Positions 1 to 64,000 of a stretch of DNA of 64,000 nucleotides are shown here, piece after piece. Position numbers and translations under genes: made by a program. The stretch covers positions 794,088-858,087 of the forward strand of contig NZ_JAIVCC010000005.1 of assembly GCF_020866905.1 (NCBI RefSeq). The letters run 5' to 3'. The first letter of the stretch is position 1, and each line of letters opens with the position of its first letter. Origin of the DNA: Salinimicrobium sediminilitoris (GTDB lineage Bacteria; Bacteroidota; Bacteroidia; Flavobacteriales; Flavobacteriaceae). Below the pieces are notes generated by a model. That model was not told the DNA's origin. It saw only the letters and a program-made list of their open reading frames with translations, and made no database searches.

Positions 1-1188
1 ATTAAACCTTTCGGTAGTATATTTATAAATGCACTGAAGCTAATTGCTGTTCCTCTAATCCTGGCTTCGCTGATCAAAGGTGTCTCCGATCTGAAAGACC
101 TTTCTAACCTTTCAAAAATGGGATTCCGAACGGTCTTTACTTTTGTTCTCACCACTATAGTGGCAGTTTGTATAGGTCTTCTTCTGGTAAACCTCATTAA
201 ACCCGGTGCTTCGATTTCTGAAGAGACAAGACTGGACCTCCTTTCAAGTTATGAAACCGAGGCTTCTACAAATATTTCTAAAGCTGTTGTACAGCAGGAG
301 ACCGGTCCGCTCCAGGGAATAGTGGATATAGTGCCCGAAAATTTTATGGGAGCAGCTGCAGATAACAGAAATATGCTTCAGGTGATCTTCTTTGCCCTAA
401 TGGTAGGAGTGGGATTAATTCTTATTCCCGGGGATACGGCAAAACCGGTTAAGGAATTCTTTGATGGTTTCAACGAGGTAATTCTTAAAATGATCGATAT
501 CATCATGATGGCTGCGCCTGTTGGTGTTTTTGCTCTCTTGGCGACTCTGGTGATTGATTCCCCCAGCCTTGACCTATTTGCCGCCCTTGGTATGTATGCC
601 TTCACTGTTATTCTTGGATTGCTCTTAATGATTGGCGTGTATGGCTTAATGGTTTATTTCTTTACCCGAAGATCCCCACTTTCTTTTTTTAAGGGAATAG
701 CTCCTGCTCAATTACTGGCCTTCTCGACAAGTTCCAGTGCTGCAACTCTTCCTGTAACTATGGAAAGGGTAACCGAACACCTGGGGGTGCCAAAAGAAAT
801 AGCAAGTTTTGTTCTTCCGGTTGGGGCGACCATAAACATGGATGGTACCAGTCTCTACCAGGCAGTAGCAGCAGTCTTTATAGCTCAGGCATTTGGACTC
901 GATCTATCTTTGGGAACTCAATTAGGAATTATTCTAACTGCTACGCTTGCCTCAATAGGATCGGCAGCAGTACCGGGAGCAGGAATGGTAATGCTGGTAA
1001 TAGTTCTTGCTCAGGCAGGAATACCCGAGGCAGGATTGGCTTTGATCTTTGGAATTGACAGGCCTTTGGATATGTGCAGGACCGTTGTGAATGTCTCCGG
1101 AGATGCCGCAGTTTCCAGCTTAGTGGCAAAAGCTGTTGTTTCCAGGGGAAAATTTGCTACAGCCGAACTGGAGGAAGTGCAGGTTTAA
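1..1188 (+). CDS. Dicarboxylate/amino acid:cation symporter (DAACS/SLC1 family), 5' truncated by window edge
   Basis: The reading frame is open from base 1, so the true start lies outside the window; 395 residues are visible. The protein is a multi-pass inner-membrane carrier that would import glutamate, aspartate or C4-dicarboxylates with Na+ or H+. Family signatures are clear: the serine-rich re-entrant loop (FSTSSSAATLPV, around base 720), the NMDGT motif near base 835, and the second loop SIGSAAVPGAG near base 955, followed by DRPLDMCRT and the NVSGD substrate-binding segment. Substrate cannot be decided from sequence alone. The stop codon is fused with that of the convergent next gene (TTAA, 1185-1188). 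Confidence 0.93.
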   Translation: MKPFGSIFINALKLIAVPLILASLIKGVSDLKDLSNLSKMGFRTVFTFVLTTIVAVCIGLLLVNLIKPGASISEETRLDLLSSYETEASTNISKAVVQQETGPLQGIVDIVPENFMGAAADNRNMLQVIFFALMVGVGLILIPGDTAKPVKEFFDGFNEVILKMIDIIMMAAPVGVFALLATLVIDSPSLDLFAALGMYAFTVILGLLLMIGVYGLMVYFFTRRSPLSFFKGIAPAQLLAFSTSSSAATLPVTMERVTEHLGVPKEIASFVLPVGATINMDGTSLYQAVAAVFIAQAFGLDLSLGTQLGIILTATLASIGSAAVPGAGMVMLVIVLAQAGIPEAGLALIFGIDRPLDMCRTVVNVSGDAAVSSLVAKAVVSRGKFATAELEEVQV

Positions 1189-1850
1189 CCTTTTGGAGAG
1201 AATAGGGAATTCATTTCCAGGTCTGCGTAGTTAATACTCCTGTCTTTTGAAAGAACTACCTCTCCCTGTTTATTTGTAGGAAAACCCGGATCAATATGAC
1301 GGTCTATAATCACAGAATTCTGATTGGTGATCACCCAAAAGGATTTGATCGTTCCATTTCCCGGTTTCCTGAGCCAGATATATTGATGCCATTTTTTTCT
1401 GTTTGCCTCATACTCAAGCTGAACAGCTGCTTCTTTGCCTGGCAATGGTATTTCAAAGGCTGAGGGATTATGAGGTTTTAGAGTTCCAAGATCTGTGAAT
1501 TTTCCATTCTGGCTGGATGCTGAATCCTCAGAGAAAGAATAGTCATAATGAACCTTTCTTCTTACTTTGAGATTTTGAATAGGATCTTTTCCATTGAGGG
1601 TGATGAGTACCATGGCAATAGAATCCTGCGTCTTTGAAATAATATTTGCCTGGGGATAACTATAGACACCCCGGGATCTAAGCTCTTCTGAAAGCTGCTG
1701 ATTCTTGTTTTCGAGGATTGTAATTTCTTCAAGTCTTTTCTTCAGTTGATCTTCGGCGTTGATACTTCCTTTTTTCATGCCCAGGAGAAAAGCAGCTGCC
1801 GCTAATCCTAAAAGGATTATAGCCCAAACAAAGTCTGAATTTATCTTCAT
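1185..1850 (-). CDS. Hypothetical membrane-anchored protein with coiled coil
   Basis: I do not recognise this 221-residue protein. It has one hydrophobic segment at residues 8-24 (WAIILLGLAAAAFLLGM) directly after a short charged start, then a probable coiled coil at about 30-60 rich in Lys/Glu/Leu, then a globular beta-rich region to the C terminus. This fits a single-pass inner-membrane protein with a periplasmic domain. Codon use resembles its neighbours. It converges on the symporter gene and shares a TTAA stop overlap with it. No catalytic motif is visible, so no function is offered. Confidence 0.75.
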   Translation of the reverse strand: MKINSDFVWAIILLGLAAAAFLLGMKKGSINAEDQLKKRLEEITILENKNQQLSEELRSRGVYSYPQANIISKTQDSIAMVLITLNGKDPIQNLKVRRKVHYDYSFSEDSASSQNGKFTDLGTLKPHNPSAFEIPLPGKEAAVQLEYEANRKKWHQYIWLRKPGNGTIKSFWVITNQNSVIIDRHIDPGFPTNKQGEVVLSKDRSINYADLEMNSLFSPKG

Positions 1851-2228
1851 TCGATAAAGTGGGAATTTTAATACAATATATGCTTTAATTAGTTCGAAGC
1901 CATATACAAAGCAAATTTTCTCCGGGGAGCTTAAAGCTTAAATACAAATAATTAAGGAAGGCTAGCGGTGGTTTGTCGCGTGTTACAAATTTTCGTGCCT
2001 GTGATGAACTCTTAAATTAAGATTATGCTGTAGTTCGACAATGAAAAGCCCTCGGGTATCATTTGTTAAGGTTATAAAAAATATAAAGTAAGATAACTTT
2101 CCCTAAATAATTTTATGCTTGAAGTAAAGTTTTAGTTTTCAAACAATTACCAAAGATGGTTGAAAAATTATTTTCAACATACCGTGCGAAATGGCATCCA
2201 ATTTGCAGATAGAGGAGAAAAAGGATCT
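1851..2228. other. 378-base intergenic region, AT-rich
   Basis: No supported gene is seen. The stretch contains upstream signals for the minus-strand gene ending at 1850 and the small plus-strand gene at 2229. It includes an inverted repeat at 2159-2178 (GTTGAAAA, four-base spacer, TTTTCAAC) that could be an operator about 50 bases before the small gene. Otherwise I see nothing notable. Confidence 0.5.
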
Positions 2229-2354
2229 ATGTCTAAAAAAGATATCATAAAGCTTATTAAAAACTCCGATGTTCCCTGTATTGGACTTTTTGTGCTGGCG
2301 GCTGTGGCAGGAATAGTCCTTATTCTTTCCCTTCACAGATTGTGGTTCTTTTGA
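2229..2354 (+). CDS. Small single-pass membrane protein, 41 residues
   Basis: This short frame starts at an ATG preceded by the purine-rich GAGGAGAAAAAGGATCT, one of the better ribosome binding sites in the window, which decides this start over an in-frame TTG at 2160. The first 16 residues are lysine-rich and the rest is one hydrophobic helix (IGLFVLAAVAGIVLILSLH) ending in RLWFF. The positive-inside pattern suggests the N terminus is cytoplasmic. It ends 8 bases before the stop of the convergent carbonic anhydrase gene. I do not recognise the family; conservation in relatives would decide whether it is real. Confidence 0.5.
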   Translation: MSKKDIIKLIKNSDVPCIGLFVLAAVAGIVLILSLHRLWFF

Positions 2355-2361
2355 AAACTAG

Positions 2362-2877
2362 CTATTCTTCCCGAAACCATTTGCTATACATGATATAGTT
2401 CGCAGCAGTTTTCTTAAGGTTTGCAATCTGGGCTTCAGATAATTTTTTAATCTTTTTTGCAGGAATTCCTGCGTAAATATGGCCCGCCTCACAAATTGTT
2501 TTTTCCAGAACCACAGCTCCTGCAGCAATAATGCAGTCTTCCTCAACTACTACATCATCCATCACAATTGCTCCCATTCCCACCAAGGCCCTGTCTTTTA
2601 TACTGCAGCCATGAACTATTGCTCTATGTCCAATTGAAACATCATTTCCTATACCGGTAGCTGCTTTTTTATAAGTGCAGTGTATAACAGCTCCATCCTG
2701 GATGTTTGTTCGGTCTCCTATGTGGATGGAATTTACATCCCCCCGTACTACGGCTGTAAACCAAATTGAACAATTTTTTCCAATAACAACATCTCCTACT
2801 ATTGTTGCATTTTCGGCAATAAAGCAATTATCGCCTATTTGAGGATTTTTATCTTCTACGGGAAGGATAAGAGGCAT
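2362..2877 (-). CDS. Gamma-carbonic anhydrase family protein (hexapeptide-repeat)
   Basis: This 171-residue protein folds as a left-handed beta helix, built from the repeated I-G-x-x hexapeptides seen throughout (IGDNCFI, VIGKNC, IGDRTN, IGNDVSIGH). The three histidines that bind the metal in gamma-carbonic anhydrases are present at H66, H84 and H89, with the last two five residues apart as in archaeal Cam. The family is trimeric and cytoplasmic; some members hydrate CO2, others (YrdA/PaaY type) have thioesterase or unknown activity. I start it at 2877 (MPLILPVEDKNPQIG), because the 21 extra residues available upstream do not resemble the family N terminus. Confidence 0.9.
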   Translation of the reverse strand: MPLILPVEDKNPQIGDNCFIAENATIVGDVVIGKNCSIWFTAVVRGDVNSIHIGDRTNIQDGAVIHCTYKKAATGIGNDVSIGHRAIVHGCSIKDRALVGMGAIVMDDVVVEEDCIIAAGAVVLEKTICEAGHIYAGIPAKKIKKLSEAQIANLKKTAANYIMYSKWFREE

Positions 2878-3014
2878 AAGAATATTTTTTTGTTCTGTAA
2901 AAATACAAAAGGTACGGTGCCTTTCCTTGTTCTGTGACAAATTTTAGTCCTTCCAGATGGAGTTGACTGGAAAAACAAAAATGACTATCTTTTAACTTTA
3001 AGTAACCAGAAATT

Positions 3015-3641
3015 ATGGAGGAAAAAAGTCCTGAAAATAAGTATAATGTGATCCTGCGCCTACCTGTGAAAATCAATTATAAGGTGCTGGAAACCTATCT
3101 TCAGAAGAAATTACTTGGAAAAGTCTTAAGTAAGGGAAAAGCAAATGGCCAAACCGCCGACCATGCCCGAATACAAAAGATTAACCTTGAAAGAAGCCAT
3201 TTAGAAGACTTTGATCTTGCAGTACATGTGCAGTTAAGGCTGCTCACTACCTTTTTTAAGAACAGGGAAATTTCTGCTGTTGCACACCTTTCTTTGGGAT
3301 TTCAGGAAGCAGAGCAGGAATTACTAATTAGACGATTTAAAGTTGAGAGTGAAAACAATGGTTGGGTAATAAATAACCTTGTCGAAATGCTTATCAATAA
3401 CTTCTTATACTCAAGGTTTAAAGAGAAAATGAAATTTGACATTGGCCCAATAGTTTCTAAAAAATTAGAGAAACTTAATGAAAAACTTACCGGTGCACTG
3501 CAGGTTACAGAGGGGGTGAATATTACCGGGAAGATTAATGAATTCAGAGTTCAGGATATTATTCCGGGCCAGAGAACTTTACTTGTTTCCGTTCAGGTAT
3601 TGGGGAATAACGTTTTGAATATTAACAGCATTGATATTTAA
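3015..3641 (+). CDS. Conserved hypothetical protein, possibly DUF4403-like
   Basis: A 208-residue protein without signal peptide or membrane helix. The pattern resembles a fragment of the DUF4403 / lipid-binding tube families: an opening strand (VILRLPVKINYKVLETYLQKKLLG), alternating hydrophobic strands, a central amphipathic helix pair (VEMLINNFLYSRFKEKMKFDIGPIV), and a closing ITGKINEFRVQDIIPGQRTLLVSVQV. It begins 137 bases from the divergent carbonic anhydrase start. The family assignment is tentative; it is also compatible with an uncharacterised Bacteroidota protein. No catalytic residues stand out. Confidence 0.72.
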   Translation: MEEKSPENKYNVILRLPVKINYKVLETYLQKKLLGKVLSKGKANGQTADHARIQKINLERSHLEDFDLAVHVQLRLLTTFFKNREISAVAHLSLGFQEAEQELLIRRFKVESENNGWVINNLVEMLINNFLYSRFKEKMKFDIGPIVSKKLEKLNEKLTGALQVTEGVNITGKINEFRVQDIIPGQRTLLVSVQVLGNNVLNINSIDI

Positions 3642-3644
3642 AAC

Positions 3645-3684
3645 AAAAAAATTCCCATAACACCTTTTTCAAGTGCTATGGGAA
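3645..3684 (-). terminator. Intrinsic terminator of the lipoprotein gene
   Basis: A hairpin with arms TTCCCATA (3652-3659) and TATGGGAA (3677-3684), plus a nested CAC/GTG pair. On the minus strand it is followed by a run of seven T and then more T. It sits 28 bases beyond the stop of the minus-strand gene at 3712. Confidence 0.75.
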
Positions 3685-3711
3685 TAAATAACATTTCGGG
3701 ATTTATTTTTC

Positions 3712-4221
3712 CTAAGCTGAGGGCTGCTGTTCAACTTCCCTGTTGCTGTCAATAAGATTTTTACGAATTTCGTCGTGCTTATTCATCATTTCTTCATGTT
3801 CACTCCGCATGGTGCTATGTTCATCCATTATGGTTTGATGCACCTCTTTCATTTTGGAGATCTGGGCTTTCATTTCTGAACTACTCAGGTTTCCGAAGTT
3901 ATCTTTAAGGTCTTGATGGCCTTGCATTAATTCTTCATGACCGGCTAACAAGCCTTCATGCTTTTTAAGGATAACTTCATTCTGCGCCATTTGATCATAA
4001 TAGGTAGAATCTGAAACCTGCATAGTGTCCAGCTGCTGTATAAGCTCATTGTGGCTCTGTTGCATTCTTTGATGTGTGGCCTGGAACTCTGTATGTACTT
4101 GTGAAATACTATCGTTCTGTGCCATCAATTCATCAAACTCTTTGGATAAGTTTTCTTTTTCATTGTCACCACAAGAAGCTAAAAGTCCCATGGTAAAAAT
4201 TAAAATCATAAATTTTTTCAT
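3712..4221 (-). CDS. Lipoprotein with histidine-bearing heptad coiled coil
   Basis: A 169-residue exported lipoprotein: signal peptide 1-16 with lipobox LLASC (Cys17). Nearly all of the mature protein is predicted coiled coil rich in Glu, Gln, Met and His. Histidines fall exactly seven residues apart in three runs: 43, 50, 57; 88, 95, 102; and 128, 135, 142, 149. They sit in heptads such as GHEELMQ and EHEEMMN, so one face of the helix carries a His column with Met and Glu neighbours. Function is unknown; periplasmic metal or haem binding, or a structural spacer, are inferences only. It is monocistronic with its own terminator. Confidence 0.85.
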   Translation of the reverse strand: MKKFMILIFTMGLLASCGDNEKENLSKEFDELMAQNDSISQVHTEFQATHQRMQQSHNELIQQLDTMQVSDSTYYDQMAQNEVILKKHEGLLAGHEELMQGHQDLKDNFGNLSSSEMKAQISKMKEVHQTIMDEHSTMRSEHEEMMNKHDEIRKNLIDSNREVEQQPSA

Positions 4222-4363
4222 TATATTTTCTTTTTGCTGGTTAATCCCTTCAAAAATACAAAAGCGAACCTCTACTAGTTATAATTATCTGTTAAAAGGA
4301 TTTAGAGAGGAAAGTGCAGATTAAAAATGCTACTCTATACAATGACCGGAAATCATATACAGG

Positions 4364-4392
4364 TTTCCTGCTGTTATAAATGAGTATCTTTG
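4364..4392 (+). promoter_or_regulatory. Probable promoter of era
   Basis: TATCTTTG at 4385-4392 matches the Bacteroidota -7 box TAnnTTTG, with TTTC 18 bases upstream as a -33 element. The predicted transcript start lies only about 10-12 bases before the era ATG, so the untranslated leader would be very short. Confidence 0.55.
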
Positions 4393-4409
4393 TAAAGAAA
4401 AATTGAATT

Positions 4410-5300
4410 ATGGCGCATAAAGCAGGATTTGTAAATATAATAGGTAACCCTAACGTTGGGAAATCTACCCTAATGAACGCCTTTGTGGGGGAGAAATTAA
4501 GTATCATTACTTCCAAGGCGCAAACCACCCGGCACCGCATTCTTGGTATCGTAAATGGAGAAGACTTCCAGGTCATCCTAAGCGACACCCCCGGTATTAT
4601 AAAACCCGCCTATCAACTTCAGGAGTCGATGATGGATTTCGTCAAATCTGCTTTTGAAGATGCAGATGTTTTGATCTATATGGTGGAGATTGGAGAACAG
4701 GAACTTAAAGATGAATCCTTTTTCAACAAGATTATCCATTCAGAAATCCCTGTTTTATTACTTCTGAATAAAATAGATAAATCGAACCAGCAACAACTTG
4801 AAGAGCAAGTCCAGCTTTGGCAGGAAAAAGTTCCGAATGCCGAAATATTTCCTGTTTCTGCACTGGAAGGTTTCAATGTGCCGCAGGTTTTCAATAGAAT
4901 TGTGGAACTTTTACCGGAGTCGCCTCCGTTCTATCCAAAAGATACACTTACAGATAAGCCCGAACGCTTTTTTGTCAATGAGATCGTAAGGGAAAAGATC
5001 CTTATGCACTACAAAAAGGAAATTCCTTACAGCGTGGAGATCGATACAGAAGAGTTTTTTGAAGAGGAAGAGATCATTCGTATGCGTAGTGTGATCATGG
5101 TCGAAAGGGAAACCCAAAAAGGAATTATTATTGGCCATAAAGGCGCCGCATTAAAAAGAGTGGGAGTAGAGGCGCGCAAGGATCTTGAAAAATTCTTTGG
5201 AAAACAGGTGCACCTTGAATTATATGTGAAGGTGAACAAGAACTGGAGAAGTGATTCAAAACAGTTGCGTCGCTTTGGTTATTCAGGGGATAAGAAGTAA
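4410..5300 (+). CDS. era: GTPase Era
   Basis: Era binds the 3' end of 16S rRNA and assists 30S subunit maturation in the cytoplasm at the membrane. The 296-residue length is standard. Motifs: G1 GNPNVGKS (12-19), G2 region with the conserved TTRHR, G3 DTPG (59-62), G4 NKID (120-123), and a C-terminal KH RNA-binding domain with GHKGAALKRVG. The start is the first ATG after a strong promoter match. It is followed at 164 bases by der on the same strand, so two ribosome-assembly GTPases lie together, but the gap suggests separate promoters. Confidence 0.98.
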   Translation: MAHKAGFVNIIGNPNVGKSTLMNAFVGEKLSIITSKAQTTRHRILGIVNGEDFQVILSDTPGIIKPAYQLQESMMDFVKSAFEDADVLIYMVEIGEQELKDESFFNKIIHSEIPVLLLLNKIDKSNQQQLEEQVQLWQEKVPNAEIFPVSALEGFNVPQVFNRIVELLPESPPFYPKDTLTDKPERFFVNEIVREKILMHYKKEIPYSVEIDTEEFFEEEEIIRMRSVIMVERETQKGIIIGHKGAALKRVGVEARKDLEKFFGKQVHLELYVKVNKNWRSDSKQLRRFGYSGDKK

Positions 5301-5464
5301 ATTTTAAATTCTGTTGGTAGCAAAGGTCAATCTCGACCACATTTTATTTTTTGCAAAATTTAAAAAACATTTATCTCTGTTATTCCTGAAAATTAGGCAG
5401 GTATATGTGCCGGGCAATTGTTTTAAATGCCCTAATTTTGCAGCCTTATTAAGAAAATTTTATT

Positions 5465-6769
5465 ATGAGCAGTATAGTAGCCATTGTAGGTAGGCCTAAC
5501 GTTGGTAAATCCACATTTTTTAACCGGTTGATCCAGCGCCGGGAAGCCATCGTAGACTCAGTGAGCGGAGTAACCCGTGATCGTCACTACGGAAAAACCG
5601 ACTGGAATGGCCGTTATTTTTCAGTAATTGATACCGGGGGATATATCCTGGGAAGTGATGATGTTTTTGAAGCCGAAATTGATAAGCAGGTAGAACTTGC
5701 CATTGGAGAGGCCGATGCTATCATTTTTATGGTTGATGTGGAAACTGGGGTTACACCTATGGACGAAGATGTAGCGCAGCTCCTGCGGAAAGTAAATAAA
5801 CCTGTTTTCCTTGCTGTAAACAAGGTGGATAATGGAAAAAGATTAGAAAACGCAGTAGAATTCTATTCCCTTGGATTAGGGGAATATTTTCCAATTGCCA
5901 GTACCAGCGGTAGTGGTACGGGGGAATTGTTGGATGCTTTGGTAGAAGCTCTTCCTGAAGATACACGTCCCGAAGAAGCCGAATTACCACGTTTTGCAGT
6001 GGTTGGTCGTCCCAATGCAGGAAAATCTTCTTTTATTAATGCATTGATTGGGGAAGATCGATACATAGTGACAGATATTGCCGGAACTACCCGGGATTCG
6101 ATCGATACCAAATACAATCGTTTTGGTTTTGAATTTAACCTTGTGGATACTGCCGGTATACGCCGCAAGTCCAAGGTTAAAGAAGACCTGGAGTTCTACT
6201 CTGTGATGCGTTCTGTACGAGCTATAGAACATTGCGATGTTTGTTTGATCGTGATGGATGCTACCCGTGGGTTCGATGGACAGGTGCAGAATATCTTCTG
6301 GCTGGCCCAGCGTAACAGGAAAGGTATTGTGATACTTGTGAATAAATGGGATCTCCTGGAAAAGGAGACCAACACCATGAAAGAATACGAGGCCAAAATT
6401 CGTCTTGAAATGGAACCTTTCACAGATGTGCCGATTGTTTTCATTTCGGTGCTCACAAAACAACGAATTTTCAAAGCGATAGAAACTGCTGTGGAAGTTT
6501 ATAAAAACAGGAGCAAAAAGATCAAAACCAGCGAACTTAATGAGGTGATGCTTCCTATCATGGAATCATATCCACCGCCGGCTTATAAGGGGAAATACGT
6601 GAAGATCAAGTTCTGTATGCAATTGCCTACCCCGCAGCCACAATTCGCTTTCTTCTGTAATCTACCACAGTATGTAAAAGATCCTTATAAGAGATTCCTT
6701 GAGAATAAATTGAGAGAGAAATTTGACTTCACAGGTGTGCCTGTTTCAGTCTACTTTAGAAAAAAATAA
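5465..6769 (+). CDS. der: GTPase Der (EngA), tandem G domains
   Basis: Der is the tandem-domain GTPase needed for 50S ribosomal subunit assembly. The 434-residue protein has G1 GRPNVGKS (about 9-16) with DTGG and NKVD in domain one, then a second G1 GRPNAGKSS (about 181), DTAGIRRK and NKWD in domain two, and a C-terminal KH-like domain. A TAATTTTG sequence at 5433-5440 fits the -7 promoter box, though no good -33 element is spaced correctly. A hairpin terminator follows the stop. Confidence 0.98.
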
Positions 6770-6808
6770 GGTAAAGGTGTAGCTTTAAGCCTTTATGAAA
6801 GTCGAATG

Positions 6809-6845
6809 AATGCTGTTACTTAAGGTAGCAGCATTTATTTTTTTC
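6809..6845 (+). terminator. Intrinsic terminator downstream of der
   Basis: Eleven-base arms AATGCTGTTAC (6809-6819) and GTAGCAGCATT (6825-6835), one G-T wobble, followed by TATTTTTTTC. Confidence 0.8.
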
Positions 6846-6926
6846 AATCTATTTTTGTCAGAAACCAATTAAATAGGGGAATCAGTGCCCGGGAATTGAA
6901 TTGATATTTTCGAGACTGCTCATAAA

Positions 6927-6962
6927 AACTGCCAACTGAAATACTGAATACTGCCTACTTTA
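6927..6962 (-). repeat. Degenerate heptamer array A (ACTG class)
   Basis: Plus-strand units AACTGCC, AACTGAA, (one extra A), TACTGAA, TACTGCC and TACTTTA run to within 4 bases of the stop codon of the minus-strand TPM gene at 6966. Read in that gene's sense the unit is approximately TTCAGTA. It belongs with array F behind etfB (TTCAATA). Function is unknown. Confidence 0.6.
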
Positions 6963-6965
6963 GGA

Positions 6966-7760
6966 CTACCATCCACCTCCGGCACCGCCGCCGCCAAAGC
7001 CGCCGCCGCCGAAACCTCCTCCGAAGCCTCCGCCACCGCCAAAGCCTCCGCCTCCACCACCAAAGCTGCCGCCGCCGAATCCGCCGCGACCAAGGCTGCT
7101 TAGCACCAGGATGTCAAGGAGTCCGCCGCCACGACGATATCCGCCACGGCCGCCGCCTCTTTTATTTCGGGAGCTAAGGATGACAAGAAAAACAATGAAG
7201 ATGAGGGCAAGAATGATAAAGCGTGAGGAAGACCCTTCGCCCGAAGCTGGTCTTGAACCTTCATAAGTTCCGTTTAGGACCTGGAAAATAGCACTTGTTC
7301 CCACATCAAGGCCTGCGTAGTAATTTCCCTCCCTAAATCGCGGCAGAATGATGTTCTGCACGATCTCGTATGAAAGGGCATCGGTAAGATAGGGTTCTAT
7401 CCCGTAACCAGTTTGTATCTGTATTAATCGATCTCCTTCAGATAGGAGGATGAAGATTCCGTTATCTTCTTTTTCCTGCCCCACACCCCACTCGTGGGCC
7501 CATTCGGTTGCATAGGTAGCGATCTCTTCCCCCTGGAGGCTCTCAATTGTAGCTATAACTATTTGGGTGGAGGTGGTGTCGGCGTAATTGATAAGCTTTC
7601 GTTCCAGCGCCTGTTCTTCCTGAGGCGTGAGTACATCGGCTTCATCATAGACACTCGTTGCCAGAGAAGGCTTTGGTGGGATATCCCTTTGTGCACTGGC
7701 AGTAAAACTGAAGCAAATTAAAAGTATTAAAAAAAGAGAATTCCGAAGTAAATTATTCAT
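6966..7760 (-). CDS. TPM-domain protein with glycine-rich tail, exported
   Basis: A 264-residue protein of the TPM (TLP18.3/Psb32/MOLO-1, YgcG) family. Signal peptide about 1-23 (ending ASA), TPM domain about 28-150 (the STQIVIATIESLQGEEI strand and NGIFILLSEGDR), one transmembrane helix about 177-195 (FIILALIFIVFLVILS), then an Arg/Gly linker and a tail that is almost only Gly and Phe, ending GGGAGGGW. The tail codons are locally very GC-rich compared with the flanking DNA, as expected for glycine. It is the last gene of the operon and shares the TAATG junction with the TPM gene before it. Family function is unresolved (membrane or photosystem repair in plants, phosphatase activity reported for some). 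Confidence 0.92.
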   Translation of the reverse strand: MNNLLRNSLFLILLICFSFTASAQRDIPPKPSLATSVYDEADVLTPQEEQALERKLINYADTTSTQIVIATIESLQGEEIATYATEWAHEWGVGQEKEDNGIFILLSEGDRLIQIQTGYGIEPYLTDALSYEIVQNIILPRFREGNYYAGLDVGTSAIFQVLNGTYEGSRPASGEGSSSRFIILALIFIVFLVILSSRNKRGGGRGGYRRGGGLLDILVLSSLGRGGFGGGSFGGGGGGFGGGGGFGGGFGGGGFGGGGAGGGW

Positions 7761-8194
7761 TATGTGGATATTTTATTCGAAAGTTCATTCTTATCACCTT
7801 CGCTCCATGGAAAATGTTCCTGTAGTTCTTTTCCAGCTATTAAGATCCCGTCAATAAGTCCCTGTTTAAAATCCCCTTTTTTGAAACTGGAGGCAATAGC
7901 ATCTTTAGTAGTCTCCCAAAAATCCTTTGGCACGACCTTGTTGATGCCTTTGTCGCCGTAGATCACAAACTGGCGGTCATCAATTGCAACGTAAATGAGC
8001 ACCCCATTATCTTCTTTGGTGTTATCCATCTTTAGTAAATGAAAAACCTCCATGGCACGATCCCAAATATTTCCATTACTGGTCTTCTCAATATGCACAC
8101 GAATTTCTCCAGAAGTATGACTCTCTGCCTTTCTTATGGCTGCTACCACTTCGGCTTCCTGTTCTTCGTTAAGAAATTCTTCTATTTTTGACAT
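7760..8194 (-). CDS. TPM-domain protein, cytoplasmic
   Basis: A 144-residue paralogue consisting only of the TPM domain: no signal peptide, no membrane helix, no glycine tail. Shared family features are EEEQEAEVVAAIRKAE at the start, GEIRVHIE, and NGVLIYVAIDDRQFVIYGDKGIN. It starts 11 bases after the lemA stop and its TAA overlaps the ATG of the exported TPM gene (TAATG), so translation is probably coupled. The pairing of one soluble and one exported TPM protein behind LemA is a recurring Bacteroidota arrangement. Confidence 0.92.
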   Translation of the reverse strand: MSKIEEFLNEEQEAEVVAAIRKAESHTSGEIRVHIEKTSNGNIWDRAMEVFHLLKMDNTKEDNGVLIYVAIDDRQFVIYGDKGINKVVPKDFWETTKDAIASSFKKGDFKQGLIDGILIAGKELQEHFPWSEGDKNELSNKIST

Positions 8195-8205
8195 TTTTGA
8201 AAGTT

Positions 8206-8802
8206 TTAAAAGTCGAAATCTACATCGGGGGCGTCTTCTGATCCTGGATCTGCTTCATAAAGCGGCATCCTGTCAAATCCATACATGCCAACAATAACGT
8301 TGTTTGGGAATTTTCGAATATAAGTATTATAATCCCTCACCTCCTGGTTATACCTGTTCCTTTCTACATTGATCCTGTTCTCTGTACCTTCAAGCTGGGA
8401 CTGTAACTGCTGGAAGTTTGACGTTGCACGTAGTTCCGGATATCTTTCAACGGTAACCAGTAACCTGGACAAAGCAGAAGATACCTGTCCCTGGGCCTGT
8501 TGAAATTGCTGCAGTTGTTCCTGGGTCAAATTATCTGCATCGATTTGGACGGAGGTCGCATTTGCGCGGGCTTCTATAACATCTGTAAGGGTTCCTCTTT
8601 CAAAATCTGCAGCTCCTTTTACAGTGTTCACCAGGTTTGGAATAAGATCACTCCGGCGTTGGTAAGCACTCTCTACCTGTGACCATGCAGTTTTTGCATT
8701 CTCCTGTCTTTCTACAGCAGTATTGTATTTACCCACAGTTAATAAATAAATTCCCAATAGTATTGCTCCTATGATCAATACGGGTACAAGCCATTTTTTC
8801 AT
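8206..8802 (-). CDS. lemA: LemA family protein
   Basis: A 198-residue protein with one N-terminal membrane helix (about 5-22, LVPVLIIGAILLGIYLL) followed by the LemA helical domain, with the typical YNTAVERQENAKTAWSQVESAYQRRSDLIPNLVNTVKG at about 26-65 and a long four-helix body. The C terminus EDAPDVDFDF is acidic, as in many Bacteroidota members. The start lies 1 base after the merR stop. The molecular role of LemA is not established; its genes commonly sit with TPM proteins, as here. Confidence 0.95.
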   Translation of the reverse strand: MKKWLVPVLIIGAILLGIYLLTVGKYNTAVERQENAKTAWSQVESAYQRRSDLIPNLVNTVKGAADFERGTLTDVIEARANATSVQIDADNLTQEQLQQFQQAQGQVSSALSRLLVTVERYPELRATSNFQQLQSQLEGTENRINVERNRYNQEVRDYNTYIRKFPNNVIVGMYGFDRMPLYEADPGSEDAPDVDFDF

Positions 8803-8803
8803 G

Positions 8804-9136
8804 TTATAGTTCCTTTTTTAAATTGGTAAGTGTGGATTTTATATTTTCCAGCTTTCGAATAATTTCAAAGTTAGATAATGTTTTCCGGCTTTTCTCCTCC
8901 TTTAGGTGGATTTTAGCACCTTCCAGGGTAAACCCTCTTTCCTTAACCAGGTGATAGATCAATTCCAGGTTCTTAATATCCTCACGTGTAAACTTGCGAT
9001 TGCCTTTGGCGTTCTTCTTGGGTTTGATCACGTCAAACTCCTTTTCCCAGAACCTTATTAAAGAAGCATTGACACTAAAAGCTGTGGCTACTTCTCCTAT
9101 AGAGTAATAAAGTTTATCGGGCAGGTCTACATGCAT
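8804..9136 (-). CDS. MerR-type transcriptional regulator, DNA-binding domain only
   Basis: A 110-residue winged-helix protein of the MerR superfamily: YYSIGEVATAFSVNASLIRFWEKEFDVIKPKKNAKGNRKFTREDIKNLELIYHLVK is helix-turn-helix plus wing (about 10-65). Only a short helix follows, with no effector-binding domain and no metal-binding cysteines, so it cannot be a classical metal or drug sensor. Its ATG overlaps the stop of the M23 gene (TAATG) and lemA follows after 1 base. It may regulate its own operon, but no operator was identified. Confidence 0.9.
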   Translation of the reverse strand: MHVDLPDKLYYSIGEVATAFSVNASLIRFWEKEFDVIKPKKNAKGNRKFTREDIKNLELIYHLVKERGFTLEGAKIHLKEEKSRKTLSNFEIIRKLENIKSTLTNLKKEL

Positions 9137-10113
9137 TAATCCAGGGATTGATTTTCAAGTTGTGCCTGTTCCAGGATCTCATCATATTCTGTAGGAGAAA
9201 GATGGCCGTAGTAGAAATTGATAGGATTGATCTTCTCATCATCCTTAAAGATCTCATAGTGGAGGTGAGGAGCCTGGGAACGCCCGGTGCTTCCTACAAA
9301 GCCAATAAGGTCTCCCCGCTGGACTTTGTTTCCTTTTCGTACATTGTATTTATATAAATGCGCATAGAGACTAACATAGCCATAACCATGATTTATTCTA
9401 ATGTGATTCCCGTAACCGCTGGAGCGGTTATCTGCACGTTCCACCACGCCATCACCTGTTGCATAGACGGGGGTGCCACGAGGTGCAGTGAAATCCATAC
9501 CGTAATGAAATTTTCTCACCTTGGTAAAAGGATCTGTTCTCCAGCCATAACCCGAAGCCATTCTTTTAAGGTTCTCATTCTTAACCGGCATAATTGCCGG
9601 GATGGAAGCAAGTAGATTCTCCTTATCATTGGCGAGTTCTACAATTTCATCCAAAGAACGCGACTGGACAACCAGTCTTTTTGTAAGCATGTCCAGCTTT
9701 TTATGGCTGTCCACGATCAGCTTGGAATTGTCGAAACCTTCCAGATCTTTATAGCGGTTGATACCTCCAAATCCTGCAAGACGCTGCTCTTCGGGGATTG
9801 GGTTGGCCTCAAAATAGAGTCGGTAAATATTATTGTCCCTATCTTCAACGTTAGCCAGGACATTTTCAACCTGCTCCATTTTTCGGTTGAGCAGGCTATA
9901 TTGAAGTTTCATATTCTCAAGTTCCCTGGTAAGCGCTTTTTCCTTCGGGGTTTCGAGCTGCGGAATGTTGAGGTAAATGACCAGTAATATAAAGCCTGCG
10001 AGAAAGGCTCCAAGTACACTAAGAGCAGCAATTCCCCACCTACGGCTCTTCTTGCGCTCTATCTTTTTATAAGAAAGCGTCTCACTGTCGTAATAATATT
10101 TAACCTTAGACAT
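9136..10113 (-). CDS. M23 family metallopeptidase (membrane-anchored)
   Basis: A 325-residue cell-wall endopeptidase candidate. A basic cytoplasmic stretch precedes one membrane helix (about 30-50), then a coiled coil (about 60-100), a linker, and a LytM/peptidase M23 domain (about 195-300). Zinc ligands are intact: HYGMD (H...D) and the later HLHYEIF. An intact site argues for an active peptidoglycan DD- or LD-endopeptidase rather than an EnvC-like activator. It is the first gene of the M23-merR-lemA-TPM-TPM operon, and a TATCTTTG box lies upstream on the minus strand at 10187-10194. Confidence 0.93.
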   Translation of the reverse strand: MSKVKYYYDSETLSYKKIERKKSRRWGIAALSVLGAFLAGFILLVIYLNIPQLETPKEKALTRELENMKLQYSLLNRKMEQVENVLANVEDRDNNIYRLYFEANPIPEEQRLAGFGGINRYKDLEGFDNSKLIVDSHKKLDMLTKRLVVQSRSLDEIVELANDKENLLASIPAIMPVKNENLKRMASGYGWRTDPFTKVRKFHYGMDFTAPRGTPVYATGDGVVERADNRSSGYGNHIRINHGYGYVSLYAHLYKYNVRKGNKVQRGDLIGFVGSTGRSQAPHLHYEIFKDDEKINPINFYYGHLSPTEYDEILEQAQLENQSLD

Positions 10114-10186
10114 AAGTTAAATTATTCTATTTTTGCGTTACCTATTATGTTGCAAAAACAGTGCAACAATCAGCTTGAGAAACGAA

Positions 10187-10194
10187 CAAAGATA
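10187..10194 (-). promoter_or_regulatory. Possible -7 box of the M23-merR-lemA-TPM operon
   Basis: TATCTTTG on the minus strand is a perfect TAnnTTTG match, about 75 bases before the M23 start. No convincing -33 TTTG is spaced correctly, so this is only a candidate. Confidence 0.35.
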
Positions 10195-10238
10195 AAAATT
10201 GTTTTCCCGAAAGCATAATATAAAAATTTTAACTTTTC

Positions 10239-12851
10239 ATGAGATCCCAGGAGATACGTTCTAAATTCCTCGAATTTTTCCAAAGTAAGTCCCATACCAT
10301 TGTTTCATCTGCACCCATGGTGGTGAAGGATGATCCAACCCTAATGTTCACCAATGCAGGGATGAACCAGTTCAAGGAGTACTTCCTGGGCAATGGGACA
10401 CCCGCCAGCAGGAGAATCACCGATACTCAAAAATGCCTTCGCGTGAGCGGAAAACACAATGACCTGGAGGAAGTAGGAAAAGATACCTACCACCATACCA
10501 TGTTCGAGATGCTTGGGAACTGGAGCTTCGGAGATTATTTCAAAAAGGAAGCAATTACCTGGGCCTGGGAACTACTCACTGAAGTTTACAAGCTTAACAA
10601 AGAAGATCTTTACGTTTCGGTTTTTGAAGGCAGTCCCGAAGAGGACCTGCCACTTGATAAAGAGGCATTGGATCTATGGAAACAAATAGTGCCCGAAGAT
10701 CGGATCATCTACGGAAACAAAAAAGACAATTTCTGGGAAATGGGTGACCAGGGACCTTGCGGACCTTCTTCTGAAATTCATATCGACCTCCGTTCGGCTG
10801 AAGAGAAGGCGAAAACACCCGGAAGAGATCTTGTAAATAATGATCACCCACTGGTAGTGGAGATCTGGAACCTGGTTTTTATTCAGTTTAACAGAAAAGC
10901 CGATGGTTCCCTTGAAAAACTACCCGAGAGCCATGTGGACACCGGGATGGGTTTCGAGCGTTTATGTATGGCACTGCAGGGAGTAAAATCAAATTACGAT
11001 ACCGACGTTTTTACCCCGCTTATCAAAAAGATCAGCGAGATCACTGCTTCGGAATATGAAAAAGATGAGGAAATTGATATAGCGATTCGTGTAATAGCAG
11101 ATCACGTGCGGGCAGTTGCTTTTGCTATTGCAGACGGGCAGTTGCCCGGCAGTGGCGGGGCAGGATATGTGATCCGACGTATCCTTCGCAGAGCGATACG
11201 TTATGGCTTTACATTCCTAAATCAAAAGGAGCCATTTGTTTATAAGCTGGTTGAAACCCTTGCCTCTCAAATGGGAGAAGCTTTCCCCGAGCTGCGTTCT
11301 CAGCAAAATTTGATCACGAATGTCATAAGAGAAGAAGAAAATTCCTTTTTACGCACCCTGGATCAGGGTCTTGTGATGCTGGATCAAATCATGGAAGAGA
11401 GCAAAGACAAGAATGTTTCAGGAAAAAAGGCTTTTGAACTATACGATACCTACGGATTTCCAATTGACCTAACTGCGCTTATCTTAAGTGAAAAGGGATA
11501 TAGTCTTGATCAAAAAGGATTTGAGGCAGAACTTCAAAAGCAAAAAGACCGCTCCCGGAATGCATCAAAAGTAACTTCAGGGGACTGGCAGGTGGTGAAG
11601 GATGCAGAAACTGAAGGTTTTGTGGGCTATGATAGTCTGGAAGCCGAAGTGGAGATCTTGCGTTACCGCAAGGTGGAATCCCAAAAAGAAGGTGAGTTGT
11701 ACCAGCTGGTCTTCAGCAGGACACCTTTTTATCCTGAAGGTGGAGGTCAGGTAGGGGACAGGGGAGTTCTTGAGGCAAAAAATGGTGCCGTAATTTACAT
11801 TTTAGACACCCGTAAGGAGAACAACCTTATCATTCACCTCACAAAAGAATTGCCCGAAGATGTTTCAGGAACTTTCACCGCAAAGGTAAATGCTGCCCAA
11901 CGTGCTCGTACTGCGGCTAATCACAGTGCTACCCATTTATTGCATCAGGCTTTAAGGAGCATCCTGGGAACTCATGTGGAGCAAAAGGGTTCTATGGTGC
12001 AGAGTGATTATTTGAGATTCGATTTTTCCCACTTCAGTAAAGTGAGTGCAGAAGAATTACAGCAAATTGAAGAATTTGTAAATTCAAGAATTGCAGAGAA
12101 ACTTCCGCTTGTTGACAACAGGGAGATGACCTATCAGGAAGCCATAGATGACGGTGCAATTGCTCTTTTTGGAGAGAAATATGGGGACAAGGTGCGTGCT
12201 GTTCGCTTTGGAAAATCCATGGAACTATGTGGAGGAACCCACGTTGGAAACACTTCAGACATCTGGCACTTTAAGATTATTTCTGAAGGTGCTGTGGCAT
12301 CAGGAATTCGAAGAATTGAAGCGATCACCAATGAAGCTGCCAAAGAATACTTTACTGCACAGACCCAGACCTTCAACGAGATCAAAGCAGTGCTTAAGAA
12401 TGCTCAGGATCCCGTAAAGGCTGTGGTGAACCTGCAGGAAGAAAATGCCGAATTGAAGAAACAGATTGAATCCCTGCTTCGCGATAAGGCTAAGAACCTT
12501 AAAGGAGATCTAAAAAGCCAGATCAAAGAGATCAACGGAGTGAACTTTTTAGCTCAAAAAGTGGATCTGGATATGGGCGGGATCAAAGATCTTTCCTTCC
12601 AGTTAGGAGATGAAATGGAGAATCTATTCCTTCTTTTTGGAGCGCAACAGGACGAAAAAGCAATGCTTTCCTGTTATATTTCCAAAAACCTGGTAGAGGA
12701 AAAAGGACTAAATGCCGGAAAAGTAGTGAAAGAATTAGGCCGGTACATACAGGGCGGCGGCGGCGGACAACCTTTCTACGCAACTGCCGGAGGTAAGAAT
12801 CCTGCAGGACTTAACGAGGCGCTGCAAAAAGCAGAGGAGTTCGTGAAATAA
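10239..12851 (+). CDS. alaS: Alanine--tRNA ligase
   Basis: AlaRS charges tRNA-Ala. At 870 residues it has the usual length and order: class II catalytic domain (1 to about 240, with [22 protein letters not shown]), tRNA-binding middle, editing domain with the zinc-binding HSATHLLHQ and CGGTHVGNT motifs (about 565 and 665), and the C-terminal DHHA1/C-Ala domain ending in [15 protein letters not shown]. The start [17 protein letters not shown] is canonical. It is divergent from the M23 operon, and hairpin repeats lie immediately downstream. Confidence 0.99.
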
Positions 12852-12856
12852 GATAT

Positions 12857-12897
12857 GAAATCAACCCTTTCAGGGTTGCAAACTTTAAAAGGGTTTT
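12857..12897 (+). terminator. Repeat-derived hairpin serving as alaS terminator
   Basis: The arms AACCCTTT (12863-12870) and AAAGGGTT (12888-12895) enclose a nested AACCC/GGGTT hairpin and end in TTTT. The core AACCCTTTCAGGGTT with six flanking bases recurs identically after hemL at 24303-24323, so this is a dispersed element used as a terminator. Confidence 0.6.
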
Positions 12898-12913
12898 AAT
12901 CATACCTAGCCTA

Positions 12914-12984
12914 CAAGGTCTTTTCCAGACCTTGAAGGTTTTATTGTAAAAAAGACCTACAAGGTTTTGGAAACCTTGCAGGTC
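12914..12984. repeat. Two hairpin repeats (AAGGT class) before the GSCFA gene
   Basis: First hairpin 12914-12934: CAAGGTCT and AGACCTTG with a five-base loop. Second 12954-12984: GACCTACAAGGTTT and AAACCTTGCAGGTC, one mismatch pair, three-base loop. Their design (ACC/GGT arms with a TTTTGGAAA-like centre) resembles the hairpin at 53344-53380. They look like small palindromic interspersed elements. Confidence 0.6.
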
Positions 12985-12999
12985 ACCGAAATCAAAAAG

Positions 13000-13938
13000 A
13001 TGGAATTTCGTACTCTAGTTCCCATAGTGCCTCAGGAACCAAAAATTGGTTACTCTTCAAAAGTGCTGCTTTTGGGCTCTTGTTTTGTCGAAAATATTGG
13101 GAAGAAACTGGATTATTTTAACTTCCCAAACCTGCTCAATCCCTTTGGAATTTTATTTCATCCCGCAGCCATCCATAACTTCCTGAAAAGGGTAAAATCT
13201 CAACACACTTTTACAGAAGCCGACATTTTTTACCACAATGAAGCCTGGCACAGTTATGAAGCCCATTCCGATCTTAATTCGGTAGAAAAACAGGAGATCC
13301 TCAACAAGCTGAATGCTGCTGTGGAGGAAACAGCAGGCTTTCTACGGTCCACTACTCATGTTATCATTACACCAGGCACGGCCTGGGGCTACAGGCTTAA
13401 AGAATCTGGAGAAATGGTTGCTAATTGCCATAAGGTCCCGCAGTCAAACTTCAGCAAAGAAATAACAGAGGCTCAAAATGCCCTTTTTGAGACAGCAGCA
13501 ATTGTGAAGGAAATGAATCCAAAAGCAAAGGTCATTTTTACGGTCTCTCCTGTGAGGCATTTAAAAGATGGGTTTGTGGAAAATCAGCTAAGCAAGGCCA
13601 AGTTGATCACAGCGATTCAGGAAATTGTTGCTTCTAAAGATCACTGTGCTTACTTTCCCTCCTATGAGATTATGATGGATGAACTTCGGGATTACCGTTT
13701 CTATGCAGAAGACATGGTACACCCAAATAAGGTGGCTATCGATTACATCTGGGAGAAATTTAAGGAGGCATGGATAGCTTTAGAAGCTTCCGAAGTAATG
13801 AAGAGAGTGGATACCATTAAAAAAGGGCTTTCACACCGGCCATTTAATGAAGCTTCCGAAGCACATCAAAAATTCCGCAGAGATCTTCAGCAAAAGATGG
13901 AAAAACTTGAAAAAGAATATCCTGAAATTAAATTTTGA
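13000..13938 (+). CDS. GSCFA-domain protein
   Basis: A 312-residue protein of the GSCFA family (SGNH/GDSL-hydrolase-like), named for the motif seen here as LLLGSCFVENIGKKLDYF near the N terminus. Other conserved points are NPFGILFHPAAI, the central TPGTAWGY, FTVSPVRHLKDGF and, near the C terminus, DMVHPNKVAIDYIW. The D-x-x-H pair with the GSC serine/cysteine region suggests a hydrolase; the substrate is unknown. I start it at the ATG at 13000 (MEFRTLVPIVPQ); the open frame extends to a TTG inside the upstream hairpin repeat, which is unlikely to be coding. Confidence 0.93.
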   Translation: MEFRTLVPIVPQEPKIGYSSKVLLLGSCFVENIGKKLDYFNFPNLLNPFGILFHPAAIHNFLKRVKSQHTFTEADIFYHNEAWHSYEAHSDLNSVEKQEILNKLNAAVEETAGFLRSTTHVIITPGTAWGYRLKESGEMVANCHKVPQSNFSKEITEAQNALFETAAIVKEMNPKAKVIFTVSPVRHLKDGFVENQLSKAKLITAIQEIVASKDHCAYFPSYEIMMDELRDYRFYAEDMVHPNKVAIDYIWEKFKEAWIALEASEVMKRVDTIKKGLSHRPFNEASEAHQKFRRDLQQKMEKLEKEYPEIKF

Positions 13939-13995
13939 AGTAAATCTTCACATTTTCTTCAAATAAACCCTTTTTCTAATTCGTATTTTTAGAAC

Positions 13996-14613
13996 ATGAA
14001 GAAATATTTTCTTGGTGCCCTTGTCGTGTTGATCATCTTTTTGACCTTTCGTTATTGTGAAAACCGGGATGCCGAACGCGACCGCCTGGAAGAGAGCACT
14101 GCGTTGATACAGCAGCAGATCAAAAATGTGGGGAAACTGGTAGTGACCGAAGGTACTTTTGCACAGGTCTACACCTACAAGGATACTGAAAAAAGGTTCT
14201 TTGATGTGCTCCCGGCGCGCAAAAGGGCGCTTATTATTGTCAATGCCAAGGCTACAGTTGCTTATGACCTGAGTAAACTACAAACCGAGGTGGATGTGGA
14301 GAATAAAACGGTGCATATCAAGTACATTCCCAAAGAGGAAATCAATATCTATCCAGATATTAAATATTACGACATCACCCAGGACTACCTCAATCAATTC
14401 ACAGCGGCCGATTATAATAAGATCAAGACCCGGATAAATAAATCCATACGGGAAAAGGTGGAGAAATCTTCCCTAAAATCTAATGCAGAGAACCGGCTCA
14501 TTAGCGAACTGCAAAAGATATATATCCTTACCAATACCCTTGGCTGGACCCTTACCTATAATGAACAGGAGTTTGGAACTTCCATGGAAGGAATGCAGGA
14601 ACTTAAGCTGTAA
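13996..14613 (+). CDS. DUF4230 domain-containing membrane protein
   Basis: A 205-residue protein with an N-terminal membrane anchor (about 4-19, FLGALVVLIIFLTF) and a DUF4230 domain over the rest: LVVTEGTFAQVYTYKD, the KRALIIVNAKATVAYDLSKL strand pair, and a C-terminal helical part with GWTLTYNEQEF. It is probably periplasmic. The function of DUF4230 is not known. Its TAA abuts the stop of the convergent aromatic hydroxylase gene exactly (TAATTA, 14611-14616), leaving no spacer for a terminator. Confidence 0.92.
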   Translation: MKKYFLGALVVLIIFLTFRYCENRDAERDRLEESTALIQQQIKNVGKLVVTEGTFAQVYTYKDTEKRFFDVLPARKRALIIVNAKATVAYDLSKLQTEVDVENKTVHIKYIPKEEINIYPDIKYYDITQDYLNQFTAADYNKIKTRINKSIREKVEKSSLKSNAENRLISELQKIYILTNTLGWTLTYNEQEFGTSMEGMQELKL

Positions 14614-16371
14614 TTATCCTGTAACCAGTTCGGGTTTTACGAGCCCAATTCCATTATCAATTAAATGTGCTACTTCGGGTCTTCGATGTTTTACGTCTTC
14701 CAGATGCTCCAACACCTTTGAAGCCAGTTTCTCATCTTTACCGCTTGTCAATTCGAAGATCTCGACTGAAAGCAGCCAGTCTTTAGGATGATATTTTTTC
14801 ACGAGATCAAAAGCAGCGTCCAATGAAAACTTTGTGTTTTCTCCCTGCCTGATATTTCTTACCGATTTATACAGGGATTCCAGTTCTTCGCGCTCAGGTG
14901 TTTTTTTGCTCTTGATGGTGGTGGAAGAAGGGGTGTGGGTGATAAGGTCAAAAGATTTTGCATCTGCAGGTCCTGCAAAAGCTGATATCACTTCTTTTCC
15001 TATCGCCATATCATAATTCCCCCATTCAGGTTTAAAAAGTACTTCGTCTTTCCAGGTGACGGTGCAGTTCTTTAAACTTATTAAGATCACCTTTCCCTGT
15101 AAATTCCTGGTTCCTGTGATGATCTCACCTTTGACTGTGATGCCGCCTTCAAATTCGAAATTCACCTGCTCTCCTTCATAAATGTCATAGGCGCGAAGGT
15201 CGCGGGGGCTCATATCTTCAATGGCGAGGTTTATACCTTTTAATCTTCCCACGGGAGATCCAAAACCATCGGGATGATTCTCTATGCCGTGGCCAACTAA
15301 CTCTTTCTCTCTTGAAGCAAGGGCAGTTTCTCCCGTAGTTTGGAAATATACCGGCTTTCCGTTTTCTTCGATTACCCGGGTGAATTTTCCGGAAATCTGG
15401 ATCCCGGTACTAAGTTCTATCGTACCTATGTTTTTTGAATGGATTAGCTTTTGTAAGCCTTCCAATCCGCCAACGCGGAGTGCCATTTTGTTGGCAAACT
15501 CTTCCAGGATAAGGCTTAGGTGGGCAAAATCTGGTGTCACATACAGCTGGGGCTGAGGTTTTGTAATATCAAATTCCTGTTGAGCTGCTTCTATGGTGTA
15601 AGGTATCTTTTTTACTTTATCGGTCATGCACCAGGTGCTCTCCCCAATGGAGGAAAGGAGGCCGGCCCCATAGATCCTCGGATTTTCGGGGGTTCCTATC
15701 AAACCGTATTCCACTGTCCACCAGTGTAGATTTCTTATTTGAGCCATTTCGCTTTGCTCCCGCTGGTCATTTTGTAGCTCCTCAACTCTTTTTTCGGCGG
15801 CTGCGATTTCTTCTTCGGGAGTATCTTCGGCTTCTTTAATGATAGAGAGGTGCCTTATAGCTTCGTAGATCTCGTAATCTTTTGCGCTGGAGATCGCCTT
15901 ACAACCAATTTCTCCAAACCGGCGCAGGTATTCTGCATATTCGGGGTTGGCAATGATGGGTGCATGGCCTGCACCTTCATGGATAATATCGGGTGCCGGG
16001 GTATATTCTATATGTTCAAGTTGTCTTATGTCACTTGCAATCACCAAAACATTGAATGCCTGAAATTCCATAAATGCCGCAGGCGGTATAAAACCGTCAA
16101 CCGCTACTGCAGCCCAGCCAATTTCCTTTAGGATCCTGTTCATCCCATACATGTTGGGGATGTGGTCAATGGAAATTCCCGTTTGTTTAAGTCCATCCAG
16201 ATAGGAAGAGTGAGCAACCCTGCTAAGGTAATCCACATTCTTGCGCATTACGTATCTCCACACCGCCTGATTTATAGGAGTGTAGTCCTCGTAATTCTGA
16301 GGTTTTATGAATTGCTTCAGGTGTGCCGGAAGCCGGTCAATAATTTCGTTCGATTCAAATTTTTGTTCCAT
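14614..16371 (-). CDS. Aromatic amino acid hydroxylase (phenylalanine 4-monooxygenase-like) with C-terminal extension
   Basis: An iron- and pterin-dependent hydroxylase. The two iron histidines are in HEGAGHAP (about 130-137) and the iron glutamate is in VEYGLIG (about 222); YGAGLLSSIGES follows as in the family. The core covers only about 1-320 of 585 residues. The remaining ~265 residues form an extra region with beta-rich repeats (ISGKFTRVIEENGKPVYF, ITVKGEIITG, KVILISLKNCTV) and a helical end. Bacterial phenylalanine hydroxylases are usually under 300 residues, so the extension is notable, although long forms occur in Bacteroidota. Substrate (Phe versus Trp or Tyr) is not provable here. 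Confidence 0.92.
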   Translation of the reverse strand: MEQKFESNEIIDRLPAHLKQFIKPQNYEDYTPINQAVWRYVMRKNVDYLSRVAHSSYLDGLKQTGISIDHIPNMYGMNRILKEIGWAAVAVDGFIPPAAFMEFQAFNVLVIASDIRQLEHIEYTPAPDIIHEGAGHAPIIANPEYAEYLRRFGEIGCKAISSAKDYEIYEAIRHLSIIKEAEDTPEEEIAAAEKRVEELQNDQREQSEMAQIRNLHWWTVEYGLIGTPENPRIYGAGLLSSIGESTWCMTDKVKKIPYTIEAAQQEFDITKPQPQLYVTPDFAHLSLILEEFANKMALRVGGLEGLQKLIHSKNIGTIELSTGIQISGKFTRVIEENGKPVYFQTTGETALASREKELVGHGIENHPDGFGSPVGRLKGINLAIEDMSPRDLRAYDIYEGEQVNFEFEGGITVKGEIITGTRNLQGKVILISLKNCTVTWKDEVLFKPEWGNYDMAIGKEVISAFAGPADAKSFDLITHTPSSTTIKSKKTPEREELESLYKSVRNIRQGENTKFSLDAAFDLVKKYHPKDWLLSVEIFELTSGKDEKLASKVLEHLEDVKHRRPEVAHLIDNGIGLVKPELVTG

Positions 16372-16395
16372 GATTGTATCAAAAATGACAGAAAT

Positions 16396-16423
16396 TAAAG
16401 ATACAAAAATATTGATGATGCAA
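16396..16423 (-). promoter_or_regulatory. Probable promoter of the aromatic hydroxylase gene
   Basis: On the minus strand TTG (16423-16421), 17 bases, then TATCTTTA (16403-16396), close to the Bacteroidota consensus. It lies 25 bases upstream of the ATG. Confidence 0.5.
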
Positions 16424-16460
16424 TATTTTGATTTTCAATGAAGTAAGCTTTGCAAAAACA

Positions 16461-16496
16461 AAAAAAGCCGCTACGGTTTTCACTATAGTGGCTTTT
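16461..16496 (-). terminator. Intrinsic terminator of the DUF4136 gene
   Basis: Arms AAAAGCCGCTA and TAGTGGCTTTT (one wobble) at 16464-16474 and 16486-16496, followed on the minus strand by a T-rich run interrupted once by G. It lies 20 bases beyond the stop at 16516. Confidence 0.75.
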
Positions 16497-16515
16497 AAAA
16501 AGGGGGACTTCAGTA

Positions 16516-17052
16516 TTAATTAAGAGAAGGAGGGTATTTTTCCAGAATTTCTTCTACAATCTCATTTATCCTCTCCTGTTTTCGATCAACTTTACTGGAA
16601 AGGGCTGCAGTACCCATTCCCTGCCACACTAATTCTTTCTTTTCTGCATCTACAAGGTCTATATAAAGAGTACCTTCGGTAGTGGAATTGATGGTGTTAT
16701 GACCTGCACCCCAGTACCATGGATGCCAACCCCAACCATATCCATAGCCATAAGGATTGTTATAAATATTTATATTTTCTTTTGTCTTCGTGAAAATGCT
16801 CACCAGCATATCTGGATTATCAGATTTGGTAAAACCTTTTTCCTGCATTTCGTCATCTATGGCTCTTAAAATCCTCTTCTTGTCAAGATCAGAAATTTCT
16901 GCTTTGTCAATTCCAGGTTTAAAGAAGGCATAAGTTTGGTACTGTGCAAAATTGGCTTCTTTGTCGTAATCTGTCGCTACACGCACGCTATTACAAGAAG
17001 TCATAACCAGTACCATCAGAAGAAGTACCGAAGTAATTTTAATAGCTCTCAT
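16516..17052 (-). CDS. DUF4136 lipoprotein
   Basis: A 178-residue lipoprotein: signal peptide with lipobox MTSC (Cys20), then a DUF4136 domain with the typical VRVATDYDKEANFAQYQTYAFF opening, the LDKKRILRAIDDEMQEKGF helix, and GTLYIDLVDAEKKELVWQGMGTA. A Tyr/Gly/Trp-rich insert (YGYGYGWGWHPWYWG) sits in the middle. The start lies 18 bases after the urocanase stop, so it may be cotranscribed with it. The family function is unknown. Confidence 0.92.
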   Translation of the reverse strand: MRAIKITSVLLLMVLVMTSCNSVRVATDYDKEANFAQYQTYAFFKPGIDKAEISDLDKKRILRAIDDEMQEKGFTKSDNPDMLVSIFTKTKENINIYNNPYGYGYGWGWHPWYWGAGHNTINSTTEGTLYIDLVDAEKKELVWQGMGTAALSSKVDRKQERINEIVEEILEKYPPSLN

Positions 17053-17070
17053 ACTAATATGGTTTTAAGG

Positions 17071-19131
17071 TTAAGTGTCCAGGAGACTGTCATCGACCAT
17101 GTTTGGAAGTGTAACCTTTAAACGCGGTTCTGTTTCCATAGCCCGTTTAATTGCAAAGATAGCTCCTTCATTACGAGCCCAGGATCTACGAGCGATCCCG
17201 TTGTTTACATCCCAGAATAACATAGCGTTGAGTCGCCTCTCCGACTCCTTATTACCCTCAAGAACCATACCGAACCCGCCGTTGATCACCTCTCCCCAGC
17301 CTACACCTCCGCCATTGTGAATACTCACCCAGGTGGCTCCTCTAAAGCTGTCGCCAATTACATTTTGAATGGCCATATCGGCCGTGAAGCGGGAACCGTC
17401 ATAGATGTTGGAGGTTTCGCGATAAGGAGAATCTGTTCCCGACACGTCATGATGATCCCTTCCTAAAATCACTATTCCAATTTCCCCTTTTTCAATAGCC
17501 TTATTAAAAGCTTTTGCAATTTCGATGCGGCCCTGGGCATCGGCATAAAGTATGCGAGCCTGGGAGCCCACCACCAGTTTGTTGGCTCTTGCTCCTTCGA
17601 TCCATTTAATATTGTCCTGCATTTGCTGCTGGATTTCATCAGGAGCCTCTTGTTTTAATTTCTTAAGCATCTCGCGGGCAATAGCATCGGTCCTTTCCAG
17701 GTCTTCCTCTTTTCCCGAAGCACACACCCAGCGGAATGGTCCAAATCCCAGATCAAAGCACATAGGGCCCATGATATCCTGCACGTAACTTGGATAAGCA
17801 AAATCCTTTTCTTCTCCGGCTGAAGTTCCACTTACAAAATTGCCTTTCCCGTCTCTGTATATCTTTGCGCCTGCTCTTGAAGCTTCAAGTAAAAAGGCGT
17901 TTCCATAATCAAAGAAATAAGTTCCCTTTTTTGTGTGGCAATTGATCGCATCAGTTTGTCTGCGAAGGCTTTCCCGCACTTTTTCTTTAAAGCGTTCGGG
18001 ATCTTTGCTCATCATCTCATTGGCTTCTTCCAGGCTTAGACCTACGGGATAATAGCCACCCGCCCAGGGATTATGGAGAGAAGTCTGATCGCTGCCCAGA
18101 TCAATTTGCACATTTTCTTCATCAAACTTTTCCCACACCTCTACCACATTACCCAGGTATGCAAAAGAGATTGTTTTTCCTGCCGCTTTTGCTTCTGTCA
18201 CCTTTTGCACGAGTAAGTCGAGGTCTTCTACGACTTCATCGACCCATCCCTGGGAATGACGGGTTTCAACAGCTTTTGGATTTACCTCGGCGCACACCGT
18301 GATACAGCCGGCAATATTTCCTGCTTTGGGTTGGGCACCGCTCATTCCTCCAAGCCCCGAAGTCACAAATAAAGAACCCTCTCCCAAATTGCCTTTTTTG
18401 ATACCTGTACCATCGGGGGAAGTGGAAGTTCGGGCTATCTTTCGTAATGCATTTAGCACAGTGATCGTGGTACCATGGACAATTCCCTGTGGCCCAATGT
18501 ACATATAGCTTCCTGCCGTCATTTGGCCGTACTGCGTTACTCCCAGGGCATTAAATCTTTCCCAGTCGTCCTGTTTCGAATAGTTGGGGATCATCATTCC
18601 ATTGGTGACCACTACGCGCGGGGCATCCTTATGGGAAGGAAAGAGGCCGAGCGGGTGGCCCGAGTTCATGACAAGTGTTTGCTCCCCGGTCATTTCGGCT
18701 AAATATTTCATCACCAGCCGGTACTGCGCCCAGTTTTGAAACACTGCCCCGTTTCCGCCGTAAGTGATCAATTCATGTGGATGCTGAGCTACTTTAGGAT
18801 CCAGGTTGTTCTGGATCATGAGCATGATTCCTTTTGCCTGTTCACATTTTCCGGGATACTCAGAAATTGGACGCGCATACATCTCATAGTCTGGGCGCAG
18901 GCGGTACATATAGATCCTTCCGTAGGTTTCAAGTTCGTGACGAAATTCCGGAAGCAGCTCCTCGTGATGCTTTTTATCAAAATACCTAAGTGCGTTGCGC
19001 AAGGCCAGTTTCTTCTCTTCGGAAGAGAGAATATCCTTGCGTTTTGGCGCATGATTTACTGCGGAATCAAAATTTTTCGCAGTCGGTAAAGTGTTGGGAA
19101 TACCTTCTAAAATGGCATTTTTGAAGTCCAT
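17071..19131 (-). CDS. hutU: Urocanate hydratase, long form
   Basis: Urocanase converts urocanate to imidazolonepropionate, the second step of histidine degradation, with NAD+ as electrophile. Family motifs are plain: TYGGNGAVFQNWAQYRL, NSGHPLGLFPSH, YGQMTAGSYMYIGPQGIVHGT, LGGMSGAQPKAG and a C-terminal HNGGGVGWGE. At 686 residues it is longer than the ~555-residue enterobacterial enzyme because of extra residues near the N terminus and around 430-520; long forms are known in Bacteroidota. The other hut genes are not adjacent. The start is 6 bases after the DUF5522 stop. Confidence 0.97.
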   Translation of the reverse strand: MDFKNAILEGIPNTLPTAKNFDSAVNHAPKRKDILSSEEKKLALRNALRYFDKKHHEELLPEFRHELETYGRIYMYRLRPDYEMYARPISEYPGKCEQAKGIMLMIQNNLDPKVAQHPHELITYGGNGAVFQNWAQYRLVMKYLAEMTGEQTLVMNSGHPLGLFPSHKDAPRVVVTNGMMIPNYSKQDDWERFNALGVTQYGQMTAGSYMYIGPQGIVHGTTITVLNALRKIARTSTSPDGTGIKKGNLGEGSLFVTSGLGGMSGAQPKAGNIAGCITVCAEVNPKAVETRHSQGWVDEVVEDLDLLVQKVTEAKAAGKTISFAYLGNVVEVWEKFDEENVQIDLGSDQTSLHNPWAGGYYPVGLSLEEANEMMSKDPERFKEKVRESLRRQTDAINCHTKKGTYFFDYGNAFLLEASRAGAKIYRDGKGNFVSGTSAGEEKDFAYPSYVQDIMGPMCFDLGFGPFRWVCASGKEEDLERTDAIAREMLKKLKQEAPDEIQQQMQDNIKWIEGARANKLVVGSQARILYADAQGRIEIAKAFNKAIEKGEIGIVILGRDHHDVSGTDSPYRETSNIYDGSRFTADMAIQNVIGDSFRGATWVSIHNGGGVGWGEVINGGFGMVLEGNKESERRLNAMLFWDVNNGIARRSWARNEGAIFAIKRAMETEPRLKVTLPNMVDDSLLDT

Positions 19132-19137
19132 ATAGAA

Positions 19138-19311
19138 TTATTTTTTCTGTTGATTGGTTTTCTTATTGAAGCCGTAGGGGCAGTGGCGACAGCCGCTTTC
19201 ACAGCAGTATCCTCTTTTAAGGTGGTATTGTTCGGTAAAGCAGCGGTAGCCTTCTGGAGTAATATAGAAGTCCCCTTCCTCAAGCGGAATTTTTTTCTTT
19301 AAAAAACTCAT
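19138..19311 (-). CDS. DUF5522 cysteine-cluster microprotein, 57 residues
   Basis: Read directly from the DNA: MSFLKKKIPLEEGDFYI, then a PEG-Y region, then Cys24, and a cluster C36-C37-x3-C41-x2-C44 followed by PYG. The CxxCPYG-like ending and size match DUF5522. Four closely spaced cysteines suggest a zinc or iron-sulfur site. It starts with ATG at 19311 and ends 6 bases before the hutU start, implying co-expression with urocanase. A TATTTTTG box (19316-19323, minus strand) is only a few bases upstream. The function is unknown. Confidence 0.85.
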   Translation of the reverse strand: MSFLKKKIPLEEGDFYITPEGYRCFTEQYHLKRGYCCESGCRHCPYGFNKKTNQQKK

Positions 19312-19344
19312 ATTACAAAAATAGCATTTTCTTATCTTGCCCTA

Positions 19345-19671
19345 ATGTTTGTGGTGGTAAATAAATTTATTCTTGCCAAACAATTTGATGGCGTCGTCCT
19401 TTGGCCATTTATTGTAATAAAGCGAAAAGAGCTAAGGCGTAATTCAGTTTTTATGAATCACGAGCGAATACACCTCAAGCAACAGCTGGAGCTGCTTATC
19501 ATATTCTTTTTTATCTGGTACTTTTTCGAATATTTTATTAGACTTATTAAGTACCGGGATTCCTATAAGGCCTATAACAGGATTTGTTTTGAACGGGAAG
19601 CCTATGCCAACGAAAAAAACCTTAAATACCTGGAGAAAAGATCATTCTGGGGATTTCGACATTACCTCTAA
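19345..19671 (+). CDS. Mini zinc-metalloprotease candidate (HExxH), membrane-associated
   Basis: A 108-residue protein with a complete HERIH motif (H39, E40, H43), which matches the HExxH zinc site, then a hydrophobic helix (about 50-66), and FEREAYANE at 82-90, where E85 could be the third ligand as in gluzincins. The size is far below usual metallopeptidases and is reminiscent of soluble minigluzincins, but here the catalytic helix runs into a membrane segment. It is divergent from the DUF5522 gene with 33 bases between starts. Proteolytic activity is inferred from motif spacing only; a structural zinc site is the alternative. Confidence 0.78.
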   Translation: MFVVVNKFILAKQFDGVVLWPFIVIKRKELRRNSVFMNHERIHLKQQLELLIIFFFIWYFFEYFIRLIKYRDSYKAYNRICFEREAYANEKNLKYLEKRSFWGFRHYL

Positions 19672-19689
19672 GTGGGTTGATATTTGGGA

Positions 19690-21057
19690 CTAGAGATCCC
19701 TCAGATCTTCAAGCATAGTAGGAATAAGTTCACTTACCGTAGGATGTATGTGAATTGCATCTCTTATTACTTTGTAAGAAGCTCCTGCATACATCTGGTC
19801 GATGACCGTGTGGATGATCTCGTCTGCCCCGGTTCCCAAAAATGTTGCACCAAGTATCTTTTCGCTTTCTGCATCAATAAACACCTTCATCTTTCCTAAT
19901 GTCTCCCCTTTCTCCTTTGCCCTGGCCACATGTTTCATAGGTATTTCTGCCACTTTCGCTTTTATACCCTTTTCCTTTATTTGTGTTTCATTCATTCCTA
20001 CCCGGGCCAGTGGCGGGTCAATAAAGGCGGCATAGCAAACAAACCGGTCAGAAAGGGATCTTTTCCTTTCCTCAAAGAACTGGGAATTTACAATTTGAAA
20101 GTCGTTGTAGGCGGTGTGGGTGAAGGCTCCTTCTCCATTGCAGTCCCCCAGAGCCCAAATGTGGGGCACAGAAGTTTGTAGTTGATCATTTACCTTAATG
20201 TATCCGCGTTTATCCATTTGCACTCCCGTATGTTCCAGGCCCAGACCATCTGTATTAGGTACTCTTCCCACCGCCAGCAACAAATGGTTGGTTTGGATCT
20301 TTTTTGCTCCTTCTTCACAGTCATAGGATACTTCAATGCCTCTTTTTTCTGTGGTGGCTTTGATGCAGTCTGAATTTAGTAGCACCTTGATCCCGCTGGT
20401 CTCAAGGATCTCTGTTATAACTGCGGCAATATCTTCGTCTTCTTTTTTCATGAGCCTTGGTCCCCGCTCCAGTATGGTCACTTTACTTCCAAAGCGGCTA
20501 AACATCTGGCTAAATTCCAAACCAATATATCCTCCTCCCACAATGACCAGCTCTGCAGGCACCTCTTCAAGTTCAAGCATACTCCGGTTGGTTAAATAAT
20601 TCACGTCTTTAAAATCTTTAGGGACGTTAGGCCTGGCGCCAACATTGATAAAGATCTTTTCTGCAGTAAGCTTTTCGCCGTTTACCTCAATTGTATTATT
20701 GTCCACAAAGACCGCTTTACCGCGAATAAGAATTATGTTTTCTTCATTCTCAAACTGCTTTTGCAGTCCGGCATGTGAATCGGAGATCAAATCATCCTTG
20801 CGGGCCCTGATCTTTTTAAGATCTACTTTTACTTCACCCTCGATACTTATCCCCAGATCCCGGCTATTCTTTGCCACAAATGCTCTTCTTGCAGCAGCGA
20901 CATAAGCTTTGGTAGGAGTACATCCTGTATTCACGCAGGTGCCGCCCAGGTCATCTTTTTCAATGATCGCCGTTTTAAAACCATTTTTGGCGAGACTGGA
21001 AGCCAGGGGAGGTCCTGCCTGGCCTGTGCCTATAATTATTGCATCAAATGTTTTCAT
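19690..21057 (-). CDS. FAD/NAD(P)-dependent pyridine nucleotide-disulfide oxidoreductase (MerA-like)
   Basis: A 455-residue class I flavoprotein disulfide reductase. FAD-binding GTGQAGPP (9-16), redox-active pair in GGTCVNTGCTPTKAYV (C-x4-C, about 41-46), NAD-binding GGGYIGLEF (about 174), second FAD strand ALGDCNGEG (about 305), and a dimerisation domain ending with the catalytic HIHPTVSELIP. It resembles mercuric reductase and lipoamide dehydrogenase, but lacks an N-terminal heavy-metal domain and the C-terminal vicinal Cys pair of true MerA, so mercury is not its likely substrate. Single gene, convergent with the mini protease. Confidence 0.93.
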   Translation of the reverse strand: MKTFDAIIIGTGQAGPPLASSLAKNGFKTAIIEKDDLGGTCVNTGCTPTKAYVAAARRAFVAKNSRDLGISIEGEVKVDLKKIRARKDDLISDSHAGLQKQFENEENIILIRGKAVFVDNNTIEVNGEKLTAEKIFINVGARPNVPKDFKDVNYLTNRSMLELEEVPAELVIVGGGYIGLEFSQMFSRFGSKVTILERGPRLMKKEDEDIAAVITEILETSGIKVLLNSDCIKATTEKRGIEVSYDCEEGAKKIQTNHLLLAVGRVPNTDGLGLEHTGVQMDKRGYIKVNDQLQTSVPHIWALGDCNGEGAFTHTAYNDFQIVNSQFFEERKRSLSDRFVCYAAFIDPPLARVGMNETQIKEKGIKAKVAEIPMKHVARAKEKGETLGKMKVFIDAESEKILGATFLGTGADEIIHTVIDQMYAGASYKVIRDAIHIHPTVSELIPTMLEDLRDL

Positions 21058-21254
21058 CTGTCTGTATTTCTTTTGCTCATCTTTGTTTCTTCTAAAGGAA
21101 ATCGACTATAAAAGTTGGTTTCAGAAATTATAGATTCTTTTTGAGAAACTGGGCTTTCTTTCTTATAATTAGTTCTTAATATTTGAACCAGGATTATAAA
21201 AACCCGGATGCCGAAGATCACTCAGCGATAGAAAAGACTATTATCCCCTGCCAA

Positions 21255-22193
21255 ATGAATAATACAGAAAATGTATTTTATGCACCTCCCAAGATCCCCA
21301 ATCAGTTTATAGCTGAAGTCAATGGAGTTTCCATTTATCTAAAGAGGGAGGACCTTCTGCATCCCGAGGTTTCGGGTAATAAATTCCGCAAACTTAAATA
21401 CAACCTGGCTGAAGCTGCCTCTCAAAAAAGGCAAATCCTGCTCACTTTTGGGGGCGCGTATTCCAATCATATTGCAGCCACCGCTGCTGCAGGGAAACTT
21501 GCGGGCTTTAAAACAATAGGGGTAATTAGGGGAGAAGAACTTGGGAATGACCTGGAAAAGACACTCCGCGAGAATGCTACGCTTAGGTTCGCTCATTCCT
21601 GCGGAATGCAGTTGCATTTTGTAAGCCGTAGTGACTACCGGGAAAAAGTTTCCGAAGAATTTTTAAAAGAGCTGCAGGAGAAATTTGGCGAGTTCTATCT
21701 TGTACCCGAAGGAGGCTCCAATGAACTGGCTGTAAAAGGCTGTGAGGAAATATTAACTCCTAAGGATGCTGAATTTGACGTTATTTGTTGTGCCATTGGG
21801 ACTGGAGGAACCATCAGCGGATTAATAAATTCTTCTGAAGAGCATCAGCAAATCCTGGGCTTCCCCGCCCTAAAAGGGGACTTTCTTAAGCCGGAAATAG
21901 AGCGCTTCAGCAAAAAAAATAACTGGAAGATTATACCAGATTATCATTTTGGAGGTTATGCTAAAGTGGATGAAAAGCTCATTAACTTTATCAATAACTT
22001 CCGAAGGAAGTATGGGGTGCAATTAGATCCTGTTTACACAGGAAAACTTTTGTACGGTATCTTTGATCTCGCACAGACTGGATATTTTCTGAAAAATACT
22101 CGTATTTTAGCCATTCATACAGGCGGAATCCAGGGAATTCCCGGTATGAATAAGGTGTTAAAAATGAGAAATTTACCTCCAATTTTGACCTAG
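21255..22193 (+). CDS. ACC deaminase / D-cysteine desulfhydrase family PLP enzyme
   Basis: A fold-type II PLP enzyme of about 312 residues. The PLP lysine is in LLHPEVSGNKFRKLKYNL (SGNK-x-RK, typical of the family), followed by the phosphate loop FGGAYSNHIAATAAAG and the later CAIGTGGTISGL. The family covers ACC deaminase, D-cysteine desulfhydrase and L-cysteate lyases; which one cannot be told here. I choose the ATG at 21255 because the only earlier in-frame start is a TTG at 21183 and the extra residues are poorly conserved in character. The stop is 1 base from the glucosaminidase start, so the two are cotranscribed. Confidence 0.88.
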   Translation: MNNTENVFYAPPKIPNQFIAEVNGVSIYLKREDLLHPEVSGNKFRKLKYNLAEAASQKRQILLTFGGAYSNHIAATAAAGKLAGFKTIGVIRGEELGNDLEKTLRENATLRFAHSCGMQLHFVSRSDYREKVSEEFLKELQEKFGEFYLVPEGGSNELAVKGCEEILTPKDAEFDVICCAIGTGGTISGLINSSEEHQQILGFPALKGDFLKPEIERFSKKNNWKIIPDYHFGGYAKVDEKLINFINNFRRKYGVQLDPVYTGKLLYGIFDLAQTGYFLKNTRILAIHTGGIQGIPGMNKVLKMRNLPPILT

Positions 22194-22194
22194 T

Positions 22195-22998
22195 ATGAAA
22201 GTCACATTTAAAATTTTTACACTTATACTTCTCACTTTCACAGTTTCCTGTGGAACAAGTAAGAAAGCTTCCAAAGGGGGAGAGGTCACCAGTAAAGAAC
22301 GTAGGACTAACGGGGAGAGACCGGTGGGAAGACTTCCTTCGCCCACTCCCGGGACCTACCAGGATAAGGTGGCAAGGTATATTGAACTTTATGCGCCCAT
22401 GGCACAGGAGGAGATGGAGCTTTATAAAATTCCTGCCAGTATTACCCTTGCCCAGGGCATTTTGGAATCGGGTGCAGGGGAGGGGGAGTTAACCCGCAGG
22501 GCAAATAACCATTTTGGAATAAAATGCCATGGCTGGACCGGGGGGAAGGTATATCATGATGATGACCGGTCACAGGAATGTTTCAGGAAATATAAAGATC
22601 CCAAATATTCTTTTAGGGATCATTCCCTTTTCCTTGCCGAAAGAAAACGGTATGCTGCACTTTTTGAGCTTGACCCCTACGATTACAAAGGCTGGGCCCA
22701 CGGGCTTAGAGCTGCAGGTTACGCGACAGACAGGCGGTACCCCGAGAAACTCATTAGCATTATTGAAAGATATCAACTCCATTTGTACGATGGCGATACT
22801 CCTGCGAGACAGGTGGTTGTTTATACAGAAACGACCACTTCGGGCAATTCTGGAGGCCGGGCTTATACCGTACAGCAGGGGGATACCTTATATTCTATTG
22901 CAAAAAGGCACAACCTAAGCGTTGAACAGTTACAAAAAATAAATAATCTTAAAGGCACTAATATTGGCATTGGCCAGACTCTTCTAGTGACTCCTTAA
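22195..22998 (+). CDS. Glucosaminidase (GH73-like) lipoprotein with LysM
   Basis: A 267-residue exported peptidoglycan hydrolase. Lipobox TVSC (Cys20), low-complexity linker to about residue 50, a GH73-type N-acetylglucosaminidase domain (about 60-200) with ASITLAQGILESGAGEGELTRRANNHFGIKCH, where the ILESG glutamate is the predicted catalytic acid, then a linker and one LysM domain (about 222-265, YTVQQGDTLYSIAKRHNLS). It would cut glycan strands from the outer-membrane side of the periplasm. It starts 1 base after the PLP enzyme and ends 9 bases before hemL, so it is in a three-gene operon. Confidence 0.95.
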   Translation: MKVTFKIFTLILLTFTVSCGTSKKASKGGEVTSKERRTNGERPVGRLPSPTPGTYQDKVARYIELYAPMAQEEMELYKIPASITLAQGILESGAGEGELTRRANNHFGIKCHGWTGGKVYHDDDRSQECFRKYKDPKYSFRDHSLFLAERKRYAALFELDPYDYKGWAHGLRAAGYATDRRYPEKLISIIERYQLHLYDGDTPARQVVVYTETTTSGNSGGRAYTVQQGDTLYSIAKRHNLSVEQLQKINNLKGTNIGIGQTLLVTP

Positions 22999-23007
22999 AA
23001 CAATATT

Positions 23008-24297
23008 ATGATCTACAAAAGAAGCAGCGAGTTGTTCACTGCAGCTAAAAAAGTTATACCCGGTGGGGTAAATTCCCCTGTTCGGGCATTTTCTGCCGTT
23101 GGCGGGGAACCAATTTTCATTAAAGAAGCCAAAGGAGCTTATATTTATGATGAGGACGGGAATAAGTATATTGATTATATCAACTCCTGGGGGCCTCTTA
23201 TTTTAGGTCATGCCTTTGAACCGGTAGTTAATGCGGTGGTAGAAAAGGCGAGAAAGGGAACCTCTTTTGGAACCCCGACAGAACTGGAAACCACTATTGC
23301 CGAACTTGCTGTTTCCATGGTTCCGAATATCGACAAGATACGTATGGTAAATTCGGGTACCGAGGCTACCATGAGCGCCGTACGTCTTGCCCGCGGCTTT
23401 AAGGATCGTGATAAGATCATCAAGTTTGCAGGCTGCTATCATGGGCATAGTGATTCGTTTTTGATCCAGGCGGGCAGTGGGGCAGTGACTTTTGGAACGC
23501 CTAACAGTCCCGGGGTAACCAAAGGAACTGCTAAGGACACCTTGCTGGCCACTTTTAATGACCTCGAAAATGTGAAACAACTGCTGGAATCAAATAAAGG
23601 GGAAGTAGCCTGTATTATTCTTGAACCGGTTGCTGGAAATATGGGATGTATCCCCCCAAAAAAGGGATTTTTGGAAGGTCTTCGCCAGCTGTGTGATGAA
23701 CATGATGTACTGCTTATTTTTGATGAGGTAATGACCGGTTTCCGTCTTGCAAAAGGTGGTGCACAGGAGCTTTACGGAGTTAACGCAGATATCGTTTGCT
23801 TCGGAAAGGTAATTGGCGGCGGACTACCCGTGGGAGCTTTTGCTGCCCGAAATGAGATTATGGATTATCTTGCGCCTGTAGGACCTGTTTACCAGGCAGG
23901 AACCCTTAGCGGAAATCCTCTGGCAATGGCTGCAGGCCTTGCAATGCTGCAGGCACTTAACAGCGATAATGAGATCTACGGGCGTTTAAAAGAGAAAACC
24001 GCTTACCTGCATAAAGGCATTAAAAATGTGCTTAACCGCAATGAGGTGGCACACACCATTAACAGGAAGGGATCAATGATCTCCATTCATTTTGGAGAAG
24101 AACCGGTAACCGATTTTGCCTCTGCAGCAAGATCTGCCGGGAACGGGAAATTCAATAAATTCTTTCACGGTTTACTTGATCACGGAATCTATATCGCACC
24201 AAGTGCTTTTGAAACCTGGTTCATTACAGATGCTTTGACTTATAAAGATCTTGATGCTACAATAGAAGCCGTGCACCAGGTGTCGAAGGAGTTGTAA
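23008..24297 (+). CDS. hemL: Glutamate-1-semialdehyde 2,1-aminomutase
   Basis: HemL makes 5-aminolevulinate from glutamate-1-semialdehyde, the C5 entry to haem. The 429-residue length is normal. Motifs: [11 protein letters not shown] at the N terminus, [36 protein letters not shown] with the PLP aspartate, and the PLP lysine in [13 protein letters not shown] (about 273). It is the last gene of the PLP enzyme-glucosaminidase-hemL transcript and is followed by a strong terminator. Confidence 0.98.
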
Positions 24298-24302
24298 GTT
24301 AA

Positions 24303-24345
24303 GAAATCAACCCTTTCAGGGTTCCAAAACCTGAAAGGGTTTTTA
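24303..24345 (+). terminator. hemL terminator formed by a dispersed repeat
   Basis: Twelve-base perfect arms AACCCTTTCAGG (24309-24320) and CCTGAAAGGGTT (24330-24341), then TTT. The first 21 bases are identical to the sequence after alaS (12857-12877). Confidence 0.8.
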
Positions 24346-24362
24346 GTTATAATATTAAAATA

Positions 24363-24590
24363 TACCGCACCTCCGGCGCTCTGTTGAGTCATTTAGACAT
24401 TTCTATAAACATGTCGCTCCTCCGGAGCTTGATTAATTACAAATCAGCTCCGGAGGAGCGTAATTTTTATAGCAAGAATGGAAAGAGGGTAACAGGAGCT
24501 CCGGAGGAGCGTAATATTTATAGGTAGAATGTAAGTATAGTGAAAGGAGCTCCAGAGGAGCGGCATATAATTAGTTCATCCCTTTAGGCC
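24363..24590. repeat. Cluster of GCTCCGGAGGAGCG elements, mixed orientation
   Basis: The 399-base gap between hemL and the GH3-like gene is filled by repeats. Full units: minus orientation at about 24400-24435; plus orientation at about 24443-24480 and 24493-24533; a diverged plus unit (one C-to-A change in the core) at about 24545-24575; and a partial remnant at 24366-24382. Each unit is a GGAGC-type palindromic core followed by GTAATnTTTATAG or the related GACAT form and about 10 less conserved bases. It has the look of a non-autonomous interspersed element. I see no coding potential in it. Confidence 0.75.
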
Positions 24591-24629
24591 CTGTCAAGAG
24601 GGAGACAACAAAAATTTATCAGGTTTTGA

Positions 24630-24699
24630 AATTCTAAAGTCTAAATTCTCAGATCTCAGATCTCAGATCTCAGATCTCACGTCTCAAATCTCACGTCTA
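24630..24699 (-). repeat. Degenerate heptamer array C, ten units (NNNTCTN class)
   Basis: Ten uninterrupted 7-base units on the plus strand with consensus ANNTCT(C/A): AATTCTA, AAGTCTA, AATTCTC, AGATCTC four times, ACGTCTC, AAATCTC, ACGTCTA. In the sense of the minus-strand GH3-like gene the array starts with that gene's own TAG stop codon. It is the longest of six such arrays in the window. Confidence 0.8.
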
Positions 24700-26211
24700 C
24701 CCATTCATCTCCAGCAGCTCCTCAACATAACAACGTTTGTTGGAAAGCCGCGGAATCTTATGCTGTCCTCCCAGTTTGTCTCTCTTTTTTAGCCAGTCGT
24801 AAAATAGCTTTTCCCTGGCAATATGGACCTTTGGTGAATTGAGGGTCATGTTATTGAAGCGCTTGGCTTCATAATCGCTATTGATGTTTTGCAAATGCCT
24901 GTCCAGGCATTCAACAAAAAATTTAAAATCGGCGGGAGGCGTCTTGAATTCAATGATCCATTCATGCGCTCCTTTTTCCCTGCCTTGCATGAAAACAGGT
25001 GCAGCGGTATAATCCACTATTTCGCAGTCGGTTTGTTGAGAAGCTTTTTTTAATGCTTCTTCGGCGTTCTCGATAATAAGTTCTTCCCCAAACACATTGA
25101 TGTGATGTTTGGTCCTGCCCGTGATCTTAATGCGGTATGGATCCAGGGAGGTGAAGCGTACGGTATCTCCAATCTTGTAGCGCCATAGACCTGCATTTGT
25201 GGTAATAAGCACTGCATAGTTCTTATCTAATTCCACTTCAGAAAGGGGAATTACTTTTTCTTCAGGAGTACCAAAATTCTCCATCGGGATGAATTCATAG
25301 AAGACACCATAATCGAGCATTAGCAGTAACTCCTTGGAATCATTAGTGTCCTGAATGGCGAAAAATCCTTCCGAAGCATTATAGATCTCAAAATACCTAA
25401 AGTTGCTGGAGGGCAGAATTTTTTGATATTGATCCATATAAGGCGCAAAATTTACTCCGCCGTGAAAATAGACCTCAAGATTAGGCCATATCTCAAAAAG
25501 GTTTTGTCGACCCGAAGCCTCTAAAGCATTGTTGAGAAGAACCAGCATCCAGGATGGTACACCCGCAAGGCTGGTAACATTTTCATCAATGGTTTCATTG
25601 ACTATCGCCGGCATTTTCACCTCCCAGTTGCTCATTAGGGAGATTTCGTTGCTGGGGGTACTACTGTATTCTGCCCAAAAAGGCATATTATCAATCAGTA
25701 TAGCAGAAAGATCTCCAAACTGTGTTCCGTTGCTGCTATAGAGTTCCTTGCTGCCGCCCAACCTGAGGCTTTTACCACTAAATAACTGTGATTCCGGATT
25801 GTTGTTAAGGTACATGCACAGCATATCCTTACCTGCGGCGTAGTGGCATTTTTCCAGGGATTCATCACTAACCGGAATGAATTTGCTCTTTGCGTTAGTG
25901 GTGCCACTGGACTTTGCAAACCATTTGATGGGAGTGGGCCAAAAAATATTATTTTCGCCACGACGGCTGCGTTCTATTTGCGGCTCAAAATCTTCGTATT
26001 GTTGTAAAGGCACCCGTTGTGCAAAATCCTCGTAAGTCTTTATTGAAGCAAAATCATATTGCAGCCCAACTTCTGTGTTTTTTGCTTTTTGTATGAGTTT
26101 TTTAAGTAGCTCAAATTGCACTTCCTGGGGATATTTGATAAACAACTCCATTTGATGGATTCGCTTCTTGAGGAACCAGGAAGCCACAGAATGTACTAAA
26201 GGAATTGGCAT
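24697..26211 (-). CDS. GH3 auxin-responsive promoter family protein (acyl-adenylating, ANL-like)
   Basis: A 504-residue bacterial GH3-type protein. GH3 enzymes adenylate carboxylic acids and transfer them to amino acids in plants; bacterial ones are uncharacterised. The ATP-binding signature is seen as WFAKSSGTTNAKSKFIPVS (about 98-116), followed by NASEGFFAIQD (about 280) and YAVLITTNAGLWRYKIGDTVRF with the ANL-type Tyr and Asp. The N terminus lacks a signal peptide. It stands alone, with a degenerate heptamer array starting at its stop codon. Confidence 0.92.
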   Translation of the reverse strand: MPIPLVHSVASWFLKKRIHQMELFIKYPQEVQFELLKKLIQKAKNTEVGLQYDFASIKTYEDFAQRVPLQQYEDFEPQIERSRRGENNIFWPTPIKWFAKSSGTTNAKSKFIPVSDESLEKCHYAAGKDMLCMYLNNNPESQLFSGKSLRLGGSKELYSSNGTQFGDLSAILIDNMPFWAEYSSTPSNEISLMSNWEVKMPAIVNETIDENVTSLAGVPSWMLVLLNNALEASGRQNLFEIWPNLEVYFHGGVNFAPYMDQYQKILPSSNFRYFEIYNASEGFFAIQDTNDSKELLLMLDYGVFYEFIPMENFGTPEEKVIPLSEVELDKNYAVLITTNAGLWRYKIGDTVRFTSLDPYRIKITGRTKHHINVFGEELIIENAEEALKKASQQTDCEIVDYTAAPVFMQGREKGAHEWIIEFKTPPADFKFFVECLDRHLQNINSDYEAKRFNNMTLNSPKVHIAREKLFYDWLKKRDKLGGQHKIPRLSNKRCYVEELLEMNG

Positions 26212-26317
26212 TTTTTCTTTTTATCTTTGGGCGCTTCAAATCGGTGTGCAACCGGTTAAAATTAAAACTATTCTTACAGCTGACAAAAAATAAGGCTGCG
26301 ATAAAATCTTCTTTTCT

Positions 26318-27118
26318 ATGACTTATGAGGGTGTGCTTACTAAAATGAAAACTGAATTAGCAGAAACAGTTCAATATTACCTCATTTTTGAGCAGGATTT
26401 TCTCAATATGAACCAGGTGCTGGACAAGCGTTTGGCGATTAATTTCCTAAACTATGAGTGTACCAGTTGTCATAAGAAAAAGAAAATCTTTGCCAATGGG
26501 GTTTGTTATAACTGCTTTATGGAACTGCCCGAAATGGGGGAGTGGGTAATTAGGCCGGAACTAAGCAAAGCACATCTCGATGAGGAGGACAGGGACCTTG
26601 AATATGAAAAGGCAGCTCAATTGCAGCCACATGTGGTTTACCTGGCAAATTCCAGTAATGTGAAAGTGGGGGTGACCCGAAAAAGCCAGATCCCTACCCG
26701 TTGGATCGATCAGGGGGCGCACGAAGCCATAGAGGTGGTAGAGGTTCCCAATCGCTATCTTGCCGGGATCACAGAAGTTGCTCTTAAAGAACATCTTTCT
26801 GATAAAACCAACTGGCGCAGTATGCTCACTAACAATCTTAAAGATCTCGATTTGGCGGCCATTCGTGAAGACATGAAACAATATCTGCCTGCCGAAGTCC
26901 TGGATTACTACCTGCCCAATTCTAAAGAGCTCGAAATAAAGTTTCCGGTTATGAGCTATCCCACAAAATGCAAATCCCTTAACCTCGCTAAAATGCCATT
27001 TTACGAGGGGGTTTTAAAAGGGATAAAAGGGCAGTACCTTATTTTTGAAGACGGTATGGTCTTCAACGTGAGGAAACATGAGGGATATAATGTCTCTCTG
27101 TCTCTGTCTATAAAATAA
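26318..27118 (+). CDS. DUF2797 domain-containing protein
   Basis: A 266-residue cytoplasmic protein matching DUF2797: MTYEGVLTKM at the start, a zinc-ribbon-like CTSCHKKKKIFANGVCYNCF (two CxxC pairs, about 46-65), and VYLANSSNVKVGVTRKSQIPTRWIDQGA, which resembles a GIY-YIG-like segment (VYLA...VKVG). This raises the possibility of a nuclease-type fold, but key residues cannot be confirmed by eye. The ATG at 26318 gives the family N terminus. Its TAA directly abuts the stop of the convergent AsmA-like gene (TAATTA, 27116-27121). Confidence 0.88.
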   Translation: MTYEGVLTKMKTELAETVQYYLIFEQDFLNMNQVLDKRLAINFLNYECTSCHKKKKIFANGVCYNCFMELPEMGEWVIRPELSKAHLDEEDRDLEYEKAAQLQPHVVYLANSSNVKVGVTRKSQIPTRWIDQGAHEAIEVVEVPNRYLAGITEVALKEHLSDKTNWRSMLTNNLKDLDLAAIREDMKQYLPAEVLDYYLPNSKELEIKFPVMSYPTKCKSLNLAKMPFYEGVLKGIKGQYLIFEDGMVFNVRKHEGYNVSLSLSIK

Positions 27119-29767
27119 TTACTGGCTCTTTGTAGTATCTTTTTTCTTTTTGTTGCCGCCCAGAATTCCGCCCAGGATGTCTTTGGCGGTCTCTTTTATG
27201 GCGTCATTAGGATCCTTTTTAGCTAAAGAATCTTTTTGAGTGGTACTGCTGCCACTTATGGTATCTTTCTTTTGGCCCCCGCTAATAATGTCACTCAAAA
27301 CATCCCGGCCCTTATCTTTGAGAGTTTCTTTTTGAGTAGCGAGAATTTGTTGCGTTAGGTTATTTACCGCTTGTTGTACGTTGAGGTTGATGTTTGGATT
27401 GCTAAAACTACCCGTAATATTTACCGGTAGGCCAACAGTCATATTCTCCTGGTCCTGAGCACTGAGACGGGAGAGGGTGCTGCCTATCTCGCTGCCTAAA
27501 TATTGTGCTGGAACTTCCAGGGCTACATTGTAATTCATGTCCAAATCAAAACCATGAGCACCCGAGGCACGGCCTTTTATTCCTTTGATGTTAAAATCAA
27601 AGGGCTGCACTTCAACCTGGCCATTATTGAAGGTTAATCTTGTCTCCAGGTCCTTTAAGTTAAGGTTATTAAGGTCAATGAAAGTAAGGCTTTGATTCAG
27701 TTTTGCAAGCAGAGGAGTTTGCGCCGGGTTCACCCTTGCCCCCAGAACTTTTGCAAGTGCATTTCCCGCTAAAGTTTGTAGCTGCGGCGTAAGGTCATCA
27801 TTTAAATTTCCTCTTAAATCAATATTTGTAGTGAGTTCTCCCTGTAACGCCTGAGCAATAGGTGCGAGATTCCTTAATAGCTCCATGTCTTTAAACGCAC
27901 GTGCAATGTCAATGGACTGCAACTCTAGCTGCATGGCAAAATTCGGGATAAGATCCTTGGTGGAAACCAATCCGTTCAACAGGATGTTACCTGCAAAGAT
28001 GTTGGAAGTAACATTAGACAGGCGGGCAGTTTCATCTACGATCCTTAAACTTCCACGGGTATTTTCCAGTACCAGGTTATCATACAGTACCCTATTTGCG
28101 GTAAAGTCAATATTGGCATCCAAAAATGACGGGATCTTGATCGCTTCATCGCCGGGGATTTCTGCAGTGGTTGACGGTTCATTATCTGCTCCTTCTACAG
28201 CAGTTTCCTTCACCATAAAATCATTCACCGAAAAAGTTTTGGAGGCAGCAGTAAAATTCCCCTTTAGCTTTTGATCTGTGAATAAATAACCCATCAGGTT
28301 CTGAATGGTTCCGGTAACAGCGAGATCTGTTTGTCCCGTGGTTAATACTGTGTTCTCCAGGCTAACGGTAGCCGGATTAAATCGCAGCTGCGCAGTAGAG
28401 AGTTTTATCTCATTCGGGATTTCGGGAGAGGTGTAGCTAAAATCCCTGATGATCGCAGTACCGCTGCTTTTTACATTTTGATACTGCTCCTTTTCAACAG
28501 ATTCCATATCGAAGCTTGTTGTAAGATCGGCAGTGACAATACCATTCAGGTCCTGCTCGAGTTCAAGGGGATAGGCCCTGGTGATGTTTGCCAGGTTGAT
28601 GGTTCCCTGTAGGGCCATATTCACCAGCATATTGCCGGTAAGGTTTTTAATGCTTCCGCTGGCGTTGAAAGCGTCCTGATCAATCCTGAAATTGAGACGA
28701 TCAATGTTTACATAGGTATCCTCTGCAAGACCGGTGTCATTTTTTAGCACAGCAGCAATCGTAATATCTTCCACTGCTTTGGGGAGGTCGGGATATTTAA
28801 AGGCTGCATTGTTGGAAGCAATATTGATCTCCATCTTCGGAATATAAGTTTCGTCAACAATTCCGCGGATAAATCCATTTACTACAAAATCTCCTTTTGT
28901 TTCAACATTCTCAATGTTCTTAGAATATTCATCGGGCATTACTGCAAGGAAATTCTTAAAGGAGGAAGTGGGGGTCTTGAAAGTGAGATCCACTTCATTA
29001 TCGTTTTCATTCACCTGAACGTAGCCGTCAAAGGTGAGGGGGAGCTGATTTATTAGCGCTTCATTTTCCAAAAAGGTATAACGCATATCTTCCAGGTCCA
29101 TCTTAAAATCGGCATCAAGTTGTAGCTTGTTCCGTTTTAAATAATTCACACTGTCCATTTCAAAACTTACCAGGGCGGTTGAAAAAGTACTTAGCGTAGA
29201 AGTCTGGGCAGAGAAATCTCCCGTACCCTCGTGGTTAAGATCTTCCACTAGTAGTTTCATATTTTGTCCCTGATCAACATAGTCTACCCGGGAGTTATTG
29301 ATCTCGTAATGCTCTACATCAAATTGAAAACCTCCACCATTTGAGGTGGTCGTAGAAACGGAATCCTGTATGGCAATGTCATAATTATTGTTCCCCAGGG
29401 AGTCCACTTTTACATTTAGAAAAGTGTTTTCTAATTTAAGAGCATCAATCTTCTTAGGTTCACCTCCGCTTTTGAAGAGTTCCCGAACCGACATCTGCAA
29501 AATAATCTCTTCACTCAGGGCAAGAGTATCATCTTCAAAAGGAGCATTATTTATGATCTTCAGGTTTTGAATGGCCAGGGTAGCATCGGGAAAATTCCTG
29601 AAGATGCTCAAATCTACATCTTCAAAGCTCACTGTCGCATTGACATTTTTGTTGATCGTATCCTGTACCAGGTCTTTCAGCTGCTTTTCAAATAAAAATG
29701 GAGTAAGAAAAAGCAGGAGAAGGATCACTCCCAGGATAATTCCGAATATTTTTAAAAATTTTTTCAT
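27119..29767 (-). CDS. AsmA-like outer-membrane biogenesis protein
   Basis: An 882-residue member of the AsmA/YhdP lipid-transfer superfamily. One N-terminal membrane helix (about 4-26, FGIILGVILLLLFLTPFLF) anchors a long periplasmic beta-rich repeat region, with the family's hallmark ATVSFEDVDLSIFRNFPDATLAIQNLKI near residue 45 and the AsmA C-terminal domain at about 600-800 (LRGNLNDDLTPQLQTLAGNA). It ends in a Lys/Asp-rich low-complexity tail with DILGGILGGNKKKKDTTKSQ. It probably helps move phospholipids between membranes. It is encoded alone; the preceding gene is divergent. Confidence 0.92.
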   Translation of the reverse strand: MKKFLKIFGIILGVILLLLFLTPFLFEKQLKDLVQDTINKNVNATVSFEDVDLSIFRNFPDATLAIQNLKIINNAPFEDDTLALSEEIILQMSVRELFKSGGEPKKIDALKLENTFLNVKVDSLGNNNYDIAIQDSVSTTTSNGGGFQFDVEHYEINNSRVDYVDQGQNMKLLVEDLNHEGTGDFSAQTSTLSTFSTALVSFEMDSVNYLKRNKLQLDADFKMDLEDMRYTFLENEALINQLPLTFDGYVQVNENDNEVDLTFKTPTSSFKNFLAVMPDEYSKNIENVETKGDFVVNGFIRGIVDETYIPKMEINIASNNAAFKYPDLPKAVEDITIAAVLKNDTGLAEDTYVNIDRLNFRIDQDAFNASGSIKNLTGNMLVNMALQGTINLANITRAYPLELEQDLNGIVTADLTTSFDMESVEKEQYQNVKSSGTAIIRDFSYTSPEIPNEIKLSTAQLRFNPATVSLENTVLTTGQTDLAVTGTIQNLMGYLFTDQKLKGNFTAASKTFSVNDFMVKETAVEGADNEPSTTAEIPGDEAIKIPSFLDANIDFTANRVLYDNLVLENTRGSLRIVDETARLSNVTSNIFAGNILLNGLVSTKDLIPNFAMQLELQSIDIARAFKDMELLRNLAPIAQALQGELTTNIDLRGNLNDDLTPQLQTLAGNALAKVLGARVNPAQTPLLAKLNQSLTFIDLNNLNLKDLETRLTFNNGQVEVQPFDFNIKGIKGRASGAHGFDLDMNYNVALEVPAQYLGSEIGSTLSRLSAQDQENMTVGLPVNITGSFSNPNINLNVQQAVNNLTQQILATQKETLKDKGRDVLSDIISGGQKKDTISGSSTTQKDSLAKKDPNDAIKETAKDILGGILGGNKKKKDTTKSQ

Positions 29768-29941
29768 CTTTTACTTTTATGGGATCATATTCTCCTCAAG
29801 TTCGTGCCTTATGCCCGAATTCCTCGAGGAGCCGTTTTTGTTCAAACTCTTTATAACAAAGTTAAGGGTATGTGCATTTGTTTTATTTAATTTGCTGTGA
29901 AATATCTTGATCCCGTCTTACTAAAAATTTCTTAAGATCTC

Positions 29942-31063
29942 TTGAACCCTTTAAAAACCGTTTATATAGCACTAGGAAGCAATGAGGGTGCCAGATTTAA
30001 CTTTTTACAAAGGGCTGTTGAAGAAATTCAGCAAAAAACGGGAGATGTAAGAGCGGTTTCGGGGGTGTATGAAACCCCTGCCATGGGTTTTGAAGGTAAA
30101 CCTTTCCTTAATTCCTGTATTGCTGTAGACAGCCGTTTTAAACCTCATAAGATCCTAAAGCAACTGCTGGAGATCGAGAAAAAAATGGGGCGGGAGAGAA
30201 AATCCGGCGACCGTTATCAAAACCGGCCAATAGATCTTGATATCCTGCTTGTGGAGGATGAGGTGATCACTTCTGAAGACCTCACAGTACCTCACCCCGA
30301 AATTCAAAACCGGAATTTTGTTTTGGCGCCTCTTGCCGATATTGCTTCGGAAGTAAAGCACCCTCACAAAAAGGTGAAAATTAAAGTCCTGCTGGAGTCT
30401 GTCGACAGAACAGAATTAAAGCTTATACCCGAAAAACTGAAGCTTCCGAAGAAATTTTCCTTTTCAGGATTCAATTATATTGCCGTGGAAGGGAATATAG
30501 GTGCCGGTAAGACCAGTTTTGCAACCATGGTTTCCCAGGATTTTAATGCCAAGCTTATCCTGGAAAGATTCAAGGACAATCCATTCCTTCCGAAGTTTTA
30601 TGAGGATCAATCCCGCTACGCTTTTCCGCTGGAAATGTCATTTTTGGCTGATAGGTATCAGCAGCTTTCAGATGACCTTGCTCAATACGATCTTTTCAAG
30701 GATTTTGTGGTTTCCGATTACGATGTTTTTAAATCCCTCATTTTTGCAAAGATCACCCTTCATGAAGATGAATATTCGCTTTACCAGAAACTTTTTAACC
30801 TTATGTACAAGGAGCTGGTAAAACCCGATCTATATGTGTATTTCTATCAAAATACCGAAAGGTTGCTGGAAAACATCAAGAAGCGGGGCAGGGATTACGA
30901 ACAGAATATTGAAGCCGATTATCTTGCAAATATCAACCGCAGCTACCTGTCTTTCATTAAATCCCAGCCCGGGCTCAATGTGAAGATCATTGATATTTCC
31001 AATCTGGATTTCGTGAAAAGAAGGGAAGATTATCTAAGCCTGTTGCAGGAAATTACCGGGTAA
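29942..31063 (+). CDS. folK: Fusion: HPPK (FolK) + deoxynucleoside kinase
   Basis: A 373-residue fusion. Residues 1 to about 130 are 6-hydroxymethyl-7,8-dihydropterin pyrophosphokinase: VYIALGSNEGARFNFLQRAVEEI, VYETPAMGFEGKPFLNSCIAVD, and RYQNRPIDLDILLVED with PHPEIQNRNFVLAPL. Residues about 175-373 are a deoxynucleoside kinase: P-loop GNIGAGKTSF, the ERF-x-x-NP segment, EMSFLADRYQQ, and the KKRGRDYEQNIEADYL lid. It links folate synthesis with dNTP salvage. The start is TTG at 29942: an in-frame stop lies 6 bases upstream and no ATG precedes the conserved region. A heptamer array follows the stop. Confidence 0.95.
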   Translation: MNPLKTVYIALGSNEGARFNFLQRAVEEIQQKTGDVRAVSGVYETPAMGFEGKPFLNSCIAVDSRFKPHKILKQLLEIEKKMGRERKSGDRYQNRPIDLDILLVEDEVITSEDLTVPHPEIQNRNFVLAPLADIASEVKHPHKKVKIKVLLESVDRTELKLIPEKLKLPKKFSFSGFNYIAVEGNIGAGKTSFATMVSQDFNAKLILERFKDNPFLPKFYEDQSRYAFPLEMSFLADRYQQLSDDLAQYDLFKDFVVSDYDVFKSLIFAKITLHEDEYSLYQKLFNLMYKELVKPDLYVYFYQNTERLLENIKKRGRDYEQNIEADYLANINRSYLSFIKSQPGLNVKIIDISNLDFVKRREDYLSLLQEITG

Positions 31064-31081
31064 AAAAGATTAAAGACCGCT

Positions 31082-31109
31082 TCGCTGCAAGAACCAGGAG
31101 TCAAGACTT
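31082..31109 (+). repeat. Degenerate heptamer array B
   Basis: Plus-strand units AAGAACC, AGGAGTC, AAGACTT (31089-31109), preceded by TCGCTGC, 19 bases after the folK-dNK stop. Twenty of 21 bases match array E behind the nucleoside transporter gene, in the same orientation relative to the preceding gene. Confidence 0.65.
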
Positions 31110-31202
31110 TATTTCTGGTAATTTTAATCATTTCCCCTAATAGCCTTGGTTCAAAAATTAATTTTCCGGATCTGTATCTAATTGACCAGTCAAAAAAATT
31201 CT

Positions 31203-31745
31203 CTAAGAAGAATGCTCAATTTTGGAAAATACATCCCAAAGGACGACTCCTGCACTCACGGCAATATTGAGGGAATGTTTGCTGCCCAGTTGCGGGATTT
31301 CCAGGACTCCGTCGCTGGCAGTAACTACCTTTTGCTGCACTCCCTTTACTTCGTTCCCGAAAACCAGGGCGTACTTTTGCCCTTTTTGAGGGGTAAAAGT
31401 ATCGAGCAAAGTTGAATCTTCGGCTTGTTCTACCGAATAAACCCGAACGTCTTCCTGTTGAAGGTCCTTCACCAGCTCCAGGACATCTTCCTTATATTCC
31501 CAGGCCACAGTATCTGTCGCTCCCAAAGCCGTTTTTTGAATATCTTTATGAGGCGGAGTGGCTGTTATCCCGCAGAGGTAGATCTTTTCTATCAAAAATG
31601 CATCTGAGGTGCGAAATATTGAACCCACGTTATTAAGGCTGCGTACATTGTCTAAAATGACAATAAGCGGCGTCTTTTCGGCTGACTTAAATTCTTCAGT
31701 AGATTTTCTTACGAGTTCGCTGTTTTTCAGCTTTCGATTTTCCAT
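31203..31745 (-). CDS. TrmH/SpoU family RNA 2'-O-methyltransferase
   Basis: A 180-residue SPOUT-fold methyltransferase. The three family motifs are clear: NVRSLNNVGSIFRTSDAF (motif 1 with the conserved N and R), LVFGNEVKGV (motif 2), and IPQLGSKHSLNIAVSAGVVLW (motif 3, forming the SAM knot). It lacks the extra N-terminal RNA-binding domain of RlmB, so it could modify tRNA (TrmH or TrmL type) or rRNA; the target is not decidable. I start it at the ATG at 31745 (MENRKLKNSELV), not at 31811, because the extra 22 residues look non-conserved. Confidence 0.92.
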   Translation of the reverse strand: MENRKLKNSELVRKSTEEFKSAEKTPLIVILDNVRSLNNVGSIFRTSDAFLIEKIYLCGITATPPHKDIQKTALGATDTVAWEYKEDVLELVKDLQQEDVRVYSVEQAEDSTLLDTFTPQKGQKYALVFGNEVKGVQQKVVTASDGVLEIPQLGSKHSLNIAVSAGVVLWDVFSKIEHSS

Positions 31746-31894
31746 AGCGGCAAAATTATGAAAACAGAACATCTTTTCTGTGGAAATCATGTAGTCCTTT
31801 ACAATCCACATTCCGCATAATTGGTACTTTATTGTTGAAAAAGGTGCATCTTTGCTTCATTTTTATATATATTTTTAATGTATTCGCTATTTAA

Positions 31895-33001
31895 ATGAAA
31901 GTGTATCATTTTTTAATCTGTTTTTTTCTGTTTTTTGGTAATTCGGTAATTGTCGCTCAGGAGAAATTTGAACCTGCTTATGTTGTTGATCTTAAAATGG
32001 ATACAATCAAGGGTTTTATTAAGGAGGAAACTGATGCCCAGCTCGCTAAAAGGATAAGCTTTAAAAAAAACCTGGAGGCTTCAGCAAAACAATATACTGC
32101 AAATGAACTTCTCGGTTTTGGTTTTGATAGTGGGAGGATCTTTAAAAGGCATAGAATTTACGCAGCAGGTAACGAGAGGTATATTTTTGCAAAAAGAATT
32201 TTAAAGGGAAAGACAGATCTTTTTGTATGGAGGAAAAAAGGTAAAGCAAAACCTGACTTTTTTGTTACTAATACTCAAATTAACAAGACGGTTCATCTTA
32301 ATGCCCCATCTAAAAAGGTAATCACTTCTGAAGAGGGAAAGAAATACTCTGTTAAAAATAAGCAATACCTGGAGCTGCTTAATCAAATTAAAACTGATCT
32401 TAAAGATCAGGAACAAAAAGAGATCAGGTACAACGAAAATAAAATATATAAAGATCTTCGAAATTATAATTTACAATTTTCGGAAAAGTATCCGGTTTCA
32501 GACTATGAAGAAAGCCAGGTGAACAGTTATGAGGTAACATTTGGAATGATGCCCAAAGATTTAGCAGGTGAAACTCATTTTAGAGTCGCAGTTTACAGGG
32601 ATAAACTAAGAGTAGAGAGATCAACCAACTGGAGTTACATAAGAGGCTTTTCTTATAGGTATTGGGAGAATGATAATGAAAAAAATAGGGAAAGGCTCAG
32701 TACAGGGACCTCTAGTTACCGATGGCAGTCATTAAGTCTTATTCCCATTGGTATAAAGTATCAGTCTAATAAAGGAATATTTAGACCATATTCTTATGTA
32801 GGGTTGGGAGTTGGATTTTTATTAAGGACAGATCATGTAGTCGAAAATTATGAAATAACAGGAGTCACAAAATCCTTCTATCCCTTTCCTACCATCCATG
32901 TTGGAGCCGGGATAAAAGCTAAACTGGGTAAAGATTTTTTACTTTTCGAGGTTACCCCTTCATTTGATGGGGTCTTTTTAAATGTTGGATACTCCTTTTA
33001 G
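31895..33001 (+). CDS. Hypothetical outer-membrane protein, exported
   Basis: A 368-residue protein not recognised by name. Signal peptide about 1-21 (ending VIVAQ), then a region with FEPAYVVDLKMDTIKGFIKEE seen in flavobacterial proteins of unknown function, a Lys-rich coiled region (about 150-190), then a C-terminal half made of alternating strands (YSYVGLGVGFLLR, PTIHVGAGIKAKLG) ending in ...FLNVGYSF. The terminal aromatic residue and girdle-like patterning suggest a small beta barrel. It is AT-richer than its neighbours and stands alone. Confidence 0.8.
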   Translation: MKVYHFLICFFLFFGNSVIVAQEKFEPAYVVDLKMDTIKGFIKEETDAQLAKRISFKKNLEASAKQYTANELLGFGFDSGRIFKRHRIYAAGNERYIFAKRILKGKTDLFVWRKKGKAKPDFFVTNTQINKTVHLNAPSKKVITSEEGKKYSVKNKQYLELLNQIKTDLKDQEQKEIRYNENKIYKDLRNYNLQFSEKYPVSDYEESQVNSYEVTFGMMPKDLAGETHFRVAVYRDKLRVERSTNWSYIRGFSYRYWENDNEKNRERLSTGTSSYRWQSLSLIPIGIKYQSNKGIFRPYSYVGLGVGFLLRTDHVVENYEITGVTKSFYPFPTIHVGAGIKAKLGKDFLLFEVTPSFDGVFLNVGYSF

Positions 33002-33193
33002 TCTGAATTAATTTTAGGCCTAACTCTTACCTTGTCTATCTAAGGGAATCCAGGGCAGGAGTTCTCATATAAATTTTTGATACTTAAGAGTAAATTTGGA
33101 AATTCCTATAAATATGTAGAAAACCCCATGTGCTTAAGAAAAAAATAATCGGGAAAGTTACAATTAATGTGTTTGACAGGTTGTGGATAAAAG

Positions 33194-33225
33194 TTTGAAA
33201 ATGAGAGAGGGGAAGATTATCTTTA
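33194..33225 (+). promoter_or_regulatory. Candidate mutS promoter
   Basis: TTTG (33194-33197), 20 bases, TATCTTTA (33218-33225). This places the transcript start about 40 bases before the mutS GTG. Confidence 0.4.
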
Positions 33226-33271
33226 AATTGAGAGAATCCATATTTTAGCCCTCAGCAAAAAATCAAGCATA

Positions 33272-35893
33272 GTGTCAGGAAAATCAGAGAAGAAGGTGAC
33301 CCCTTTAATGCAGCAGTATAACAGCATCAAGAAGAAATATCCCGATGCGATGTTGCTGTTTAGGGTAGGCGATTTTTATGAAACTTTCGGGGAAGATGCC
33401 GTAAAAGCTGCACGTATTTTAAATATTGTGCTTACCAATCGCAATAATGGCAGTGAACGTAGTGAATTGGCTGGTTTTCCACATCATTCTTTGAACACTT
33501 ATTTACCTAAACTGGTAAAGGCAGGTGAGCGGGTGGCAATTTGTGACCAGCTGGAAGATCCAAAACTCACGAAAAAGATCGTAAAACGCGGGGTGACCGA
33601 GCTAGTGACTCCCGGGGTATCTATGAATGATGAGGTGCTCCAAAGCAAGACGAACAATTTCTTATGCGCAGTTCACTTCGGAAAGAGATCATTGGGAATA
33701 TCTTTTCTGGATGTTTCGACGGGAGAATTTTTAACCGCCGAAGGCTCTGTGGAATATATTGATAAGCTCCTGCAAAATTTTAGTCCCAGCGAGGTGCTGG
33801 TTCCAAAGCAGAAGAAAAAGGATTTCTATAACAGTTTTGGGCAGGACCACCATGTTTTCTTCCTGGAAGACTGGGTCTTTAAACTGGATTATGCTTACGA
33901 GAACCTGAACACACATTTTAAAACGAAGTCCTTAAAAGGTTTTGGAGTAGAGCACCTGGAAGAGGGAATAATTGCGGCAGGTTCGGTTCTTTACTACCTG
34001 GGAGAAACACAACATCACCGCCTGCAGCATATTACCGGGATTACCCGTATTGCCGAGGAAGAGTATGTATGGATGGACAGGTTTACTATTCGTAACCTGG
34101 AGCTGTACACTTCAAACGCACAAAATGCCGTAACGCTTCTTGATGTCATTGATAGTACTATTTCCCCAATGGGAGGAAGGATGCTGAAGCGTTGGCTTGC
34201 TTTACCTCTTAAAAATGCAGAAAAAATAAAGAAGCGTCACAAGGTGGTCGCTTACCTTGTTGATCAACCCGAAATACTTCAGAAGACCAGAAATCATATT
34301 AAAAAAATCAGCGACCTGGAAAGGTTGATCTCCAAGGTGGCTACTGGCAAGGTTTGCCCACGGGAGGTGATCCAGCTAAAGAATTCCCTGGAAGCAGTGA
34401 TACCGGTCAAGGCACTTGCAACTTCTTCCGGCGAAGAGGCTCTAAAGGTGATGGGGGAGAACCTGCAAAGTTGCGATCTGCTTCGGAATAAAATAAAAGA
34501 AACCCTTTACGAAGATGCACCTGTAAATATTCAGAAGGGAAATACTGTTGCCGAAGGATTTTCATCTGAACTCGATGAACTGCGAAAAATAGCATTTTCG
34601 GGTAAGGATTATCTAGATAAGCTCCTGGAGCGGGAGAGTGCTGCCACGGGGATCACCTCCCTCAAAATTGGGAGTAATAATGTCTTTGGATATTATATAG
34701 AAGTACGTAATGCGCATAAAACTAAGGTGCCGGAGGACTGGGTGAGGAAACAAACCCTTGTGAATGCAGAAAGATATATCACCGAAGAACTTAAGGAATA
34801 CGAGGCAAAAATCCTTGGAGCCGAAGAAAAGATCCTGCAACTTGAACAGGAAATATTTGCCAGTCTTGTGACATGGATTGGAGATTACATTCAGCCGGTG
34901 CAGCAAAATGCTTTTATAATAGGGCAGCTCGATTGCTTATGTTCCTTTGCCCAACAAGCCAAAATAGAAAATTACTGCCAACCGGAAATTGACGATTCGT
35001 TTGAACTCGAAATAACTAATGGCCGTCATCCTGTAATTGAAAAGCAATTGCCACTTTCTGAAGCCTATGTTGCCAATGATCTTTACCTGGACAGGGAAAC
35101 CCAGCAAATTATCATGATCACCGGGCCCAACATGAGTGGTAAGTCTGCAATTCTTAGACAAACGGCACTCATTGTGCTTATGGCTCAGATGGGAAGTTTC
35201 GTACCTGCTGAAGCAGTTAGGATTGGGCTGGTAGACAAGATCTTTACAAGGGTAGGTGCAAGTGATAATATCTCCATGGGAGAATCCACTTTTATGGTGG
35301 AAATGAATGAAACTGCAAGCATCCTTAACAACCTTTCAGAAAGAAGCCTTGTGCTGCTGGATGAAATAGGACGGGGAACCAGCACCTACGATGGTATTTC
35401 TATTGCATGGGCCATCACAGAATACCTTCATGAGCACCCTGCCAAAGCAAAAACCCTCTTTGCAACCCATTACCATGAGTTAAACGATATGGGGGAGACG
35501 TTTGGGCGTATCAAGAACTATAATGTTTCGGTAAAGGAGCTTAAGGATAATGTGCTGTTCCTAAGAAAGCTGGTGCCCGGAGGCAGTGAGCACAGTTTCG
35601 GGATACATGTTGCGCGAATGGCAGGTATGCCTCAACAGGTTTTGAGAAGAGCAAATAAGATCCTGAAGAAGCTCGAAGATTCCCACGGGATGAAGGAAAA
35701 ATCGGGTGCCTTAAAGAAGTCGGCCGAAGACGATATGCAGCTCAGCTTTTTTAATCTCGATGATCCTATCCTGGAAGAACTTAAAGAAGAAATACTGCAT
35801 ACAGATATCAATACCCTTACTCCTGTGGAAGCTTTGATGAAGCTCAATGAGATCAAACGAATGCTTACCAGCAGGCAACAGGCAGGGGTATAG
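33272..35893 (+). CDS. mutS: DNA mismatch repair protein MutS
   Basis: MutS recognises mispaired bases and recruits MutL. The 873-residue protein has the mismatch-contacting motif [14 protein letters not shown] (Phe-x-Glu) near residue 30, connector and lever domains, and an ABC-type ATPase: Walker [11 protein letters not shown] (about 617), Walker [17 protein letters not shown], and FATHYHEL. The start is GTG at 33272: the next ATG would delete the first 12 residues including KKVTPLM, which begin most flavobacterial MutS proteins. Confidence 0.98.
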
Positions 35894-35941
35894 GGGATTA
35901 CCGGCAGACTAATAAAAGACGGGGTTTTTTGAAAAAAAATC

Positions 35942-35971
35942 TTTGCCAGTTTCAGAAATGTATTAAATTTG
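35942..35971 (+). promoter_or_regulatory. Consensus promoter of the tRNA operon
   Basis: TTTG (35942-35945), 18 bases, TAAATTTG (35964-35971): a perfect TTTG / TAnnTTTG pair. The predicted start near 35978 would transcribe the tRNA relic, tRNA-Gly and tRNA-Leu together. Confidence 0.7.
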
Positions 35972-36012
35972 CACCGCAATACTCCTCACAAAAGGAGAAG
36001 TTCTTTAAAAAC

Positions 36013-36072
36013 GCGAAAATAGCTCTCCCGATAGCTATCGGGAGGTAGAGCGCCACCAAGGCTCTCTATTTT
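36013..36072 (+). pseudogene. tRNA-Gly relic with a palindrome inserted in the D-loop
   Basis: GCGAAAATAGCTC (36013-36025) and GGTAGAGCGCCACC (36044-36057) match the 5' acceptor/D-stem and the D-stem/anticodon-stem of the intact tRNA-Gly 76 bases downstream; even the leader TTCTTTAAAA is duplicated. Between them the D-loop AGTT is replaced by TCCCGATAGCTATCGGGA, part of the perfect 20-base palindrome at 36025-36044. The anticodon TTGCC is deleted and the T-arm is missing. It cannot be charged as a tRNA. Confidence 0.8.
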
Positions 36073-36088
36073 TAATGTTCTTTAAAAT

Positions 36089-36161
36089 GCGAAAATAGCT
36101 CAGTTGGTAGAGCGCCACCTTGCCAAGGTGGAGGTCGCGGGTTCGAATCCCGTTTTTCGCT
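36089..36161 (+). tRNA. tRNA-Gly (GCC anticodon)
   Basis: A 73-base cloverleaf: acceptor GCGAAAA/TTTTCGC, D-arm GCTC AGTTGGTA GAGC, anticodon stem CCACC/GGTGG with loop TTGCCAA (anticodon GCC, reads GGC and GGU), T-arm GCGGG TTCGAAT CCCGT (one wobble). CCA is not encoded. Confidence 0.96.
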
Positions 36162-36173
36162 CTTAAATGGAGA

Positions 36174-36200
36174 AGCCCGGGCAGACCGGGTTTGTTTTTT
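36174..36200 (+). terminator. Hairpin between tRNA-Gly and tRNA-Leu
   Basis: AGCCCGG (36174-36180), five-base loop, CCGGGTT (36186-36192), then TGTTTTTT. It could terminate or reduce read-through into tRNA-Leu. Confidence 0.65.
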
Positions 36201-36242
36201 AAACTTAATATTAAAAAGCCACTCTTCATTTTAAAGTTCCAC

Positions 36243-36328
36243 GCTCGGATGGTGGAATTGGTAGACACGTTGGACTTAAAATCCAATGGGAAGAAATTCC
36301 CGTGCGGGTTCAAGTCCCGCTCCGAGTA
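36243..36328 (+). tRNA. tRNA-Leu (TAA anticodon)
   Basis: An 86-base class II tRNA with long variable arm. Acceptor GCTCGGA/TCCGAGT (first pair G-T), D-arm starting TGGTGGAATTGGTAGACAC, anticodon stem TTGGA/TCCAA with loop CTTAAAA (anticodon TAA), variable arm TGGGAAGAAATTCCCGT, T-arm GCGGG TTCAAGT CCCGC. CCA is not encoded. Confidence 0.95.
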
Positions 36329-36331
36329 CAG

Positions 36332-36369
36332 AAACCCTTGTTAATCTCCTGATTTTCAAGGGTTTTTTT
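36332..36369 (+). terminator. Terminator of the tRNA operon
   Basis: AAACCCTTG (36332-36340) and CAAGGGTTT (36357-36365), continuing into a T run, 4 bases after tRNA-Leu. Confidence 0.85.
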
Positions 36370-36621
36370 GTTTAAGGATGGCTGAATTTCCCCCGTATTT
36401 TTCTTTAATCTTCGAATTTCATTTGATTTTTCATTATCAAGGCTAATTTTATCCACTTTTGAATTCAGTTATTTTCAAAGTTTGATATAAAGCTCTTGTG
36501 TCTCAAACTGACTTTGAAGTAATTTCTCTCTCTTGAACCCCCACCTCAGTTAGTAAAGAGTCATATTCTCCTTTTCACGCCCCTTCACAGGTTTTTATAA
36601 AGAATCATTACCTTTATCAAG

Positions 36622-37689
36622 ATGTCCCCATTCCCAATGAAGAAAAGATACTGGATTCCTGCTGTTGTTCTCCTCATCCTTATAATCACCTATTTTTTAG
36701 GTCCTAAACCGCCTAATCCAGACTACGGGAAAGAACTGCCAGATGTTCCTAATGATCTGGAACAGCTGGGAGCCTATATCCAAAAAAGGGAAAAACAGCT
36801 TCCTCTCAGGGAGGATAATCAGGCGCGGATACTTTGGCAGCAAAACGAGCCGCAGGTCACAGAATATAGTGTGGTTTACCTGCATGGATTTGGTGGAAGT
36901 TACCGGGATGGATATCCTGTTAATGTTAAGATAGCCGACACTCTAGGAGCCAATCTCTACCTTGCCCGCTGGGCAGGACACGGCATGGTTGCCGGCGAAG
37001 CTCTGGAGGAATTTTCTCCGGGAGCTGCCTGGGAATCGGCTAAGGAAGCCCTGGTAGTAGGTGAAAAAATTGATAAAAAGGTGATCATTATGAGCACCTC
37101 CACGGGTGGTACGCTCGCCTTTAAGTTAGCTGCTACTTATCCCGATAAAGTGCATGCGCTTATTAACTTATCGCCATACATAGAAGATGAGACAGATGGA
37201 GCTTTTCTATTGAACTCACCTTGGGGCTATGAACTAGCGAGCCTTGTTTCTTTTGGAGACCATATGAAGGTGGAACATGAAAAAGAAATTGCCGCGCAAT
37301 ACTTCGATACTATCTATCCTTCCCGGGCCCTGGTGGACCTGCAGGTTTTACTGGGGACGCTTATTTCTGAAGACACTTTCCGGAAGGTGACTTCTCCCGT
37401 CCTCACCCTTTATTATTACGAGAATTTTCTTGAAGAGGATGATCATGTTGAGGTAGAAGTTTATCCTGAAGTCCATGCATTACTGGCTACCCCCGATTCT
37501 CTAAAGAAGCTGGTGAGACTGGTGGAGCCGAAAAATCATTTTTTAGGAAGTGAAATAAAATCTGAAAATACTCATGTGGTTACAAAGGAAATCGTAGAGT
37601 TCTTAAGGGAAACCCTGAAACTGGAAATTAATTCTGATTCCGCAGAAATAAGAGATTTGGAGGTAGATGAACAGGCGAATGATAATTGA
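36622..37689 (+). CDS. Alpha/beta hydrolase, membrane-anchored
   Basis: A 355-residue serine hydrolase with an N-terminal membrane helix (about 9-26). The oxyanion region is VVYLHGFGGSYRDG (about 85-98), the nucleophile elbow is STSTGG (S-x-S-x-G-G, about 158-163), and a possible acid and His lie later (DDHVEVEV, KNHFLG). The insert between the nucleophile and His carries a lid. It resembles carboxylesterases and monoglyceride lipases. An ATG at 36637 (MKKRYWIPAV) is an equally plausible start. The gene is alone, downstream of a 250-base AT-rich gap with no other recognisable content. Confidence 0.88.
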   Translation: MSPFPMKKRYWIPAVVLLILIITYFLGPKPPNPDYGKELPDVPNDLEQLGAYIQKREKQLPLREDNQARILWQQNEPQVTEYSVVYLHGFGGSYRDGYPVNVKIADTLGANLYLARWAGHGMVAGEALEEFSPGAAWESAKEALVVGEKIDKKVIIMSTSTGGTLAFKLAATYPDKVHALINLSPYIEDETDGAFLLNSPWGYELASLVSFGDHMKVEHEKEIAAQYFDTIYPSRALVDLQVLLGTLISEDTFRKVTSPVLTLYYYENFLEEDDHVEVEVYPEVHALLATPDSLKKLVRLVEPKNHFLGSEIKSENTHVVTKEIVEFLRETLKLEINSDSAEIRDLEVDEQANDN

Positions 37690-37755
37690 TCATTCAATTA
37701 GAAGGTGTTCATTTCCCGGAAGCATTTTTCCTTTAAATTATCTCTGGTCTAAATT

Positions 37756-38784
37756 TTAATACCTTTTTTTGTTAGCGTAGTTCACCAGGGAGAGCATTAC
37801 AGGGACTTCCACCAGAACGCCGACCACACAAACCAATGCTGCCGGACTTTCCAGCCCAAAGAGCCCTATGGCTACGGCAACAGATAATTCGAAGAAATTA
37901 CTCGCGCCAATCATGGCGGCCGGGGCGCATACCGGATGGCTGAGGTTGAGTTTTCGACCCGCAAACCAGGTGGCAAAAAAGATAAAGTAGGTCTGAATGA
38001 TCAATGGCACCGCGATCAAAACGATAATAAGTGGATTATTGAGGATATTCTCCCCCTGAAATGCGAAAAGCAGAACCAGGGTCAGTAAAAGTGCGATGAC
38101 ACTCAGCGGCTTGAACTTGGGTAGAAAGTCAGTCTGGAACCAATCAGCCCCGTGTTTTTTGATAAGCATACTACTTGTAAGGATACCTGCCAGTAACGGT
38201 ACAACCACGTAGATAAGTATGCTCAAAATAAGGGTTTCATAAGGAACTACAACATCGGTTATTCCAAGCAGGAGTCCTACAATTGGCACATAAGCAAAGA
38301 GGATAATAAGATCATTTACCGAAACCTGCATGAGGGTGTAATTGGAATCGCCGTCGGTAAGATAGGACCAAACAAAGACCATTGCCGTGCATGGCGCGGC
38401 TCCAAGAATAATAGCTCCGGCGATATATTCTCCGGCAAGCGAGGGATCAATAAAGGCAGCAAAAATCTTGGTAAAGAAGATCCAGGCAAAAAATGCCATT
38501 GTGAAGGGTTTGACCAGCCAGTTCATTACCAATGTCAGCACAATACCTTTAGGCCTTTTTCCTATCTTTTTAATGCTGGTAAAGTCTATTTGTAACATCA
38601 TTGGATAGATCATCAACCAGATTAGAATGGCAATTGGAATATTTACCTGGTAGATCTCCCAGGTGCTCATGACCTCCATTGCATCTCCTGCGAGATAGCC
38701 AATAAATATACCTCCGGCTATACAAAGGGCTACCCATAGACTTAGATACTTTTCAAAAAAAGCGATCTCCTTTTTCTCAGACAT
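37756..38784 (-). CDS. acr3: Arsenite efflux transporter, ACR3 family
   Basis: Ten-helix arsenite antiporter of the inner membrane, about 342 residues from MSEKKEIAFFEKYLSLWVALCIAGGIFIGYLAG. The family's catalytic region is present: AIILGAAPCTAMVFVWSYL contains the cysteine conserved in ACR3 proteins, and the later helix with PVCAPAAMIGASNFFELSVAVAIGLFG is typical. I start it at 38784 because a start at 38862 would overlap the upstream gene by 35 bases and add 26 atypical residues. It is the third gene of an arsR-phosphoesterase-acr3 operon. Confidence 0.95.
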   Translation of the reverse strand: MSEKKEIAFFEKYLSLWVALCIAGGIFIGYLAGDAMEVMSTWEIYQVNIPIAILIWLMIYPMMLQIDFTSIKKIGKRPKGIVLTLVMNWLVKPFTMAFFAWIFFTKIFAAFIDPSLAGEYIAGAIILGAAPCTAMVFVWSYLTDGDSNYTLMQVSVNDLIILFAYVPIVGLLLGITDVVVPYETLILSILIYVVVPLLAGILTSSMLIKKHGADWFQTDFLPKFKPLSVIALLLTLVLLFAFQGENILNNPLIIVLIAVPLIIQTYFIFFATWFAGRKLNLSHPVCAPAAMIGASNFFELSVAVAIGLFGLESPAALVCVVGVLVEVPVMLSLVNYANKKRY

Positions 38785-38827
38785 GACTTTTAAAATTTTG
38801 GTGGTGGTTAGTAATTCAGAATTGTTC

Positions 38828-39601
38828 TTAATATCCTCTTCTAAGATTTTCTGCGTAAGCATTGGGAAGCCGACTATCCTCTACCGCTTTTGCAGCTTTT
38901 TCAACATCGTAACTAAACCTTATGAAGTCTGCTTTTATGCTATCTGCCTTTTTAATGGAGCTATTCTCATCTATTTCCAGAATTATATAACCGCCGCGGT
39001 TATCCCGGTCTTTAGGTTTTCCAACCGAGCCCAGATTAATCGCATGCCTGTAATGCGGATTTTCTTCTTCCCCGGAATTCAGGATCCTATGATAAGGTTT
39101 GTGCGTATGGCCAAAGCACATAATATCTGCCCCGGCCTTTTCCAATATCCTCAAAAGGCTTTTTTCTTCCCGTTCTTCAAAAAGATATTCGTTGATCTTG
39201 CGCGGACTGCCATGAACCATTAACAGGTTTAAGTTTTCCCCGTTCATTTTAAATTCCACGCTCATATGCGCCGGAAGGCTCCGAAGGTAAGCCCTGTTTT
39301 TTTCTGAAATGAGTTCATTGGTAAGGGAAATGGAGACTGCTCCATTGGCTTTTTCTTCATCGGTGCTATAGGCGCAGCCACAGTCATCGCTGTTTCTCCC
39401 AATGCCATAATCATAGTTCCCGGCGATTACAGAAATGTTTCTTTTTCTCAATTCTTCAATAACCTCATTTGGCCAGATGTTATAGCCCACAAGGTCTCCC
39501 AGGCAATAGATGAAGTCTATATCACGGTTTTCGACATCTTTAAAAAATGCTTCGAGAGCCGGAAGGTTCGCATGTATATCGCTAAATAACGCAATTTTCA
39601 T
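38828..39601 (-). CDS. Metallophosphoesterase in the arsenic operon
   Basis: A 257-residue calcineurin-like phosphoesterase: SDIHAN (D-x-H), GDLVGYN, GNYDYG (the usual GNHD, with Tyr for His), MVHGSPR, and CFGHTHKPYHR. The insert SDDCGCAYSTDEEKANG carries two cysteines close together. It lies 17 bases after arsR and 43 before acr3, so it is probably co-induced by arsenite. The substrate is unknown; a role in phosphate or arsenate ester metabolism is only suggested by context. Confidence 0.92.
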   Translation of the reverse strand: MKIALFSDIHANLPALEAFFKDVENRDIDFIYCLGDLVGYNIWPNEVIEELRKRNISVIAGNYDYGIGRNSDDCGCAYSTDEEKANGAVSISLTNELISEKNRAYLRSLPAHMSVEFKMNGENLNLLMVHGSPRKINEYLFEEREEKSLLRILEKAGADIMCFGHTHKPYHRILNSGEEENPHYRHAINLGSVGKPKDRDNRGGYIILEIDENSSIKKADSIKADFIRFSYDVEKAAKAVEDSRLPNAYAENLRRGY

Positions 39602-39618
39602 TTTGGATCTATTTTAGG

Positions 39619-39954
39619 TTAACAGCAATCGTTTGAAGAAGGGCTATTATATTCATTAAAGATATTATTGAATTTTTCCTTTATTTCTGCCCAACGGGAT
39701 GGGTTGATACAGTAATTCACCTTTGTACCTTCAATGGTCCCCTGTATGATACCAATATCTTTTAGTTCTCGAAGATGTTGACTAATAGTAGCCTGAGCCA
39801 GTCCCAATTCATTAACTAAATCTCCATTGATACAGCTGTTAGATTTCAGCAGGAATTCCAGTATGGCAATGCGGGCAGGGTGCGCAAAGGCTTTTGCTGC
39901 AAGAGCTATTTCGTTTTGAGATTTAGTAAAAAGATCATTTTTTGTTACTCCCAT
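39619..39954 (-). CDS. arsR: ArsR/SmtB family repressor
   Basis: A 111-residue winged-helix repressor, with the DNA-recognition part ELGLAQATISQHLRELKDIGIIQG (about 49-72). It lacks the classical ELCVCD metal box; instead there is Cys41 and a terminal Cys-Cys pair (110-111), which could bind As(III). A start at 39954 (MGVTKNDLFTKSQNEIA) fits the family better than the ATG ten codons upstream. A palindromic operator-like site precedes it, and the phosphoesterase and acr3 genes follow. Confidence 0.93.
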   Translation of the reverse strand: MGVTKNDLFTKSQNEIALAAKAFAHPARIAILEFLLKSNSCINGDLVNELGLAQATISQHLRELKDIGIIQGTIEGTKVNYCINPSRWAEIKEKFNNIFNEYNSPSSNDCC

Positions 39955-40020
39955 TTTACTCTGAATTTTAATGTTGCAAACCATTCCTCACTGGATATTG
40001 GAACCCGGTCGAGGAAGAGT

Positions 40021-40048
40021 AAATATATCGCAATATTACGATATATTT
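40021..40048. promoter_or_regulatory. Probable ArsR operator
   Basis: Ten-base arms AAATATATCG (40021-40030) and CGATATATTT (40039-40048) around CAATATTA, so the whole 28-base site is palindromic but for one central pair. It is 67 bases upstream of the arsR start, in the 296-base gap shared with the divergent histidine kinase gene. Confidence 0.6.
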
Positions 40049-40250
40049 TGTAGATTTTTTAAAGGATAGTTTCTTTTGGTTTTACCCACTCGTTATAAGG
40101 AGAGATAAAAAGAATCCTGGAGGGCTCTTTCAGGTCGAGGTGTTAACCTTTTGTCAAAATTATCTTTTCCTCGAATTTTGAGATATCTTTTATAGAATAG
40201 CAATTGGAAAAGGTTATTTTAGCTTTTTTCCTAAACGAAGTACTACTTTA

Positions 40251-42890
40251 ATGAAGAGCAGCCAGGCACCCTTTATGGAAGATCCTGAACAGATAAAATT
40301 TGCCGAAAGTTTAATAATTTCTTTGCGCGAACCGGTTGTGGTTATAAGCGAGGAAGGGAAGATTCTTGCTGCAAACGATGCTATTTCCAGGATCTTTGAA
40401 ACTCCCCCCGATAATTTTACGGGAGAATACCTGGTTCCCCTGCTGGAGGACAGGGAAGAATCTTCGCGTTTAAATGACCTTATACATACTCTCATAAAGT
40501 CAAAAGCAGCTGTAAAAGATTTTCCGGTAATTTTATCATCTGCAGGACTTAAAAAGCACCGTTTCAGGATCAATGCTAATTATTTTCCCGCTAATGGTTC
40601 GGGTTCACCCGGTTTCCTGCTTTGCTTTCAGGATGTGAATATACCTGAGGGGGACAAAATTGACTACCGTAAATTACTTAGTGAGGTCCTATCTGAAGTT
40701 CCTGCCCTAATATGCACTCTGCGAGGTCCCGATCACAAATTTGAACTTGCAAATGATAAGTATCTTGCCCTTGTAGAATACCGTGAAATAATAGGTAAAC
40801 CTGTTAAAGAAATACTGCCCGAGGTAGAAAATCAGGGCTTTATTAAAATGCTGGATAAGGTCTATGATACGGGAGAAGCTTTCATAGGAAAAGAAATAAA
40901 ACTTGATTTAAAGAATAAAAGAGGAAGGAAAAGTTTAGTTCTTGATTTTGTGTATCAGCCTATAAAGGATGCTTCAGGAAAAGTTGAGGGAATTTTTGTT
41001 CATGCCATAGATGTCACCGAAAAGGTTCTAAACAGGCAAAGCCTGGAGAACAGTGAGAAAGAATTGAGAAATCTTATTGATACGGTGCCGGTAATTATTT
41101 GGATTTCGAATGCGCAGGGAGAAGGCTATTATCTTAACAAGAATTGGTATTTATATACAGGACAGAGCAGAAATGAATCCTCAGGTTTTGGTTGGTTGAG
41201 CGCGGTACATCCCGAAGACAGGGATATGGTAGCGACACATTTCAAATTGGCCCATGAAGAGGAAAAGGAATACTACAGGAAATTTCGTCTCTATAATAAA
41301 AATGGATACTACAGGTGGGTGATCGACCGGGGTCGCCCTAAATGGAATTCAAAGGGAGAATTTGAAGGTTTAATAGGCACAGTCACAGATGTTCATGATG
41401 ACCACCTTAAGGAGCAGGTGATCAAAGAAAATGAGCATCGCATTCGTTCCATAGTAGAACAGGCAACTGTGGCTACAGCAGTCTATATGGGCGAGGAAAT
41501 GAAGATTGAGCTGGCTAATGATGCTATGCTGAACCTCTGGGGAAAAGGCAGGTCTGTAATTGGAACCACTTTGCGCCAGGCATTACCAGAGCTTGAGGGG
41601 CAGCCTTTTCATGACCTCCTGCTTAAAGTATTCACGACAGGGGAAATCTACTGGGGAAAAGAGGACCGGGTAGATTTAATGAAGAATGGCCAGATGGTAA
41701 CAGGTTACTATAATTTTACTTACAAGCCGCTTCGCAATGAAGAAGGTGAGATCATTGGTATTCTCAATATGGCCCTGGACGTTACCGAAATGGTCGAATC
41801 AAAAAACCTTTTAAAAGAAAGGGAACGTCATTTTCGACTCATGGCAGATCTTATGCCTGAAAAGGTTATTAATACAGATGCCGGCGGGGAAGCAATCTAC
41901 TTCAACAAAAATTGGCTGGACTATACTGGCATGAGTTTTTCTGAGCTCAAGAAACGCAATTGGGAGAGCTTTATTCACCCGCAGGAGGAGAAAGAATTCA
42001 ATGAGAAGTGGCAGTATTCCCTTGAGACCGGAAGCGATTTTGAAATGGAATTGAGACTTCAGGATAGAAACGGTGAATTTTTGTGGCATCTAAGCAGGGC
42101 CGAAGCGGTAAGAGGAGAGGATGGGGAAGTAGCAATGTGGATTGGGACTAATACCCAAATTCAAAAGCTTAAAGAAGAAGAAAAAAGGAAGGAAGATTTT
42201 CTTAAAATGGTAAGCCACGAATTAAAAACACCTGTGACTTCCATCAAAGGTTATGTTCAGCTTCTACTGAATTTTTTCGAAAAAAATAAGGTAGAAATAC
42301 CCGGAGGTTTTCCAATTAGACCTTCACTCGAGCGAATTGACAATCAGGTAGTACGTCTCACCAGGCTCATTGCCGAGATTCTGGATCTTTCGAGGCTGGA
42401 GGAGGATAAACTGGATTTGAAAAAGGAAGTCTTTGATCTTAACGAACTTGTAGAAGAAACCGTTCAGGATATAAAGCTTACGAACACTCAGCATCAAATG
42501 GATATCTTTCATACCTATAATGCGAAAGTTTGTGCAGACAAAGACAGAATTGGACAGGTGCTAATCAATTTTATTACTAATGCTATAAAATATTCACCCG
42601 AGAGTCAGTACATTGAAATCCACATTCTAAAAGTGGATGACAAAAAGGTAGGTGTTAGCGTTAGAGACAAGGGAATTGGGATTGATGAAAAATACCATAA
42701 GAATATTTTTAAAAGATTTTACAGGATAGGAGTGGAGAGTGATGATACTTATTCTGGGTTTGGGATAGGATTGTATCTTGCTAATGAGATCATTGAGCGC
42801 CATAATGGCTATATAGAAGTAAAAAGTAAAAAAGGGGAAGGTTCAGACTTTAGTTTTGTGCTTCTGGAAAACAAAAAAGAAAATGAATAA
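40251..42890 (+). CDS. Multi-PAS sensor histidine kinase
   Basis: An 879-residue kinase without membrane helices, so probably cytoplasmic. About five PAS/PAC modules span residues 20 to 640: several start with NDA or LAND-like turns (ELANDKYL, ELANDAMLNLWG) and PAC ends such as GLIGTVTDVHD, ILNMALDVTE and WIGTNTQIQ are visible. HisKA follows with the phospho-acceptor His656 in KMVSHELKTPVTSIKGY, then HATPase_c with the N box LINFITNAIKYSP, G1 DKGIGID, and G2 GFGIGLYLANEI. Signals are unknown. The downstream response regulator overlaps its end by 8 bases. Confidence 0.94.
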   Translation: MKSSQAPFMEDPEQIKFAESLIISLREPVVVISEEGKILAANDAISRIFETPPDNFTGEYLVPLLEDREESSRLNDLIHTLIKSKAAVKDFPVILSSAGLKKHRFRINANYFPANGSGSPGFLLCFQDVNIPEGDKIDYRKLLSEVLSEVPALICTLRGPDHKFELANDKYLALVEYREIIGKPVKEILPEVENQGFIKMLDKVYDTGEAFIGKEIKLDLKNKRGRKSLVLDFVYQPIKDASGKVEGIFVHAIDVTEKVLNRQSLENSEKELRNLIDTVPVIIWISNAQGEGYYLNKNWYLYTGQSRNESSGFGWLSAVHPEDRDMVATHFKLAHEEEKEYYRKFRLYNKNGYYRWVIDRGRPKWNSKGEFEGLIGTVTDVHDDHLKEQVIKENEHRIRSIVEQATVATAVYMGEEMKIELANDAMLNLWGKGRSVIGTTLRQALPELEGQPFHDLLLKVFTTGEIYWGKEDRVDLMKNGQMVTGYYNFTYKPLRNEEGEIIGILNMALDVTEMVESKNLLKERERHFRLMADLMPEKVINTDAGGEAIYFNKNWLDYTGMSFSELKKRNWESFIHPQEEKEFNEKWQYSLETGSDFEMELRLQDRNGEFLWHLSRAEAVRGEDGEVAMWIGTNTQIQKLKEEEKRKEDFLKMVSHELKTPVTSIKGYVQLLLNFFEKNKVEIPGGFPIRPSLERIDNQVVRLTRLIAEILDLSRLEEDKLDLKKEVFDLNELVEETVQDIKLTNTQHQMDIFHTYNAKVCADKDRIGQVLINFITNAIKYSPESQYIEIHILKVDDKKVGVSVRDKGIGIDEKYHKNIFKRFYRIGVESDDTYSGFGIGLYLANEIIERHNGYIEVKSKKGEGSDFSFVLLENKKENE

Positions 42891-43260
42891 AAATAAAATT
42901 CTGGTAGTTGATGACGATTCGGGAATTGGTGAAATGCTAAAAACCCTTCTCGAGTTCTACGAATATGATGTCACTGTAACCGCAAAACCCGAAGAAACCG
43001 AAAAACTTATCATTGCCGAAAAGGTTGATTTGGTGCTTCTCGACATGCTCATCTCTGGCGTTAATGGTACAGACGTCTGCGCCCGTCTTAGAAACAATCC
43101 TCAAATGGAAAATATTCCGGTTCTAATGATGTCTGCCCTTCATGATGCCGGTACCAAATGCAGGGAGGCCGGGGCCAATGATTTTATTGCCAAACCTTTT
43201 GAAATGGATGAGCTGGTTAATAAAATAGGTGTTATCCTGGAATCCAAAGCGAAAAGTTAA
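42883..43260 (+). CDS. Single-domain response regulator
   Basis: A 125-residue CheY-like receiver domain with no output domain: acidic pocket D10-D12, phospho-acceptor D54 in LVLLDMLISG, switch S84, and K104 in FIAKPF. The ATG at 42883 overlaps the kinase stop (ATGAATAA), implying translational coupling. Output is probably through protein partners. The TAA is fused with the convergent phosphodiesterase stop (TTAA, 43257-43260). Confidence 0.95.
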   Translation: MNKNKILVVDDDSGIGEMLKTLLEFYEYDVTVTAKPEETEKLIIAEKVDLVLLDMLISGVNGTDVCARLRNNPQMENIPVLMMSALHDAGTKCREAGANDFIAKPFEMDELVNKIGVILESKAKS

Positions 43261-44171
43261 TTACCGGCTGTCTTTCTTAGGTTGACAATGTACTCGGGAT
43301 AATCGGTTATTATACCGTCAACACCTAAATTGATCATTTTTTTAATTTTATTTTTGCTGTTAATGGTCCAGGGGACAACTTTTATTCCTCTGGCCTGTAT
43401 TTCCTTTACCTGTTCTTTTGTTCTCAATTGCTTGTAGTAGGGTCCAATTGCATCGGGAGTGAAGTCAAGGCGGTTTAGTCCTTCTCTCCAGGGAGTTTCG
43501 TAGATAAGATAGGAAGTTTTTATATCAGGATACTTTTGCTTCAGGAGGTTGACGAAGTTTGCATCAAAAGATTTGATAATCACAACTTCCTCCATTTGAT
43601 GCTTGCTTACAATTTCCATAATTAATTCTGCAAATTCCCCGGGATGCGGTTGAAAGATGCCATAATCGGGAGGTCTTGATTTTGCCTCCAAGTAATAGGT
43701 GATAGGTTCGAGCCCCTCTTTTTTTCTAAAATTTTCCACTGCCTCAAATATTTCACTGAGAAGAGGCTTGTGAGCATTAGAACTTTGCTGTTGATTGCGA
43801 AATGTTGTGTTTTTGAGAGTGCCTGTTGGAAATTGCCTGATGCTATCATAGGTCATCCTGTACAGGTTATAGTTTTTTTGTTTTGAACGGCTAATCCTTT
43901 TTCCTTCTGGAGTAATAACCGTGGCAGCGGCCATATACGGTTCGTGAGAAACAACGACTTCTTTATCGGCAGAGATCACAAGGTCCATTTCTATTGCATC
44001 TACCCCAAGCGACACCGCGCTTATAAAGCCTTCAAGGGTATTCTCCGGGTACAAAGAAACATTTCCTCTGTGGCCAACTATTTCAAAACCGGGATGAAAA
44101 ATGACATTTTTGGAACTCACACAGGAAGAAATTAAAATTAAGCTAATAAACACCAGAAAAAGGTTTCTCAT
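43257..44171 (-). CDS. Glycerophosphodiester phosphodiesterase, lipoprotein
   Basis: A 304-residue GDPD-family protein. Lipobox ISSC (Cys17) indicates export and anchoring. The TIM-barrel active site is complete: GHRGN with PENTLEGF (His-Arg and Glu), AIEMDLVIS (Glu-x-Asp), VVSHEPYM (His-Glu), and the C-terminal VVPWTINSKNKIKKMINLGVDGIITDYPE. It would hydrolyse glycerophosphodiesters released from membrane lipids. A TATCTTTA box lies at 44190-44197 upstream. Confidence 0.95.
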   Translation of the reverse strand: MRNLFLVFISLILISSCVSSKNVIFHPGFEIVGHRGNVSLYPENTLEGFISAVSLGVDAIEMDLVISADKEVVVSHEPYMAAATVITPEGKRISRSKQKNYNLYRMTYDSIRQFPTGTLKNTTFRNQQQSSNAHKPLLSEIFEAVENFRKKEGLEPITYYLEAKSRPPDYGIFQPHPGEFAELIMEIVSKHQMEEVVIIKSFDANFVNLLKQKYPDIKTSYLIYETPWREGLNRLDFTPDAIGPYYKQLRTKEQVKEIQARGIKVVPWTINSKNKIKKMINLGVDGIITDYPEYIVNLRKTAGN

Positions 44172-44221
44172 TTTCCAATTAGTTCTATCTAAAGATATAG
44201 AAATGCCGCTTCAAAAACCAG

Positions 44222-44249
44222 AAAGCCGCCCCTGATTAGGAACGGCTTT
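44222..44249 (-). terminator. Terminator of the first acidic lipoprotein gene
   Basis: AAAGCCG (44222-44228) and CGGCTTT (44243-44249) with a nested CCT/AGG pair, 33 bases beyond the stop at 44283. The T tract on the minus strand is short. Confidence 0.55.
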
Positions 44250-44282
44250 AAAATATTTTTGTGAAACTTTTAGAGAAATATA

Positions 44283-44519
44283 CTATTCTATCTTTTCCTG
44301 CTCCACCTGGTCATCGGTCTCATGGATCTCTTCCTCGATCTCCTGTTCTACTTTCTCTGCACCCTTTTCTACTTCCCTGGCAGCACGTCGTGTACCGTCT
44401 TCAATGTCTTCACCTATTGCCTCTACAGCATCTTCTGTTTTTTCCTGGGTACTTTCCCTACAGGAGTAGGTTGTCAAGATGACTCCTGTAATCAATAAAC
44501 TCAAAAAAACTTTTTTCAT
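44283..44519 (-). CDS. Small acidic lipoprotein, paralogue 1
   Basis: A 78-residue protein: signal peptide with a TYSC lipobox (Cys20), then a mature region almost entirely Glu, Asp, Lys, Arg and Ala (EAIGEDIEDGTRRAAREVEKGAEK...), predicted as a charged helix or disordered. Shares MKK-FL-LL, TYSCRE(S/T)T and EQEIEEE-x-x-ETDD with the next gene, so they arose by tandem duplication. Function is unknown. Confidence 0.85.
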   Translation of the reverse strand: MKKVFLSLLITGVILTTYSCRESTQEKTEDAVEAIGEDIEDGTRRAAREVEKGAEKVEQEIEEEIHETDDQVEQEKIE

Positions 44520-44541
44520 AACTACTATTTTTTAAATGTAA

Positions 44542-44569
44542 AAAGCCATAAGAGTAAACTTATGGCTTT
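44542..44569 (-). terminator. Terminator of the second acidic lipoprotein gene
   Basis: Eleven-base perfect arms AAAGCCATAAG (44542-44552) and CTTATGGCTTT (44559-44569), lying between the two paralogues, so each appears to be transcribed on its own. Confidence 0.65.
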
Positions 44570-44591
44570 AAATTCTTCAAAAAAGAAGGAA

Positions 44592-44831
44592 CTACTGCAT
44601 GTCGTCAGTTTCGTTCATTTCTTCTTCAATTTCCTGCTCAGTTTCCTCACCAGCCTCTTCTATTTCATTTCCTGCTTCTTCAAGACCAGATTCAATGTCT
44701 TCTCCTGTTTCTTCAAGATCAGTTTCTACTTCTTCCATTTCAGTTTCTACATTTTCTTCAGTAGTCTCTCTACAAGAGTAAGTAGAAAGAGTAAATGCAG
44801 CTACAAGTAATCCTAAAAATAATTTTTTCAT
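44592..44831 (-). CDS. Small acidic lipoprotein, paralogue 2
   Basis: A 79-residue lipoprotein with a TYSC lipobox (Cys20) and an extremely acidic mature part, with Glu in nearly every second position and several EE(A/T)G(E/N) steps. I start it at 44831 (MKKLFLGLLVAAFTL), because the nine residues available before this Met have no role in a signal peptide. No function known; the pattern suggests a disordered polyanion at the membrane surface. Confidence 0.85.
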   Translation of the reverse strand: MKKLFLGLLVAAFTLSTYSCRETTEENVETEMEEVETDLEETGEDIESGLEEAGNEIEEAGEETEQEIEEEMNETDDMQ

Positions 44832-44933
44832 GTGAGTATGTTTAATTAGTTGAAACAAATTTAAACTATTTTTTATATATGCAAAGAAGTGTTTAAATAA
44901 ACTGCTGCAGCCTGAAGGAATAAGGTGAAGTAT

Positions 44934-46172
44934 TTATCGTTTTTTTAAGAAATATTCTGAAATCATTGGAGTTGCCCCTCTGTTTTTCCTGATATAAGCA
45001 GCTGAATTTGAGCCCATTCTTTCCCGGAAACTCTTATCACCAACGAGTTGAGTGAGTGCGGCCCCGGCTTCTTCACTACTTTTAACCGAAAGCAATCCTC
45101 CAGATCTTTCGAGTGCTCCTGCTTCGGGAAATTTTGAGTGGTTTTTCCCAATGATAACCGGTATTCCAAAAGCGGCAGGTTCTAAAACATTGTGCAGACC
45201 TGTTTCTCCGGCGGCACCTCCCACATACGCGATATTCGCATAACTATAAATCCTGGTAAGGAGCCCCACGTTATCAATAATTAGCACCTTATAATCCTTT
45301 AGCTGCTTACTGTCTTTCTCTGAATACAATAGTGAACTTACCTCAAGCTTATTTTGAAATGCTTCTATTTTTTCTTTCTTAATGGCATGTGGAGCAATAA
45401 TGAACCTGACTCCTGTCTTTGCTTCGTTGATGAAGTTGATTAGCAAATCCTCGTCTTCGGGCCATGTGCTGCCGGCAACGATACACAAATTATTATCTAC
45501 AAAATCCTCGACAAAACCTAAATGATTGTTCTGCTCCAGTTGTGCACTTACCCTGTCAAATCTCGTATCGCCGCTTACTTCAGAGTTTTTAAAGCCTATT
45601 CTATCTAAAAGCTCTTTTGAGTTTTGATTCTGAAGAAAAAAGTACTCAAACGCCTCAAGGTATTTTCTCATCCATTTTCCATAGGGCTTGAAAAACACCT
45701 GATCTTCCCTGAAAACTCCCGATATCAGTAAAGTCCTGGTCTTTCTTCTCCTAAGTTCTTCAAGGAAATTGGGCCAGAATTCATACTTTATGAAAAGAGC
45801 CCAATCGGGGTGAACAAGGTCAATGAACCTTGAGGCATTTTCTTTGGTGTCCAGAGGAAGGTAAGTTACCACATCTACCAGGGAAGTGCTTTTCCTTACT
45901 TCATAACCTGAAGGGGAGAAGAAGCTTAGCACGATTTTATGTTTGGGAAATATTTCCTTTACCTGCCCAATCATCGGCACGGCCTGTTCGTATTCCCCAA
46001 GGGATGCTGCATGAAACCATATGGTCCTGTCTGTAGGTGCAATTTCAGTAGCAAGATGCTCAAAAAGGTCCTTTCTTCCGTGGTTAAAAAGGCGGAGCTT
46101 TTCATTATATCTTCCCGCCAGGGGGAGTAACTTTTCAGCAGATTTAATGGCGAAATTGTAGAGAAAATGCAA
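44934..46172 (-). CDS. kdtA: 3-deoxy-D-manno-octulosonic acid transferase (GT30)
   Basis: KdtA adds Kdo to lipid A precursor, at the inner face of the inner membrane. Domains: an N-terminal hydrophobic anchor, acceptor-binding lobe with WFHAASLGEYEQAVPMI and FFSPSGYEV, and donor lobe with VAGSTWPEDEDLLINF, NVGLLTRIYSYANIAYVGGA and GLHNVLEPAAFGIPVIIGKNH. The start is probably TTG at 46172 (MHFLYNFAIKSAEKL): the ATG at 46292 would overlap the divergent gene start and add 40 unrelated residues. This gives 412 residues, the normal size. Confidence 0.93.
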   Translation of the reverse strand: MHFLYNFAIKSAEKLLPLAGRYNEKLRLFNHGRKDLFEHLATEIAPTDRTIWFHAASLGEYEQAVPMIGQVKEIFPKHKIVLSFFSPSGYEVRKSTSLVDVVTYLPLDTKENASRFIDLVHPDWALFIKYEFWPNFLEELRRRKTRTLLISGVFREDQVFFKPYGKWMRKYLEAFEYFFLQNQNSKELLDRIGFKNSEVSGDTRFDRVSAQLEQNNHLGFVEDFVDNNLCIVAGSTWPEDEDLLINFINEAKTGVRFIIAPHAIKKEKIEAFQNKLEVSSLLYSEKDSKQLKDYKVLIIDNVGLLTRIYSYANIAYVGGAAGETGLHNVLEPAAFGIPVIIGKNHSKFPEAGALERSGGLLSVKSSEEAGAALTQLVGDKSFRERMGSNSAAYIRKNRGATPMISEYFLKKR

Positions 46173-46256
46173 GACTGGTGGTTTGGGTGCTAAAATAATA
46201 AAATACCATTGGCAAAAGTGACATTCTTCGTATTTTCGTAGTCCTAACTTTATAAG

Positions 46257-47390
46257 ATGAAAAATATACAAATGGTTGACCTTAAGGGTCAATACGAAAA
46301 AATAAAAGATACTGTCAATAACTCTATTTTAGAAGTTCTCGATACCACTGCCTTTATTAATGGACCCGAAGTTCATGCTTTTCAAAAAGAATTGGAGACT
46401 TACCTGGATGTAAAACATGTGATCCCCTGCGCAAACGGTACAGATGCCTTACAAATAGCTATGATGGGATTGGGATTAAAACCAGGTGATGAGGTAATCA
46501 CTGCCGATTTTACTTTTGCGGCAACCGTGGAGGTAATTGCACTCCTTCAGTTAACCCCTGTCCTTGTAGATGTGGAACCCGATACTTTCAATATCGATCC
46601 CGAAGCCATTAAAAAGGCCATTACACCAAACACCAAGGCTATCGTTCCGGTGCACCTGTTCGGGCAGGCTGCAAACATGGATGCAATTATGGAAATTGCA
46701 AGGGAACACGATCTATATGTGATTGAGGATAATGCACAGGCCATTGGTTCTAATTACCATTTTAAGGACGGTAAAACCCAAAAAACCGGAGCAATTGGAC
46801 ATGCTGCGTCCACGTCATTTTTTCCTTCCAAAAACCTGGGTTGTTATGGAGATGGAGGCGCAATTTTTACTAATGATGATGATTTGGCCCATACCATAAG
46901 GGGAATTGTGAATCACGGGATGTATGAGCGCTACCACCATGATGTAGTGGGCGTGAATTCAAGGCTTGACAGCTTACAGGCCGCAGTTCTTAGAGCGAAA
47001 CTTCCACAGTTGGACGGGTATAATAAGGCCCGGCAAGAAGCTGCACAAAAATATAGCCGTGCCCTAAAAGGTGTAGAGGGTATAACCGTGCCTTATACCG
47101 AAGGTGCAGATGATACCCATGTTTATCATCAATACACTATCAAAGTGGCCAATGGGAAAAGAGATGGACTGGCTAAACACCTGGCAGAAAAAGGTATTCC
47201 TCATGGTATTTATTATCCAATCCCGCTCCATAGCCAAAAGGCATATAAGGATGAGCGTTATAATGAGGCCGATTTTCCTGTGACCAATCGCCTGGTAGAG
47301 GAGGTGATCTCCCTTCCAATGCACACCGAACTTGATGATGAACAAATTTCCTATATTACAAATACTATAACCGATTTTTTGACGAAATAA
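46257..47390 (+). CDS. DegT/DnrJ/EryC1/StrS sugar aminotransferase
   Basis: A 377-residue PLP enzyme that aminates nucleotide-linked keto sugars. Features: MVDLKGQYEKIKDTVNNSI at the start, GTDALQIAMMGLGLKPGDEVI, PVHLFGQAANMDAI, IEDNAQAIGS, and the PLP lysine in SFFPSKNLGCYGDGGAI (about 182-198). It is similar to WbpE/WlbC-type enzymes for lipopolysaccharide sugars. No other sugar-nucleotide genes are nearby except divergent kdtA, which fits envelope glycan synthesis. The following amidohydrolase starts 7 bases later. Confidence 0.93.
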   Translation: MKNIQMVDLKGQYEKIKDTVNNSILEVLDTTAFINGPEVHAFQKELETYLDVKHVIPCANGTDALQIAMMGLGLKPGDEVITADFTFAATVEVIALLQLTPVLVDVEPDTFNIDPEAIKKAITPNTKAIVPVHLFGQAANMDAIMEIAREHDLYVIEDNAQAIGSNYHFKDGKTQKTGAIGHAASTSFFPSKNLGCYGDGGAIFTNDDDLAHTIRGIVNHGMYERYHHDVVGVNSRLDSLQAAVLRAKLPQLDGYNKARQEAAQKYSRALKGVEGITVPYTEGADDTHVYHQYTIKVANGKRDGLAKHLAEKGIPHGIYYPIPLHSQKAYKDERYNEADFPVTNRLVEEVISLPMHTELDDEQISYITNTITDFLTK

Positions 47391-47397
47391 GTATTAT

Positions 47398-48678
47398 ATG
47401 AAATATCTTCTTTGGGCCTGCACTCTGCTGTTTACTTTTGTAGCTGCTGCACAGGACACTTACATTCACAGCGGAAAACTTTTGGATACTAAAACCGGAA
47501 AGGTCCTTAACGATCAGACAATTATTGTCTCGGAAAAAAAGATCAGGGAAATCAGGGATGGTTTTGTGCAACCGGCAAGAACTTCAGACAGTTTAATTGA
47601 TCTACGGAACATGTTCGTGCTTCCCGGGTTGACCGATATGCACGTGCACCTGGAGAGTGAAACCAATCCTTCGAAATACCTGCAGCGGTTTACTAATGAT
47701 CCTGCAGATGATGCTTTTAATTCTGTTGCTTTTGCCGAAACCACTCTCCTGGCGGGATTTACTACAGTGCGGGATTTGGGAGGCAGTGGAGTAAATATTT
47801 CGTTACGGGATGCCATTAATAAAGGCAAGGTGAAAGGTCCAAGAATCTTTACCTCGGGCAAGTCTCTTGCCACCACGGGAGGTCACGCCGATCCTTCAAA
47901 CGGGATGAACAGGGAATTTGCCGGAGACCCGGGGCCTGCAGAAGGTGTGGTGAACTCTGTTGAAGATGCAGCCAAAGCAGTGAGGCAACGTTATAAAAAT
48001 GGAGCCGATCTTATCAAGATCACAGCTACCGGCGGAGTATTAAGTGTCGCCAAAAGTAGTTCCAATCCGCAGTTCACCCTTGAAGAAATAAAAGCTATCG
48101 TAGATATTGCAAAAGATTATGGTTTTCATGTTGCAGCTCATGCTCATGGAGATGAAGGTATGCAGCGGGCAATAAAAGGAGGGGTTACTACTATTGAACA
48201 CGGCACCTTGATGAGTGACGCAACAATGGAGCTTATGAAAAAGCACGGTACTTATCTGGTCCCCACGATAACTGCAGGAAAAGAAGTGACCGAAAAAGCC
48301 AAAATAGAAAATTATTATCCGGAGTTAGTAGTACCAAAAGCTCGGGAAATTGGACCGCAAATTCAAAACACTTTCGGGAAAGCTTATAAAAAGGGAGTAA
48401 AGATCGCCTTTGGAACAGACGCCGGAGTTTTTGAACATGGCAAAAATGGGAAAGAGTTTGGTTATATGGTGGAGGCAGGGATGCCGGCACTTGAAGCCAT
48501 TCAGTCGGCCACCATTGTTCCTGCACAAATTTTGAAGATGGAAAAAGAATTAGGACAACTGGCACCCGGTTTCTTTGCCGATATTATTGCAGTAAAGGAA
48601 GATCCCATCCGCAATATAAAAACTTTGGAAGACGTGCAGTTTGTAATGAAAGAAGGTAAGGTTTACAAGCATAAATAA
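47398..48678 (+). CDS. Amidohydrolase-family metal-dependent hydrolase, exported
   Basis: A 426-residue protein with a signal peptide (about 1-19, ending AAA). Amidohydrolase core: LPGLTDMHVHLESE (H-x-H), LIKITATGG (carbamylated Lys), HAHGDEGM and IEHGT histidines, and GTDAGV aspartate. It resembles imidazolonepropionase-like and Xaa-Pro dipeptidase-like exported hydrolases. Substrate unknown; a periplasmic peptidase role is plausible. It sits 7 bases after the aminotransferase, so cotranscription is likely, though functional linkage is unclear. Confidence 0.93.
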   Translation: MKYLLWACTLLFTFVAAAQDTYIHSGKLLDTKTGKVLNDQTIIVSEKKIREIRDGFVQPARTSDSLIDLRNMFVLPGLTDMHVHLESETNPSKYLQRFTNDPADDAFNSVAFAETTLLAGFTTVRDLGGSGVNISLRDAINKGKVKGPRIFTSGKSLATTGGHADPSNGMNREFAGDPGPAEGVVNSVEDAAKAVRQRYKNGADLIKITATGGVLSVAKSSSNPQFTLEEIKAIVDIAKDYGFHVAAHAHGDEGMQRAIKGGVTTIEHGTLMSDATMELMKKHGTYLVPTITAGKEVTEKAKIENYYPELVVPKAREIGPQIQNTFGKAYKKGVKIAFGTDAGVFEHGKNGKEFGYMVEAGMPALEAIQSATIVPAQILKMEKELGQLAPGFFADIIAVKEDPIRNIKTLEDVQFVMKEGKVYKHK

Positions 48679-48701
48679 TATCCTGCTAAACATGAAAGGC
48701 T

Positions 48702-48730
48702 AAAAAGCCGGAGATTTTCTCCGGCTTTTT
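48702..48730. terminator. Bidirectional intrinsic terminator
   Basis: A perfect hairpin AAAAAGCCGGAGA / TCTCCGGCTTTTT with A and T runs on both sides, between the convergent amidohydrolase and fabD genes. It can serve both. Confidence 0.85.
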
Positions 48731-48754
48731 ACTTATTGCCCCAGCCCTTGTTCA

Positions 48755-48784
48755 GACTCTTGACTCTTGACACTCTTGACTCTA
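48755..48784 (-). repeat. Degenerate heptamer array D
   Basis: Plus-strand units GACTCTT, GACTCTT, GACACTCTT (two-base insertion) and GACTCTA, ending 4 bases from the fabD stop. In fabD sense it reads as TAGAGTC followed by AAGAGTC-like units. Confidence 0.65.
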
Positions 48785-48788
48785 ATAT

Positions 48789-49670
48789 TTAAAATTCTGC
48801 AGAACGCACCTGCACACTTCTGTCTATCTTCTTTACCAATCCCTGAAGCACTTTTCCCGGGCCTACTTCAATAAATTCAGTAGCACCATCTTTGATCATG
48901 TTTTGAACACTTTGGGTCCATTTTACCGGCGCAGTCAATTGAAAGATCAGGTTTTTCTTTATTTCAGAAGGAGCTGTAACGGCAAAAGTGGATACGTTTT
49001 GATATATGGGGCAGGAAGGGGTTTTAAAATCGGTTTCTTTAATTGCGGCTGCCAGCTCTTCCCTTGCAGGTTCCATTAAGGGAGAGTGAAAAGCACCTCC
49101 CACGGGAAGGATCATGGCTCTTCTTGCACCTCTTTCTTTTAATTCTTCGCAGGCTTTCTCCACAGCTAAAAGATCCCCGGAAATTACCAGTTGTCCCGGG
49201 CAATTATAGTTAGCAGCCACAACTGTACCTTTAATATCGGCACAAATGGCTTCTACCAGATGATCTTCAAGTCCTAAAACTGCAGCCATGGTAGACTCTT
49301 CCAGTTCACAGGCTTTTTGCATGGCCAAAGCTCTTTTAGAAACTAATTTCAATGCATCTTCAAATTGTAAAGTTCCGTTGGCAACAAGGGCCGAAAATTC
49401 CCCCAAGGAATGGCCTGCAACCATATCGGGCTTAAAGGAATCTCCCAATACTTTGGATAAAATAACCGAATGGAGAAAAATTGCCGGTTGAGTTACCTTT
49501 GTTTGCTTAAGGTCTTCGTCGGTTCCTTCAAACATGATCTTCGTGATTGAGAACCCTAAAATATTATTGGCTTTTTCGAAAAGTTCTTTTGCAAGAGGGG
49601 ATTTCTCATAGAGATCCTGTCCCATTCCTGTGAATTGTGCTCCCTGGCCTGGAAATATATATGCTTTCAT
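48789..49670 (-). CDS. fabD: Malonyl-CoA:ACP transacylase
   Basis: FabD loads malonyl groups on acyl carrier protein for fatty acid synthesis. The 293-residue length is normal. Motifs: FPGQGAQFTGMGQDLY at the start, nucleophile serine in VAGHSLGEFSAL (about 88-96), QKACELEESTMAAVLGL, and the catalytic histidine in VGGAFHSPLM (about 197). A TAATTTTG box lies 20-27 bases upstream on the minus strand (49690-49697). Other fab genes are not adjacent. Confidence 0.97.
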   Translation of the reverse strand: MKAYIFPGQGAQFTGMGQDLYEKSPLAKELFEKANNILGFSITKIMFEGTDEDLKQTKVTQPAIFLHSVILSKVLGDSFKPDMVAGHSLGEFSALVANGTLQFEDALKLVSKRALAMQKACELEESTMAAVLGLEDHLVEAICADIKGTVVAANYNCPGQLVISGDLLAVEKACEELKERGARRAMILPVGGAFHSPLMEPAREELAAAIKETDFKTPSCPIYQNVSTFAVTAPSEIKKNLIFQLTAPVKWTQSVQNMIKDGATEFIEVGPGKVLQGLVKKIDRSVQVRSAEF

Positions 49671-49708
49671 ATCATTGGTGATTAGTCTGCAAAATTAGTA
49701 AAATAAAA

Positions 49709-49737
49709 AAATCCTTACAGCGGGACTGTAAGGATTT
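49709..49737 (-). terminator. Terminator of the PPOX-family gene
   Basis: Twelve-base perfect arms AAATCCTTACAG and CTGTAAGGATTT with a five-base loop, followed on the minus strand by a T-rich run. It lies between the stop at 49755 and the fabD promoter region. Confidence 0.8.
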
Positions 49738-49754
49738 GTCTTATGAAGCTGGTT

Positions 49755-50255
49755 CTAAAGGTTTAATTTTCCTTTTTCGCCAATATCTTTATTGTCACCT
49801 GTAAGGGCACCAACTCCCATTTTAAAGAGGGTAACATACTTATTGGTCTTCGTGTCCCAGTAATATGCCTCTGCAGGAGTAATTTTTATCGCGGTTAAGT
49901 TAGGATCGTCGGGCCCGTCAAACCAGTTGTCGGTTCTGGGGTTGTATAGATCCTCGAGTACTGCCCTGTCTTTGGTGATCTCTGCCTTTCCATAAAGGCT
50001 CATAAATTCCATATCGTCGGGATCACTGTAGAGCAGGTGAACATCGGGATTTGTCTTTAAATTCTGGTTGTGTTCACTATTGCCCATGCTAATAAACCAG
50101 ATATTTCCTTTTTCGTCTACCTTTTTTGTACTCATGGGAATGGCATTGATCGGCTTCTTTTCAAGCCCGGTAACCATCATGGCTACTTTTATGTCGTCTA
50201 CCATTTCTTTTAGCTTTTCCCACGATTTCTCTTTATTTAAATTCTCTGTGCTCAT
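49755..50255 (-). CDS. Pyridoxamine 5'-phosphate oxidase-like general stress protein
   Basis: A 166-residue split-barrel flavin-binding protein of the PNPOx-like stress family. It has WEKLKEMVDDIKVAMMVTG at the start, NIWFISMGNSEHNQNLKTNPDVHLLYSD in the middle, and an aspartate-rich end (DNWFDGPDDPNLTAIKITP) shared with the family, including AYYWDT. It probably binds FMN or F420-like cofactors; the reaction is unknown. Single gene with own terminator. Confidence 0.92.
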   Translation of the reverse strand: MSTENLNKEKSWEKLKEMVDDIKVAMMVTGLEKKPINAIPMSTKKVDEKGNIWFISMGNSEHNQNLKTNPDVHLLYSDPDDMEFMSLYGKAEITKDRAVLEDLYNPRTDNWFDGPDDPNLTAIKITPAEAYYWDTKTNKYVTLFKMGVGALTGDNKDIGEKGKLNL

Positions 50256-50347
50256 ATCTTTTTTTATGTTTATCCATTTAAATATAAAGGAATTAGGGAG
50301 GGATGTCCTCTAAAGAACTGCTAAAAGAACAGCGAAGCCTGTTAAGA

Positions 50348-51202
50348 TTATGAAAAGCGGCGGATTATTCCTTTTACCTGCGGAAGATAACTGCTGCCAA
50401 ATATATTAAGGTGGACCAGGAGGTAATACAGCTGCCACAAAGGAATTCGCTCTTCCCATCCCTGCTGAAGCGGAAAATGTGCGTGATAAACCTCGAATAC
50501 TTCCGAAGGAAATCCTCCAAAAAGCTTCATCATTGCCAGGTCCATTTCTCGTGGGCCATAACATACAGCAGGATCAATGAGGCAAGGCAAACCTTCTTCG
50601 TTTGTAATATAATTGCCGCTCCAGAGGTCTCCGTGTAGCAGGGCAGGGGCTTCTTCGGTAATTTCTTCTGAAATATTCTGATAAAATCCTGAAAGGTCGC
50701 CCAGCGAAAATCCTCTTTCTGAAGCCATTTTTACCTGTGGCTCCAACCGTTGGCTTATAAAGAAATCGGCTGTAGATTTTCGTTTTTCGTTATACTGGGG
50801 AAGGCTGCCAATGTAGTTTGGCCCGGAAAAACCGAATTCTTTTGCCGATGCTTTGTGAAGTTCGGAAAGCTGCTCCCCAAATACCTCCCAAAAATGGTTT
50901 TTTTGACCCCCTTCTTTTTTGTGTTCCAAAAGCAGGTAAGCCATGTCCTCTATTTCTCCCAAACCCAAAACAGCCGGCACATCAAAAGCTTCAGCTTTTT
51001 TCAGGGCTTCAAGTCCTTGCTTTTCGGCAGCAAACATATTGGGGAATTTTCCCGCAGAATTTATCTTGATGACCTTTTTTCCTTCCGAAGTATCAAGAAG
51101 ATAAACCGCATTAATACTGCCTCCCGAAAGGGAAGTGACCTTGTTTAATTCAAAGCCCTCCCGGTTCGCCAGTTCCTTTATAACCTGTTGATCATTCGGC
51201 AC
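50348..51202 (-). CDS. Fructosamine kinase family protein
   Basis: A kinase-like protein of 284 residues from the GTG at 51202, related to fructosamine/ketosamine-3-kinase and aminoglycoside phosphotransferases: VTSLSGGSINAVYLLDT (nucleotide loop), catalytic LLHGDLWSGNYI, and LIDPAVCYGPREMDLAM. Such enzymes phosphorylate glycated amines so that they decompose (protein deglycation). The ATG at 51244 would overlap folA by 53 bases and give 298 residues; the GTG start overlaps only 11 bases and fits the family length, so I prefer it with moderate certainty. Confidence 0.88.
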   Translation of the reverse strand: MPNDQQVIKELANREGFELNKVTSLSGGSINAVYLLDTSEGKKVIKINSAGKFPNMFAAEKQGLEALKKAEAFDVPAVLGLGEIEDMAYLLLEHKKEGGQKNHFWEVFGEQLSELHKASAKEFGFSGPNYIGSLPQYNEKRKSTADFFISQRLEPQVKMASERGFSLGDLSGFYQNISEEITEEAPALLHGDLWSGNYITNEEGLPCLIDPAVCYGPREMDLAMMKLFGGFPSEVFEVYHAHFPLQQGWEERIPLWQLYYLLVHLNIFGSSYLPQVKGIIRRFS

Positions 51203-51683
51203 GTTCGTAAGTAAGGTAAGTAAATGCGAAATTGTGACGTTCATCCTTTGGATGCGTTTCAGAAGCTACAAGCTTCCACTTTTTCTCGTCAATTTCCGGA
51301 AAAAAAGTATCGGCTTCAAAAGTTCCGTGGACACGGGTGAGTTCGATACAATCTGCCTTTGCCATTGATAATTTGTAGATCTCGCCTCCGCCAATTACAA
51401 AAGGTTGAGAGTCTTCCTTGGCCTTTTCAAGTGCTTTTTCCAAAGAATTCACCACAATAGTTCCTTCGGGATTGTAATCCTGCTTTCGGGTAATAATAAC
51501 ATGCTTGCGGTTTGGAAGCAATTGAGGAAAGGTCTCAAACGTCTTGCGACCCATGATGATCGTATGGCCCGTGGTTAGTTTTTTGAACCTTTTGAAATCA
51601 TCGGGTAAATGCCACACCAGGTCTTTGTCTTTACCCAATTCATTGTTCTCACCTGCAGCTGCGATCAAAGTAACTTTTCCCAT
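51192..51683 (-). CDS. folA: Dihydrofolate reductase
   Basis: FolA regenerates tetrahydrofolate using NADPH. The 163-residue protein has ELGKDKDLVWHLPDDFKRFKKLT (active-site region with D27-like Asp), HTIIMGRKTFETFP, RKHVIITRKQDY and IGGGEIYKL. It is 3 bases from the 2TM gene upstream and overlaps the fructosamine kinase gene downstream, making a three-gene transcript. thyA, its metabolic partner, is 6 kb away on the same strand. Confidence 0.97.
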   Translation of the reverse strand: MGKVTLIAAAGENNELGKDKDLVWHLPDDFKRFKKLTTGHTIIMGRKTFETFPQLLPNRKHVIITRKQDYNPEGTIVVNSLEKALEKAKEDSQPFVIGGGEIYKLSMAKADCIELTRVHGTFEADTFFPEIDEKKWKLVASETHPKDERHNFAFTYLTYERAE

Positions 51684-51686
51684 TTA

Positions 51687-52136
51687 TTAAGAATTTATTG
51701 GAGCATCTGGATCAATAGGTTTGTGGGTAGTGGGAGGGATGTAGGGTTGATCTTTTTTTGGCAATGGATGTTCCCTTTCTACTTCCTTTTGAATTTCCTC
51801 GATCCTTTGTCGCTGTTTGGCCACAAGTCTTTCAACCTGCTCATTTTCCCAGTCTTTTCCAAAGAATTTATTGGTGACATACACATTAAAGGCATGAATA
51901 AGCAGGAGCAAAGCCCAGAATATTATAGCCCATACAAACCAGTCCAATCCAAAAGGATTGATATCACGACCTATTTCAAAGATCACGTTTAAAAGGATAA
52001 GAACCACCGAGCCCAGCAGGAAGACAATGAAGTGTTGGTACAACCTTCTCTTTTGTCTCGCCCGCATCTGCGCTCTTTCGATGAGTATTCGCTGCTCAGG
52101 ATCAATTTTTGAAGAACTATTTTTTTCCAGCCCCAT
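51687..52136 (-). CDS. 2TM domain-containing membrane protein
   Basis: A 149-residue protein with the 2TM domain: RQKRRLYQHFIVFLLGSVVLILLNVIF (helix one, about 33-55) and DWFVWAIIFWALLLLIHAFNVY (helix two, about 65-87), with charged flanks and a helical cytoplasmic tail WENEQVERLVAKQRQRIEEIQ. The tail ends in a proline-rich stretch. In Bacteroidota such domains are often fused to LytTR regulators; here it is stand-alone, leading the folA transcript. The function is unknown. Confidence 0.88.
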   Translation of the reverse strand: MGLEKNSSSKIDPEQRILIERAQMRARQKRRLYQHFIVFLLGSVVLILLNVIFEIGRDINPFGLDWFVWAIIFWALLLLIHAFNVYVTNKFFGKDWENEQVERLVAKQRQRIEEIQKEVEREHPLPKKDQPYIPPTTHKPIDPDAPINS

Positions 52137-52193
52137 TTTTATAGGTAATTTAGATATCTACCCAAATTTATTGATTTTACTGCGGAATATTCC

Positions 52194-53270
52194 ATGTATA
52201 TGAAGAATTTTAAGAAACAGTTTCCCCTTTTAGAGCAGTATACCTACCTCGACACTGCTGCTTCGGGTCTTTTGCCAGAGGCTGTACTGGAATTCCGGCA
52301 GGACCACGACCTTGACTTTTTAATAGGGGGCAGCATATTTCGGGAGAACCGCGAGGCAATGTTCCTAAAGGTGAGAAAGGCAGTTGGAGATCTTTTTCAT
52401 TGCGCTCCCAACCTGGTGGCGCTAACACCCAATTTCTCTTATGGGTTCAATTTACTTATGGAAGGAATTGATCGCAGCAAAAAGGTTCTTTTGCTGCGGA
52501 AGGATTATCCTTCAGTCAATTGGGCTGTGGAGTCAAGAGGTTTTAAAGTTTGCTATGCCGAAATTGACGAAAACCTGGAGCAAAATGTTGCTGAAGCAGT
52601 AGAAAAGGAAAAACCTGATATTTTCGCTTTTAGTCTCGTACAATACATCAACGGAATTAAAATAGATCCCGCTTTCCTCCTGAAGCTGAAGGAACAATAC
52701 CCGGAACTGCTACTTTTTGCTGATGGTACCCAGTATTGCGGAACCGAAAAATTTAATTTTGAAGCTTCAGCTTTGGATGTACTTGGGGCCAGTGCATATA
52801 AATGGCTCAATGCCGGCTATGGAAATGCTTTCTTTCTCTTTAAGGAACATATGCAGGAGAAAATTGCTCCAAAGGAGTTGGAGCTAAAAGACCTGCGGGG
52901 TAAGAACAAGCCGCATAAGGGCAGTTTTATCGGTAAGTTTGAGCCCGGTCACCTGGACACGCTCAACTTCGGAAGTTTAAAAGCTGCCATTGATCTTATT
53001 GAGCAAATAGGAATAGACAAGATCGAATCCAGGGTGAGGGAACTCTCAGCGCCTGCCAAAGAGAAACTTGCAGAAAGAGGCCTTTTGGAATCTGCAGTGG
53101 TGAACCGGAAGCTGCATTCTTCTATTTTTAACATTAAAGGAGATGAAAAATTATTTCAAAAGCTGCGAAGCAACAAGATAATTTGCTCTATGCGGGGTGA
53201 GGGAATTCGGGTAAGCTTCATTTATTTTAATACCGAAGCCGATCTGGATAAACTGCTCAGGAATTTATAA
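52194..53270 (+). CDS. Class V aminotransferase (cysteine desulfurase-like fold)
   Basis: A 358-residue PLP enzyme. YLDTAASGLLPEAV at the N terminus, the LTPNFSYGFNLLMEG phosphate loop, LLLFADGTQYCG with the PLP aspartate, and the PLP lysine in VLGASAYKWLNAGYG (about 197-211). The C-terminal domain with RVSFIYFNTEADLDKLL closes the fold. No active-site Cys loop of NifS/IscS is visible, so it is more like isopenicillin epimerase or kynureninase relatives. An ATG at 52200 is an alternative start. Single gene. Confidence 0.9.
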   Translation: MYMKNFKKQFPLLEQYTYLDTAASGLLPEAVLEFRQDHDLDFLIGGSIFRENREAMFLKVRKAVGDLFHCAPNLVALTPNFSYGFNLLMEGIDRSKKVLLLRKDYPSVNWAVESRGFKVCYAEIDENLEQNVAEAVEKEKPDIFAFSLVQYINGIKIDPAFLLKLKEQYPELLLFADGTQYCGTEKFNFEASALDVLGASAYKWLNAGYGNAFFLFKEHMQEKIAPKELELKDLRGKNKPHKGSFIGKFEPGHLDTLNFGSLKAAIDLIEQIGIDKIESRVRELSAPAKEKLAERGLLESAVVNRKLHSSIFNIKGDEKLFQKLRSNKIICSMRGEGIRVSFIYFNTEADLDKLLRNL

Positions 53271-53343
53271 TGAAGGATCCAAAATGCCATTTTTGGATAA
53301 AATATTTTATACACAGATCATATATCGTAAAATTATAAAATAG

Positions 53344-53380
53344 AAGGAACTCACAGGTTTTCAAAACCTGTGAGTTCCTT
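53344..53380. repeat. 37-base near-perfect palindrome (18-bp arms)
   Basis: Arms AAGGAACTCACAGGTTTT and AAAACCTGTGAGTTCCTT with a single central C. Its centre and ACAGGT design resemble the hairpins before the GSCFA gene, so I treat it as a member of the same type of dispersed palindromic element. It can also act as a terminator between convergent genes. Confidence 0.65.
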
Positions 53381-53416
53381 TGTGAATGCTCATAAACAAA
53401 TAATTAAGTAGGTATT

Positions 53417-54439
53417 CTAAAGCAAATGTATTCCTGCCTGCGCCATTTCCTGCCTCATTGCTTCCGGCCAGATGCTTACCTGTACTTCTCCAATATGTTC
53501 TTTTCTTAACAGGAACATACACAACCTGGATTGTCCAATCCCGCCTCCTATGGTTTGGGGAAGCTTTCCTTCAAGTAACTGCTTGTGATAGAACAGTTGG
53601 CTTCTTGTTTCTGCCTGTCGCATTTTTAATTGCTGTTCCAGTATAGCGGCATCCACTCTTATTCCCATGGAGGAGAGTTCAAAGGCCTTTTCAAGCACCG
53701 GGTTCCATACCAGGATATCGCCGTTTAAGCCTTTTGTGGTAGCAGAGGTTGGGGAGCTCCAGTCATCATAATCGGGGGCGCGGCCGTCATGGAATTCTCC
53801 CCCCTGCAATTCCCCACCTATTCCTATAAGAAAGACAGCGCCATATTTCTTAGCGGCCATGTTTTCTCTTTCCTTTGGTGAAAGCCCGGGATATTTTTCC
53901 TGTAGATCTTCGGTATGCAAAAAAGTAATTTCTGCAGGAAGAATGGGAGTGAGTAGGGGATACTGGCTGGTTACTGCTGCCTCGGTGGCTAAAATGCCTT
54001 CATAGATCCTGGAGACCTGTTGTTTGAGGAATTCCAGGTGGCGATCTTCGGGAGCCATAACTTTCTCCCAGTCCCACTGGTCTACAGAGATCGAATGCAT
54101 AGGCCCCAGCTCATCATCGGGGCGCAGCGCCTTCATGTCGGTCACTATTCCCAAACCTGGTTCCAGCTCATATTCCTTTAAGCGCAGCCTTTTCCATTTA
54201 GCCAGAGATTGCACCACCTCGGCCCTCTGTTCCTGCATTTCTTTAATAGGGAAGCCTACAGGACGTTCTATTCCGTTGAGGTCATCGTTGATACCGGTGC
54301 CCTGGAGAACAACCGTGGGGGCAGAGACCCGCACTAAAGAAAGCTTCTCTTTTAAATGTTTTTCAAATTCGGTTTTTACGAAGTGTACAGCTTCTTCGGT
54401 TTCAAGTTTTCGCGATAGTTGTTGTAGTGTAGTTTTCAT
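53417..54439 (-). CDS. asnA: Aspartate--ammonia ligase (asparagine synthetase A)
   Basis: AsnA makes asparagine from aspartate, ammonia and ATP, with a class II synthetase fold. The 340-residue size is standard. Motifs: LVRVSAPTVVLQGTGINDDLNG, HSISVDQWDWE (motif 2-like), GIGGELQGGEFHDGRAPDYDDWS, GDILVWNPVLEKAFELSSMGIRVD, and motif 3 GGGIGQSRLCMFLLRK. The ATG at 54439 overlaps the stop of an Asn-rich upstream reading frame. The upstream region has two Asn-rich leaders with terminators, so its expression is probably governed by attenuation. Confidence 0.97.
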   Translation of the reverse strand: MKTTLQQLSRKLETEEAVHFVKTEFEKHLKEKLSLVRVSAPTVVLQGTGINDDLNGIERPVGFPIKEMQEQRAEVVQSLAKWKRLRLKEYELEPGLGIVTDMKALRPDDELGPMHSISVDQWDWEKVMAPEDRHLEFLKQQVSRIYEGILATEAAVTSQYPLLTPILPAEITFLHTEDLQEKYPGLSPKERENMAAKKYGAVFLIGIGGELQGGEFHDGRAPDYDDWSSPTSATTKGLNGDILVWNPVLEKAFELSSMGIRVDAAILEQQLKMRQAETRSQLFYHKQLLEGKLPQTIGGGIGQSRLCMFLLRKEHIGEVQVSIWPEAMRQEMAQAGIHLL

Positions 54440-54570
54440 AATTCTTGTTTTAGATTTTTAAGTAATAAAAAAGCCTGCCCCGGGAAGGAGGCAGGCTTAT
54501 AAGCACAGAGATCCTCTCCCCTGGGTGGCGGACTATTATTATTGATATTATTTGTTTGAAGTCGTTTCAT
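54436..54570 (-). CDS. Second asnA leader peptide (Asn-rich, 44 residues)
   Basis: ATG at 54570, 8 bases after the T tract of terminator 1. It begins MKRLQT and continues NNINNN, that is, five Asn (all AAT) in six codons at positions 7-12, then a proline/charged region. The reading frame runs through terminator 2 and its TGA overlaps the asnA ATG. Whether the whole frame or only its first part is translated is not known. Confidence 0.6.
   Translation of the reverse strand: MKRLQTNNINNNSPPPRGEDLCAYKPASFPGQAFLLLKNLKQEL
54466..54498 (-). terminator. Terminator 2 (attenuator) just before asnA
   Basis: On the minus strand AAGCCTGCC (54498-54490), ten-base loop, GGCAGGCTT (54479-54471), then T6. 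It lies about 30 bases before the asnA ATG, where a terminator makes sense only as a regulated one. GGGGAGAGG at 54521-54513 could pair with part of its 5' side, but this alternative is not convincing. Confidence 0.75.
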
Positions 54571-54578
54571 AATTGAGC

Positions 54579-54612
54579 AAAAAAAAGCCTTTCCTGGTGT
54601 GGGAAAGGCTTT
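54579..54612 (-). terminator. Terminator 1 (attenuator) upstream of asnA
   Basis: Perfect 11-bp arms AAAGCCTTTCC (54612-54602) and GGAAAGGCTTT (54594-54584) with T8 directly after. The upstream leader frame contains GGAAAGCT (54654-54647), which can pair with AGCCTTTCC of the 5' arm (one bulged C) and would prevent the hairpin. It might also terminate the egtD-DUF427 transcript. Confidence 0.8.
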
Positions 54613-54634
54613 AAATATTGTTTAAGGGATCTTG

Positions 54635-54712
54635 TTATACAATAATAGCTTTCCGCAACCTGAGTCGATTCAGATTGTTATTGAAATTATTATTGTTGTT
54701 ATTGAAAATCAC
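54635..54712 (-). CDS. First asnA leader peptide (10 Asn in 25 residues)
   Basis: Read from the DNA: GTG start at 54712, then Ile-Phe, six consecutive Asn codons (AAT AAC AAC AAT AAT AAT), Phe, three Asn, Leu, Asn, and an Arg/Leu-rich end, TAA at 54635-54637. The stop is 22 bases before terminator 1. Both AAT and AAC are used, so this is not simple-sequence DNA. The start codon is GTG, as no ATG is in frame; this is the weak point. Confidence 0.65.
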   Translation of the reverse strand: MIFNNNNNNFNNNLNRLRLRKAIIV

Positions 54713-54735
54713 CTGTTTGTGTCTTTTGATATTTG

Positions 54736-54766
54736 TAAACTTACTTCTTTTTTATTTACTGCCAAA
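54736..54766 (-). promoter_or_regulatory. Probable promoter of the asnA leader transcript
   Basis: Minus strand TTTG (54766-54763), 19 bases, TAAGTTTA (54743-54736), one mismatch from TAnnTTTG. Predicted start near 54730, about 18 bases before the leader 1 GTG and within 40 bases of the DUF427 stop. Confidence 0.55.
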
Positions 54767-54767
54767 T

Positions 54768-55049
54768 TTATTTTTCAATCTTAACTCCTTTCCAGAAGGC
54801 TACATGATCTTTGATTTTTGCAGCTTCAGATTTTGGATGAGGATAAAACCAGGCTGCATCGGGGTTTTTCTCTTCTCCCACCTTTAGGTGAAAATAGGAA
54901 GCCCGGCCTTTCCAGGGGTAGGTAGTGTGCGTGTCGCTGAGCTGAAAGAATTCAGCTTTGATAGCTTCGGGAGGGAAATACTGGTTGTTCTCCACTTCCA
55001 CTGTATTATCACTCTCTGCTATAATGGTGTTGTTCCAAATTGCTTTCAT
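54768..55049 (-). CDS. DUF427 domain-containing protein
   Basis: A 93-residue protein consisting of one DUF427 (NTP_transf_9-like) domain: MKAIWNNTIIAESDNTVEVENNQYFPPEAI, then YPWKGRASYFHLKVG and DAAWFYPHPKSEAAKIKDHVAFW, all diagnostic. Its ATG overlaps the egtD stop by 4 bases, so the pair is translated from one message. The function of DUF427 is unknown, and this coupling is the only clue. Confidence 0.92.
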   Translation of the reverse strand: MKAIWNNTIIAESDNTVEVENNQYFPPEAIKAEFFQLSDTHTTYPWKGRASYFHLKVGEEKNPDAAWFYPHPKSEAAKIKDHVAFWKGVKIEK

Positions 55050-56038
55050 AATCCTGTTCTTTTAAAAAGGTAATTTTTATAGCAGTTATCCTTGTCTGCC
55101 CAACTTCCTGCCATTTCCAGCCCGGCTTCTTCTGCAAGCCAAGCGATTGAGGTATCATCATATTTTTGAGACACTTCTGTATGTATTGTTTCCCATTTAT
55201 GGAAATGTACTTCCAGATTGAGTGCGTTTACCTGCACCGTTTGTTCTTTTGTGCTAACAAGATAACTTTTTGCTACGCCGGTTTCAGGATTGTAGAGCGG
55301 CCAGTGCATAAAAGTTTCCGGATCAAAATCGGCTTCCAGCTCCCGGTTCATCCGCGTCAACAGGTTCTTGTTAAAGGCTTCGGTAACTCCTGCACTATCA
55401 TTATAAGCGTCCAAAATCACCTGTGGCTCCTTTTTTTGATCCACCCCCATGAAAAACAGATCTTTTTCATGCATGGCAGAGGAGATCTTTTTAAGAAATG
55501 CAACGGCTTCTTCGGGAGTAAGATTCCCAATATTCGATCCCAGGAATAAAATTACTTTTTTCCTGTCCCGGTAATCTGCAAGACGGGTAAGTACATTTGC
55601 GTAGGTCCCTTGTTGTGGTTCTACATCTAATCCAGGGAACTCCTGTAGCAGGCTGCCACTTAGCTGTTCCAGCACATTCTTGCTTATATCGACCGGCAGG
55701 TATTTGTAGTCGTAACTTTTTTCCTGGAAATGTCTTAATAGCACCTTGGTTTTTTTCCCATCTCCAGCACCAAGTTCGATAAGGTCAAAACCGTTAAAAG
55801 AGGAAAAAGCGTCCCCTATTTCCTCCCTGTGCTGTACCAGTATATCGTACTCCTTTCCGGTAAGATAATATTCCGGCAGCTCCATGATCTTTTGGAAAAG
55901 TTCATCCCCTTTTTCATCATAGAAAAATTTGGAGCTTATCTTTTTAGGATAGGAGGTAAGGCCTTTGAAAACATCTTCGGCAAATTGCGTTTTAAATTCG
56001 GGAGGTTTTGTCTCGTTCATTGAAATAATTTTCCGCAT
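55046..56038 (-). CDS. egtD: L-histidine N-alpha-methyltransferase (EgtD)
   Basis: A 330-residue SAM-dependent enzyme that trimethylates histidine to hercynine, the first step of ergothioneine synthesis. Motifs: SSKFFYDEKGDELFQKIMELPEYYLTGKEYDIL at the N terminus, SAM-binding LIELGAGDGKKTKVLL, PVDISKNVLEQL, LFLGSNIGNLTPEEA, and the C-terminal WLAEEAGLE. The sulfoxide synthase EgtB is not adjacent. AGGAAAGTT precedes the ATG at 56038, favouring it over 56020. DUF427 overlaps its end. Confidence 0.93.
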   Translation of the reverse strand: MRKIISMNETKPPEFKTQFAEDVFKGLTSYPKKISSKFFYDEKGDELFQKIMELPEYYLTGKEYDILVQHREEIGDAFSSFNGFDLIELGAGDGKKTKVLLRHFQEKSYDYKYLPVDISKNVLEQLSGSLLQEFPGLDVEPQQGTYANVLTRLADYRDRKKVILFLGSNIGNLTPEEAVAFLKKISSAMHEKDLFFMGVDQKKEPQVILDAYNDSAGVTEAFNKNLLTRMNRELEADFDPETFMHWPLYNPETGVAKSYLVSTKEQTVQVNALNLEVHFHKWETIHTEVSQKYDDTSIAWLAEEAGLEMAGSWADKDNCYKNYLFKRTGL

Positions 56039-56063
56039 AACTTTCCTAATTTGAAAATAAAAA

Positions 56064-56085
56064 AAGGAAACCCGCGGGTTTCCTT
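56064..56085 (-). terminator. Terminator of the TonB-like gene cluster
   Basis: A perfect 22-base palindrome with arms AAGGAAACCCG / CGGGTTTCCTT and a T-rich run on the minus strand, 53 bases beyond the stop at 56139, separating the cluster from egtD. Confidence 0.8.
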
Positions 56086-56138
56086 CAAATTTAATCTTTT
56101 AAAAATCCCTTTTAGTTAAAGGAATACTAACAATGCGC

Positions 56139-56921
56139 TTAAACCTTCTTGAGCGACATAGGTAGTAGAGAACTAACTGCTACGTCCTTTCCCGCTTTCT
56201 TACCGGGTTCAAATTGAGGTATACTTTTCAATTGTTTGATAACTTCTTTTGCAAATTCCTCTCCCCCGCCAAATATAACCACACGACCTACTTTTCCATC
56301 CACACCAACTACATAAGCAGCCGTAAGGGAATAGGTTCCCGGTTCTTTTATGGCTGAAATATTAACGTGGCGGTTCATCCAGTCATTAACCGAGGAGGTG
56401 GTGCAGGTTTGAATGTCTTCAGCTTTGCGGCACTTTTTCCAAATAGGCTGTTGATCTGCTTCTTTAGAAGTAACAACTTCTATTGGGGAAGTACCGGGTT
56501 CTGAAATGTAGAGAGGTACTTTCAGATCTACTATAACATTCGCCTTTTTGTTATCAAATTCCCCGGGGATAAAATGAGGCATATTTTTTAATCGTCTCTC
56601 CAATGCCTTTGCGGCTTCTTTAGGTATACCTTTTACGGAAGCCCAGCCTACTTTTCCTGTAGTGTCAATAATGATTCGTACAGGTATTTCAATCTTGCCT
56701 TCTTCAACGGTTGTCAATGCTCCTACTCCTGTGATATGCTGCAACACGTATCTTTCAATCAATTTGGCTGTACAGGCAGGAGTTTTTTCTACACATTCTG
56801 TGGAGGACGGAGACACATCAGCGTTAATTAAAGGAATAAAAGCTCCGGAATTACTTTCCTTCTGAGCAAAAGCTGCCGAAGTTGAAAGGGCCAGTAATAA
56901 GAAACACAGAAGGTTCTTCAA
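56139..56921 (-). CDS. TonB-like C-terminal-domain periplasmic protein, long
   Basis: A 260-residue exported protein: signal peptide about 1-19 (ending AFA), then two tandem TonB-C-like folds. The first (about 40-145) includes KIEIPVRIIIDTTGKVGWASVKGIPKEAAKALERRLKNMPHFIPGEF; the second (about 165-258) includes TAAYVVGVDGKVGRVVIFGG and KSIPQFEPGKKAGK. Neither has the N-terminal anchor of a true TonB, so it cannot transduce energy from ExbB/D by itself. It is the last gene of a three-paralogue run. Confidence 0.85.
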   Translation of the reverse strand: MKNLLCFLLLALSTSAAFAQKESNSGAFIPLINADVSPSSTECVEKTPACTAKLIERYVLQHITGVGALTTVEEGKIEIPVRIIIDTTGKVGWASVKGIPKEAAKALERRLKNMPHFIPGEFDNKKANVIVDLKVPLYISEPGTSPIEVVTSKEADQQPIWKKCRKAEDIQTCTTSSVNDWMNRHVNISAIKEPGTYSLTAAYVVGVDGKVGRVVIFGGGEEFAKEVIKQLKSIPQFEPGKKAGKDVAVSSLLPMSLKKV

Positions 56922-56932
56922 AGGGAAAAATT

Positions 56933-57346
56933 TTAGAAGGTGAAAGGAACTTTATAACTAATCTCCCTGGGTTTTCCTGCCAGTTGTCCCGGCTTCATTT
57001 GCGGGATAGCGAGAATTATTCGCTTTGCCTCCTCATTAAGCTCCTTTTTTGGTCCTTCTACTTTTTTTACCACCGGCTTTCCTTCTTTGTCGATCACAAA
57101 AGAAACTACTGCTTTTCCTCTAATATAGTTGCCATTGGCATCCTTCGGGAATTTATAATTTTCCTTGAGGTGCTGCGTAAGTTTCTTCCTAAAACACGCT
57201 TTTGTATCCCCGGCAGATGCTTCACATCCCGGCCAAATTGGTGGAATTTCTTTGGTGGTAACCGTATTATTGGAAACCTTCACTCCTTCCTGAGCAATGC
57301 TGGTGCCTGCGGTAAAGAGGAAAAGAATTAAAAATAGTTTTTTCAT
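56933..57346 (-). CDS. TonB-like C-terminal-domain periplasmic protein
   Basis: A 137-residue exported protein: signal peptide about 1-18, then a single TonB-C-like domain with PPIWPGCEASAGDTKACFRKKLTQHLKENYKFP, AVVSFVIDKEGKPVVKKVEGPKKELNEEAKRIILAIPQMKPGQLAG. The WPGCE and ACF cysteines are conserved between this and the next gene and could form a disulfide. It lies 11 bases before the longer paralogue and 18 after the shorter one. Confidence 0.87.
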   Translation of the reverse strand: MKKLFLILFLFTAGTSIAQEGVKVSNNTVTTKEIPPIWPGCEASAGDTKACFRKKLTQHLKENYKFPKDANGNYIRGKAVVSFVIDKEGKPVVKKVEGPKKELNEEAKRIILAIPQMKPGQLAGKPREISYKVPFTF

Positions 57347-57364
57347 GATCGGGAGATAAAAATT

Positions 57365-57739
57365 TTAAAAGCGATAGGTGCTGGTAAAGTTGCGTGTATC
57401 GGGTTCCCCGTTTAAAGTTCCCGGTTCCATATCAGGAATTTTTTCCAGCATATTTCTTGCTGCTTCATTAACCAAAGGCTCAGAGCCTTCCACCGATTTT
57501 ACTACAACTTCCCCTTTCTTATTAATGTCAAAGGAAACTTTCACCTGCCCACGTACGTAAGCATTGTTCTTCATGGGATATTCATAATGTTCCCTCACAT
57601 GGGCATTTAGTTTTTCGTTAAAACATTCTGTTTTGTCTTCGGCATCTTCACAACCGGGCCAAACCGGGGAGGTTTGTTGTGCCTGGGAAACTGTAATTCC
57701 CCCAAAGAAAAAACATGTGATAACTAAGAACTTCTTCAT
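57365..57739 (-). CDS. TonB-like C-terminal-domain periplasmic protein
   Basis: A 124-residue paralogue of its neighbour: signal peptide about 1-20 (VSQAQ), SPVWPGCEDAEDKTECFNEKLNAHVREHYEYP, VKVSFDINKKGEVVVKSVEGSEPLVNEAARNMLEKIPDMEPGTLNG. It ends in an aromatic RF. It starts 29 bases after the thyA stop, so could be cotranscribed with thyA. The role is unknown; it may be an adaptor or decoy for outer-membrane transporters. Confidence 0.87.
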   Translation of the reverse strand: MKKFLVITCFFFGGITVSQAQQTSPVWPGCEDAEDKTECFNEKLNAHVREHYEYPMKNNAYVRGQVKVSFDINKKGEVVVKSVEGSEPLVNEAARNMLEKIPDMEPGTLNGEPDTRNFTSTYRF

Positions 57740-57768
57740 ACTGTTGAAAAATTTAAATTAAACAAAAA

Positions 57769-58593
57769 TTAAACCGCTACACGGCCTTTTATAGCCGGAT
57801 GCGGATCATAATTCTCCAATTTAAAATCTTCAAACTTAAAATCAAAAATATTTTTCACCTCCGGGTTGAGCTTCATCACCGGTAACGGCCTTGGATCCCT
57901 TGACAGCTGCAGGTTCACCTGCTCCATATGATTGTTATAAATATGTGCGTCACCAAAAGTGTGAATAAAATCCCCGGCCTCATAACCGCAAACCTGCGCG
58001 ATCATCATGGTGAGCAGGGCGTAGGATGCAATATTGAATGGCACCCCCAGGAAAATATCGGCGCTGCGCTGATAAAGCTGACAGGAGAGTTTCCCATTGG
58101 CTACATAAAACTGAAAGAAGGCATGGCAGGGGGGAAGTGCCGCTTTCCCGTTAGCCACATTTTCTGAAAAACTTTTAGAATTATCTGGCAGTACAGATGG
58201 ATTCCAGGCGGTAACCAGCATGCGGCGGCTGTTTGGATTCTTCTTTAGAGTCTCCACCACCTCTTTTATCTGGTCAATATCCTCACTGTTCCAGTTGCGC
58301 CATTGGTGTCCATATATTGGTCCCAGATTGCCATTTTCATCGGCCCACTCGTTCCAGATACGCACCCCGTTTTCCTGCAGATATTTGACATTGGTATCCC
58401 CATTAAGGAACCAAAGCAGTTCATAAATGATAGACTTTAGATGAAGCTTTTTCGTGGTGACCATAGGAAAACCTTCGCTTAGGTCAAACCGCATTTGATA
58501 ACCAAAGACACTTTTGGTGCCGGTGCCGGTGCGGTCCCCTTTTTCATTTCCGTTTTCCAGGACGTGTTTTATCAAGTCGTGATACTGCTTCAT
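57769..58593 (-). CDS. thyA: Thymidylate synthase
   Basis: ThyA methylates dUMP with methylene-tetrahydrofolate. The 274-residue protein has the [18 protein letters not shown] start, catalytic cysteine in [13 protein letters not shown], and the substrate-binding [21 protein letters not shown] and [13 protein letters not shown] good promoter match lies about 30 bases upstream. Together with folA and folK-dNK nearby, the window covers much of the thymidylate pathway. Confidence 0.98.
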
Positions 58594-58622
58594 TATGAGT
58601 TAATTCTGAAGGATTTATATTT

Positions 58623-58652
58623 TAAAGATAGTGCTGATGCTTACCTGCCAAA
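58623..58652 (-). promoter_or_regulatory. Probable thyA promoter
   Basis: Minus strand TTTG (58652-58649), 18 bases, TATCTTTA (58630-58623). One mismatch from TAnnTTTG with ideal spacing. Confidence 0.55.
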
Positions 58653-58804
58653 AATGACAAATTCCGGATCAGTTTCAGCTAAAATAGAAAACTGCCCCGA
58701 TTAAAAAAGTTAATTCCAAAAATGAATTGTTACAGACTTATTAACTATCGTATTTAAGATAAAGTATACCTGTTTTAGAATAAATATGAATCCTGAGTAA
58801 TTAT

Positions 58805-58839
58805 AAGTCTTAAGTCTTGACTCCTGGCTCTTGGTTCCA
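58805..58839 (-). repeat. Degenerate heptamer array E
   Basis: Five plus-strand units AAGTCTT, AAGTCTT, GACTCCT, GGCTCTT, GGTTCCA, ending 24 bases from the stop of the nucleoside transporter gene. Near-identical in gene sense to array B after folK-dNK. Confidence 0.7.
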
Positions 58840-58862
58840 TCTTTAGGACATTTAAATATAAA

Positions 58863-60575
58863 TTAACCAATGATCATCCCCGCAATAGTAGCCGAAAGTA
58901 AAGATGCGATAGTACCTCCAATAAGAGCTTTCATTCCAAACTCTGATAAGTTCTTTCGCTGGCCGGGCGCCAGGGAACCTATTCCGCCAATCTGGATTCC
59001 AATAGAGGCAAAATTAGCAAAACCACATAGCATATATGTAGCCATGATAATTGATTTTTCATAGGTAAGGCTTAGGGCGTTCACAGGGTTTTTTAATTCT
59101 GCTAACTGTATGTAACCAACAAATTCGCTGGCTGCCAATTTGATTCCAAGAAGCTGTCCCATGAGCATCATATCTTCTGTAGCCACTCCTATGAGCCACA
59201 TAAGAGGTGCGAATACCAAGCCCAGCAAAGATTCGAGAGACAGCCTTGCATAAGGTGTATTTTCAGCCATTACAGCGTTGAGGGTCGTAAGATCTCCAAA
59301 CCAGCCCAAAACATAGTTGATAAGGGCAATAAATGCGATAAACACAAGCAGCATAGCAGCAACATTGGCTGCAAGTTTTAAACCTTCGGTAGTACCGTTA
59401 GCGATGGCATCAAGAAGATTGGATCCAATTTTTTCTGATGAAACCTCAACATTGGTATCGATCTCCTGCTGCTGCGGATAGAGGATCTTGGAAACCACGA
59501 TCGCTCCCGGTGCTGCCATTACCGAAGCTGCAAGCAGGTGCTTTGCAAATTCAAGTCTTAAGGCGGGATCATCCCCACCCAAAAATCCAATATAAGCAGC
59601 GAGTACTCCTCCTGCTACAGTGGCCATTCCACCAATCATTACCAACAGGATCTCAGATCGTGTCATTCTTTCAAGATAGGCTTTGATCATAAGTGGTGCC
59701 TCTGTTTGGCCCAGAAATATATTCCCTGCCACACTTAAGCTTTCGGGGCCAGAGATGCCCATAAGTTTGGTGAGCACCCATGCCATTCCTTTTACAATGA
59801 CCTGAATTACTCCAAGATAGAAAAGTACCGAAGTAAGTGCCGAGAAGAAGATAATTGTAGGTAACACCTGGAACAAAAAGATAAAGCCGTAGCTCTCAAC
59901 ACTCATAAGTCCTCCCAGCAGGAATTCGCTTCCTGCAGCAGTAAAGTCAAGAATAAGAACGAAAATACCTCCAACAAATTCAAAAATGTTCTGTATAAAT
60001 TCAACTTTTAGCACCCCTATGGCCAGTAATAACTGGGCTGTCAACCCTACCAGAATCGTTTTCCAGTTGATCGCTTTGCGGTTGCTGCTGAATAGAAATG
60101 CAATCAAAATAAGAGATACCATTCCCAGTGCACCTCTCCAGAAGCTTGTAAAAGTAAAACCTTGATTGGGGATGACGGTTTTTGCCGTTTCTACCGGCAG
60201 TACTTCTCCAACGGTTTGGGGGATTTCTTTTAAGGAATAAGTGACGTTCCTGGCAGAAAGAACCAGCGTAGAGTCGGTTAAAGTTTCGACTCTGAAATTT
60301 TGTATACTATCCCCGGGGTTATTGAAAAAAAGAACCAGGACATTATCTTGATAGACGTAATTCCCGGTTGCATTGGGAACTTCTTCATTGGTAAGGGCGA
60401 ATTCAAAGTCGCCGTTATCAAGTTTCAAGAAGTCATTCCCGGGAGAGATCTCAAAAATGGCATTTTGGGCACTGTCTTCAACAGCTTCAAAATCCCAGGT
60501 TTTAGAAATAGATTGGGCAAAAAGGGAGGATATTCCGAAGAAGATCAGAAACAGGCAGCACCAAATTTTGTTCAT
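58863..60575 (-). CDS. Concentrative nucleoside transporter with exported N-terminal domain
   Basis: A 570-residue Na+ or H+-coupled nucleoside permease. Residues about 1-21 are a signal peptide (ending LFAQ), about 22-120 form a beta-rich, lipocalin-like domain with motifs such as KTWDF and DSTLVLSAR, then the CNT core begins with a membrane segment near 145. The CNT core has SGPESLSVAGNIFLGQTEAPLMIKAYLERMTRSEI and the C-terminal FANFASIGIQIGGIGSLAP. CNT proteins normally have only a short N-terminus, so the extra exported domain is unusual. It lies 11 bases after the nuclease gene, in one transcript. Confidence 0.93.
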   Translation of the reverse strand: MNKIWCCLFLIFFGISSLFAQSISKTWDFEAVEDSAQNAIFEISPGNDFLKLDNGDFEFALTNEEVPNATGNYVYQDNVLVLFFNNPGDSIQNFRVETLTDSTLVLSARNVTYSLKEIPQTVGEVLPVETAKTVIPNQGFTFTSFWRGALGMVSLILIAFLFSSNRKAINWKTILVGLTAQLLLAIGVLKVEFIQNIFEFVGGIFVLILDFTAAGSEFLLGGLMSVESYGFIFLFQVLPTIIFFSALTSVLFYLGVIQVIVKGMAWVLTKLMGISGPESLSVAGNIFLGQTEAPLMIKAYLERMTRSEILLVMIGGMATVAGGVLAAYIGFLGGDDPALRLEFAKHLLAASVMAAPGAIVVSKILYPQQQEIDTNVEVSSEKIGSNLLDAIANGTTEGLKLAANVAAMLLVFIAFIALINYVLGWFGDLTTLNAVMAENTPYARLSLESLLGLVFAPLMWLIGVATEDMMLMGQLLGIKLAASEFVGYIQLAELKNPVNALSLTYEKSIIMATYMLCGFANFASIGIQIGGIGSLAPGQRKNLSEFGMKALIGGTIASLLSATIAGMIIG

Positions 60576-60586
60576 AAAGGGGGGAG

Positions 60587-61210
60587 TTATTTTCGCTTGG
60601 AGATCTCATCTCGTATGCGGGCCGCTTTTTCATAATCTTCATTTTTTACGGCCTGATCTAACATGTTATTCAGTTCGTTAAGGGAAAGTTTTTTATAATT
60701 CTGTTGGTCAGGTTTTATCTCCACTTCTTTAGAAAATAGTTCATCTACGATGATATCTTCTTTCTTCTGTTCTTCTTCTGCCTCTTTGCTGGCATCTCCT
60801 TTTAGGTAAATACCGGCCTTGTCTAAAATGTTTTTATAGGTAAAAATGGGTGCCTGGAACCTCAGGGCAAGAGCAATGGCATCACTGGTCCTGGCATCAA
60901 TGATCTCTTCTATCTTATCGCGCTCACAAATTAGACTGGAGTAGAAAACTCCATCTACCAGCTTGTGAATGATCACCTGTTTTACCACGATCTCAAATCT
61001 GTCGGCAAAATTCTTAAAAAGGTCATGGGTAAGCGGGCGGGGAGGTTTGATCTCTTTTTCTAGAGCAATAGCAATAGATTGGGCTTCAAAGGCTCCAATG
61101 ACTATGGGTAATTTTCGTTCTCCTTCTACCTCGCTCAGGATTAGAGCATAAGCCCCGTTCTGTGTCTGGCTGTAAGAAATTCCTTTTATATTAAGGCGCA
61201 CTAAGCTCAT
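60587..61210 (-). CDS. Bifunctional nuclease family protein (DUF151) with UVR motif
   Basis: A 207-residue protein. The DUF151/BFN domain is residues about 1-135 (NGAYALILSEVEGERKLPIVIGAFEAQSIAIALE, TDGVFYSSLICERDK, and ARTSDAIALALRFQAPIF). A C-terminal UVR-like motif follows (ELNNMLDQAVKNEDYEKAARIRDEISK, about 180-206). Between them is a charged linker. Plant and bacterial members are linked to nuclease activity, but only the fold can be claimed here. It leads the two-gene transcript with the nucleoside transporter, which suggests nucleic acid or nucleoside salvage. Confidence 0.93.
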   Translation of the reverse strand: MSLVRLNIKGISYSQTQNGAYALILSEVEGERKLPIVIGAFEAQSIAIALEKEIKPPRPLTHDLFKNFADRFEIVVKQVIIHKLVDGVFYSSLICERDKIEEIIDARTSDAIALALRFQAPIFTYKNILDKAGIYLKGDASKEAEEEQKKEDIIVDELFSKEVEIKPDQQNYKKLSLNELNNMLDQAVKNEDYEKAARIRDEISKRK

Positions 61211-61223
61211 ACTTCAAAAATAC

Positions 61224-61266
61224 AAAAAAAGCTGTCTAAACGGGCAAAAAACCTAATTTAGACAGC
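61224..61266 (-). terminator. Terminator of the etfBA transcript
   Basis: Ten-base arms GCTGTCTAAA (61231-61240) and TTTAGACAGC (61257-61266), then T7 on the minus strand. Confidence 0.85.
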
Positions 61267-61293
61267 CCTCTTAAAGGCTCGCAAGTTAAAAAA

Positions 61294-62262
61294 TTATGAG
61301 TTACCAGCCTTAAATTCCTTTAATTTTTCGGTGAGCTTTGGTACAATTTCAAAGGCGTCTCCCACCACCCCGTAATCGGCTGCTTTGAAAAAAGGAGCTT
61401 CGGGGTCATTATTGATCACCACCTTTGTTTTTGAAGCGCTTACCCCGGCAAGATGCTGTATTGCACCCGAGATTCCCACTGCTATATAGAGATTTGCGGC
61501 AACGGGCTTTCCTGTTTGACCTACGTGCTCACTGTGTGGTCTCCAGCCCATGTCGCTCACTGGTTTGGAACATGCTGTTGCTGCCCCAAGAGTATCTGCA
61601 AGTTCTTCGAGCATTCCCCAGTTTTCCGGTCCTTTCATTCCTCTTCCGCCAGAAACTACGATCTCGGCATCGGCAATGGTCACCTTATCGGCTGCCTTGT
61701 CCACAGAAACTACGTTTACTGAGAAATCTCCTTCAGCAAGAGAAGGGGAGAAATCTTCTTCTTTAGTCTCTGTTGCGCTTTCTTTAAGACCAAAGGCATT
61801 TTTGGAAAGGCCTATGATCTTCACATCTGTAGAAAGTTCTGTGAAGTTAAAAGCCTTATTGGTAAAAGCTGTTCTTTTTACCTGAAGGGGCTCGGTGCCT
61901 TCGGGCAGGGCAACCACATTGGAGGCGTAACCTGCATCCAGTTGTACCGCCAATAGCGGAGCTAAATATTTTGCATTAGCACTCTGGCTAAGGACAATTA
62001 CTTTTGCTCCTTCTTTTTCGACTGCCTGTTTTATGGCATCGGCATAAGCTTTGGCATTGAATTTTTGAAGTTTATCATCATTTATCTTAAGTACCTTGCT
62101 TACTCCGTATTGCCCAAGGTCCCCTGCGCCCTGTGCGTTAAAGGAAACGGCAGTGACATCTGTTCCCAACATGTCGGCAACACCTTTTGCATAAGAGGCC
62201 ACTTCGAGTGCGGTCTTTTTAAATTTTCCTTCTTCTGATTCTGTATATACTAAAACTGACAT
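61294..62262 (-). CDS. etfA: Electron transfer flavoprotein subunit alpha
   Basis: EtfA carries the FAD that passes electrons from acyl-CoA dehydrogenases. The 322-residue protein has the N-terminal domain and the C-terminal FAD domain with SGGRGMKGPENWGMLEELADTLGAATACSKPVSDMGW, GQTGKPVAANLYIAVGISGAIQHLAG and INNDPEAPFFKAADYGVVGD. It follows etfB on the same strand with 73 bases between, which contain a heptamer array and a small hairpin. Confidence 0.97.
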   Translation of the reverse strand: MSVLVYTESEEGKFKKTALEVASYAKGVADMLGTDVTAVSFNAQGAGDLGQYGVSKVLKINDDKLQKFNAKAYADAIKQAVEKEGAKVIVLSQSANAKYLAPLLAVQLDAGYASNVVALPEGTEPLQVKRTAFTNKAFNFTELSTDVKIIGLSKNAFGLKESATETKEEDFSPSLAEGDFSVNVVSVDKAADKVTIADAEIVVSGGRGMKGPENWGMLEELADTLGAATACSKPVSDMGWRPHSEHVGQTGKPVAANLYIAVGISGAIQHLAGVSASKTKVVINNDPEAPFFKAADYGVVGDAFEIVPKLTEKLKEFKAGNS

Positions 62263-62283
62263 ATCTTTTTATGGTATATTTTT

Positions 62284-62326
62284 TATTGAATATTGAATAG
62301 TTAAAAATGGAGTCTGGATTCCAGAC
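62284..62326 (-). repeat. Heptamer array F and hairpin between etfB and etfA
   Basis: Plus-strand units TATTGAA, TATTGAA and TAGTTAA (62284-62304), which in etfB sense read as TTCAATA-like units, as in array A. Nearer the etfB stop, GTCTGGATTCCAGAC (62312-62326) forms a 7-bp hairpin with a one-base loop, which may stabilise the etfB message. Confidence 0.55.
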
Positions 62327-62335
62327 ACTTCATCT

Positions 62336-63082
62336 TTAAATCACCTTCGCCTCATTGTGAAGCAAATTCACCAACTCATCCAGGTTATCGGGATCGATAA
62401 GTTTAATATCTCCTTTTGGCTGTGGCTTTTCAAATTTCACAGCTTCAGAATGTGTTCCTGCTTCTACCGGTTCCACTACATTAAGTGGCTTCTTACGGGC
62501 CTGCATTATTCCCCGCATATTAGGAATACGAAGATCACTCTCCTGTACAATTCCTTTTTGTGTTCCAATAACTAAAGGGAGGCTTGTCTTAAGCGTTTCT
62601 TTTCCTCCATCGATTTCGCGAATTGCCGTGGCTTCATTTCCTTCCACTTCCAATCCAATACAGGTATTTATGAAATTAGCTCCAATTAGACCTGCAACCA
62701 TTCCGGGAACCATCCCGCCGTTATAGTCAATAGATTCACGGCCGGCAATAATAAGGTCATAACCCCCGTCCTGTGCTACTTTGGCAATTTGTTTTGCAAC
62801 ATATACCCCATCTGTAGCCGGTGTATTTACGCGTATAGCGCTATCGGCTCCAATAGCCAGAGCTTTTCTTAAGGTAGGCTCGGTCTCTGTACCACCTACA
62901 TTTACCACATCTACTGTTGCGCCTTGTTTTTCTTTGAACCACATTGCCCTGGTAAGACCAAATTCGTCATTTGGATTTATCACGAACTGTACCCCGGCAG
63001 TGTCGAATTTTGTGTCACCTTCAGAAAAATTAATCTTGGAGGTAGTATCAGGAACGTGACTAATACACACTAATATTTTCAT
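62336..63082 (-). CDS. etfB: Electron transfer flavoprotein subunit beta
   Basis: The 248-residue EtfB binds AMP and pairs with EtfA. It shows the family N terminus MKILVCISHVPDTTSKINFS, VINPNDEFGLTRAMWFKE, the DLIIAGRESIDYNGGMVPGMVAGLIG loop and a C-terminal KPQPKGDIKLIDPDN tail. It is the first gene of the etfBA transcript, divergent from pdhB, with a 165-base promoter region in between. Confidence 0.97.
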   Translation of the reverse strand: MKILVCISHVPDTTSKINFSEGDTKFDTAGVQFVINPNDEFGLTRAMWFKEKQGATVDVVNVGGTETEPTLRKALAIGADSAIRVNTPATDGVYVAKQIAKVAQDGGYDLIIAGRESIDYNGGMVPGMVAGLIGANFINTCIGLEVEGNEATAIREIDGGKETLKTSLPLVIGTQKGIVQESDLRIPNMRGIMQARKKPLNVVEPVEAGTHSEAVKFEKPQPKGDIKLIDPDNLDELVNLLHNEAKVI

Positions 63083-63209
63083 ATATCTCAGTATTTTTTA
63101 AATAAAATTTATAATTGGTTTACGAAGATACATAAAAACTGAGGAAAAATACTGTGCGTGCATAAGAAATTTTTGTTCTGAAGTAGGCGATAATCCTTAT
63201 TTGAATTAC

Positions 63210-63217
63210 TATTTTTG
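63210..63217 (+). promoter_or_regulatory. Possible -7 box of pdhB
   Basis: TATTTTTG fits TAnnTTTG, 31 bases before the ATG. No well-placed -33 TTTG was seen, so this is weak. Confidence 0.35.
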
Positions 63218-63247
63218 TGGTTCGAAATTTTTAATCAAATACGTGTA

Positions 63248-64000
63248 ATGAAGACAATCCAGTTCAGGGAAGCAATAGCCCAGGCCATGAGTGAAGAGAT
63301 GCGCAGGGATGAAACTGTGTACCTTATGGGGGAAGAGGTTGCTGAATATAACGGAGCTTATAAGGCATCAAAAGGGATGCTGGATGAATTTGGTCCCGAT
63401 CGTGTGATCGACACACCCATTTCAGAATTAGGTTTTTCAGGAATAGGGGTTGGTAGCGCCATGAACGGCAACCGCCCTATCATAGAATTCATGACCTTTA
63501 ACTTTTCCCTGGTGGGAATTGACCAGATCATAAATAATGCTGCCAAGATGCGCCAAATGAGCGGCGGGCAATTTAATATTCCTATTGTATTTCGTGGTCC
63601 AACAGCATCTGCGGGACAATTGGGTGCTACCCACTCCCAGGCTTTTGAAAGCTGGTATGCAAATACTCCGGGACTTAAAGTTATTGTTCCTTCTAATCCT
63701 TATGACGCAAAAGGGCTTTTAAAAGCTGCTATTCGCGATGATGATCCTGTGATCTTCATGGAGTCTGAACAAATGTACGGCGACAAAGGTGAAGTGCCCG
63801 AAGAAGAATATGTTTTGCCAATTGGTAAAGCCGATATTAAAAGAGAAGGTAGCGATGTTACTATTGTTTCTTTTGGTAAGATCATCAAGATATGTTACAA
63901 GGCTGCTGAAGAATTGGAAAAAGAAGGTATCTCCTGTGAGATCATCGACCTGCGTACTATTCGCCCGATGGATCACGAGGCTATCTTGGAATCTGTAAAA
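63248..64000 (+). CDS. pdhB: Pyruvate dehydrogenase E1 component subunit beta, 3' truncated by window edge
   Basis: The frame is open to the window end (251 codons visible of an expected ~325). The start [44 protein letters not shown] is canonical for the E1-beta subunit; other features are the GEEV thiamine-activating glutamate region, [22 protein letters not shown], and [23 protein letters not shown]1 decarboxylates pyruvate and passes the acetyl group to E2. The subunit alpha gene is not upstream; E2 may follow beyond the window. Confidence 0.96.

Follow-up and report, generated by a model that had tools for sequence, protein, structure and literature searches.

A probable tandem asparagine-codon attenuator upstream of asnA in Salinimicrobium and other Bacteroidota

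The leader of asnA, the aspartate-ammonia ligase gene of Salinimicrobium sediminilitoris, very probably consists of two serial transcription attenuators of the ribosome-mediated type, each of which would read the level of charged tRNA-Asn. In the window, i.e. the whole stretch of 64,000 nucleotides that was analyzed, both units are flanked by a DUF427 gene (PF04248) and by asnA, the ATG of which lies at position 54439, all of them on the minus strand. Each unit comprises a short open reading frame (ORF) crowded with Asn codons, an intrinsic terminator and a predicted antiterminator pairing that is exclusive with this terminator (Table 1). As in trp- and his-type attenuators, codons for the product of the regulated enzyme, here asparagine, are clustered in both units and are followed by an intrinsic terminator ahead of the gene. 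These elements are conserved among relatives and their geometry suits a translating ribosome, on which basis stalling at the Asn codons and a response of asnA to asparagine would be expected.

Table 1. Features of the asnA leader region, given as positions of the window.
Feature	Position	Strand	Basis
putative promoter, TTTG-N19-TAAGTTTA, Bacteroidota-type boxes	54736..54766	(-)	comparison of first leaders
leader ORF 1, GTG start, 25 codons, 10 Asn, TAA stop	54635..54712	(-)	read directly
putative anti-antiterminator (1:2) hairpin over last Asn codons	54656..54686	(-)	folding and swap test
antiterminator 5' arm of unit 1 (region 2), GGAAAGCT	54647..54654	(-)	pairing energy
intrinsic terminator 1 (regions 3:4), then T tract	54584..54612	(-)	-14.8 kcal/mol
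leader ORF 2, ATG start, 5 Asn in codons 7-12	54436..54570	(-)	read directly
Pro-Pro-Pro codons, immediately 5' of antiterminator arm; proposed ribosome pause site	54523..54531	(-)	inference
antiterminator 5' arm of unit 2	54513..54522	(-)	pairing energy
intrinsic terminator 2, then T tract	54471..54498	(-)	-19.5 kcal/mol
asnA, aspartate-ammonia ligase (regulated gene)	53417..54439	(-)	PF03590, 326.4 bits, cut-off 27

Unit 1 is organized as the initial annotation had claimed: an ORF with ten Asn among 25 codons, VIFNNNNNNFNNNLNRLRLRKAIIV (54712-54635), precedes a strong terminator with a T tract, both of which can be read directly. The element GGAAAGCT, proposed there to pair with the 5' arm of terminator 1, lies at 54654-54647 as given; its pairing in the window amounts to -9.0 kcal/mol (shuffle P 0.04) and its role as antiterminator is supported by a swap test across 16 representatives, described below. 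In the 1:2 hairpin, positions 54677-54670 pair with 54663-54656, and the TTTC of a Phe codon (54686-54683) can pair with the GAAA of the antiterminator arm; the window's own 1:2 pairing is weak (swap rank 11 of 16, shuffle P 0.45).

As for unit 2, the five Asn codons and the strong terminator ahead of asnA were confirmed, but the ORF is not a small closed leader. It opens with MKRLQTNNINNNSPPPRGEDLCA (from 54570), meets no stop ahead of terminator 2 and ends at a TGA overlapping the asnA ATG, and unit 2 is hence to be regarded as a variant rather than a typical trp/his-type attenuator. An antiterminator equivalent to that of unit 1, which was missing from the initial annotation, was found here as well, with a pairing energy of -11.1 kcal/mol and a shuffle P of 0.27 for this sequence alone. 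Since leader 2 begins only 8-9 bases past the T tract of terminator 1, which leaves no room for a promoter, the two gates would operate in series. In Salinimicrobium sp. TH3 (locus L002), the nearest named relative with an AsnA 96% identical to that of the window, leader 2, about 130 bases before asnA, is likewise stopless and in frame with it, so that read-through could yield AsnA with a 44-residue extension.

A chance origin of the Asn leaders is excluded. On both strands of the 64 kb, leaders 1 and 2 are the only ORFs of 8-60 codons with an ATG or GTG start and at least five Asn per eight codons. When the 328-base leader was shuffled 5,000 times with its dinucleotides preserved, seven Asn in eight codons were never reached, and a single shuffle showed two separate starts with at least five Asn in eight. 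A detector was then defined by an ATG or GTG start with at least four Asn per eight codons close to it, followed 50-130 bases on by a hairpin of -9 kcal/mol or lower with a T tract. Applied to 136 non-repeated asnA loci, it scored 16 as two-unit, 11 as one-unit and 105 as devoid of units, the upstream sequence of the remaining four being too short; units thus occur at 27 of 132 loci and are absent from 105. By eye, L091 and L121, scored as one-unit, carry two, which changes the tally to 18 two-unit and 9 one-unit loci. The same detector found nothing upstream of 319 other long ORFs or in 850 random windows from leader-bearing loci, the latter including repeated species. The loci removed from the asnA set were limited to five that repeat named Salinimicrobium species, two copies of the locus in the window, and L122-L126, five fragments of a single broken gene. 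The latter lie in G694, a small genome of the order (contig 1, 16013-16499), where the asnA matches are broken up among several reading frames, in the manner of a decayed gene.

The pattern AAY5 matches the genome six times; two overlapping matches fall inside leader 1 and the other four are not leaders as judged by eye. The unit-1 peptide core, tried as a DNA-pattern finder, matched 124 of 397 family genomes, and it was discarded as the reversed control also matched widely; among 30 pattern-matched loci inspected, the three with leader and terminator were asnA loci already known. Terminator-like sites number four in 801 bases compared with 0.8 expected, terminators 1 and 2 being among them and one of the four mirroring terminator 1 on the opposite strand.

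The alternative pairings were assessed by a swap test, in which the sequence following the Asn codons was paired either with the 5' arm of its own terminator or with those of other species. It covered 16 of 23 unit-1 and 14 of 22 unit-2 leaders, hand-chosen as one or a few per lineage with likewise hand-chosen leader starts, and treats related sequences as exchangeable. Own antiterminator pairings averaged -12.35 kcal/mol compared with -9.10 for swapped ones in unit 1 (16 rows), and -10.34 compared with -7.46 kcal/mol in unit 2 (14 rows); in both cases, p equaled the floor of 20,000 permutations, 5e-5. The antiterminator outperformed 95% of base shuffles in 14/16 representatives of unit 1 and 7/14 of unit 2, while the own terminator ranked first in only 5/16 and 6/14, respectively. 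In none of the four unit-2 rows from Salinimicrobium does the pairing surpass that of base shuffles (P 0.27, 0.62, 0.61 and 0.30), and support for the unit-2 antiterminator of the window is therefore drawn from the set. Taken as a set, both units possess an antiterminator that is exclusive with the terminator. In addition, the unit-1 hairpin between Asn codons and arm is more stable than in shuffles (mean -8.4 vs -4.4; P <0.05 in 13/23), and the arm formed by the Phe codons prefers its own partner in the swap test (-5.48 vs -4.16 swapped, p 0.00075). As a set, these results support an anti-antiterminator (1:2) in unit 1 for the ribosome-free state; one or two Phe residues are presumably kept amid the Asn run because their pyrimidine codons can pair with the arm.

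The gene itself is rare: including the window's own genome in each count, asnA occurs in 30/397 genomes of the family, 10/12 of the genus, 9/395 of the order and 20/345 of the class. The attenuator interpretation of the initial annotation is supported, as all ten Salinimicrobium species and also members of other families of the class retain Asn runs, terminators and alternative antiterminators. Both units are retained in 10/10 Salinimicrobium species examined. Outside this genus, two-unit leaders precede asnA in other genera (L090, L092, L093), in other families of the order (L119, L121) and of the class (L150, L155), and in a Bacteroidia metagenome-assembled genome (L051), and single units were found at L044, L075, L089, L094, L095, L120, L149, L151 and L156. 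In an AsnA tree of 133 rows, built by a quick method and containing long branches, 21 of 25 rows of one clade with support 93 bear the leader, and six leader-bearing rows lie elsewhere (L044, L051, L075, L121, L149, L150).

Within the genus, it is the Asn residue that persists. Across ten Asn columns of unit 1 in ten species, 96 of 100 cells encode Asn (66 AAT, 30 AAC), both codons co-occur in 7 of the 10 columns, and the variable sites are distributed 5/3/11 over the three codon positions (15 codons). In unit 2, Asn fills 45/45 cells of five columns in nine species, the third positions of CCG CCA CCC do not vary, and no third-position excess was seen in the same nine species (5/7/5 over 16 codons), which show little variation. 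L111 was omitted from this unit-2 codon comparison for reasons of alignment; its frame is shifted behind the Asn run, resulting in a new peptide tail with an unchanged stop position. Covariation within the genus was considered as a test of pairing and set aside, given that variation is too low to help: two-sided changes are few, with none in the 8 antiterminator pairs of unit 1 or the 9 of unit 2, and pairing is lost in 9 of the 90 cells of antiterminator 2.

The geometry of the leaders agrees with stalling on the Asn codons, if the footprint of a ribosome is assumed, as an E. coli-like value, to extend from 15 bases ahead of the first A-site base to 12 bases past it. The antiterminator arm is wholly free in 45/45 leaders when the first Asn codon occupies the A site, and in 41/45 when the last one does. 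A ribosome at the unit-1 stop masks at least half of the arm in 20/23 leaders (exceptions L121, L151 and L156), the value for the window being 55%. Among unit-2 leaders, 10 of 22 stop at least 20 bases ahead of the terminator, and a ribosome at this stop masks the arm entirely in nine and by 0.60 in L075; four of these ten also carry Pro-Pro. In the other 12 (ten Salinimicrobium, L119 and L051), the stop lies at the foot of the terminator or is absent, and all 12 carry Pro-Pro or Pro-Pro-Pro, placed such that the arm is entirely masked once the codon following the motif occupies the A site of the ribosome. This placement is only suggestive, since the 12 leaders represent three lineages (Salinimicrobium, L119, L051), too few for significance.

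In the proposed mechanism, scarcity of charged tRNA-Asn would stall the ribosome on the Asn codons of unit 1 and leave GGAAAGCT free to pair with the 5' arm of terminator 1, whereupon RNA polymerase would pass. When asparagine is ample, the ribosome would reach the unit-1 stop and mask the arm, and terminator 1 would end the transcript just before leader 2. On transcripts without a ribosome, the Phe codons, together with the hairpin between them and the arm, would sequester the latter. Transcripts that pass terminator 1 would then be tested again in unit 2, which has Asn codons, an arm and a terminator of its own. The theory of single attenuators predicts sensitivity to rise with the number of control codons (PMC1183508). 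From a second gate, a tighter off state and a steeper response may be gained.

In the stopless unit 2, the ribosome might be parked over the antiterminator arm by a pause at polyproline in place of a stop codon. With ample Asn-tRNA, the ribosome would pass the Asn codons of unit 2, halt at Pro-Pro-Pro or Pro-Pro-Gly and mask the arm, so that the terminator could form. Such a leader would need no stop and would avoid the basal read-through that, in trp, arises when the ribosome is released early at the stop codon (PMC1183508). This reading is rendered plausible by the finding that, in E. coli lacking EF-P, intrinsic termination increases if a ribosome stalls at polyproline ahead of the terminator, the effect in the wild type being small (PMC5021804). 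On the other hand, the Pro codons of unit 2 could be kept solely as an RNA arm, namely an anti-antiterminator comparable to the Phe codons of unit 1, and not for pausing, which we consider a real possibility, though less likely than not. It accords with the invariant third positions of the three Pro codons in the nine aligned Salinimicrobium species and with folds of L003, L004 and L091, in which UCC or CC can pair with GG or GGA of the arm. Against it, the 1:2-type swap test yielded no signal for Pro-codon pairing in unit 2 (own -5.50, swapped -5.35, p 0.38), and L051, L092 and L119 retain Pro by means of other codons with weak folds.

Alternatives to two gates reading one signal appear less probable still. 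If unit 2 resembled pyrBI, a free-running ribosome would cover terminator 2 and let polymerase pass, leaving unit 1 as the only sensor of low asparagine. ORF 2 does enter or cross terminator 2 in the window, in 8/9 other Salinimicrobium species and in L051, and tight coupling across pyrL blocks its terminator (PMC5021804); this option is nevertheless improbable, as the ten early-stopping unit-2 leaders do not fit it, the Asn run would act in opposite directions in the two units, and the unit-2 antiterminator arms are supported as a set. Strong terminators are common behind a gene, here DUF427, and both hairpins might accordingly be plain insulators or ends of the upstream transcript, with the Asn-rich ORFs as by-products of A/T-rich DNA. 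The shuffles (0/5,000) and controls (0/319 and 0/850), the exchange of AAT and AAC with Asn retained, the constant spacing to the terminator and the recurrence of the same architecture behind different upstream sequences in other families render this explanation very unlikely. Equally remote appears a primary action of the leader peptides or short terminated RNAs in trans, to which cis attenuation would be secondary. An attenuator peptide, peTrpL, is reported to act in trans; the peptide tails of the asnA leaders, however, are not conserved, that of L111 being read in another frame, and the features that are kept are Asn codons, pairing and spacing. Two serial attenuators responding to charged tRNA-Asn therefore remain the preferred reading.

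Transcription of the leader presumably starts just upstream, where the initial annotation had placed a promoter match. A sigma-70 scan of the leader region gave no match on the asnA strand, but boxes resembling the Bacteroidota promoter consensus lie at 54766-54736. Among 27 first-leader loci, which include ten related Salinimicrobium, such a two-box site occurs upstream in 16 compared with 0.7 expected from base shuffles, and a -7-type box in 22 compared with 4.8 expected. A search of 3 kb around the leader against Rfam 15 gave no match approaching its gathering score; the best leader match was Thr_leader with 24.6 bits against a gathering score of 55, and no T-box appeared among the 16 matches listed up to E 10. 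Further upstream on the minus strand, the DUF427 protein gene (54768-55049) is preceded by one for a histidine-specific methyltransferase (PF10017, EgtD-like; 55046-56038), and two adjacent small proteins with TonB C-terminal domains are encoded within 56933-57739; a third ORF resembling this pair occupies 56139-56921.

Regarding asparagine supply, the genome encodes an asparaginyl-tRNA synthetase (AsnRS, 582 bits), the presence of which, together with an asparagine-making target gene, is counted in favor of attenuation by tRNA-Asn. Its best asnB-family protein scores 398 bits and may serve polysaccharides, because it adjoins what resembles a UDP-GlcNAc 2-epimerase. A shorter asnB type, recognized by a split match, is present in 23 of 31 family genomes and missing from the three asnA carriers among them (G000, G007, G023), so that the two genes look complementary in these 31 genomes. 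A single Asn leader with terminator also precedes asnB in 3 of 43 asnB-family loci examined, all in other genera, namely L176 (MSLNNNIRINNNFLQR), L182 (MSFNSLNNNNNELP) and L183 (MLGFNFNLNNNNNGTP); two of the three leaders end in Pro ahead of the stop.

If the proposed mechanism holds, asparagine would join the amino acids sensed by ribosome-mediated attenuation, in a phylum for which such control has hardly been charted, and the asnA leader would offer a natural case of two attenuators for one signal, in which the benefit of a second gate could be tested directly. The spread over several families would render the design rules readable, comprising the codon run, the Phe codons of the anti-antiterminator, the arm and the stop or Pro-Pro motif. 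Should unit 2 indeed exploit pausing at polyproline, what is known as a hazard of translation would act as the timing element of a switch.

With the trp-, his- and thr-type attenuators of E. coli and its relatives, the asnA leader shares an ORF rich in the product amino acid, a terminator and an exclusive antiterminator; unit 1 also has a putative anti-antiterminator (1:2), and a terminating ribosome would mask region 2. It differs from them in sensing, as proposed, asparagine, in its two serial units and in the window's unit 2, which is stopless before the terminator. The Salmonella mgtCBR leader likewise harbors two attenuator ORFs, mgtM and mgtP, one of them with Pro-Pro-Pro; these respond to different signals, ATP and proline, whereas the asnA units carry the same codon and a terminator each, and its authors call their two-signal tandem a "singular example" (PMC3641672). 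Within the same phylum, leader-peptide attenuation ahead of amino-acid operons was proposed from sequence and transcript data in Flavobacterium psychrophilum, where the conserved 5' elements named in the section concerned include those of pheA and hisG and not of asnA or asnB (PMC9723704). Short ORFs within long 5' UTRs are described for B. thetaiotaomicron, asnA not being named in the passages concerned (PMC7366714). The E. coli EF-P system resembles the pause proposed for unit 2, in that a polyproline-stalled ribosome lets a downstream intrinsic terminator act, but it consists of a six-proline reporter in an EF-P mutant and is not a natural amino-acid attenuator (PMC5021804). A full-text search of openly licensed PMC papers retrieved no earlier description of such an asnA leader. 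Hence, the general kind of control is already known, while asparagine as the amino acid, the use of two gates for a single signal and the stopless unit 2 are new as far as this literature search reaches.
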